Shown here one piece after another: positions 1 to 33,018 of a DNA stretch of 33,018 bases. A program made the position numbers and the translations under genes. Below the pieces are notes generated by a model that worked only from the letters and a program-made list of their open reading frames with translations, ran no database searches and was not told where the DNA came from. The stretch comes from an uncultured Gammaproteobacteria bacterium (GTDB taxonomy: Bacteria; Pseudomonadota; Gammaproteobacteria; Arenicellales; JAANXG01). The stretch covers positions 1 through 33,018 of the forward strand of contig CAMYMN010000044.1 in NCBI GenBank assembly GCA_947259395.1, written 5' to 3'. Positions within the stretch are counted from its first letter, which is position 1, and every line of letters begins with the position of its first letter.

Positions 1-2
1 AA

Positions 3-47
3 GACTACCATCGACATTATGCTGTTCCGGTAATAGAGATTGGTTAA
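3..47 (+). CDS. Possible C-terminal tail of an upstream gene (partial)
   Basis: From base 3 one frame is open and reads DYHRHYAVPVIEIG before a TAA at 45-47. It has a protein-like composition and would be the last codons of a gene that starts left of the window. A second frame ends at base 33, so the choice is not firm. If this tail is real, the next gene's ATG at 76 lies 28 bases after it, which argues against the TTG at 40 as the next start. No function can be assigned from 14 residues. Confidence 0.25.
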   Translation, partial: DYHRHYAVPVIEIG

Positions 48-75
48 TAAGCGTATAAATAAATTGAGTGACTCG

Positions 76-681
76 ATGTTTACCCTCGACCATCAAGTAT
101 TGCGCACCGACGTTGCTGGTATGCCGTTGGATTGGATCGATTATCGCGAGGCGGTGCGCCTTTATCATCTGCAACACGTGCAATATTCGCTCGGGGTGAT
201 GATGTATCGTATCCGTGGGGGATACAACGCCAAATCCGGTCTTCGCAGTGTGATCGAGGTCAATTCGATCATCGCGACGAACGGCGACAGCCATGCATTC
301 ATTAAAGCCAATAAACAGTACATACCACCATTGAACAACACAACCCTGTTCGCCCGTGATGCGTACATGTGCATGTACTGTGGTGGTCGATTCGAGGATC
401 ATATGTTATCCCGGGATCACGTCACGCCACTCAGTATGGGCGGTAGTGATGATTGGAACAATGTGGTGGCGGCGTGTAAGCGTTGTAACAACCACAAAGC
501 CGGACGCATGCCGGAAAAAGCCGGGTTGGCATTATTGGCGGTACCATTCACACCCAATCATGCCGAGTACGTCTATCTTCGTGGACGTCGGGTGCTGGCC
601 GATCAGATGGAGTTTCTACTTGCGCACTTCCCACGCACCAGTCCTTTGCATGACCGGATTACACAGCATTTGAGTATTTGA
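76..681 (+). CDS. HNH endonuclease family protein
   Basis: This is a 201-residue protein with a complete HNH nuclease domain in its middle. Counting from the ATG at 76, the zinc-knuckle cysteines are C99/C102 (MCMYCGG) and C134/C137 (CKRC). The catalytic core is D114-H115 (SRDHVTPLSMGG), N128/N129 and N139-H140. The N-terminal part (DHQVLRTDVAGMPLDWIDY) is typical of standalone bacterial HNH proteins of this size. The cellular role of that group is not known; some HNH proteins act in repair or restriction. The ATG at 76 has GAG seven bases upstream. An in-frame TTG at 40 would add 12 residues that look unlike the family start. No methyltransferase or other restriction partner is adjacent. The gene converges on the desaturase gene. 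Confidence 0.85.
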   Translation: MFTLDHQVLRTDVAGMPLDWIDYREAVRLYHLQHVQYSLGVMMYRIRGGYNAKSGLRSVIEVNSIIATNGDSHAFIKANKQYIPPLNNTTLFARDAYMCMYCGGRFEDHMLSRDHVTPLSMGGSDDWNNVVAACKRCNNHKAGRMPEKAGLALLAVPFTPNHAEYVYLRGRRVLADQMEFLLAHFPRTSPLHDRITQHLSI

Positions 682-704
682 CCCGTAAAAAGACGGAATT
701 TAAT

Positions 705-746
705 CCTAATCCCGTTGGTTCTGGCAACGAAATATGCGGGATTAGG
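705..746. terminator. Inverted repeat between convergent HNH and desaturase genes
   Basis: CCTAATCCCG (705-714) and its exact reverse complement CGGGATTAGG (737-746) flank a 22-base loop. The loop contains a second inverted repeat, CGTTG/CAACG (713-717 and 725-729). The right arm overlaps the desaturase stop codon (742-744). The position between two convergent genes suits a bidirectional terminator, but there is no clear T-tract, so the role is inferred. Confidence 0.45.
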
Positions 747-1923
747 CCGACGCGAGTTCGTAACGCCGCAGGCGGCGCGAGAATTCGCGCAACGCTTCAA
801 TGCCGGAAGATTCTGCGGCGCGGCACCAATCCTCCAAAGCGCTCAGCAGGTTCTCTTGGGTTACCGCGGACTTACTCCAGATGTCCTGCAGACGTTGTTT
901 CATCGCGTAAACCTGGTTCAGCGTAGCGTTCGTCTCAAGCGCTCGCTGCAGTTGCTTGCGGCTCCTCTCGGTCAACAGGCTCGACTCCCGCGACATCAAA
1001 CGGCGCGCCCGTTTAATGAGCGAGTAGTCCTGGTTTTTACGTCCCAGCTTACGTAGCTCCTCGGTACATACGTCGTTGAGCACTTCCTTGATGAAATTTG
1101 CCATCACGCCGAAACGGTTGTTGATAACCGCCTTAACGGTTTCGAGGTCAAACACGGATTTCTCCTTTTTCACCACGATCTTCGGTGCAGTCTTCTTGAC
1201 CTTTGCCAATCCCATGGCGCGTAGTAAAAGAATATAGCTCCACCCCAGGTCGATCTCCCACGGTTTGTTGGAGAACTTGGCTGACGATGCATAGGCGTGA
1301 TGATTGTTATGCAGCTCCTCGCCCCCGATTACCACACCCCAGGGAACGATATTCTTACTGGCGTCGGGGACTTCGTAGTTGCGGTAACCCCAGTAATGTC
1401 CGATTCCATTAATAACACCGGCGGCCCAAAATGGAATCCACAACATCTGAGCCACCCAGATCAGGACGCCCGGCAGGCCAAATATAATGAGGTTAATGAG
1501 CAACATGATCAGCACGCCCAGATAAGAATGGCGCGCATACAGATTTCGTTCGATCCAATCATTCGGAGACCCATGCCCGAATTTATCCAGGGTCTCCGGA
1601 TTGGCTGCTTCTTGGTGATACAACCAAGCGCCCAGGAACAGGACCCTTTCAATGCCTTGTACCTTGGGACTGTGGGGGTCATCGGAGGTCTCGACACGAG
1701 CATGATGTTTGCGGTGTACCGCCACCCATTCCTTGGTAACGATTCCGGTCGTGAGCCACAGCCAGAACCTAAAAAAGTGCGACACAACCGGGTGTAGGTC
1801 CAGGGCCAAGTGAGCCTGGGTACGATGTAGATACAGTGTGACACTGGCTATGGTGATATGCGTCAGACCGAGGACGACCAGCACATATCCCCACCAAGGT
1901 AAATCTATCAACACATCAAACAT
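742..1923 (-). CDS. Membrane fatty-acid desaturase (acyl-CoA delta-9 desaturase family) with C-terminal extension
   Basis: This 393-residue protein is an integral-membrane di-iron desaturase. It should place a double bond in saturated acyl chains of membrane lipids, using oxygen and an electron donor. All three histidine boxes are present: H33-x4-H38 (HRTQAH), H70-x2-HH (HRKHH, 70-74) and H205-x2-HH (HNNHH, 205-209), plus H176 in NGIGHYWGYRNYE. Hydrophobic segments lie near residues 7-30, 48-63 and 133-172. The desaturase domain ends near residue 245. The last 140 or so residues are charged and helical (LLTERSRKQLQRALE and onward), an addition that plain acyl-CoA desaturases lack. The ATG at 1923 has GGAG about ten bases upstream. 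Pseudomonas DesB-like desaturases have a similar length. The substrate (CoA- or phospholipid-bound acyl chain) cannot be read from the sequence. Confidence 0.88.
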   Translation of the reverse strand: MFDVLIDLPWWGYVLVVLGLTHITIASVTLYLHRTQAHLALDLHPVVSHFFRFWLWLTTGIVTKEWVAVHRKHHARVETSDDPHSPKVQGIERVLFLGAWLYHQEAANPETLDKFGHGSPNDWIERNLYARHSYLGVLIMLLINLIIFGLPGVLIWVAQMLWIPFWAAGVINGIGHYWGYRNYEVPDASKNIVPWGVVIGGEELHNNHHAYASSAKFSNKPWEIDLGWSYILLLRAMGLAKVKKTAPKIVVKKEKSVFDLETVKAVINNRFGVMANFIKEVLNDVCTEELRKLGRKNQDYSLIKRARRLMSRESSLLTERSRKQLQRALETNATLNQVYAMKQRLQDIWSKSAVTQENLLSALEDWCRAAESSGIEALREFSRRLRRYELASA

Positions 1924-2150
1924 GCAGCACTGCTCCGTGACCCAGGATTGAATCGTTTTACTGATAGTGATCTATGTCTTTATTATGTAGACGTTTTTAG
2001 TCGCGAGATAAATAAGGCACCCACGCACAGCGTACCCCGCTGCGGTGGATCTGTTGTGTCCCAATAGTATCGGCAGCGGATTTGCCAATGCAACCCTATC
2101 AACCAGGTGGGTAATGTCACCGGGACCGCTTCGTCTCAACCCAAACCGGT

Positions 2151-2169
2151 ATATTGCACCAAGGTGCCC
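2151..2169 (+). repeat. Interspersed 19-base repeat, copy 1
   Basis: ATATTGCACCAAGGTGCCC matches 18 of 19 bases at 9201-9219. The core GCACCAAGGTGC is a near-perfect palindrome (GCACC-AA-GGTGC). It lies 117 bases before the dapA ATG. Confidence 0.5.
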
Positions 2170-2223
2170 GGTAGCCCGATCCCATCGGTGGCGTCCAGCG
2201 TCGGGCCGAAACTTGTGTGTCAC

Positions 2224-2253
2224 TTGATCCGTGGAGCATCGCGCCAGTACTAT
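2224..2253 (+). promoter_or_regulatory. Putative sigma70 promoter of dapA
   Basis: TTGATC (2224-2229) and TACTAT (2248-2253) are separated by 18 bases. They match the -35 and -10 consensus at 4 and 5 of 6 positions. The -10 lies 32 bases before the dapA start. Confidence 0.4.
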
Positions 2254-2285
2254 GCGTCTGTTCACTTACCTCAGAGTTCAAGAGC

Positions 2286-3161
2286 ATGTATCAAGGCAGT
2301 ATGGTGGCGCTGGTCACACCGATGCAAGACGACGGATCGGTGGACTACGCCGCCTTGGAACGATTGATCGATTTTCATGTGAATAACGGCACCCAGGCGA
2401 TCATCTCGGTGGGGACCACCGGTGAGTCGGCGACCCTTGATTTCGAAGAACACGCTGAGGTCATTGAAAAAACGGTGAAATTCGCGGATGGGCGAATTCC
2501 CGTGATCGCGGGCACCGGCGCCAACTCGACCCGCGAAGCCATTGAGCTGACCAAACGCGCAGCGGACCTGAACGCGGACGCTTGTCTGCTGGTAACCCCT
2601 TACTACAACAAGCCCACCCAGGAAGGGCTCTACCGCCATTTTCGGGCTATTGCGGAAGCGTCGCCGATTGCGCAAATTCTCTATAATGTGCCGGGCCGGA
2701 CCGCTTGCGATATGCTCACACATACCGTGGACCGCTTGGCGGATATCGACAACATCGTCGGTATCAAAGACGCGACCGGCGATATCGATCGAGCACGCGA
2801 ATTGGTGCAGCGCTGCGGTGACCGCATGGCGATCTACTCCGGTGATGATGCCACCGCGCTCGAACACATGCTCGTGGGTGGTAAAGGTGATATCTCGGTC
2901 ACCGCCAACGTGGCACCGGCGGCCATGAGCGCGATGTGCAAGGCGGCGCTGGCGGGTGACGCCGCCAAGGCCCGGGAGGCGAACGACCGCCTCAACGGTC
3001 TGCACAAGAAGTTATTTTTGGAATCCAACCCCATTCCGGTTAAATGGGCGGTTCATCAACTCGGTTTGATTGGGCCGGCGATTCGCTTGCCCCTTACCCA
3101 ATTGTCGGAGCAATACCATGACGCGGTGCGGTCCGCGATGCGCGAAGCAGGTATAATTTAG
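2286..3161 (+). CDS. dapA: 4-hydroxy-tetrahydrodipicolinate synthase
   Basis: DapA condenses pyruvate with aspartate semialdehyde, the first committed step to diaminopimelate and lysine, in the cytoplasm. From the ATG at 2286 the protein has 292 residues, the same as E. coli DapA, and the key residues fall at the same numbers: Schiff-base K161 (GIKDATG), Y133 and R138 (LYNVPGRT), and T44/T45 (SVGTTGES). An upstream in-frame start at 2217 would add 23 residues unlike the family, so it is rejected. A weak purine-rich stretch (CAGAG) precedes the ATG. bamC and purC follow on the same strand, an order conserved in gammaproteobacteria including E. coli. Confidence 0.97.
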   Translation: MYQGSMVALVTPMQDDGSVDYAALERLIDFHVNNGTQAIISVGTTGESATLDFEEHAEVIEKTVKFADGRIPVIAGTGANSTREAIELTKRAADLNADACLLVTPYYNKPTQEGLYRHFRAIAEASPIAQILYNVPGRTACDMLTHTVDRLADIDNIVGIKDATGDIDRARELVQRCGDRMAIYSGDDATALEHMLVGGKGDISVTANVAPAAMSAMCKAALAGDAAKAREANDRLNGLHKKLFLESNPIPVKWAVHQLGLIGPAIRLPLTQLSEQYHDAVRSAMREAGII

Positions 3162-3229
3162 CGGGCAGGGCGTCGGGTTGTTCAGGGTCGAGGTGGGTTT
3201 TTCAAGCAATTGACCATAGGTCTTCGTCA

Positions 3230-3829
3230 ATGCGATATCGTATTTGTTGCCGGATCATAATTGTCGCTGGCTTCGCATGGGTGTTAGCCGCGTGTGGGGG
3301 CACGGGGCAAAAGCAGCGCGATTTTGAATCCGCGAAGACCCTGCCGCCGTTAGCGGTGCCGGCAGATCTGGTGGCAGCCAGCGGAAGCGGCAGCATGAAT
3401 GTGCCGGATCCGGCGCCGCGCAGCGCTGCACAGACAACCGCGCGCAGCATGCCTGCCGTCGCACCGGAAGCTGGACCCGTAGTGACTTTGCAAAAAACCG
3501 GGGACGGTGTGCCGACGCTGAGGGTTGCGCAGCCAGTCGATCGCGTATGGCCGCAGATTGGACAATCGTTGGCCGATCTTGGCGTTGAAATAGAAAAACA
3601 GGACCCGCAAGCGGGCGTTTACTACATACGCTACAAAGAACCCGACGCCAAAGACGAATCGGGTTTTTTCAAACGTCTGTTCAAGAGAAATAAATCGAAA
3701 CGCTATCAACTCAAGTTGGTAACCAGTGGCACGAATTCGATAGCGACTATCTATGACAAGCGTGGCAGGCCAGATAAGTCGGCGACCAGTCAAAGGTTGC
3801 TTGCGATGCTTGGCGAGCGGTTCAAGTAG
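3230..3829 (+). CDS. bamC: BamC-like outer-membrane lipoprotein (short form)
   Basis: This is a 199-residue lipoprotein. A type II signal peptide ends in LAAC, so C22 would be lipidated. A proline-rich unstructured stretch follows (LPPLAVPADLVAAS), like the BamC segment that contacts BamD. A single helix-grip-like domain covers roughly residues 93-199 (LRVAQPVDRVWPQIGQSL to the C-terminus). BamC is an accessory subunit of the BAM complex that inserts beta-barrel proteins into the outer membrane. E. coli BamC is about 344 residues with two such domains, so this copy appears to have one. The call rests strongly on its place between dapA and purC. AGG sits about ten bases before the ATG. Confidence 0.78.
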   Translation: MRYRICCRIIIVAGFAWVLAACGGTGQKQRDFESAKTLPPLAVPADLVAASGSGSMNVPDPAPRSAAQTTARSMPAVAPEAGPVVTLQKTGDGVPTLRVAQPVDRVWPQIGQSLADLGVEIEKQDPQAGVYYIRYKEPDAKDESGFFKRLFKRNKSKRYQLKLVTSGTNSIATIYDKRGRPDKSATSQRLLAMLGERFK

Positions 3830-3899
3830 CGCACAAACTATTGGTCAATATCGCGGCGCAGCGCTCGGTTAACTGGCGCTGTTTTATCGCGGAACAAAA

Positions 3900-4020
3900 C
3901 CCCGTGCGTAAGCACGGGGATGGATGCGATGCCCGCACGGTATCGTGCGGGCCACGGACGAGGCCGGGTGCGGCTTTGCCGACAACCGGCCGAGTCCAGT
4001 GTATCCCGGCGTAGCCGGGA
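3900..4020. repeat. Four consecutive hairpins between bamC and purC
   Basis: Four separate stems follow one another in 121 bases: CCCCGTGC/GCACGGGG (3900-3919), GCCCGCAC/GTGCGGGC (3931-3952), GGCCGG/CCGGCC with an inner CGGC/GCCG (3962-3991), and TCCCGGC/GCCGGGA (4004-4020). The last ends 11 bases before the purC ATG and would sit close to its ribosome-binding region. None has a T-tract, so they are not ordinary terminators. They could stabilise the bamC mRNA 3' end, limit readthrough into purC, or be REP-like elements. Confidence 0.75.
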
Positions 4021-4031
4021 TGATTGAAAGC

Positions 4032-4745
4032 ATGCAACGTGGCGAACAACTTTACTCGGGCAAAGCCAAAACCGTATATGTTACTGATGACGCGGACAAA
4101 TTAATCTTGCATTTTCGCAATGATACGTCGGCTTTCGACGGTGAGAAAGTCGCCCAGTTGGACCGCAAAGGAATGGTGAATAACAAATTCAACGCCTTCA
4201 TCATGCAACAACTGGAACATGCAGGTATTAAGACGCACTTTGAATCGTTGCGTTCGGAAAGTGAATCGGTGGTAAAGAGGCTGGAGATGTTGCCGATCGA
4301 ATGTGTGGTGCGCAACATCGCCGCCGGATCAATTTGTAAACGCTACGGTGTGGAGGAGGGCATTGACCTCAATCCTCCTACCTTTGAATTCTTTCTCAAG
4401 GACGATGCGCGTCATGACCCGCTTATTAATGATTATCATATCCGCGCTTTTGGCTGGGCCACCGAACCGGAGGTCGCGGAAATGAAGCACACCACATTTC
4501 GCGTCAACGAGGTGCTGACAGATTTGTTTGCTAATGGCGGCATGTTGTTGGTCGATTTTAAACTCGAGTTCGGACGTTACCGTGGTGAGTTACTGTTAGG
4601 CGATGAATTCACTCCCGACGGATGCCGGGTTTGGGATGAGAAAACCCGTGAGAAGCTAGACAAGGATCGTTTCCGGCGAGATCTTGGCGGGGTCGTGGAA
4701 GCTTACGAGCAAGTGGCGGCACGGTTGGGGGTGCCGTTAGATTGA
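4032..4745 (+). CDS. purC: Phosphoribosylaminoimidazole-succinocarboxamide (SAICAR) synthase
   Basis: PurC joins CAIR and aspartate using ATP in de novo purine synthesis. From the ATG at 4032 the protein has 237 residues, the E. coli length. It keeps the family blocks: [11 protein letters not shown] (ATP-binding N-terminus), [48 protein letters not shown]-like [10 protein letters not shown] and [16 protein letters not shown] lies just upstream. An ATG at 4020 (four codons earlier) is possible but lies in a hairpin arm. Starts further upstream would translate the hairpin region. purL follows after 10 bases, giving a small purine operon. Confidence 0.96.
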
Positions 4746-4755
4746 GTCCGGCTTC

Positions 4756-7700
4756 GTGAACGAGCGATCCGGTAAGCTGGCAACACCGGTTTTCTCGAGT
4801 CATGGTGTGGTTCGTTTACGGGGTGCGCGAGCACTATCCGATTTTCGCCGCGAGAAGCTGATCACGGATCTGCGCAAACACGTCGAAACGGTTGTTTCCA
4901 TCGATGCTGAGTACTGGCATTTCGTCAACGGCGCGGGTGAACTGACGCCATCACGATTAAATGTCTTGACCCAGCTTTTGACCTATGGTCCCCGGCAGCA
5001 GCCGGTACGGCCGGTGGGTGAACTGTTTCTCGTCGTACCGCGTGTCGGCACCATCTCACCGTGGTCCACCAAGGCCACCGACATCGCGCATCTTTGTGGT
5101 CTCGATTCGGTCACACGTATCGAGCGTGGCGTCGCTTGGTACCTGGCGTTGAGCGCGCACTCAAAGCCGCGTGACGCACAATGGGGGCAACTTGCGGCAC
5201 ATCTACACGACCCGATGACTGAATCCGTACTGCCGGATTTTGACGCTAGCGACAAGCTGTTCGCGGGCTCCGAACCACCGCGGTTATCGACCGTCGACGT
5301 GTTGACAACCGGCGCGGCGGGGTTAGCGCACGCGAATACGGAACTCGGTCTGGCCCTGTCTGATGACGAGATCCAGTATCTCACCGATGAGTTTACCCAA
5401 CTTGGACGCGACCCAACGGATGTCGAACTGATGATGTTTGCGCAAGTCAACTCCGAACATTGTCGGCACAAGATATTCAATGCCGATTGGATCGTCGACC
5501 GCGAACACCAGCCCCATTCTTTATTTGCCATGATTCGAGAAACCCATCGCGCAAATCATCGCGGCACTTTGGTTGCCTATGCCGACAACGCGGCAATTCT
5601 CGATGGGTCACAAGGTTCGCGGTTTTTTGCAAGCCCTGATTCACGGGAGTACGGATTCGTCGACGAAGCGGTGCACATCGTTTGTAAGGTGGAGACCCAC
5701 AATCATCCGACCGCGATCTCACCATATCCCGGTGCCGCCACGGGTTCCGGCGGTGAGATCCGTGACGAAGGCGCAACCGGGCGGGGCGCAAAGCCCAAGG
5801 CTGGGATCACCGGATTCTCCGTATCTCACTTGCGCTTGCCGGGTGCACGGCGGCCGTGGGAAGATGATAATTGCGCGCCCAGTCGTATCGCCTCGCCGTT
5901 ACGGATCATGCTCGAGGGGCCGATCGGGGGCGCATCGTTCAACAATGAGTTCGGTCGTCCCAACATCGGCGGTTATTTCCGCACCTTCGAGCAGTGGATA
6001 CCGGTTCCAGGCGGACGTGAAAGACGCGGATACCATAAGCCGATTATGCTTGCGGGTGGCTTGGGCAACATTCGTCCCGGACACGTATACAAGCAAGACA
6101 TCCCGGCAATGGCCCGCGTGATTGTGCTCGGTGGTCCGGCGATGCTGATCGGTCTGGGTGGTGGCGCGGCGTCGAGTGTGGCCACAGGCACCAGCAGCGA
6201 ACAACTTGACTTCGCATCGGTGCAACGAAGTAACGCTGAGATGCAGCGCCGGTGTCAAGAGGTGATCGATCATTGCTGGGCTATGGGCGACGATAATCCG
6301 ATTCTCTCCATTCATGATATTGGCGCCGGCGGGTTATCGAACGCGGTGCCGGAATTGGTGCACGCATCCGATCGTGGCGGGCATTTTCAATTGCGCGATG
6401 TGTTAAATGACGATCCCGGCATGACTCCGATGCAGATTTGGTGCAACGAGGCCCAGGAGCGCTACGTAATTGCCGTGGCCGCGGAGAGGTTGGCCGAGTT
6501 TGAGTCGATCTGTGAGCGGGAAAGGTGCCTGTATTGCGTGATTGGCCAAGCCACCGAAAAGCAAGAACTGGTGCTGAAGGACCGGCACTTTGCAGCCGAT
6601 GGCGCGCAGTATGCGATGCCCATTGATATGGACATGCACCTTTTGTTCGGTAACCCCCCAAAGATGCTGCGGGATGTTACACGCACAGCGGCGGCATTGC
6701 CGCCTTTCGATACGCAACAGGTGCGACTGGATGAAGCCGTCGGTCGGGTATTACGTTTTCCAGCAGTCGCGGATAAGACGTTTCTGGTAACCATTGGAGA
6801 TCGCAGTGTCACCGGTTTGGTGTGCCGCGACCAGATGGTCGGACCGTGGCAAGTACCGGTGGCCGATGTCGCCGTCACCGCTACCGGTTACGCGTCGTTG
6901 GCCGGCGAGGCCATGGCGATCGGCGAACGCACGCCGCTGGCCATCATCGATCCCGCCGCCAGTGGCCGTATGGCCATCGCTGAGGCGTTGACCAACCTTG
7001 CCGCGGCGCGCTTTCGAAGACTCGAAGAAGTTAAGTTGTCGGCCAACTGGATGGCGGCCGCGGGACATCCCGGTGATGACGCCGCATTGTTCGATACCGT
7101 GCGCGCGGTGGGCATGGAGTTATGCCAGACGTTGGGTGTTGCGATCCCGGTCGGAAAGGATTCGATGTCCATGAAAACCATGTGGTCGGACGATTACGGT
7201 GAGCGTAACGAGGTGACCGCGCCCGTTTCCCTGATCGTCAGCGCATTTGCACCGGTATCCGATGTGCGCGCGACACTCACGCCAGTATTAACCAACAGCG
7301 ATGACCCGACTGAGTTGCTACTGATTGACCTCGGCGCTGGGAAAAACCGCATGGGCGGCTCCGCCCTAGCGCAGGCATATTCGCAGCTGGGCAACGTGTG
7401 CCCGGATGTCGACGATGGCCCGCAGCTACGCCGGCTTTTGCTGGCGGTCCAGGCACTCAATACGGCGGGCGTGTTGTTGGCTTATCACGATCGCTCAGAT
7501 GGCGGTTTGTGGACGACCTTGTGCGAAATGGCGTTCGCTGGACGCGTCGGATTGCGCATCACGCTCGATGGGCTGGCCGGTGACCCGGTTTCGATCTTAT
7601 TCAATGAAGAATTGGGTGTCGTCTTACAGACCTGTAAAAAAGACCATGATCGAGTCCGCAGCATCTTGGCAGAGTTCGGACTGAATGATTTATGTCATAT

Positions 7701-8727
7701 CGTAGGGCAGCCGATTGCACAGCCCGTCATTCGCGTTGACCACAACGGCGAAGCATTGTTTCAGGGCGCGCGTGTGGACCTGCACCGCGCCTGGTCGGAG
7801 ACCACCTGGCATATGCAGACCATGCGGGATCATCCACTGTGTGCACAGCAGGAGTACGACCGCATTCGGGATATTGCGGATCCCGGGTTGCATGCGGAGC
7901 TAACGTTTGATGCCGACGAGGATATCTGCCGGCCTTTCGTCCACACCGGCCAAGGGCCACGCGTGGCCATACTGAGAGAGCAGGGTGTCAACGGGCATGT
8001 AGAGATGGCGGCGGCGTTTCACAACGCGGGATTCACCACCGTCGATGTACCGATGAGTGACTTGGTCGGTAGTGTCGTGGCGCTGGATCAATTCAAAGGC
8101 CTTGTCGCCTGTGGTGGATTCTCGTTTGGCGATGTACTGGGGGCCGGCGAGGGGTGGGCAAAATCCGTGCTCTTCAATACTGCATTACGCGATCAATTCG
8201 AGGCGTTCTTTCACCGCGCTGATACATTCACTTTGGGGGTATGCAATGGCTGTCAGATGTTATCGAATTTGCATGAACTGATTCCCGGAGCAGACCATTG
8301 GCCGCGCTTTGTGCGCAACCTGTCCGAGCAATTCGAGGCCCGTTGGGTAATGGTCGAGGTCATGGACAGCCCCTCTATTTTGTTGACGCATATGTGTGGA
8401 TCACGCATCCCGGTGGTGGTCGCCCATGGTGAAGGACGCGCCGAGTTCACCAGCAACGGGCAGCAAATACGCGCTACTGGAAATGGTCTCGTGGCGTTGC
8501 GTTTCATCGATAATCGCGATACGGCCACCGAGACCTATCCCTACAATCCCAACGGCTCACCGCACGGTGTCACCGGCCTTACCTCGACCGACGGACGCGC
8601 CACCATCATGATGCCCCATCCAGAGCGTGTGTGTCGTAGCGTCAGCAACACCTGGGCACCGGCCCCAGACGGTGGGTTCGGCCCGTGGATGCGCTTATTC
8701 CGCAACGCGAGGGCGTGGGTGGAATAA
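4756..8727 (+). CDS. purL: Phosphoribosylformylglycinamidine synthase, large fused form
   Basis: This single-chain FGAM synthase converts FGAR and glutamine to FGAM with ATP, step four of purine synthesis. From the GTG at 4756 it has 1323 residues, a little longer than E. coli PurL (about 1295). The order is a PurS-like N-terminal part, a linker, two AIRS-like synthetase halves ([22 protein letters not shown] marks the first), and a C-terminal class I glutaminase. The glutaminase nucleophile is C1163 in LGVCNGCQ, with H1288 and E1290 in MPHPERVCR. The start is uncertain: the first 17 residues are not family-like, and a GTG at 4807 just before [12 protein letters not shown] is an alternative. 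purC ends 10 bases upstream. Confidence 0.95.
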
Positions 8728-8757
8728 GCATGGGGGCGAGCGTACAGTAATTGATGA

Positions 8758-9195
8758 GTGCGTGAGGTGACGGGAACCAAGTTCAGTTGGGGCAACTATT
8801 TTTTGCGCCTGATAGGCGCCGCGTTGTTGGTGTTTCTGACCTACAATCCGGAGCATATATCGTTCTATCATTGGGTGCGGCCGGTCATTGCGGACTTTAG
8901 CCGATTTGAGGTGTTGATGGCGCTTGCCGGCGTGGTGTTATTGATCGGTTGGGCGATCTACCTGCGTGCTACCGTGCGCTCCTTGGGCGCGTTCGGCACG
9001 TTGCTGGCGGTGGCTTTTTTCGCCACCTTGATCTGGGTACTGATCACCTATACCCCGATCCCTAGAGATAATTTGAAAGTGGTCGTCTATCTGGTCCTGG
9101 CCGGCGCGGCGGGCGTACTGTCGGTGGGGATTTCGTGGTCCCACGTGCGCCGACGGCTCACCGGGCAACTGGATGTCGACGAAACAGATGATTAA
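8758..9195 (+). CDS. Small membrane protein, DUF6524-like
   Basis: This is a 145-residue protein with four predicted membrane helices, near residues 16-33, 50-68, 75-95 and 105-125. A charged tail follows (HVRRRLTGQLDVDETDD). The N-terminus FSWGNYFLRLIGAALLVFLTYNP and the FHWV-like YHWVRP resemble the DUF6524 family of unknown function, which I recall but could not check. A GTG at 8758 opens the frame and another lies at 8767; neither has a clear ribosome-binding site. It follows purL by 30 bases and may share its transcript. Confidence 0.7.
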   Translation: MREVTGTKFSWGNYFLRLIGAALLVFLTYNPEHISFYHWVRPVIADFSRFEVLMALAGVVLLIGWAIYLRATVRSLGAFGTLLAVAFFATLIWVLITYTPIPRDNLKVVVYLVLAGAAGVLSVGISWSHVRRRLTGQLDVDETDD

Positions 9196-9200
9196 CCCGC

Positions 9201-9219
9201 ATATTGCACCAAGGCGCCC
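9201..9219 (+). repeat. Interspersed 19-base repeat, copy 2
   Basis: ATATTGCACCAAGGCGCCC differs from 2151-2169 at one base. It starts six bases after the preceding stop codon. The change breaks one pair of the GCACC-AA-GGTGC palindrome. Confidence 0.5.
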
Positions 9220-9319
9220 CGCGACTATTCATGGTGCCCAGCTAACAGCTTCGCATTGTCACTTAAATGAAATGGCAACATACGAGTCTCTAGCTTTTTG
9301 CGGGAGAATAGTCGCGGGG

Positions 9320-9457
9320 CTATCCCGGCGCTGGCTCGGTCTCGAACGCCTGGACTTGCGCTTCACTCAATCCATAGCTACGGCTATGCATTTCGTTCCA
9401 GCGCGGCGTCCAGCCGCCCGATTCCTTCGCCATCATCCAGGATCCTTGACGCAACAT
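9320..9457 (-). CDS. Possible 45-residue small protein, divergent from thyA
   Basis: A frame from the ATG at 9457 to a TAG at 9320 encodes MLRQGSWMMAKESGG and on to a C-terminal part with SYGLSEAQVQAFE. Its codon use and mix of residues look like real protein rather than a shadow frame, and no other gene covers 9196-9469. The frame stays open upstream, antisense to the start of thyA, so it could be a longer gene or the remnant of one. There is no obvious ribosome-binding site and I recognise no family. Without it, this 274-base gap holds only the repeat at 9201. Confidence 0.3.
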   Translation of the reverse strand: MLRQGSWMMAKESGGWTPRWNEMHSRSYGLSEAQVQAFETEPAPG

Positions 9458-9469
9458 GCGGGCTAGCCA

Positions 9470-10264
9470 ATGAAACAGTACCTCGATCTCATGCGTCATG
9501 TGTGCGATCACGGCACGCGTAAGCAAGATCGCACCGGCACCGGCACCCTGAGTGTGTTTGGTTACCAGATGCGGTTCGATCTTGCCGCGGGCTTTCCCGT
9601 GGTGACCACTAAGAAACTGCATCTGCGATCGATCATCCATGAATTATTGTGGTTCTTGCGAGGTGACACAAACATTGAATATCTGCACGACAACGGAGTA
9701 ACGATCTGGGACGAATGGGCGGATGACGACGGCGAGTTGGGTCCCATCTACGGTTATCAATGGCGCTCGTGGCCGGCACCCAACGGCAGTCACATCGATC
9801 AGATCAGTCAGGTCGTCGAACAGATCAACACGTCTCCGGATTCCCGCCGCATGATTGTCAGCGCGTGGAACGTCGGTGCAATTGATAGTATGGCGCTGCC
9901 ACCGTGCCATGCGTTATTTCAGTTTTATGTCGCTGACGGAAAGCTGTCCTGCCAGCTATATCAACGCAGCGCCGATCTGTTCTTGGGTGTTCCCTTCAAT
10001 ATTGCCTCTTATGCATTGCTGACGATGATGATCGCCCAAGTGACCGGATTGCAACCGGGTGAGTTCGTGCACACCTTCGGCGATGCCCACTTGTATCTCA
10101 ATCACCTCGAGCAGACTGAGCTGCAGCTCTTACGTCAGCCCTATCCATTACCGGCCATGAGCATCAATCCAAAAGTTACCAATCTGTTTGATTTCCGTTA
10201 CCAAGATTTTGAACTGCAAGGCTACCAATCCCACCCGCACATCAAGGCGCCCATAGCGGTCTGA
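9470..10264 (+). CDS. thyA: Thymidylate synthase
   Basis: ThyA methylates dUMP to dTMP with methylene-tetrahydrofolate, yielding dihydrofolate. The protein has 264 residues, identical in length to E. coli ThyA, with catalytic C146 in [11 protein letters not shown]21 in DRTGTGT, and the blocks [30 protein letters not shown] and [19 protein letters not shown]. The C-terminus KAPIAV matches the family, whose last residues close over the active site. folA starts 26 bases downstream, and FolA recycles the dihydrofolate that ThyA makes. Confidence 0.98.
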
Positions 10265-10290
10265 CTGGGGATCGCCCCGAGAGCAACAAA

Positions 10291-10803
10291 TTGAAGATTA
10301 CTATCATTGTCGCCATGGATCGTAACCGGGTCATCGGCCGCGACAATCGTCTCCCGTGGCATCTGCCCGCCGATCTGAAGCGTTTTAAACAGATCACGAT
10401 GGGTAAGCCCATCATTATGGGACGCAATACCTACGAATCGATCGGCAAGCCCCTGCCTGGCCGGACAAACATTGTGGTCAGCGGCAATCCCGCGTACCCG
10501 GCGCCGGGCTGTGTCGTCGTACAATCGTTATCAGCGGCGATCGATGCCGCCCAAGACGCGGCGGAAATCATGGTTATCGGCGGTGCGAGGCTTTATGAGC
10601 AGGCGATATCCCTGGCACATCGCATCTATCTCACTGAGGTGCAGGCGTCGTTTGCAGGTGATACCTGGTTTCCGCACATCGATAGAGATCAGTGGGAGGA
10701 AAAACAACGTGTTACCCATGAAGCCGACGACAAGAATCCCCATCCTTACACGTTCGTGCTGCTGGAAAAAAAATTGGGGAGTGATTCAGGAAACGGGGTG
10801 TGA
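10291..10803 (+). CDS. folA: Dihydrofolate reductase
   Basis: FolA reduces dihydrofolate to tetrahydrofolate with NADPH. It is a 170-residue chromosomal-type DHFR. The TTG at 10291 is the start, because the family N-terminus (KITIIVAMDRNRVIG) begins at its second codon and no ATG fits; GAG lies about eight bases upstream. The substrate-binding acid is D28 in LPWHLPADLKRFK, equivalent to E. coli D27. GRNTYESIGKPLPGR and VIGGARLYEQA are the nucleotide-binding blocks. It lies 26 bases after thyA, probably in one transcript. Confidence 0.96.
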   Translation: MKITIIVAMDRNRVIGRDNRLPWHLPADLKRFKQITMGKPIIMGRNTYESIGKPLPGRTNIVVSGNPAYPAPGCVVVQSLSAAIDAAQDAAEIMVIGGARLYEQAISLAHRIYLTEVQASFAGDTWFPHIDRDQWEEKQRVTHEADDKNPHPYTFVLLEKKLGSDSGNGV

Positions 10804-10890
10804 ATTTGCCCTCGCCCGCATGCTGCGCCGAGGCGGCAGTATGCGCGCTGGACCCCGTTTTGATTGTTATTCAATTCCGGGATAGTAAGG

Positions 10891-11982
10891 ATGACCACTG
10901 ACACCAGTCCGACCATTTGCGAAATCGGCGCGCGTGCCGTCAATGTGCCGCTGCCCAAACCATTACCAACCAGCAGCGGCACGATCACCACGGTTCCCCT
11001 GGTATTGGTGGATCTTGTCACCGAGCAGGGCATCAACGGATGCGCCTACGTGTTTTGCTACACCTCCGCTGCCCTGCAACCCGTCGCTCACCTGGTGCGC
11101 GGCCTGGGGGAGATGCTCCAGGGTGATACGGTGGCGCCGGCGGCGATCGAGCGCAAGCTGCAACGATCGTTCCGGTTGCTCGGGCCGCAAGGGCTCACCG
11201 GCATGGCGATGGCCGGTGTGGACATGGCGGCCTGGGATGCCCTGGCAAAAGCCGCGGAGATGTCGCTGGTGCGCTTGTTGGGCGGCGAGCCACGGCCGAT
11301 TCCTGCCTACGCCAGCTACTTCATGAACGGGGTAGCCGGTGCGGAAAAGGACGCCGAAGAAGCGCTCGCAGCGGGATTCAAGGCGCTCAAGATAAAAATC
11401 GGTTATCCGGAGCTGGCGACCGATATCCAGGCCATACGCGAGGTGCGACGGGTGAGCGGTGATGATGTCGTGCTGATGGTGGATTACAACCAATGCCTCA
11501 CCGTCCCGCAGGCGATTACCCGGGCCCGGGCGCTGGATGACGAAGGGATTTACTGGATCGAGGAACCGACCATCGCAGATGACTTTACGGGTCATGCAAA
11601 GATTGCCCGCGAGGCCACGACTGCGATACAGATCGGCGAAAACTGGTGGGGACCCCACGACATGGCGAAGAGCATCGCCGCCGGGGCATCGGACCTGGCG
11701 ATGCCTGATGTAATGAAGATCGGCGGGGTCACCGGTTGGATGCGCGCCGCCTCGCTCGCTGAGACCTCGGGATTACCGGTGTCGAGTCATATATTTCAGG
11801 AGATTAGTGCGCAGCTGCTGGCCGTGACCCCGACCTGCGACTGGCTAGAATACATGGACTTGGCGAAACCGATCCTGCAACAACCGCTGGCGTTGCAGGA
11901 TGGCTATGCCGTGGTGTCCGAGCAACCTGGCATCGGCCTGAGCTGGGATGAGGGTGCGGTAAAAAAATATCTCGAGGAATGA
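10891..11982 (+). CDS. Mandelate racemase-like enzyme (enolase superfamily)
   Basis: This 363-residue enzyme has an N-terminal capping domain (about 1-130) and a TIM-barrel. From the ATG at 10891 every catalytic position of Pseudomonas putida mandelate racemase is present, offset by three residues: K167 and K169 (ALKIKIGYP), metal ligands D198 (VDYNQ), E224 (WIEEPT) and E250 (QIGENWW), the Asp-His pair D273 (MPDVMKIGG) and H300 (VSSHIFQE), and E320 (WLEYMDL). Long blocks such as MKIGGVTGW are shared with that enzyme. It therefore probably abstracts a proton alpha to a carboxylate. The substrate loop differs (YASYFMNG instead of YDSHSLDG), so mandelate may not be the substrate. No mandelate-pathway gene is adjacent. 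An upstream start at 10864 is less likely because TAAGG directly precedes 10891. It ends 8 bases from the convergent ABC gene. Confidence 0.88.
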   Translation: MTTDTSPTICEIGARAVNVPLPKPLPTSSGTITTVPLVLVDLVTEQGINGCAYVFCYTSAALQPVAHLVRGLGEMLQGDTVAPAAIERKLQRSFRLLGPQGLTGMAMAGVDMAAWDALAKAAEMSLVRLLGGEPRPIPAYASYFMNGVAGAEKDAEEALAAGFKALKIKIGYPELATDIQAIREVRRVSGDDVVLMVDYNQCLTVPQAITRARALDDEGIYWIEEPTIADDFTGHAKIAREATTAIQIGENWWGPHDMAKSIAAGASDLAMPDVMKIGGVTGWMRAASLAETSGLPVSSHIFQEISAQLLAVTPTCDWLEYMDLAKPILQQPLALQDGYAVVSEQPGIGLSWDEGAVKKYLEE

Positions 11983-11990
11983 GTATCGGG

Positions 11991-13841
11991 TCAAACGGCT
12001 TTTTCGACCACTCTGATTTCTACCGGCTCGCCAATTTCTTCCGCCTCTTTTTCCAATTCGCGTTGTTCCTGCTGCAGCGCCCACATTTCGGCATAGTGCC
12101 CCTTTGCTTCGAGTAGTTCGCGATGCTTGCCATGTTCGGTAATTCGGCCATGTTCCAGCACCAGGATCTGATCGGCGTCGATTACCGTAGACAGGCGATG
12201 CGCGATCACCAATGTGGTGCGATTGGCCGCCACTTCTTTGAGCGCTGACTGGATCGCCTGCTCGGACTTGGAGTCCAGTTGCGAGGTGGCCTCATCCAGA
12301 ATCAATATCGGCGGGTCTTTCAGAATGGTGCGCGCGATGGCGATGCGCTGTTTCTCGCCGCCCGACAATTTCAATCCGCGCTCGCCGACACGCGTCCCAT
12401 AGCCTTGCGGCAACGCGTCGATGAAATCATGCAGGTTGGCGAGACGCGCCGCCTGTTGGATCTCGGCCTGGCTCGCTTCAGGATGGCCGTAGCGGATGTT
12501 GTACTCGATGGTATCGTTGAACAACACGGTATCCTGAGGGACGATACCGATGGCGGCACGTAAGCTTTCGAGTGTTACTTCACGAATATCCTGACCGTCG
12601 ATAGCGATCGTGCCACCGGTGACATCATAGAATCGGAACAACAACCTGGCGAGCGTGGATTTACCCGCGCCGCTGCTGCCGACCACGGCCACCTTGTGGC
12701 CTGCCGGTATCTCAAAACTGATATCGTGCAGGATTGCGCGATCCGGTTGGTAATGGAACTTGACCTGGTCAAATGCCACGTAACGCTGGGTAACGGTGAG
12801 GGGGGCGGCGGACGGTTTGTCCTCGATCTCCGCGTCTACTTCCAGCAGGCTGAACATCTTCTCCATGTCGGTGAGCGAGTGTTTTACTTCGCGGAAGATG
12901 GTGCCAAGAAAATTCAACGGAATATAGAGTTGAATCAAGAACGCGTTAACCATTACGAAATCGCCGAGCGTCATGGTGCCGGTCGCGACGCCGCTAGCCG
13001 CCATGATCATCAACACGGTGAGACCGATACCGATAATAACGCCTTGACCGATGTTCAGCAGCGCGAGTGACACCTGGCTTTTTATCGACGCCGTTTCCCA
13101 GTTCTTCATTTGCTTGTCGTAGCGTTGCGCCTCGTATTCCTCATTACCGAAATATTTGACCGTCTCATAATTAATCAGAGAATCGATCGCCGTGGTGTTC
13201 GCCCGTGAATCGGCGGTGTTCATCTGCACGCGAAACTTGATTCGCCATTCGGTGACTTTGTAGGTGTAGAAGAAATATAAACCGACAGTGATGACGGTTA
13301 CCACGGAAAACCAGATATCAAAATTGAACAATAAGATCGCGCATACCACGAGTATCTCGAATGCGGTGGGCAGGATGCTGAAAATCAGAAAGTGCAACAA
13401 CTGGGTAATACTGCGGCTGCCACGCTCGATATCCCGCGACACGCCGCCGGTTTGCCGGTCCAGATGAAAACGCAGCGCCAACTCGTGGAGATGTCTGAAC
13501 ACCTTTAGCGCGATCTTGCGCGTCGAGCGCTGCGAGGCCTTGGCGAATACCGCGTTGCGAAGCTCCTGGAACAACGAGGTGCTGAATCGAAGCAGTCCAT
13601 AAGCGATCAGTAAAAACAACGGAACCGTGATTAGCTGTGCAGTCGATTCGCTGACCTCCAAGCTGTCCACGATCAGTTTCAATGCCACCGGCACACCTAT
13701 GTTGGCGAGTTTCGCTAGTGCCAGGAAAAGTAAGGCGAGCCAAATCCGCGCCCGGTACTCCCATAAATAGGGAAACAGCGTTCTAATCGTCTTCCAATCG
13801 TTGCGGTTCTTGGAGGGTAATTCCGTGCGGGCAGTACGCAT
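11991..13841 (-). CDS. Atm1/HMT1-type ABC exporter (permease fused to ATPase)
   Basis: This is a 616-residue half-transporter that would work as a homodimer in the inner membrane. The N-terminal half has about six membrane helices, with the Atm1-family stretch GGVSRDIERGSRSITQLLHF. The C-terminal ATPase has Walker A GSSGAGKST (near residue 388), Q-loop VPQDTVLFNDT, signature LSGGEKQR (near 491), Walker B ILILDEATSQLDS and H-loop IAHRLST. Bacterial Atm1-like exporters move glutathione or glutathione-metal conjugates and help with heavy-metal tolerance; that substrate is inferred from the family. The ATG at 13841 fits the family N-terminus; a start at 13895 would add 18 unlike residues. The C-terminal tail is rich in Glu. 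The 219 bases upstream hold no gene I can see. Confidence 0.9.
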   Translation of the reverse strand: MRTARTELPSKNRNDWKTIRTLFPYLWEYRARIWLALLFLALAKLANIGVPVALKLIVDSLEVSESTAQLITVPLFLLIAYGLLRFSTSLFQELRNAVFAKASQRSTRKIALKVFRHLHELALRFHLDRQTGGVSRDIERGSRSITQLLHFLIFSILPTAFEILVVCAILLFNFDIWFSVVTVITVGLYFFYTYKVTEWRIKFRVQMNTADSRANTTAIDSLINYETVKYFGNEEYEAQRYDKQMKNWETASIKSQVSLALLNIGQGVIIGIGLTVLMIMAASGVATGTMTLGDFVMVNAFLIQLYIPLNFLGTIFREVKHSLTDMEKMFSLLEVDAEIEDKPSAAPLTVTQRYVAFDQVKFHYQPDRAILHDISFEIPAGHKVAVVGSSGAGKSTLARLLFRFYDVTGGTIAIDGQDIREVTLESLRAAIGIVPQDTVLFNDTIEYNIRYGHPEASQAEIQQAARLANLHDFIDALPQGYGTRVGERGLKLSGGEKQRIAIARTILKDPPILILDEATSQLDSKSEQAIQSALKEVAANRTTLVIAHRLSTVIDADQILVLEHGRITEHGKHRELLEAKGHYAEMWALQQEQRELEKEAEEIGEPVEIRVVEKAV

Positions 13842-14060
13842 TATTGAGAAGTATATCAGTGCAACATAAAAATGACGTAGTACATCATAACGCAACCGAT
13901 CGGCTCACGACGTGTGCTATCTCCATGAGATCTGATGTCACCCCACGTAGGGAAACGAAGAATCAAATAATCGATCCACGCAAGATAGGTGCTGCAAGAT
14001 TGGGTACCCGAGACGCGTCGATCGCGGGATCGCGGCGCACAAACCGACGGGGTGATGTAA

Positions 14061-14714
14061 TCAAGGAGTTGCCCGTTTCGGCACCCCGGCAACGGCCTGC
14101 GAGGCACGCCGCCGCCGGTAGCGCACAATCCGGTATCCGAGCAAGATAGACAAGACCAATGCGTAGATCGCCGGCTCCGTGATGTCGGCTTTGACAAGCC
14201 ACAGAAAATGCAGCACGCCGAGGATCGGGACGGCATAAGTCAGGCGATGCAGGCGCTGCCAACGTTTGCCCCCCAATCGTTGCAGCATCCGATTCGTCGA
14301 GGTCGCCGCCAAGGGTATCAGCAGCACAAACGCGGTAAACCCCACCAGGATGTAGAGACGCTCAGCGATGTCCTCGAGGATGAACTGCCACGCGAAGAAC
14401 TGGTCGAGCACGATATACGTCGTGAAATGAAGTAAGGCGTAGAAGAACGCATACAGCCCGAACATGCGCCGCAGGCGAATCAGGGCGTGCCAACCGGTGA
14501 GCTGACGTAATGGGGTGATCGCAAGCGTGATCATCAACATGCGCAGTGTCCAGTCCCCGGTTGTAAAGGTGATCGTTTCGATCGGTTCTGCGCCGAGTGT
14601 GTCGGTAGCGGCGCGCCAGATGAGCAGTGCTGCTGGAATCAGGCAGGCTGTGAACGCGACAGGTTTGACGCGCTTGATCCAGCGCAACTGGATCTCAGGC
14701 GAAGCAGCGGGCAT
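14061..14714 (-). CDS. msrQ: MsrQ, heme membrane subunit of the periplasmic methionine sulfoxide reductase
   Basis: MsrQ (YedZ) is an inner-membrane b-type heme protein that passes quinol-derived electrons to MsrP. The 217 residues hold about six helices. Histidines likely to bind heme occur in the block LRRMFGLYAFFYALLHFTTY and in HRLTYAVPILGVLHFLWL. The ATG at 14714 lies three bases after the msrP stop, so the two genes are translationally coupled; a TTG at 14717 is a weaker choice. The C-terminal tail is basic and presumably cytoplasmic. It is expected to share the msrP promoter, and thus the proposed ECF control. Confidence 0.93.
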   Translation of the reverse strand: MPAASPEIQLRWIKRVKPVAFTACLIPAALLIWRAATDTLGAEPIETITFTTGDWTLRMLMITLAITPLRQLTGWHALIRLRRMFGLYAFFYALLHFTTYIVLDQFFAWQFILEDIAERLYILVGFTAFVLLIPLAATSTNRMLQRLGGKRWQRLHRLTYAVPILGVLHFLWLVKADITEPAIYALVLSILLGYRIVRYRRRRASQAVAGVPKRATP

Positions 14715-14717
14715 CAA

Positions 14718-15686
14718 TCAGAAGTTCTTACTCAGATCCATGCCCTGGTACAGGTGGGCGACCTGCTCAGCATAGCCATTGAACATCAACGTAGGCCGTT
14801 TGAAGAATTCGCCTATGCGGCGTTCCCTGGCCTGGCTCCAGCGGGGGTGGCTGACCTTCGGATTGACGTTGGCGTAGAAACCGTACTCATGGGGCGCCTG
14901 GACCTGCCAGGTATTGACCGGTGGCTGTTCCACGAAGTTGATCTTGACGATGGATTTGATGCTCTTGAATCCGTATTTCCAGGGCACCACCAATCGAATG
15001 GGCGCGCCGTTTTGGCCCGGCAACTCCTCGCCATAGACGCCCACCGCCAGGATGGTCAGCGGATGGATCGCCTCGTCGATGCGCAGTCCTTCCCGGTAGG
15101 GCCAGTCCAATACCGAGCCGAATAACCCGCGCCGCTGACCCGGCATACGCTTGGGGTCATGCAGCGTCTCGAATTCGACATATTTCGCGCGCGAGTTGGG
15201 TTCCAGGGTCTTGATGAAATCACCGAGGGCAAACCCGACCCATGGGACCACCATGGACCACGCCTCGACACAGCGCAGGCGATAGATTCGTTCTTCCAAC
15301 GGGAAGCGTTTAATGAGCTCATCAACGTCATAGACCTTGGGCTTTTTTATTTCACCAGCAACCTCTATGCTCCAAGGGCGGCTCTTGAAGTCCTCCGCCA
15401 GTTGCGCCGGACCCTCCTTATCGGTAGAGAATTCATAAAAATTGTTGTAGCTGGTGACGTCTTTGTAAGGGGTGAGAGACTCTTTAGCGTTGAACCGGCT
15501 CTTCTTGAGTTGATCGAATTTCAGTTTAGCGGAGGCCTCGGGCGTCAGCGCAAATAAGCCTGTCGCCGCCAGGCCCAGCGCTGCCGCGGCGCCGCCCTTT
15601 ATCAACTGCCGGCGACGCCGGAAAACCTCGTAATTCGTGATCTCCGAAGGAATTGTGTCCGCCGGTCTTCTGATAAGCATATTCAA
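14718..15686 (-). CDS. msrP: MsrP, molybdopterin-dependent protein-methionine-sulfoxide reductase
   Basis: MsrP (YedY) reduces methionine sulfoxide in periplasmic proteins. The 322-residue precursor has a Tat signal: an arginine cluster at 23-26 ([10 protein letters not shown]), a hydrophobic stretch, and a likely cut after PEASA (residue 53). The molybdenum ligand is C139 in [44 protein letters not shown] and the C-terminal [20 protein letters not shown] block also match the family. AGGAAA sits eight bases before the ATG. A promoter like those of the bufferin/ECF cluster lies at 15709-15735, and msrQ follows directly. Confidence 0.95.
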
Positions 15687-15708
15687 TTTCCTAGGCTTGT
15701 TGTGTTGC

Positions 15709-15735
15709 TAGACCAGCAAATCAAACCGAGGTTCC
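15709..15735 (-). promoter_or_regulatory. Putative ECF sigma promoter of msrPQ
   Basis: Reading the minus strand, GGAACC (15735-15730) is followed by 16 bases and GTCTA (15713-15709). This is the same pair and spacing as the two promoters of the bufferin cluster. It lies in the 65-base gap between the thiolase stop and the msrP ATG, with the -10 element 22 bases before that ATG. Confidence 0.65.
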
Positions 15736-15751
15736 CGGCACACTGCCCTGG

Positions 15752-16939
15752 CTACAACCGCTCGAAGATCGCGGCGATACCTTGCCCGCCGCCGATACAC
15801 ATGGATACCAGGGCATAGCGGCCGCCCGTTCGTTGAAGTTCGTAGAGGGCTTTCACCGTAAGGATGCATCCGGTGGCGCCGATGGGGTGGCCGAGGGAGA
15901 TGCCGCTGCCGTTGGGGTTGGTCTTGTCCGCTGGCAGCCCGAGGTCGCGCACCACCGCAAGGGCCTGGGCGGCGAACGCCTCATTGAGTTCGATCACATC
16001 CATGTCGTCGATGCCTAACCCGGCTTTGTCTAACACGATACGTATCGCCGGTACCGGCCCAATGCCCATGTACTTGGGTTCCACGCCGGCGTGCGAGTAG
16101 GCCACCAGCCGCGCCATCGGTTGATGGCCGGCTTTGTCCGCCGTTTCCGCGGCCATCAACACCACCGCCGCCGCGGCGTCGTTGATACCCGATGCATTGC
16201 CGGCAGTGACCGAGCCGTCTTTCTGGAACACCGTGCGCAGCTTTGCCATACCCTCTATCGTGGCATCTGCGCGTATGTGCTCGTCTTGCGCAAACATGGT
16301 GCTGCCCTTGCGGGATTTGATCTCTACCGGCAGGATCTGATCTTTGAAGTAGCCGTTTTTTGTCGCATTGGCGGCGCGTTGATGACTCTCTACCGCCAGG
16401 GCGTCTTGGTCTTCGCGGCTGATGTTCCACTTGGCGGCGACGTTCTCAGCGGTAATGCCCATGTGACAGGAATCGAACGGATCGGTGAGTGCGCCGACCA
16501 TGGCGTCCACGGTTGAGCCATCACCCATGCGCTGGCCCCAACGCATCGCCGGAACGTGATACGGGGCACGGCTCATAGACTCGGCGCCGCCAGCCAGCGC
16601 GGCATCGGCATCACCCAATTGAATGGTCTGGGCGGCGCTGACCACTGCCTGCAGACCGCTGCCACACAAGCGATTCAAGGTGAATGCCGGAGTCTCCACC
16701 GGCAGACCGCCTTCGATGGCCGCATAGCGGGACAAATACATGTCCTTGGTTTCGGTGTGAATAACGTTACCGAACACGCAATGGCCGATTTGATCCGACG
16801 CTGCCCCCGACCGTGACACTGCCTCGCGCACTACCATGGCGCCCAATTCCTTGGGGGCGAAGTCCTTCAGGGAACCGCCATAATCACCGATGGCGGTACG
16901 CACTCCGCTCAACACTACGACATCTCTACCTTCTGACAT
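15752..16939 (-). CDS. bktB: BktB-type beta-ketothiolase (acetyl-CoA acyltransferase)
   Basis: This 395-residue thiolase condenses or cleaves beta-ketoacyl-CoA. The catalytic residues are C92 (NRLCGSGLQA), H351 (SLGHPIGATG) and C381 (SMCIGGGQG). It follows Cupriavidus BktB block by block (SGVRTAIG, GGSLKDFAPKELGA, GHAGVEPKYMGIGPVPA, IAAIFER), more closely than the fatty-acid-oxidation thiolase FadA. A role in short-chain ketoacyl-CoA metabolism is likely, either PHA-like synthesis or degradation; no phaB or phaC lies in the window. The ATG at 16939 has a strong GGAGG eight bases upstream; an in-frame start at 16954 would overlap that site. Confidence 0.9.
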   Translation of the reverse strand: MSEGRDVVVLSGVRTAIGDYGGSLKDFAPKELGAMVVREAVSRSGAASDQIGHCVFGNVIHTETKDMYLSRYAAIEGGLPVETPAFTLNRLCGSGLQAVVSAAQTIQLGDADAALAGGAESMSRAPYHVPAMRWGQRMGDGSTVDAMVGALTDPFDSCHMGITAENVAAKWNISREDQDALAVESHQRAANATKNGYFKDQILPVEIKSRKGSTMFAQDEHIRADATIEGMAKLRTVFQKDGSVTAGNASGINDAAAAVVLMAAETADKAGHQPMARLVAYSHAGVEPKYMGIGPVPAIRIVLDKAGLGIDDMDVIELNEAFAAQALAVVRDLGLPADKTNPNGSGISLGHPIGATGCILTVKALYELQRTGGRYALVSMCIGGGQGIAAIFERL

Positions 16940-17010
16940 GATTTTCTCCTCCAAAAGACGACGTTAGATTGCCAAAATGCCCTGTGGTGGTCCAACGCGG
17001 GGTGCCCATG

Positions 17011-19680
17011 TTAGCCGGTATTGCGCATGCCTGCAGCAATTCCGTTGATGACAATCAACAAGGCGTCGTCGATCCCCGCGTCTACTTGCTCCCGGCTGCG
17101 GTGCAGCAGCTCGACTTGTAACAGATTCAGCGGGTCAATATAAGGATCCCGCACTTCGATGGGGCGGAGCACAAGGGGTTGATGTTCCAGCAACCCGCCG
17201 CGGCCGGCAATCTCCAGTACCACCGCCTTGGTGCTGCCGAAACGTGCGCGCAGCGCTTCACCGAAATCGTGCAGGGCCTGAGGCACCAGGATCTCGTCGT
17301 AGCGCGCGGCGACCTCAGGGTCGCCCTTGGCCAGCACCATCTCTACCAGATCCAGGGTGGTGGTAAAAAACGGCCACTCGCGCTGCATCTGGCGCAACTC
17401 GTTCCCGAGTTTATCGTCCAGCGCGCTGCGCAGCGCCTCACCGATACCCAGCCAGGCCGGTAATAACAAACGGGTTTGCGTCCACGCAAAAACCCAGGGA
17501 ATCGCACGTAAGGTTTCGATGCCGCCTTGCTTGCGGCGGTGCGCAGGGCGGCTGCCGATGTGCAGCTTGCTGAGTTCCTGCTCCGGCGTGGCGGCGCGAA
17601 AGTAATCCACGAATCGCGGTTCCTGTTGCACCGTACGGCGGTAGTTGGCGACCGCGACATCGCTCAAACGATCCATGACGTCACGCCATCTTGGTTGCGG
17701 CGGAGGCGGCGGCGCTAGCGTCGCCTCGAGGTTCGCCGCGGTGTATATGTTCATAGTCCGCTCAGCAATCTCTGGTAGTCCGAATTTGTGTTGGATCACC
17801 TCGCCCTGTTCGGTCACCCGCATCGAGCCGTTCACCGAGCCCGGGGGTTGGGCAAGGATCGCGGCGTAGGTCGGCCCCCCGCCGCGGCTGACTGTGCCGC
17901 CACGGCCATGGAACAATGTGAGGCGCACGCCATGGCCCCGGCACACATCCACCAGGTTTTCCTGGGCCCGGTACAGCGCCCAAGCTGCCGTCAGTTGGCC
18001 GGCGTCTTTGGCGGAATCCGAGTAACCAAGCATGATCTCCTGGCGCCCGTCGATGTGTCGCGCATACCAAGGAATGTCGAACAACTGCGTCATGCAGTCC
18101 GGGGCATCGTTCAACGCCTCGAGACGTTCGAACAACGGCACGACGCGCAACGGTCGCCGTACGCCGAGATCCTTTTGCAAAAGTTCCACTGCCAGCACGT
18201 CCGACGGTCGGCTCGCCAGCGAAATCACGTAGGCGCCCAACGCATCCGATGGGATCTCGCGCAACAGGCGGATGGTGTTCAGTACGTCATGAACGTTGTC
18301 GTCGGCGCTGAGATCTGCGGGCACCAGGGGGCGGCGGTTTTCCAGTTCCCCAATCAAAAACTCGATGCGTTTGGATTCCTCCCAGTCGTTATACGAACCC
18401 AGGCCAATGTACTCGGTGATCGCAGTCATGGCCTCGGTGTGGCGACTCGCCTCCTGACGGATGTCGAGCTTCAACAACGTCACACCGAAGCATGCCAGCC
18501 GGCGCAGGATGTCCACCAGCCGGCCGTCGGCGACCAGACCGGCGCCGCGATCGCGCAGCGAGTGGTAGCACAACAGTAACCGACTTCGCAGTTGCTCGGC
18601 GTCGGTGTAGATCTCACCGGGAGGCGGCTCGCGGTCCTCGAGTTTGGCCTCAATCCATTGCTTGGTGGCATCGAGGCGATGCAGTACGCCGCGCAACAGT
18701 ACGCGATACGGCTCGTGCACGTCGCCCACTTGGGCGCGCAGCGCTTGATTGCAATCGTTCATCGACAACTCGCTGCGCAAGGCATCGATCTCGTCGCGAT
18801 ACAAATGCGCAGCCATCCATCGGGACAACAGGTGGACCTCACGCGTCACCGCCGGTGTCACGTTCGGGTTGCCGTCACGATCACCACCCATCCACGAGGC
18901 AAAATGGATCGGCGTTGCAGTCAACGGCAGCGGCTTGCCGGTAAACGCTCGCAACACCTTGTCGAGCTCACGCATGTAGCTCGGCACCGCATACCACAGA
19001 CTCTGTTCCACCACCGCAAGACCGGAACGCGCCTCATCCACTGGCGTTGGCGCCGTGCGACGTATTTCATCGGTAAACCAGGCCGCAGTAATCTCGCGCT
19101 TTAATTCCTCGACGATGACGGCGTGTGCTTCAGAGTGTTCATCGATGTGATCGCGGCGGTTGAGCGCATCGGCAATGCGGTTGAATTTCTTGAGCAGCGT
19201 GCGGCGGGTGATCTCAGTGGGGTGTGCGGTGAGCACCAACTCGATATCGAGCTGGGTCACGGTTTCGTACAGCGTTTCCGGGGTGATACCGACACTCAAT
19301 AGATGTTCGAACACTAACCGCAGTGAGCCGGACTGCGGTAAGTCGTTGGCGATGTCGGTGCGGCTGCGACGCGCGCGGTGCTGTTGACCGGCGATGTTGG
19401 CGAGATTCAAAAAGAAGCTGAAGGCACGCGCAATATTGCGGATCGTTTCGGTATCCAGCCCGCGTAATTCGTCTTCGAGCACACCGCGGTCGGCGTCCCG
19501 CCCGGCACGGGCGCCCTTAGCGGACAGCCGCACGCGTTCGACTGTGTCATAGAATTCCTTACCAACCTGTTCCTGCAGTATCTCCCCCAACAGACGTCCC
19601 AGCAGGCGTACGTCGTCGCGAAGCGGGAGGTCGATGTCGTCGAACGGTCTTTCAAATTCGGCGTTTTCTGTGTGATCCAT
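17011..19680 (-). CDS. ppc: Phosphoenolpyruvate carboxylase
   Basis: Ppc carboxylates PEP with bicarbonate to oxaloacetate, refilling the TCA cycle. The 889-residue chain is of bacterial family length. Catalytic H153 lies in VLTAHPTEITRRTLL. The glycine- and arginine-rich loop LFHGRGGTVSRGGGP is near residue 590. The C-terminus is the invariant RNTG, and QVELLHRSR precedes it. The usual allosteric control (acetyl-CoA activation, aspartate inhibition) is likely but not shown by sequence. There is no good ribosome-binding site before the ATG at 19680. The gene is divergent from the alpha/beta hydrolase gene. Confidence 0.97.
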   Translation of the reverse strand: MDHTENAEFERPFDDIDLPLRDDVRLLGRLLGEILQEQVGKEFYDTVERVRLSAKGARAGRDADRGVLEDELRGLDTETIRNIARAFSFFLNLANIAGQQHRARRSRTDIANDLPQSGSLRLVFEHLLSVGITPETLYETVTQLDIELVLTAHPTEITRRTLLKKFNRIADALNRRDHIDEHSEAHAVIVEELKREITAAWFTDEIRRTAPTPVDEARSGLAVVEQSLWYAVPSYMRELDKVLRAFTGKPLPLTATPIHFASWMGGDRDGNPNVTPAVTREVHLLSRWMAAHLYRDEIDALRSELSMNDCNQALRAQVGDVHEPYRVLLRGVLHRLDATKQWIEAKLEDREPPPGEIYTDAEQLRSRLLLCYHSLRDRGAGLVADGRLVDILRRLACFGVTLLKLDIRQEASRHTEAMTAITEYIGLGSYNDWEESKRIEFLIGELENRRPLVPADLSADDNVHDVLNTIRLLREIPSDALGAYVISLASRPSDVLAVELLQKDLGVRRPLRVVPLFERLEALNDAPDCMTQLFDIPWYARHIDGRQEIMLGYSDSAKDAGQLTAAWALYRAQENLVDVCRGHGVRLTLFHGRGGTVSRGGGPTYAAILAQPPGSVNGSMRVTEQGEVIQHKFGLPEIAERTMNIYTAANLEATLAPPPPPQPRWRDVMDRLSDVAVANYRRTVQQEPRFVDYFRAATPEQELSKLHIGSRPAHRRKQGGIETLRAIPWVFAWTQTRLLLPAWLGIGEALRSALDDKLGNELRQMQREWPFFTTTLDLVEMVLAKGDPEVAARYDEILVPQALHDFGEALRARFGSTKAVVLEIAGRGGLLEHQPLVLRPIEVRDPYIDPLNLLQVELLHRSREQVDAGIDDALLIVINGIAAGMRNTG

Positions 19681-19788
19681 GGCGGAAGGGACATCTTATC
19701 CTTTATGTTGCGGATGGCCAGAGCCACGCTACTGAAATTCAAGTAGCGGCGCAAGTGCAAGCCTGCGCGGCGACGCCTGGACCACACG

Positions 19789-19812
19789 TATAATGATTCT
19801 ATCTAATCATTA
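19789..19812 (+). promoter_or_regulatory. TATAAT box overlapped by a perfect 22-base palindrome
   Basis: TATAAT (19789-19794) overlaps an inverted repeat with perfect 8-base arms, TAATGATT (19791-19798) and AATCATTA (19805-19812), spaced by six bases. The right arm ends seven bases before the ATG of the hydrolase gene. The layout fits an operator that blocks a promoter, or a hairpin in the leader. No -35 match is visible 17 bases upstream. Confidence 0.5.
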
Positions 19813-19819
19813 CGCGTTC

Positions 19820-20596
19820 ATGACCGTACTGCACTACATCGAACTGGGAGACGGCGAGCCGCTGGTGCTGCTGCACGGTTTGTTTGGCTCCGGCACCAAC
19901 TTGCGCGGTTTGGCCAAGCGTCTGGCTGGCACGCATCGCGTAATACTGGCCGACTTGCGTAATCACGGGAACTCGCCGCACGCGCCGGGCATGACCTACA
20001 TGGACATGGCCGATGATCTGGACGCGTTGTTGACGCATCTTGCGGCTGATAACGCCGATTTTGTTGGCCACAGCATGGGTGGCAAGGCCGCCATGGTCCT
20101 GGCGCTAACGCGGCCGCAGCGCGTGCGCAGGCTGGTGGTGGTCGACGTAGCGCCGGTCGCTTATCCGCACAGCTATGCGGCGCTGATCGGCGCCCTGCGC
20201 GGCGTGGCACTGTCGCGGTTGCGTTCTCGCGGTGACGCGGGCGTCGCGTTGTCAGCGACGGTACTCGACGAGGCGACCCGCATGTTCTTGCTGCAGAATC
20301 TCGTCTCCGAAGAAGGGCGGTTTCGCTGGCGGCTCAACCTTGATGCGCTGGAGCATCACATGGACGCGATTTTGGGATTTCCGCAGCTACCGGCGCATCA
20401 ATTCCAGGGCCCCAGTTTATTTGTTGCCGGCGAGCAATCCGATTACGTGCGTGCCGAACACGAAGCGCAGATCATGGATCTATTTCCGCGAGCGCGGATC
20501 GAGCCGATTGCCGGTGCAGGCCATTGGGTGCATGTCGATAAGCCTCAGGTCCTGTTGGAAACGTTACAGGAATTTTTGAGATCGACGCCGGGATAG
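19820..20596 (+). CDS. Alpha/beta-fold hydrolase, YbfF-like esterase
   Basis: This 258-residue serine hydrolase has the nucleophile S85 in GHSMGG, an oxyanion-hole HGLFGSGTN near residue 19, the DLRNHGNSPH block that is typical of the YbfF group, and a catalytic histidine H235 (GAGHWVHVDKP). YbfF-type enzymes hydrolyse short acyl esters or acyl-CoAs in vitro; the natural substrate is unknown. The ATG at 19820 fits the family start (TVLHYIELGDGEPLVLLHG). An ATG at 19793 would begin inside the TATAAT-palindrome element. The stop codon is one base from the convergent bufC stop codon. Confidence 0.9.
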   Translation: MTVLHYIELGDGEPLVLLHGLFGSGTNLRGLAKRLAGTHRVILADLRNHGNSPHAPGMTYMDMADDLDALLTHLAADNADFVGHSMGGKAAMVLALTRPQRVRRLVVVDVAPVAYPHSYAALIGALRGVALSRLRSRGDAGVALSATVLDEATRMFLLQNLVSEEGRFRWRLNLDALEHHMDAILGFPQLPAHQFQGPSLFVAGEQSDYVRAEHEAQIMDLFPRARIEPIAGAGHWVHVDKPQVLLETLQEFLRSTPG

Positions 20597-20597
20597 T

Positions 20598-21377
20598 TTA
20601 TGTGCCAATCCGGGTGATCAAGCCGTCGGTGATCCATTGCTTGAGTAGCCCGGCGGCGTGGATCGCGACCTCCGACTCGCCCTTCCACTTACACAGCCCT
20701 TCGCACAGGGCGGCAAAGTTGTCGCCGCTTTGAGTTTGATCCAGCATCCAGGACTCGTCGTCAGCCAACGAGCGGTAAAACTGCCGCAGCTGCTGGCGCC
20801 AGATGATCCACGGCACCGGCTGATCGCTCCGTTCGGGCGCAGGCGGATCGCGGTCCTCGTCGGCCGCACTTCGCATCGCCGCCACGTTCCACGCCAATTC
20901 CAGATGCCGCAGCGAAGGATGCAAGCCGAAGGTCAAGTGCGGCCACTGGTCCGGCGGGATGGTAGCCATGTCTTCGACGGTCACCGGAGACACGTCACGT
21001 TCGTCGAACGCCTCCATGAGCTTCCATTCAAACTCGGCCAACTCGGCGAGGTAAGGATGTTCGCGGTAGGGCGCGGTCGCACCGAGAAATTCGGCCAGCC
21101 GGTCCCCGTACCAGCGAACGGAGTAATGATACGGCGTATGGGTATCGATGTAACTGCGGCACAGACGGTCGAACTCATCGTCGCCCAGCAGTGTGTACAG
21201 CGCGCCGTAACTGTCCTGCAGGCACTCGATAAGACGCAGGCGATAGGCGTCGGCATAGATACCGATGCGCTGTTTGACGCCCACCCGCTCGGTGGCCACG
21301 ATTTTATCGTCGAACTCGTCACCCAGGGTCAAAATGGCGCTCTGGAATTGCGATTGCAGGGACGAGATGCGTTTCAC
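20598..21377 (-). CDS. bufC: BufC, DUF2063 partner of the MNIO enzyme
   Basis: This 259-residue protein belongs to the DUF2063/HvfC/BufC family. The N-terminal helical domain (about 8-105) includes RIGIYADAYRLRLIECLQ and YGALYTLLGDDEFDRLC; the C-terminal half is more variable. In characterised systems such partners bring the precursor peptide to the DUF692 oxidase. It starts with GTG at 21377, which overlaps the bufB TGA by two bases (GTGA), so translation is coupled. It is transcribed from the bufB promoter. The peptide substrate, bufA2, lies on the other side of bufB on the opposite strand. Confidence 0.88.
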   Translation of the reverse strand: MKRISSLQSQFQSAILTLGDEFDDKIVATERVGVKQRIGIYADAYRLRLIECLQDSYGALYTLLGDDEFDRLCRSYIDTHTPYHYSVRWYGDRLAEFLGATAPYREHPYLAELAEFEWKLMEAFDERDVSPVTVEDMATIPPDQWPHLTFGLHPSLRHLELAWNVAAMRSAADEDRDPPAPERSDQPVPWIIWRQQLRQFYRSLADDESWMLDQTQSGDNFAALCEGLCKWKGESEVAIHAAGLLKQWITDGLITRIGT

Positions 21378-22228
21378 GCTGCCATTTCCTTCAAGATAGG
21401 TTGTGCAATATTGCGCGCCCGGTCCAGCTCCGGCAGCAATTCGTTCAGCGGCGGGATGTGATCGTCACGCTCGATCATGATCGACACCGGACCGAAACGC
21501 CGCACCGCGTCGGCATAAAGCTCCCACACCGGGTCGATGACCGGGTGATCGTGGCTGTCGATGATGTAATCACCGCAATTGGTGTGACCGGCGAGATGAA
21601 ACTGACCCACGCGTTCCACCGGTATGAAATTTAAGTACTCGTAGGGATCGAATTCGTGATTGAAGGCGCTGACATAGATGTTGTTGATATCGAGCAGGAT
21701 GTAACAATTCGCGCGTTCGGCAATCCCGGCAATAAATTCCCATTCTGACATCGCCGAGTCTTTGTACGTCAGGTAACTGGAGACATTCTCGATCAGCATC
21801 GGGCGCTCCATGAAATCCTGTACTTGACGCACTCGGCCGGCGACATGCTCGATCGTTTCCTCAGTGTAGGGCAGGGGCAACAAATCGTGGATGTTCTTGC
21901 CATCGAGCCCGGTCCAGCACAAATGATCGGAGAACCATGCCGGCTGGACGCGATCCGCGAGTTGTTTGAGTTGCTCGAGATAGTTCCAGTTCAACGGGTC
22001 GCTGCTGCCGATCGACATCGACACGCCATGCATGATCATCGGGTAGTGTTCACGGATCGCGTCGAGGTAATACAGCGGCTTTCCACCGGCGACCAGATAG
22101 TTTTCGGAAAGGATCTCGAACCAATCGATGTTGGAAGGTAACTCCGCCAACACGGTTTCGTAGTGGCTGGTGCGCAAACCCAGTCCGAAACCCAGGAACG
22201 GCAATTTTTTCACAGCCGGTTTTTGCAT
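21374..22228 (-). CDS. bufB: BufB, DUF692 multinuclear non-heme iron oxidase (MNIO)
   Basis: This 284-residue TIM-barrel enzyme of the DUF692/MNIO family modifies cysteines of a precursor peptide; in bufferins the known product is a thiooxazole that binds copper. Counted from the ATG at 22228, likely metal-site residues are H67 (MHGVSMSIGS), H102 (SDHLCW), E147 (LIENVSSY), D180 and H191 (LLDINNIYVSAFNH), H211/H215 (HLAGH), D224-H228 (DSHDH) and E253 (MIERDDH). The N-terminus LGFGLGLRTSHY is typical. A TTG at 22261 also opens the frame, but it would lie only about 14 bases after the promoter's -10 element. bufC overlaps the 3' end. Confidence 0.93.
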   Translation of the reverse strand: MQKPAVKKLPFLGFGLGLRTSHYETVLAELPSNIDWFEILSENYLVAGGKPLYYLDAIREHYPMIMHGVSMSIGSSDPLNWNYLEQLKQLADRVQPAWFSDHLCWTGLDGKNIHDLLPLPYTEETIEHVAGRVRQVQDFMERPMLIENVSSYLTYKDSAMSEWEFIAGIAERANCYILLDINNIYVSAFNHEFDPYEYLNFIPVERVGQFHLAGHTNCGDYIIDSHDHPVIDPVWELYADAVRRFGPVSIMIERDDHIPPLNELLPELDRARNIAQPILKEMAA

Positions 22229-22274
22229 AGTGGCGAACAGAAGGACCTTATCATTATTCAATCGAAAACATGGT

Positions 22275-22302
22275 TAAGACACGCTGGTGTGCACTTGGTT
22301 CC
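22275..22302 (-). promoter_or_regulatory. Putative ECF sigma promoter of bufBC
   Basis: On the minus strand GGAACC (22302-22297), 16 bases and GTCTTA (22280-22275) form an ECF-type -35/-10 pair. It lies 46 bases before the bufB ATG at 22228 and is divergent from the matching promoter of bufA2. Confidence 0.7.
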
Positions 22303-22384
22303 CGGAGACGGGTGATGAATCAACGTGCAAATGGCGCGATTTTGTTTTTCCGGGATCAATTAACCATACATTAATTGTGATATT

Positions 22385-22411
22385 GGAACCATCAATTTCC
22401 GGTGCGGTCTA
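22385..22411 (+). promoter_or_regulatory. Putative ECF sigma promoter of bufA2
   Basis: GGAACC (22385-22390), 16 bases and GTCTA (22407-22411) form an ECF-type pair with the same layout as those of bufBC and msrPQ. It implies an untranslated leader of roughly 70 bases before the bufA2 ATG. Confidence 0.7.
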
Positions 22412-22489
22412 CATCGGCCATGACCCATGTAGTGGTCGTACGAACACCCGGTAATTCGGGATTATTAAAAACTTGAGGAGACTATCGAA

Positions 22490-22741
22490 ATGAATATGAA
22501 GAAAGCTTCCGGCTTTGCCCTGGCCACCGCCGCCGCCGCCATGTTTGCTGCCACCGCGCCGCTGACCGCTTCAGCGCACGAAGAAGCCAAAGTAAACTGC
22601 TTTAACGTCAACTCCTGCAAGGGAATGGGCAGCTGTAAGACCGCCAACAACGCATGTAAGGGCCAAAACAGCTGTAAAGGCACCGGCTTTGTTGCGGTAA
22701 GCGCCGAGACGTGCAAGGCGATTGGAGGAAAAACGGGCTAA
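22490..22741 (+). CDS. bufA2: BufA2-type bufferin precursor (periplasmic copper-binding RiPP)
   Basis: This 83-residue precursor has a Sec signal peptide ([17 protein letters not shown] onward) with a likely cut after ASA at residue 29, leaving a mature peptide of about 54 residues. That part holds six cysteines, C37, C43, C49, C56, C62 and C75, in repeated CKG/CKT units ([18 protein letters not shown]). This matches the six-to-twelve-cysteine bufferin group, in which a DUF692 enzyme turns cysteines into thiooxazoles and the product sequesters copper in the periplasm. Modification of these residues is inferred. AGGAG lies nine bases before the ATG at 22490, which supports that start over the ATG at 22496. 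A strong terminator follows, so it has its own transcript. Its strand is opposite to bufBC. Confidence 0.9.
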
Positions 22742-22771
22742 GCCGCTACAGCATTCTCCCAAAAGCACGAC

Positions 22772-22799
22772 AAAACGGGGCGCTGCGGCGCCCCGTTTT
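22772..22799 (+). terminator. Strong hairpin after bufA2
   Basis: AAAACGGGGCGC and GCGCCCCGTTTT form a perfect 12-base stem around a TGCG loop, ending in TTTT. It lies 31 bases after the bufA2 stop codon. The A-tract on the left arm makes it potentially bidirectional. It separates the peptide gene from the sigma gene. Confidence 0.85.
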
Positions 22800-22833
22800 C
22801 TATTTGCTTGAAGAAAACTCCAAAACCAATCAA

Positions 22834-22862
22834 TAACATTTCTATAACATTTCAATAACATT
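22834..22862. repeat. Three TAACATT repeats at exact 11-base period
   Basis: TAACATT occurs at 22834-22840, 22845-22851 and 22856-22862, each 11 bases from the last, with T/A-rich 4-base linkers. Read on the minus strand this is ATGTTAT plus 4 bases, repeated. A 7+4 direct repeat is the layout bound by PhoB/OmpR-type regulators. It lies 37 bases upstream of the sigma gene's ECF promoter. Confidence 0.55.
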
Positions 22863-22898
22863 ATCGACACAATTGACCGTGCAGCCGATCGGATCCTG

Positions 22899-22926
22899 GG
22901 AACCCACGGTAACGAGTGATGGTCTG
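22899..22926 (+). promoter_or_regulatory. Putative autoregulated ECF promoter of the sigma gene
   Basis: GGAACC (22899-22904), 17 bases and GTCTG (22922-22926) resemble the bufA2, bufBC and msrPQ promoters, with a spacer one base longer. The pair lies 41 bases before the GTG at 22968. The longer spacer and altered last base suggest a weaker promoter. Confidence 0.55.
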
Positions 22927-22967
22927 TGTTTTGAGCAGGCCATCCTCAACATTATCAAGAAATTTTT

Positions 22968-23540
22968 GTGTTCAACGGAAAGAAATTTACGGTGGATCCG
23001 GTCTCAGTAGGTATGGGTAGATCGAAGCGCGAGAAGTTTGAGCTGTTGTTGGAAGGGTTGATGGACGACCTGTACCGCTACGCCTACTGGGTGTGCCGCG
23101 ACCGTGTTCAGGCCGAGGAACTCGTGCAGGAAACCTACCTTCGCGCGTGGAAGGCAATCGGCAGCCTGCGCGATGCAGATTCGGCGAAGAGTTGGCTGTT
23201 TACGATTTGTCGCCGTGAATACGCGCGCCAGTTCGAACGCAAGCGCTTGCAGATGCAGGATGTCGAAGACATCGGCGAACTGCCAGGCGCCAAGGTCGCA
23301 TTCGATACCAGTACCGAGGCGTTCGTGTTGCGGCGCGCCTTGGCCACGCTCTCCGACGATTACCGCGACCCCTTGGTGCTGCAGGTCCTCGGTGGTTTTA
23401 GCTGCGAAGAAATCGCGGGCGTGCTGGGGATCAGCAGCAGCGCGGTGATGACCAGGCTGTTTCGCGCACGCAAGCAGATGCGCGAGTTGCTAACCGACGA
23501 TGAATCCGATTCCCGGTGCGTCACCGAGGTGCGAGCATGA
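22968..23540 (+). CDS. ECF-family RNA polymerase sigma factor
   Basis: This is a 190-residue group IV sigma factor. Region 2 covers roughly residues 29-85 (DDLYRYAYWVCRDRVQAEELVQETYLRAWKAI appears as two adjacent helices, then WLFTICRRE). Region 4, near 122-172, ends in a helix-turn-helix (SCEEIAGVLGISSSAVMTRLFRARKQ). It directs RNA polymerase to a small set of promoters; the GGAACC/GTCT pairs in this window are its likely targets. The GTG at 22968 has AAGAAA five bases upstream. An ATG at 23013, just before GRSKREKFELLLEG, gives a 175-residue form that may fit the family better. The stop overlaps the anti-sigma start as ATGA. Confidence 0.92.
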   Translation: MFNGKKFTVDPVSVGMGRSKREKFELLLEGLMDDLYRYAYWVCRDRVQAEELVQETYLRAWKAIGSLRDADSAKSWLFTICRREYARQFERKRLQMQDVEDIGELPGAKVAFDTSTEAFVLRRALATLSDDYRDPLVLQVLGGFSCEEIAGVLGISSSAVMTRLFRARKQMRELLTDDESDSRCVTEVRA

Positions 23541-24253
23541 ACTGTTTAGAATTTCGCAGGATCTGTCTGAGCGATCCTTACACCAGTGCTGCAGACTTTG
23601 CGGCGCATCGGCTCGAATGCCACGAATGCACACGCTTCGTCGACAGCGTCACTGCATTCGACAAGAAACTGCTCGACGCGATGCAAGTACCGGTTCCGGA
23701 GGATCTCGCGACGCGCGTGAAACTCCGCCAGGTCATTGGCGAAGAACACGCGCGGCGAGTACGTCCGTGGCAATGGGCGTTGGCGGCGAGTATCTTTGTC
23801 AGCGTTGCGCTCGGTGGATTTTTAGGCCTACAGGTTTATTCCACCAACCTGTACATCGCTCAGCTACAGGCGTCGGTGATCGATCATGTCAACAACGAAC
23901 CGGATTTCATCTCGGTGCAAGGTAAGGTGCCCTCGGATAAATTCGCGCGCGTGATGGCGGCGTTTGGCGCCGAGGTGGTCAACAAGGATATCGAATCGTT
24001 GATTGCCCATGCCTATGTATGTGTCATGGATAAAAGACCCATTGCCCACATTTTTGCCGGTAACGGCGGTCAGGTGACGGTGTTGTACGTCACCGGAAAA
24101 CGGATTGGCGCGGAAACGCCATTCAAAGATGATAGCCACCAGGGTGTGTTGATCCCGGCAGGAGGCGGCAACCTCGTCGTCATTGCGCCGAAAGGCGAGC
24201 AAATCGAACCGCTGGTCACAAAGTTGAAACAATCCATTCGTTGGAGTATCTAA
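23537..24253 (+). CDS. Membrane anti-sigma factor, DUF3379 type
   Basis: This 238-residue protein starts at an ATG overlapping the sigma stop (ATGA). The cytoplasmic N-terminus carries the zinc anti-sigma motif H24-x3-C28-x2-C31 (HRLECHEC). One membrane helix spans about residues 78-100 (WQWALAASIFVSVALGGFLG). The periplasmic domain (101-238) matches the DUF3379 family that accompanies ECF sigmas. It should hold the sigma inactive until a periplasmic signal releases it. The periplasmic part contains one cysteine (AYVCVMDKRP) and nearby histidines, which could sense metal or redox state; that is speculation. A terminator follows at 24294-24322. Confidence 0.9.
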   Translation: MNCLEFRRICLSDPYTSAADFAAHRLECHECTRFVDSVTAFDKKLLDAMQVPVPEDLATRVKLRQVIGEEHARRVRPWQWALAASIFVSVALGGFLGLQVYSTNLYIAQLQASVIDHVNNEPDFISVQGKVPSDKFARVMAAFGAEVVNKDIESLIAHAYVCVMDKRPIAHIFAGNGGQVTVLYVTGKRIGAETPFKDDSHQGVLIPAGGGNLVVIAPKGEQIEPLVTKLKQSIRWSI

Positions 24254-24293
24254 CGCTCAATCACAGACATCGCCGCGCATGCGGCGCGATGGC

Positions 24294-24322
24294 AAAAGCC
24301 GATCATCGAGATCGGCTTTTTT
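24294..24322 (+). terminator. Rho-independent terminator after the sigma/anti-sigma operon
   Basis: AAAAGCCGATC and GATCGGCTTTT pair around ATCGA, followed by TT. A second GC hairpin, CGCCGC-GCAT-GCGGCG, lies at 24271-24286. The rest of the gap to 24535 shows only a small hairpin-like ATCCTTGTAGGAT near 24449 and no gene. Confidence 0.85.
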
Positions 24323-24535
24323 CATGCCCTGTGCGCGACACGTACTTCGGTATACGACCTGCGTGCGAGAAACCGACATCCCGACAAAGTCCAACCTGCT
24401 GCCAGGTATGCAGCGGATGAGATCGAGTTCTGGTTTCAAGTGAGCCATACATCCTTGTAGGATCCCAGCACCGGCACGAAGGACGTGTCGCCGCCGCCGG
24501 CGTGATTAGAGTTCGATCGGCAAACCTCGTTTTTA

Positions 24536-25702
24536 GTGGCTAGAAAACCCATTGCTAGTTGTTTGGCCTTCTGTTCATGGCTAGTTGCGGCAATTTCACT
24601 TGCCGGTGAGACCAGTGACAGCGGTCTGATGGACCAGCTTACGATCTCGCTGCCGAACACGGGGATCTACGCGTTGGTGGATCATGCGCAGCGTCACGAA
24701 CGAGGCAAGGATGGTAAAGCGCGCGATTTTTCCGGCAATGTTTTTGGTTTCCGCAGCATTCACCTCAAGCTGCAGAATGCTACTCTGGATAACCGGCTGA
24801 TCGATGGGACCCTATGGGTGCTGGCGAGCTATCAATTGAATCATTGTTACCAACCGGATCTGTCCGGTGAGTTGAAGTTCGGACAGCACGAGATTTCGCT
24901 ACCGGAAAAGCGCACCTTCTCGAATTGCTCCGGGATGCGGTATGTGTCCGGTAGTGATCACCTTTCGGTTTCCAAGGAAGTGAAAGTGGGGGACCGGTCC
25001 CTAGTAGAAATTTCCAGGGCCTCACCGGTGGCGCTCGCGTTCGATTTTTCCGCTGACCCGATTCCGGTCAATGCCAGGGACCTGTCTTTAAAGGTGATCT
25101 ACCGGGGTAGGTTGGGAACAACGAAATCGGTTGCTTCGTCACTGGGTGCGGAAGACGCCTTTGCCATCGGTGTGCGCGATATTTCGGAGCCGAGTTATTT
25201 GTCGATTCGCAACTGGACCGATGTGCAGACCAACGGCAAGTTCGAAATCAAGCGCCAGAAATCGGGCTTTCCTAATGTCAAGGATTTCAGATTCAAAGTA
25301 AACGGTATTGAATTATTCCGTATTGCGAGCGTTCCGGGTTATGCATACGCGCGAATTGTGTATCTTTCGGATTACGCACGAAACGACAACGTGCAGGTTG
25401 AATGGCGCGACGGCAACAATCGTGCGGTGCGTAAGGCGGGCGTGTTGGCGCCATCGATGATTCAATGGGTGAACGGCGGCCGGCATCACGGTAACAGAAC
25501 GTTTGCCTATCAGCAGTTCTGGGGGGTGCGCAACACCTACCATTCCAAGCAAGTGCTGCTGCGGCGCGACGATATGCTGATCGCCGGAGACCCGCAGCGG
25601 ATCAACTGGGAAAAGCGCAAAGATTTCGCGCTGCTGCAACATCCCGATCCGATCGCGGTTATTTTATGTGTGCCCGTTTCCTCGTATTGTGCCAGCCATT
25701 GA
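24536..25702 (+). CDS. Secreted protein of unknown function
   Basis: This is a 388-residue protein from the GTG at 24536; the next in-frame ATG would remove the signal peptide. Residues 1-23 (MARKPIASCLAFCSWLVAAI and on) look like a Sec signal with a likely cut near SLA. The rest is rich in alternating hydrophobic and polar residues, suggesting beta-sandwich folds, with no membrane helix or repeat. Aromatic and Arg/His-rich segments occur late (WVNGGRHHGNRTFAYQQFWG). Cysteines are few: two in the signal, one in HCYQPD, one in SNCSGM, and two near the C-terminus (ILCVPVSSYC), which may form disulfides. I recognise no family. It follows a terminator and so is not part of the sigma operon. Confidence 0.75.
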   Translation: MARKPIASCLAFCSWLVAAISLAGETSDSGLMDQLTISLPNTGIYALVDHAQRHERGKDGKARDFSGNVFGFRSIHLKLQNATLDNRLIDGTLWVLASYQLNHCYQPDLSGELKFGQHEISLPEKRTFSNCSGMRYVSGSDHLSVSKEVKVGDRSLVEISRASPVALAFDFSADPIPVNARDLSLKVIYRGRLGTTKSVASSLGAEDAFAIGVRDISEPSYLSIRNWTDVQTNGKFEIKRQKSGFPNVKDFRFKVNGIELFRIASVPGYAYARIVYLSDYARNDNVQVEWRDGNNRAVRKAGVLAPSMIQWVNGGRHHGNRTFAYQQFWGVRNTYHSKQVLLRRDDMLIAGDPQRINWEKRKDFALLQHPDPIAVILCVPVSSYCASH

Positions 25703-25828
25703 GCAGGTGGGATCGCGGTCGTGTTGCTTAAAATAGAGCAACGAATCTGCGGGATAGTTGGCCTGCGCTAACTCGGGGCGGCTGTTGCGCTATGATTCAA
25801 GTTCGCATGTATGAGTTGACTCGATCCG

Positions 25829-26494
25829 GTGAATCTACCGTCTGAATTACTTACCCCTGTACTCGCTGCTCTTGGGTACATGTTGTTTCTTTCGGCGCTG
25901 ATGTGGGCGGCAATTAAAGCGCCGTGGTGGCATCTGTCGGACAACGAAGATACGCATGTGTTGCTGGCAACATGCGTGGCGCTGCTTTTGCTATGGGCGA
26001 TGAAGGCGGGCGTTGCGCCGGGTCTTGATCTTCACTTGTTGGGTGTGACCTTGGCGACACTGATGTTCGGTTGGCAGTTTGCGGTACTTGCTGTTGGCGT
26101 GGTGTTGTTGGGCACCACGTTTTACGGAAATGTCAGCTGGCTGTCGTTCGGTTGGAATGGATTGTTGCTGATTTGTCTGCCCGTGCTCGTAAGTTGGTTC
26201 GTGTTGCGCATTAGTGAGCGTCGTTTGCCCGGGAATTTTTTCATCTACATCTTTGTGGCGGCGTTTTTCGGCGCCGCGCTGGCGATGCTAAGTGTCGGCA
26301 TGGTGAGCACGATGCTGTTGTGGGCGCTCGGGGCATATCCGTGGCAGCGATTGATGGAACACTACACGGTCTACTATGTGTTATTGGTGTTTCCCGAGGC
26401 GTTTTTGACCGGTGCCATGATGACGATATTTGTCGTCTACCGGCCGGCGTGGGTCGCGACATTTGACGACCATCGTTACCTCACTAACCGGTAA
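25829..26494 (+). CDS. CbiM-like integral membrane protein (ECF-transporter permease family)
   Basis: This 221-residue protein has about six membrane helices. The block GLDLHLLGVTLATLMFGWQFAVLAVGVVLLG resembles the metal-transport S component CbiM/NikM (residues about 66-96). The N-terminus does not show the MHI-type start whose amino group and histidine bind Co or Ni in classical CbiM, and no CbiQ, CbiO or CbiN gene is nearby. It may therefore be a standalone relative with another substrate. The GTG at 25829 is the first start; no strong ribosome-binding site is visible. It converges on the sulfurtransferase gene. Confidence 0.62.
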   Translation: MNLPSELLTPVLAALGYMLFLSALMWAAIKAPWWHLSDNEDTHVLLATCVALLLLWAMKAGVAPGLDLHLLGVTLATLMFGWQFAVLAVGVVLLGTTFYGNVSWLSFGWNGLLLICLPVLVSWFVLRISERRLPGNFFIYIFVAAFFGAALAMLSVGMVSTMLLWALGAYPWQRLMEHYTVYYVLLVFPEAFLTGAMMTIFVVYRPAWVATFDDHRYLTNR

Positions 26495-26543
26495 CCGCGC
26501 GCCGCACGTGAAGCCGGTCAATGGCTTCGCAAACAGACCGGAA

Positions 26544-27356
26544 TCATGTTTCGATGGGTGTATCGGGACTGTTGCCCCACTCCGCCCAGGCACCGGGATA
26601 ACCCTTGGCCCTGTCAAATCCCAGATGCCTGAGCATGACGTAGCTGTGCGCGGACCGATGATGGGTATGACAATAGGTGATGACCTCATGATCATCGCGC
26701 AGGCCGCGTTCGGCGAGCATCGCGAGCAGGATGTTGTCGGGAAGCAGCCGGTAGTTGCGGGTCCGATCGATGGTGTCCAGCCAATTGAGATTGACCGCGC
26801 CGGGAATGTGGCCGCCACGCGCCGCGCGGACGGTAGTGCCGTTGTATTCTTCCGCAGTCCGGGCATCCAGCAACACAACCTGAGCGTCGCGTAGGTGTTG
26901 TTTTATATAATCTCGGGTGGCGACGACCTGGTCGCCGATTGAAGCCCAATAGGAACTAGGCGTTGGCTTGGTGGGTTGTTGCGACAGCGGATGCGCTTCG
27001 TTGGCCCAGGAGAATAGCCCGCCATTCAATAACGAAGAGCCAGAATGACCGAGCGCATCCAGGGTCCAGATGAAACGGCACGCCCTGCCGCCGCCCTCCA
27101 CATCATAGGCGACGACGTGTCTTTCCGGTGTCAGTCCGATGGCCGACAGCGTCGCCGAAAGCCGTGCCGCATCCGGTAATAATCCCGGCGCTGGCTTGGT
27201 CCCAAGTAATAGATTGGCGTATTCAAGATGTACCGCGCCGGGAATGTGGGCCTCGGCGTAGTTGTTGGCCTGACACAGATCGACGATCAGCAAGTCGGGC
27301 TCGCCGAGCAGCGGTTCCAGGTGTTCCGGTTCAACCAGCAATGGCAATGCGTGCAT
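26544..27356 (-). CDS. Two-domain sulfurtransferase (rhodanese family)
   Basis: This 270-residue protein has two rhodanese domains, about residues 5-125 and 145-265. The catalytic loop of the second domain is C229-H-T-H-H-R-S (YCHTHHRSAHSY). The first domain has aspartate in place of the cysteine (AYDVEGGGRACRF), as is usual for its inactive half. Such enzymes transfer sulfane sulfur from thiosulfate or 3-mercaptopyruvate to a thiol acceptor. The loop HTHHR lacks the SseA-type Gly-Val-Thr-Ala, so thiosulfate is more likely, though not proven. It starts 20 bases after the PCuAC gene on the same strand and probably shares its transcript. Confidence 0.9.
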   Translation of the reverse strand: MHALPLLVEPEHLEPLLGEPDLLIVDLCQANNYAEAHIPGAVHLEYANLLLGTKPAPGLLPDAARLSATLSAIGLTPERHVVAYDVEGGGRACRFIWTLDALGHSGSSLLNGGLFSWANEAHPLSQQPTKPTPSSYWASIGDQVVATRDYIKQHLRDAQVVLLDARTAEEYNGTTVRAARGGHIPGAVNLNWLDTIDRTRNYRLLPDNILLAMLAERGLRDDHEVITYCHTHHRSAHSYVMLRHLGFDRAKGYPGAWAEWGNSPDTPIET

Positions 27357-27376
27357 GATGTTTTAACTTGATGCGG

Positions 27377-27814
27377 TTATTGTATTAAACGAAGTGGGGC
27401 ATTGACCTTGAGGCTTGCGCCATTGTCCAGGGTGAGCACCACGGTCACGTTCTCGCCCAATTGTAGCGGGACATTCGGCATCATCATCATGAGATGCCGG
27501 TCGTTGGGCGCCAATACCAGTCTCCCTCCCGCTGGAACCAGAAAGTGAGGTTGTTTGCGCATGCGCGCGACATCATCTTCGATTACGGTGCGATGCAGCT
27601 CGATCATACCGAATTGCGGACTCTCCGCGGCGGTTATTTTTGTGTCTTCGGGCCCGGTGTTCTCCACCGTCATATAACCCGCGAGCACCATGGCTCCCGG
27701 TGGTGCCGCCCGTATCCACGCGTCGGTGACGCGCAACATGCTCGTTTGCGACTGTGCCGTGCACGTGAGTAGTGCGACGCATATGAGGGCGAGGAATCTG
27801 CATGTACGCATCAT
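27377..27814 (-). CDS. Periplasmic copper chaperone PCu(A)C
   Basis: This 145-residue exported protein has a signal peptide of about 23 residues and a cupredoxin-like DUF461 fold. The copper motif is exact: H74, ten residues, M85, 21 residues, H107-x-M109 (ELHRTV, ARMRKQ, RHLMMM). It binds Cu(I) and, with SCO proteins, helps load the CuA or CuB centres of heme-copper oxidases; it may also simply hold periplasmic copper. The ATG at 27814 overlaps the TGA of the SCO gene (ATGA), so the two are co-translated. Confidence 0.93.
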   Translation of the reverse strand: MMRTCRFLALICVALLTCTAQSQTSMLRVTDAWIRAAPPGAMVLAGYMTVENTGPEDTKITAAESPQFGMIELHRTVIEDDVARMRKQPHFLVPAGGRLVLAPNDRHLMMMMPNVPLQLGENVTVVLTLDNGASLKVNAPLRLIQ

Positions 27815-28461
27815 TCCAGTTTTCTGATCTTCTTGAAGTCGTCGGCCAAGCGCTGCGCTTCATGGGGAGCGCCGAACAGCGCCCGCATCGCGCCCTTTGG
27901 ACTGAACAGCAGCACCGACGCACTGTGGTCCACAAGATAATCTTGGCCCTGTTTTTGTTCGACACGAACGTGTAATACTCCCAATTGTTTGGTCACCCGA
28001 TTGATCTCGTCTTCGTGGCCGGTGACGCCGACAAAGGCCTTGTTGAAGTAGGGCACATATTTTGCCAGTTGCTGAACAGTGTCACGCCGTGGATCCACGG
28101 ACACGAACACCACCTGAACGTTCGCATGCGCGTCGGGATACTCGGCTAATATGCGATCCATCTGCGCCAGGGTGTGCAGGGTGGTGGGGCAAATGTCCGG
28201 GCAATGGGTGTAACCGAAGAACAAGAACGACCACTTTCCTTTGAGTGAGTCCAAGGTAAACGGCTCATTGCGATGGCTGTTCAAGCGGAAATCCGAGATC
28301 GTCTTGGGGGGATTGAGGACCGTAGCGGAAATCTCATCGAGTGACGGCTTGCGGTTGAGCACTTGGTTACCCAACCAGACCCCCGCGGTAAGCGACAACA
28401 CCACCGCGATCACAATGAGTATTCGGTTGCTTTGACTTGATTTCGACTCTGAGGTATCCAT
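27811..28461 (-). CDS. SCO1/SenC family copper chaperone
   Basis: This 216-residue protein has one N-terminal membrane anchor (about residues 14-33) and a periplasmic thioredoxin-like domain. The copper ligands are C87 and C91 (CPDICP) and H179 (VDHSAS). SCO proteins deliver copper to, or reduce the thiols of, the CuA site of cytochrome c oxidase. The downstream PCuAC gene overlaps it, a classic partner arrangement. No oxidase subunit lies in the window. The gene is divergent from truD. Confidence 0.94.
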   Translation of the reverse strand: MDTSESKSSQSNRILIVIAVVLSLTAGVWLGNQVLNRKPSLDEISATVLNPPKTISDFRLNSHRNEPFTLDSLKGKWSFLFFGYTHCPDICPTTLHTLAQMDRILAEYPDAHANVQVVFVSVDPRRDTVQQLAKYVPYFNKAFVGVTGHEDEINRVTKQLGVLHVRVEQKQGQDYLVDHSASVLLFSPKGAMRALFGAPHEAQRLADDFKKIRKLE

Positions 28462-28564
28462 GGACGTATTATTTCACAAACGTTGAAACAGGTTTCGATG
28501 GGTGACGACTGGAGACAAGACGACTTTTAATAACCACGGCGAGTCGAAGACGCCAGACCTCGGG

Positions 28565-29584
28565 ATGATGAGCTCCTTTGCCCTGGCCTATGAACCACTG
28601 CCCATCACCGGGTCGGTGCGCCAGGTATCAGAGGACTTTGCCGTTGAAGAGGAGCTCGGATTCGCACCGAACGGCGAGGGTGAGCACAGGTGGTTGCGGA
28701 TTCAAAAAACCGGCATCACCACCCATCAGGTAGTGCGTGTGGTGGCCGAGCACGCGGGAGTACCGCAGGGTGACGTCGGCTACTCCGGGTTAAAAGATCG
28801 CAACGCGGTGGCGACGCAGTGGTTCAGTGTGCTCATGTGCGGGTCGCGAGAACCCGAATGGCACATGCTCAACTCCAAGTCCCTGCGCATCGTTGAATCC
28901 GTTCGGCATCACCGAAAACTCCGGCGCGGCACCCATCGCGCCAACCGCTTTCGTGTGGTGATCCGTAACGTGGAAGGACCAGACACCCTGTTGCAGGAGC
29001 GGCTCGCGTACATCCAGCGACGCGGGGCGCCGAACTATTTCGGTGAGCAGCGTTTCGGACGCGGCGGCAATAATCTGCGCCGCGCGGAACAACTGTTCGC
29101 TGGACGGCGCGAACGCAACCGGGTCAAGCGTGGGCTCTATCTGTCTGCGGCGCGGTCGTGGATCTTCAATCACGTGTTGTCGCAGCGGGTCAATGCCGGG
29201 ACCTGGGATCGATTGCAGCCGGGTGACATGGCCATGCTCGACGGCACCCGTAGTGTGTTTCCCGTGAATGATATGGATGCCGCGTTGCAACGGCGGGTGG
29301 CGTGTGGCGATGTGCATCCCACCGGACCCTTGGCAGGCGCCGGCGATAGTACGGCTGATCTACACGTGAAGGCGCTGGAGGCTGCGGTGGCGGCCCGTTT
29401 TGCCGGTTGGGGTGCGGCCTTGGCAGATGCGGGCATGCGCCATGAACGCCGGTCGTTGCGGTTGCGCGTGGATGAGCTGCGTTGGCGGTCTACGAATCCG
29501 GGCACATGGATGCTGGAGTTCGGCTTGCAGCGCGGACAGTTCGCCACCGCGGTATTACGCGAATGCGGCCGTTTCACCGCTTAG
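28565..29584 (+). CDS. truD: tRNA pseudouridine(13) synthase
   Basis: TruD makes pseudouridine at position 13 of tRNA-Glu. From the ATG at 28565 the protein has 339 residues (E. coli: 349). The catalytic aspartate is D78 in SGLKDRNAVATQW. Other family blocks are SEDFAVEEELGFAPNGEGEH, HHRKLRRGTHRANRFRVV, RRGAPNYFGEQRFGRGG and SAARSWIFNHVLSQR. A GTG at 28502 would add 21 residues that lack family character and is not preferred; the ATG at 28568 is equally possible. The TRUD insert domain (about 160-300) appears complete. Confidence 0.94.
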   Translation: MMSSFALAYEPLPITGSVRQVSEDFAVEEELGFAPNGEGEHRWLRIQKTGITTHQVVRVVAEHAGVPQGDVGYSGLKDRNAVATQWFSVLMCGSREPEWHMLNSKSLRIVESVRHHRKLRRGTHRANRFRVVIRNVEGPDTLLQERLAYIQRRGAPNYFGEQRFGRGGNNLRRAEQLFAGRRERNRVKRGLYLSAARSWIFNHVLSQRVNAGTWDRLQPGDMAMLDGTRSVFPVNDMDAALQRRVACGDVHPTGPLAGAGDSTADLHVKALEAAVAARFAGWGAALADAGMRHERRSLRLRVDELRWRSTNPGTWMLEFGLQRGQFATAVLRECGRFTA

Positions 29585-29588
29585 GCGC

Positions 29589-29606
29589 CTGTCTATAAGC
29601 TGTTGA
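29589..29606 (+). promoter_or_regulatory. phoB: Possible upstream Pho-box-like half sites
   Basis: CTGTCTA (29589-29595) and CTGTTGA (29600-29606) are spaced 11 bases apart by TAAG. They match the CTGTCAT Pho-box unit at five and four of seven positions. They lie 34 bases before the better pair at 29640. Confidence 0.3.
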
Positions 29607-29639
29607 TCTTATATTGTTTTTGTGGTGAATTCTGAGTGT

Positions 29640-29661
29640 TTGTCACAACATTGTAATAAGA
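29640..29661 (+). promoter_or_regulatory. phoB: Pho box before phoB
   Basis: TTGTCAC-AACA-TTGTAAT-AAGA forms two 7-base units with 4-base A-rich linkers, an 11-base period. The known PhoB site is two CTGTCAT-like units with the same spacing. It lies 36 bases before the phoB ATG, which fits autoregulation under phosphate limitation. Confidence 0.6.
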
Positions 29662-29696
29662 TTGGGTTCCAATATGGCGGCGGAATTACAGCTGGG

Positions 29697-30407
29697 ATGA
29701 GTAAGAAGACTATGCAGCAGACGATTTTGATCGTGGAGGATGACACTGCAATACGCGAAATGGTCGCATCGTCTGTCGCTGCCGCCGATTTCGATGTCAT
29801 CGAATGCGCCGAAACCGGCCATGCGGTGCGCAGTATCGGTGATCGGTTACCGGATCTGATCCTGCTCGACTGGATGCTACCGGGGCAAAGCGGGATAGAG
29901 TTCGCCCGCCAGCTCAAACGGGATGATGCCACCGCGGACATCCCCATCATTATGCTGACCGCCAAGGGAGAGGAACACGACAAGATTAGGGGCTTCGATA
30001 CCGGCATCGATGATTATGTCAGCAAGCCGTTTTCCACCCGCGAACTCATTGCCCGCATCAAGGCGGTGTTGCGCCGTGCTAATGTCCACGGTGGAAAGCA
30101 ACCGGTAACCGCCGATCACCTAGCCCTCGACCCCGCCAGCCAAAGGGTTTCGGTGGGGAACCATGAGATCAAGCTGGGGCCCACCGAGTTTCGGTTGCTG
30201 AACTTCTTCATGACCCACCCGGACCGGGTGTTCGACCGTTCGCAACTGCTGGACCGTGTATGGGGAAGAAACATCTACATCGAAGAGCGGACGGTGGACG
30301 TGCACATACGCCGTTTGCGTAAAGCACTGATGCCATATGGCTATGACGGTCATATTCAGACCGTGCACGGGGCCGGTTACCGGTTCTCCCAGAACCTTGC
30401 GGCATGA
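29697..30407 (+). CDS. phoB: Phosphate regulon response regulator PhoB
   Basis: This 236-residue OmpR-family regulator has an N-terminal receiver domain with an acidic pocket (VEDD) and phosphoacceptor D58 (LILLDWMLPG). The conserved lysine lies in VSKPFSTREL. The C-terminal winged helix starts near residue 140 (LGPTEFRLLNFFMTHPDRVFDRSQLLDRVWG), ending in HGAGYRFS. It activates phosphate-uptake genes when phosphorylated by PhoR. The ATG at 29697 is used here; the ATG at 29712 (QQTILIVEDD) is equally plausible and closer to E. coli PhoB length. phoR overlaps its end, and a Pho box precedes it. Confidence 0.95.
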   Translation: MSKKTMQQTILIVEDDTAIREMVASSVAAADFDVIECAETGHAVRSIGDRLPDLILLDWMLPGQSGIEFARQLKRDDATADIPIIMLTAKGEEHDKIRGFDTGIDDYVSKPFSTRELIARIKAVLRRANVHGGKQPVTADHLALDPASQRVSVGNHEIKLGPTEFRLLNFFMTHPDRVFDRSQLLDRVWGRNIYIEERTVDVHIRRLRKALMPYGYDGHIQTVHGAGYRFSQNLAA

Positions 30408-31720
30408 ATGAATCCTGGAAAATTGAAGCTTGGCGCATTCTGATCGGTGTCGTAGTAACCCTTTTGCTTGGGGCGGGCATCAACAATTACACGCTAGCGG
30501 CCTTAATCGGTGTGCTCATATACCTGGCCTGGCATTTACGTAGTCTTGCGCGACTCGACAGATGGTTAACCGAGTACCAGACTGCCGAGATACCTGAAAG
30601 TACCGGCATCTGGGGACGTGTATACGACCGGCTGCGTGGCATGAAGCGGCATCATCAGCACGACATGGACGACCTGCACCAGGGGTTGGAGCGTCACCAA
30701 CAGACAACCAAGGCATTACCCGAGGGCGCGGTGACCCTTGGACCAAATGACGAGATCGAGTTGATCAATGAGGCCGCCACGTCTTTACTCGGGCTCAAAG
30801 ATCCGCAGGATCTAGGCCACCCGATTACCAACCTGGTTCGCGATCCACAGTTTGTGAATTACATGCAGGAAGTGAATTTCTCGGAGGCACTGGAAATTCC
30901 GTCACCGGTTAATCACAGCGTGCGGATGTCAATTCGGGTAGTTCCTTATGGCGACGTGAATCAGAAACTGCTTCTGGTAGAAGACGTTTCCCGTGTGCAC
31001 AAGCTCGAGGAGATTCGCCGTGATTTCATTGCCAATGTGTCCCACGAAATGAAATCACCGTTGACGGTGATCAAGGGCTACGTGGAATCGATGATGGACG
31101 ATACCAGTGAGTTCGGTTTGAAATGGAAAAAGGCCCTGTCCCAGGTAGATCAACAGACCGAACGCATGTGCCGGGTGGTCGAGGATCTGCTGCAGTTGTC
31201 CAACCTAGAAACGAGCCCTACCGAAAAACCAACACCTGTCGATATGCCTTCCTTGATTCGTTCGCTTCAAGCCGAGGCACTCGAGCTCAGTAACAGCCGG
31301 CATGATATCCAACTAAAAGTTGACGAAACGTTGTACCTTGCCGGCAACTTCAACCAGCTCTACAGTGCGCTGTCGAATCTGGTCTTCAATGCCGTTCAGT
31401 ACACCCCGGAACGCGGGCAGATCTGGCTCGTGTGGCACCTAGGCGAAGACGACCACGCCAAGTTCTCGGTGCGCGACACCGGGCCCGGCATTGATCACGC
31501 ACACCTTTCGCGATTGACCGAGCGTTTCTATCGCGTGGACACCGCCCGCTCCCGTGAACTCGGCGGAACGGGTTTGGGATTAGCGATTGTCAAACACGTG
31601 CTGCAACGGCACGAGGGATCATTGGCGATTGACAGCGAGCGCGGAAAGGGATCGACGTTCACGTGTACGTTTCCCCCACAGCGGATCGTCGACAAGTGCG
31701 CGCTGAAGTCGTCGGCGTAG
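30404..31720 (+). CDS. phoR: Phosphate regulon sensor histidine kinase PhoR
   Basis: PhoR is a 438-residue inner-membrane kinase. It has two N-terminal hydrophobic segments (about 11-26 and 30-45) with almost no periplasmic loop, a PAS domain (about 97-195), a HisKA helix with H214 (NVSHEMKSPLTVIKGY), and an ATPase domain with the N box NLVFNAVQYTP, DTGPGID and GGTGLGLAIVKH. It senses phosphate supply through the Pst complex rather than directly. Its ATG overlaps the phoB TGA (ATGA). The gene converges on pstB with 34 bases between them. Confidence 0.95.
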   Translation: MNESWKIEAWRILIGVVVTLLLGAGINNYTLAALIGVLIYLAWHLRSLARLDRWLTEYQTAEIPESTGIWGRVYDRLRGMKRHHQHDMDDLHQGLERHQQTTKALPEGAVTLGPNDEIELINEAATSLLGLKDPQDLGHPITNLVRDPQFVNYMQEVNFSEALEIPSPVNHSVRMSIRVVPYGDVNQKLLLVEDVSRVHKLEEIRRDFIANVSHEMKSPLTVIKGYVESMMDDTSEFGLKWKKALSQVDQQTERMCRVVEDLLQLSNLETSPTEKPTPVDMPSLIRSLQAEALELSNSRHDIQLKVDETLYLAGNFNQLYSALSNLVFNAVQYTPERGQIWLVWHLGEDDHAKFSVRDTGPGIDHAHLSRLTERFYRVDTARSRELGGTGLGLAIVKHVLQRHEGSLAIDSERGKGSTFTCTFPPQRIVDKCALKSSA

Positions 31721-31754
31721 CGAAAACGTCAAACCACCATCGTCGTGTGCGGGT

Positions 31755-32633
31755 TCAACCGAACCTGCCGGTCAGATAGTCTTCCGTGAGCTTGTCCCGG
31801 GGATTGGTGAAGATGGTTGAGGTCTCGCCGACCTCAATCAAGTCCCCGAGATGAAAGTAAGCGGTGCGTTGGGAAACGCGGGCAGCCTGCTGCATGGAGT
31901 GCGTGACGATGACGATGGAGTAGTTCTGCCGCAGTTCATCGATCAGTTCTTCGATCCTAGCGGTGGCGATGGGATCCAACGCTGAGCAGGGTTCGTCCAT
32001 CAGGATCACGTCCGGGTTCACCGCGATGCACCGCGCGATGCATAGCCGTTGCTGCTGGCCGCCGGATAGGCCGGTGCCGGGTTGACCGAGACGGTCCTTG
32101 ACCTCGTCCCATAAGCCGGCGCGTAGCAGGCTGGTGTGCACGATCTCGTCCAATTCCGACTGATTACGCGCCAGGCCATGGATGCGCGGACCGTATGCAA
32201 CATTCTCATACACCGATTTAGGAAACGGATTAGGTTTCTGGAAAACCATCCCCACGCGGGCGCGCAGGGTTACGACATCAGTCTTCTTATCGTAGATGTC
32301 ATGGCCTTCCAGTTCGATCTTGCCAGTGACACGCGCCGATTCGATGGTGTCGTTCATTCGGTTCAGGCAGCGCAAAAACGTTGACTTACCGCACCCCGAC
32401 GGGCCGATCATCGACAACACTTCGTGATAGGCAATGTCGATACTGACGTCGATAATGGCCTGCTTATCACCGTAATAGACATCGACGTTCCGCGTAGTCA
32501 TGATCGGCTTGTCCACGGTCACGCGCCCGACTGTTTTGGACTCCGAGTCCCGGATCATCACAGGTGCGGGCGGCGCAACGTCGTTTGTTTTGGCCGGGCT
32601 TTCCAAGAGTACTGCTTGTTTTTGAATGAGCAC
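31755..32633 (-). CDS. pstB: Phosphate ABC transporter ATPase PstB
   Basis: PstB powers high-affinity phosphate import with PstC and PstA, and the complex represses PhoR when phosphate is ample. The 292-residue chain has Walker [10 protein letters not shown] (77-85), Q-loop [16 protein letters not shown], signature LSGGQQQRL, Walker [14 protein letters not shown] and H-loop [11 protein letters not shown] at 32633 with GAGGT seven bases upstream gives about 45 extra N-terminal residues before the usual PstB start ([16 protein letters not shown]). The extension is Pro/Ala- and charge-rich. pstA ends 26 bases upstream on the same strand. Confidence 0.96.
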
Positions 32634-32659
32634 GGATATTACCTCACTAAACTCAGCTG

Positions 32660-33018
32660 CTACCAGCGCTGCTCGAATCGTTTACGCAACCACACTGCGG
32701 CGCCGTTCATCACCACCAAAAACGCAAGCAGGACCAGGGTCGCGGCCGAAGTACGCTCAACAAACGCCCGTTCCGGGGTGTCCGCCCACAAGTAAATCTG
32801 TACCGGCAGCACCGTGGCTGGATCCAACGGTCCTTCTGGGATATTCACGATGAACGCGACCATGCCGATCATTAACAAGGGCGCGGACTCACCCAAGGCC
32901 CTGGCCATGCCGATGATGGTGCCGGTCAACATTCCCGGCATTGCCAGCGGCATAACGTGATGTGCGACCATCTGCATTTGCGACGCGCCCATACCTAATG
33001 CGCCTTCGCGGATCGATG
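32660..33018 (-). CDS. pstA: Phosphate ABC transporter permease PstA (C-terminal part)
   Basis: The frame enters from the right edge ([11 protein letters not shown]) and ends at 32660, giving about the last 118 residues. It holds the EAA-type loop of binding-protein-dependent permeases ([20 protein letters not shown]), the family stretch GIMTG-like [21 protein letters not shown], and a last membrane helix ([17 protein letters not shown]) followed by a short basic tail. The start lies outside the window. It is directly upstream of pstB. Confidence 0.93.

Follow-up and report, generated by a model that had tools for sequence, protein, structure and literature searches.

A predicted ECF sigma regulon joining a bufferin cluster to msrPQ in a gammaproteobacterium of the Arenicellales

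The NrsF/DUF1109 anti-sigma factors of the ECF16 group have six membrane helices, Azospira SigF is paired with an anti-sigma factor of the NrsF family, and the gig operon of Cupriavidus is of the bufferin type. Promoters read by ECF sigma factors are laid out as AAC and GTC cores with a gap of 16–17 bases.

Several described sigma factors govern bufferin-type operons, methionine-sulfoxide reductases or both. SigF of Caulobacter crescentus (ECF16) controls the DUF2282-DUF692-DUF2063 operons CC2907-2905 and CC3254-3257 together with CC2748 (YedY/MsrP), is autoregulated and metal-responsive, and acts at promoters reading GTAACC-N16-CGAA (PMC3511200). There, the promoter of CC2748 is predicted, not mapped, the dichromate induction of this gene is only partly SigF-dependent, and cysteines 131 and 181 of the anti-sigma factor NrsF (DUF1109) are studied (PMC3511200). 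In Brucella, BcrS-AbcS (ECF16) governs an MsrPQ-type operon that is induced by hypochlorite and encodes a methionine-rich peptide; according to the same paper, which also names Azospira SigF, three or more further ECF16 regulons include Msr genes (PMC8315932). Sinorhizobium meliloti RpoE7, likewise ECF16, adjoins and activates a DUF692-DUF2063 operon and activates itself (PMC6180224). The ECF13-type pair RpoE2-HrsE of Haemophilus influenzae joins MsrAB and MtsZ with a DoxX/UPF0276/DUF2063 operon, HrsE being a putative cytoplasmic anti-sigma factor of 67 aa (PMC7907618). The Cupriavidus gig operon is divergent from rpoQ-rsqA, which encode an ECF sigma factor and a predicted membrane anti-sigma factor, and is induced by copper and gold (PMC10304878). 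A survey of bufferins, in its accessible part, places sigma and NrsF genes in Buf1 but not Buf2 clusters; since C. vibrioides is credited there with a Buf2 as well, control of a Buf2 by Caulobacter SigF may already exist (PMC12452194).

Genes and predicted promoters of the window

The window, a stretch of 33,018 nucleotides from an uncultured gammaproteobacterium of the Arenicellales, carries msrPQ, a bufferin cluster and an ECF sigma/anti-sigma pair (Table 1). All parts of a BufA2 cluster are present (precursor, MNIO maturase and DUF2063 partner), with bufA2 divergent from bufBC and not in bufABC order. The BufA2 model found no match in 14 control genomes, and bufC scores 38.3 bits against NF050145, below its cut-off of 142. 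The adjacent genes msrP and msrQ both exceed curated cut-offs. The sigma factor combines regions 2 and 4 with an anti-sigma factor in the next gene, the arrangement by which an ECF regulon is recognized; the two genes overlap where the sigma gene ends, and the anti-sigma gene probably starts at ATG 23537. Among the best 80 of at least 418 loci, the top-ranking relatives with a name come, for the sigma factor, from Arenicellales, Arenicella and other gammaproteobacterial assemblies, and the lowest-ranking ones from other phyla. At E 0.001, neither Pfam nor NCBIfam matches the 388-aa ORF downstream of the anti-sigma gene (24536-25702, plus strand). Some 3.5 kb beyond the anti-sigma gene, an ORF on the minus strand (27811-28461) resembles a SCO1/SenC-type copper chaperone (CPDICP motif, by eye), and no site upstream of it ranks among the window's 12 best matrix matches.

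Table 1 Annotated genes and predicted regulatory features of the window
Feature	Position	Strand	Evidence
msrQ, haem-binding membrane subunit, directly 3' of msrP	14061..14717	-	NCBIfam NF003831 196.3 bits, cut-off 130
msrP, periplasmic methionine-sulfoxide reductase catalytic subunit	14718..15686	-	NCBIfam NF003767 473.3 bits, cut-off 207
Predicted ECF promoter of msrPQ, GGAACC-N16-GTCT(AG)	15710..15735	-	matrix score 15.2, conserved in G005 and G006
bufC, DUF2063 partner protein	20598..21377	-	PF09836 69.5 bits, cut-off 27.2
bufB, MNIO bufferin maturase	21374..22261	-	NF050167 382.7 bits, cut-off 310; PF05114
Predicted ECF promoter of bufBC, GGAACC-N16-GTCT(TA)	22277..22302	-	GGAAC/GTC core in 8/8 linked-cluster genomes
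Predicted ECF promoter of bufA2, GGAACC-N16-GTCT(AC)	22385..22410	+	exact motif in 8/8 linked-cluster genomes
bufA2, 83-aa bufferin precursor	22490..22741	+	NF050166 88.7 bits, cut-off 60
Probable terminator in the bufA2/sigma gap, G+C-rich inverted repeat then T-run	22772..22799	+	read by eye
Predicted autoregulatory ECF promoter of the sigma gene, GGAACC-N17-GTCT(GT)	22899..22925	+	sites in 7/11 genomes judged
ECF sigma factor, regions 2 and 4	22968..23540	+	PF04542, PF08281; NF009170 (PRK12517) 202.6 bits, cut-off 197
Anti-sigma factor, DUF3379 family	23516..24253	+	PF11859 133.5 bits, cut-off 33.2

Four matches to GGAACC-N14-19-GTCT occur on the two strands of the window, whereas 100 dinucleotide shuffles average 0.23 and none of them reaches four. 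All four are intergenic and point at msrP, bufBC, bufA2 and the sigma gene from promoter position, the msrP site ending 23 bases from TTG 15686 and 29 from ATG 15680. An earlier note on this DNA had described these sites; its spacers, letters and coordinates all proved correct on re-reading, as did its account of intergenic, gene-facing placement at promoter distance. We consider it probable, chiefly from the conservation described below, that a single sigma factor controls itself, bufA2, bufBC and msrPQ through GGAACC-N16/17-GTCT and would be released from the DUF3379 anti-sigma factor by a periplasmic signal.

Occurrence and conservation of the motif

The genome of the window is a draft assembly, 86.56% complete, and the family-level set comprised 13 genomes including it (G000). 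Base composition predicts 0.15 exact N16/17 matches per window and about 19 per 4.1-Mb genome. The own genome contains 10, four of them clustered in the window. With spacers of 15–18 bases, the same genome contains 19 exact matches versus 40 for a reversed control, and 13 of the 15 lying outside the window fall within ORFs of at least 110 aa; G001–G007 together contain 97 N16/17 matches versus 166 reversed. We rejected the exact motif as a genome-wide regulon finder because its matches are rarer than the reversed control in both comparisons: by itself, so short a motif as GGAACC/GTCT does not delimit a regulon. Among 107 distinct N16/17 sites, 74 lie within ORFs of at least 130 aa and 15 of the other 33 are regulon sites reported here, a split that is rough since the ORF caller is crude; it placed the G006 msrP, G003 bufA2 and G004 bufBC sites within over-long or antisense ORFs. 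Taken literally, the motif is genome-wide as frequent inside genes as between them, an outcome that the earlier note had set against a regulon, but a 10-base motif gives the same by chance. The informative tests are clustering and conservation, and both are positive. Sites before an acetolactate-synthase-like gene (G000, G002, G005; the G000 match adjoins rplQ) were discarded, the match lying within a GGAACCCC...GGGGTCT inverted repeat that is likely, by eye, to be a terminator.

A sigma-linked cluster is found in eight of the genomes (G000–G007). The exact motif stands upstream of bufA2 in every one. Upstream of bufBC, a GGAAC/GTC site is likewise present in all eight, as the exact 10-base motif in three and as a variant in five: the -10 core reads GTCA or GTCC in three genomes and the -35 element ends in A in three, one genome having both changes. 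We trained a position matrix on 22 bufA2, bufBC and sigma-gene sites, which were chosen with relaxed patterns and with relatives unweighted, leaving out the msrP sites. As background we used 245,152 bases of family loci that had been retrieved by means other than the motif, the cluster loci still being among them; an earlier background of loci fetched by the motif itself was dropped as biased. Of the 27 places in this background that score at least 15, 21 are trained sites, three are the sites before msrP, one is a sigma-gene site not used in training (G012) and the other two lie within ORFs.

The place of msrPQ in the regulon has to be weighed against a narrower reading, in which the sigma factor acts on its own gene, bufA2 and bufBC, whereas msrPQ is under some other control and the site before msrP arose by chance or is a relic. 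Exact 10-base matches are indeed common by chance genome-wide, the msrP site has the lowest score of the four in the window (15.2), and msrP was not found in five of the eight cluster genomes (G001–G004 and G007; drafts, 74–97% complete), so that the msrP link is not universal even within the genus. MsrP is present in 8 of the 17 genomes searched. All three that also have bufA2 (G000, G005 and G006) carry a site 20–21 bases before the msrP start, and the motif that the earlier note proposed to look for in relatives recurs in a second genus. The matrix, blind to msrP, scores these sites at 15.2, 16.1 and 19.3, respectively, a level reached by just two non-regulon places in the 245,152 bases. 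Between G000 and G006, which belongs to another genus, the place and distance of the site are kept and its core is identical at 10/10 positions, compared with 3/16 in the spacer, which is background identity; the thiolase gene lies about 4 kb further from the site in G006. The msrP site has therefore been conserved while its surroundings changed. None of the five msrP genes in genomes without bufA2 has a site (best scores 1.4–6.9), and this association, 3/3 versus 0/5 against a mixed control, gives p = 0.018 by Fisher's exact test with kinship ignored; G000 and G005 are near neighbours, and the three sites represent two independent lineages. The control is mixed in that G009 lacks a close sigma factor, the G009 and G011 genes show 43–44% identity, and in G008 and G012 the msrP gene looks broken; the cleanest case is G010, which has a sigma gene with its own site and an msrP gene 74% identical, with no msrP site. 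On this evidence, we regard a chance or relic msrP site as unlikely. At loci L071 (G005), L256 (G008) and L257 (G012) of these drafts, the msrP matches are split in two or contain a stop, through assembly errors or decay.

Inclusion of msrPQ under the neighbouring sigma factor further presupposes that this sigma factor reads the sites. Seven of the 11 sigma genes judged carry the motif (G000, G003, G004, G008, G010, G011 and G012), which suggests that it is tied to the neighbouring sigma factor; the G010 and G011 sites read GAAACC. No sigma-gene site was found in G001, G002, G006 and G007 (best matrix scores 0.5–5.9), before a second sigma copy in G004 (L043, C43:4820-5347, 78% identical; best 2.5) or before the sigma genes of four Arenicella-type genomes that are more distant (-3.2 to 4.5). 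G005, whose contig stops after bufA2, and G009 yielded distant sigma matches only. Another regulator or ECF sigma factor might bind the four sites instead: binding by the neighbouring sigma factor is a prediction from sequence, four of the 11 sigma genes judged lack a site, and the own genome encodes two further ECF sigma matches (33–35% identity), so that another sigma factor could read the sites. We hold this to be improbable, because the motif precedes the other seven sigma genes, four of them in genomes without bufA2 (G008, G010, G011 and G012), which is the usual mark of ECF autoregulation, and because the cores and their gap have the generally known layout of an ECF promoter.

Bufferin loci that are not linked to the sigma gene provide a further comparison. 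Second bufA2 copies in G001 and G006 have no upstream site (best scores 5.0 and 0.5), nor do the loci of two further bufferin-like precursors in the own genome, which score 28.4 and 24.7 bits against the BufA2 cut-off of 60 and are BufA1-like by eye. These absences, like the genes, the sites and their conservation, are direct readings, and because the unlinked loci lack the site, the motif marks the sigma-linked cluster and not bufferins in general. By eye, the second bufA2 loci (L261 2060-6133 in G001; L262 4134-6290 in G006) adjoin genes resembling response regulators and histidine kinases, which suggests two-component-controlled paralogues; the G001 locus also has bufB- and bufC-like genes.

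The DUF3379 anti-sigma factor

PF11859 is the sole Pfam family assigned to the anti-sigma factor at E 0.001, and a literature search on DUF3379 found nothing. We aligned (i) 14 sequences, namely the window protein, nine from the order and four chosen others, and (ii) 33 sequences, the window protein and 32 of the 37 complete homologues at sigma-relative loci (best 80 of at least 418). H24-x3-C28-x2-C31, a zinc-type N-terminus, is invariant in the smaller set, as is H117, and the H-x3-C-x2-C pattern is lost in part of the larger set. With this motif, the N-terminal domain is of the zinc type and may bind zinc; the anti-sigma profile matches RsiW weakly (E 0.029, residues 18–65). C162 and H171 are invariant in 33/33 sequences and lie on successive strands of the predicted structure, and this residue pair may sense copper or oxidants. 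The structure model is confident (pLDDT 91.4, pTM 0.61) and contains one long helix, 77–119, that could cross the membrane. Foldseek gave no PDB match at E 0.001; the best matches, to the MucA/MucB complex (E 0.011) and to RseB (E 0.027), have TM-scores of at most 0.27 and are a hint only.

Pairs of sigma and DUF3379 genes also stand beside bufB-like genes at four of seven Psychromonas loci, in an Ectothiorhodospiraceae assembly (L137) and in one more MAG (L128), the loci with such neighbours being L110, L115, L118, L130, L137 and L128. The Psychromonas precursors are BufA1-like by eye, and the intergenic stretches inspected at the Psychromonas, L137 and L128 loci contain no GGAACC-type site.

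It is conceivable, although we lean slightly against it, that DUF3379 proteins form an undescribed class of envelope stress sensor (zinc-type domain, membrane helix and periplasmic invariant Cys/His) whose sigma partners, lying outside ECF16 and ECF13, came independently to link MNIO copper-binding peptides to methionine-sulfoxide repair. If so, the coupling of copper peptides and methionine repair would be a rule, reached by convergence, of how the periplasm is defended against copper and oxidants.

The proposed regulon and described systems

In the regulon that we propose, the membrane anti-sigma factor, encoded right after the sigma gene, would hold the sigma factor. A signal in the periplasm would act on the periplasmic domain of the anti-sigma factor, in which the invariant Cys162 and His171 are predicted to be located, and would free the sigma factor. 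The most likely candidates are Cu(I) in excess, an oxidant (for example hypochlorite) or both, although the identity given for the signal is guesswork. We infer this release mechanism, as well as the membrane topology. The free sigma factor would recognize GGAACC-N16/17-GTCT and initiate four transcripts at the predicted sites, its own and those of bufA2, bufBC and msrPQ, and the cell would make a copper-sequestering peptide and its maturase together with the repair of oxidised periplasmic methionines. The earlier prediction that one sigma factor induces copper sequestration and methionine repair is supported, as a prediction, by the clustering of the sites, their conservation and the msrP-blind matrix.

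Two further proteins are leads for extra regulon members, and we keep them as such because sites are present in some genomes, not all. A 73-aa protein with no Pfam or NCBIfam match (own genome L264, C15:24157-24375; L263, L265-L270) is present in exactly 8 of the 13 family genomes, those with bufA2. Promoter-like sites stand about 60 bases before its gene in G007 (GGAACC, 18.3), G000 (15.0) and G004 (15.4; both GAAACC), a weaker one in G002 (10.2) and none in G001, G003, G005 and G006. A search of five genomes for GAAACC-N16-GTCTA showed this pattern in two of them 73–82 bases before the gene of a protein, about 165 aa long, that is probably secreted (L288, own genome C42:21256-21282; L286, G004), the loci of 30 of the 35 matches having been inspected.

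If true, the proposal would place another kind of ECF system beside ECF16 and ECF13 as one that ties MNIO-made copper-binding peptides to methionine repair. It would suggest that both jobs are physiologically joined, perhaps in that damage by copper and damage by oxidants fall on the same periplasmic thioethers, and it points to a specific residue pair, Cys162/His171, in a protein family of unknown function. A Buf2 cluster would gain a linked sigma factor, of which the accessible part of the published survey reports none (PMC12452194).

One might take the system for a gammaproteobacterial copy of the SigF/NrsF (ECF16) regulon of Caulobacter, given that the targets predicted here, MNIO bufferin-type operons and YedY/MsrP, are also its targets (PMC3511200), but this is very improbable, as the anti-sigma factor is a DUF3379 protein with one possible membrane helix and not NrsF/DUF1109, the promoter reads GGAACC-N16/17-GTCT and not GTAACC-N16-CGAA, and the best NCBIfam sigma model is PRK12517, the separation from ECF16 resting on anti-sigma factor, promoter and model.

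The regulon proposed here, under its own sigma factor and DUF3379 anti-sigma factor, compares with the described systems as follows. The Azospira precedent cited in the earlier note holds in that ECF control of an MsrPQ-type operon is known, but Caulobacter SigF is closer (PMC3511200). Because the Caulobacter regulon already joins both, the pairing of bufferin and MsrP under one sigma factor is not new, and the link is less novel than the earlier note implied (PMC3511200). As in Brucella BcrS and Azospira SigF, an MsrPQ-type operon is under ECF control (here predicted); Brucella has a methionine-rich peptide in place of the bufferin and an NrsF-family anti-sigma factor (PMC8315932). H. influenzae RpoE2 similarly links methionine-sulfoxide reductases and a DUF2063 operon, with MsrAB/MtsZ there and MsrPQ here (PMC7907618). 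S. meliloti RpoE7 differs in its TGTAAC/CGAA-type promoter, and the accessible part of its description mentions no MsrP target (PMC6180224). Cupriavidus gig differs in that the corresponding text shows neither RpoQ dependence nor an MsrP link (PMC10304878). In a literature search by title and abstract start on bufferin, DUF692 or MsrP with sigma factors, none of the papers listed concerned a DUF3379 or Arenicellales system; what is new here is the sigma factor, its DUF3379 anti-sigma factor, the promoter and the linkage of a sigma factor to a BufA2 cluster. Like Caulobacter SigF, the present system joins one ECF sigma factor to bufferin-type operons and MsrP, here as predicted from the promoter motif; unlike it, it combines a DUF3379 anti-sigma factor and GGAACC-N16/17-GTCT with a BufA2 precursor divergent from bufBC (PMC3511200).
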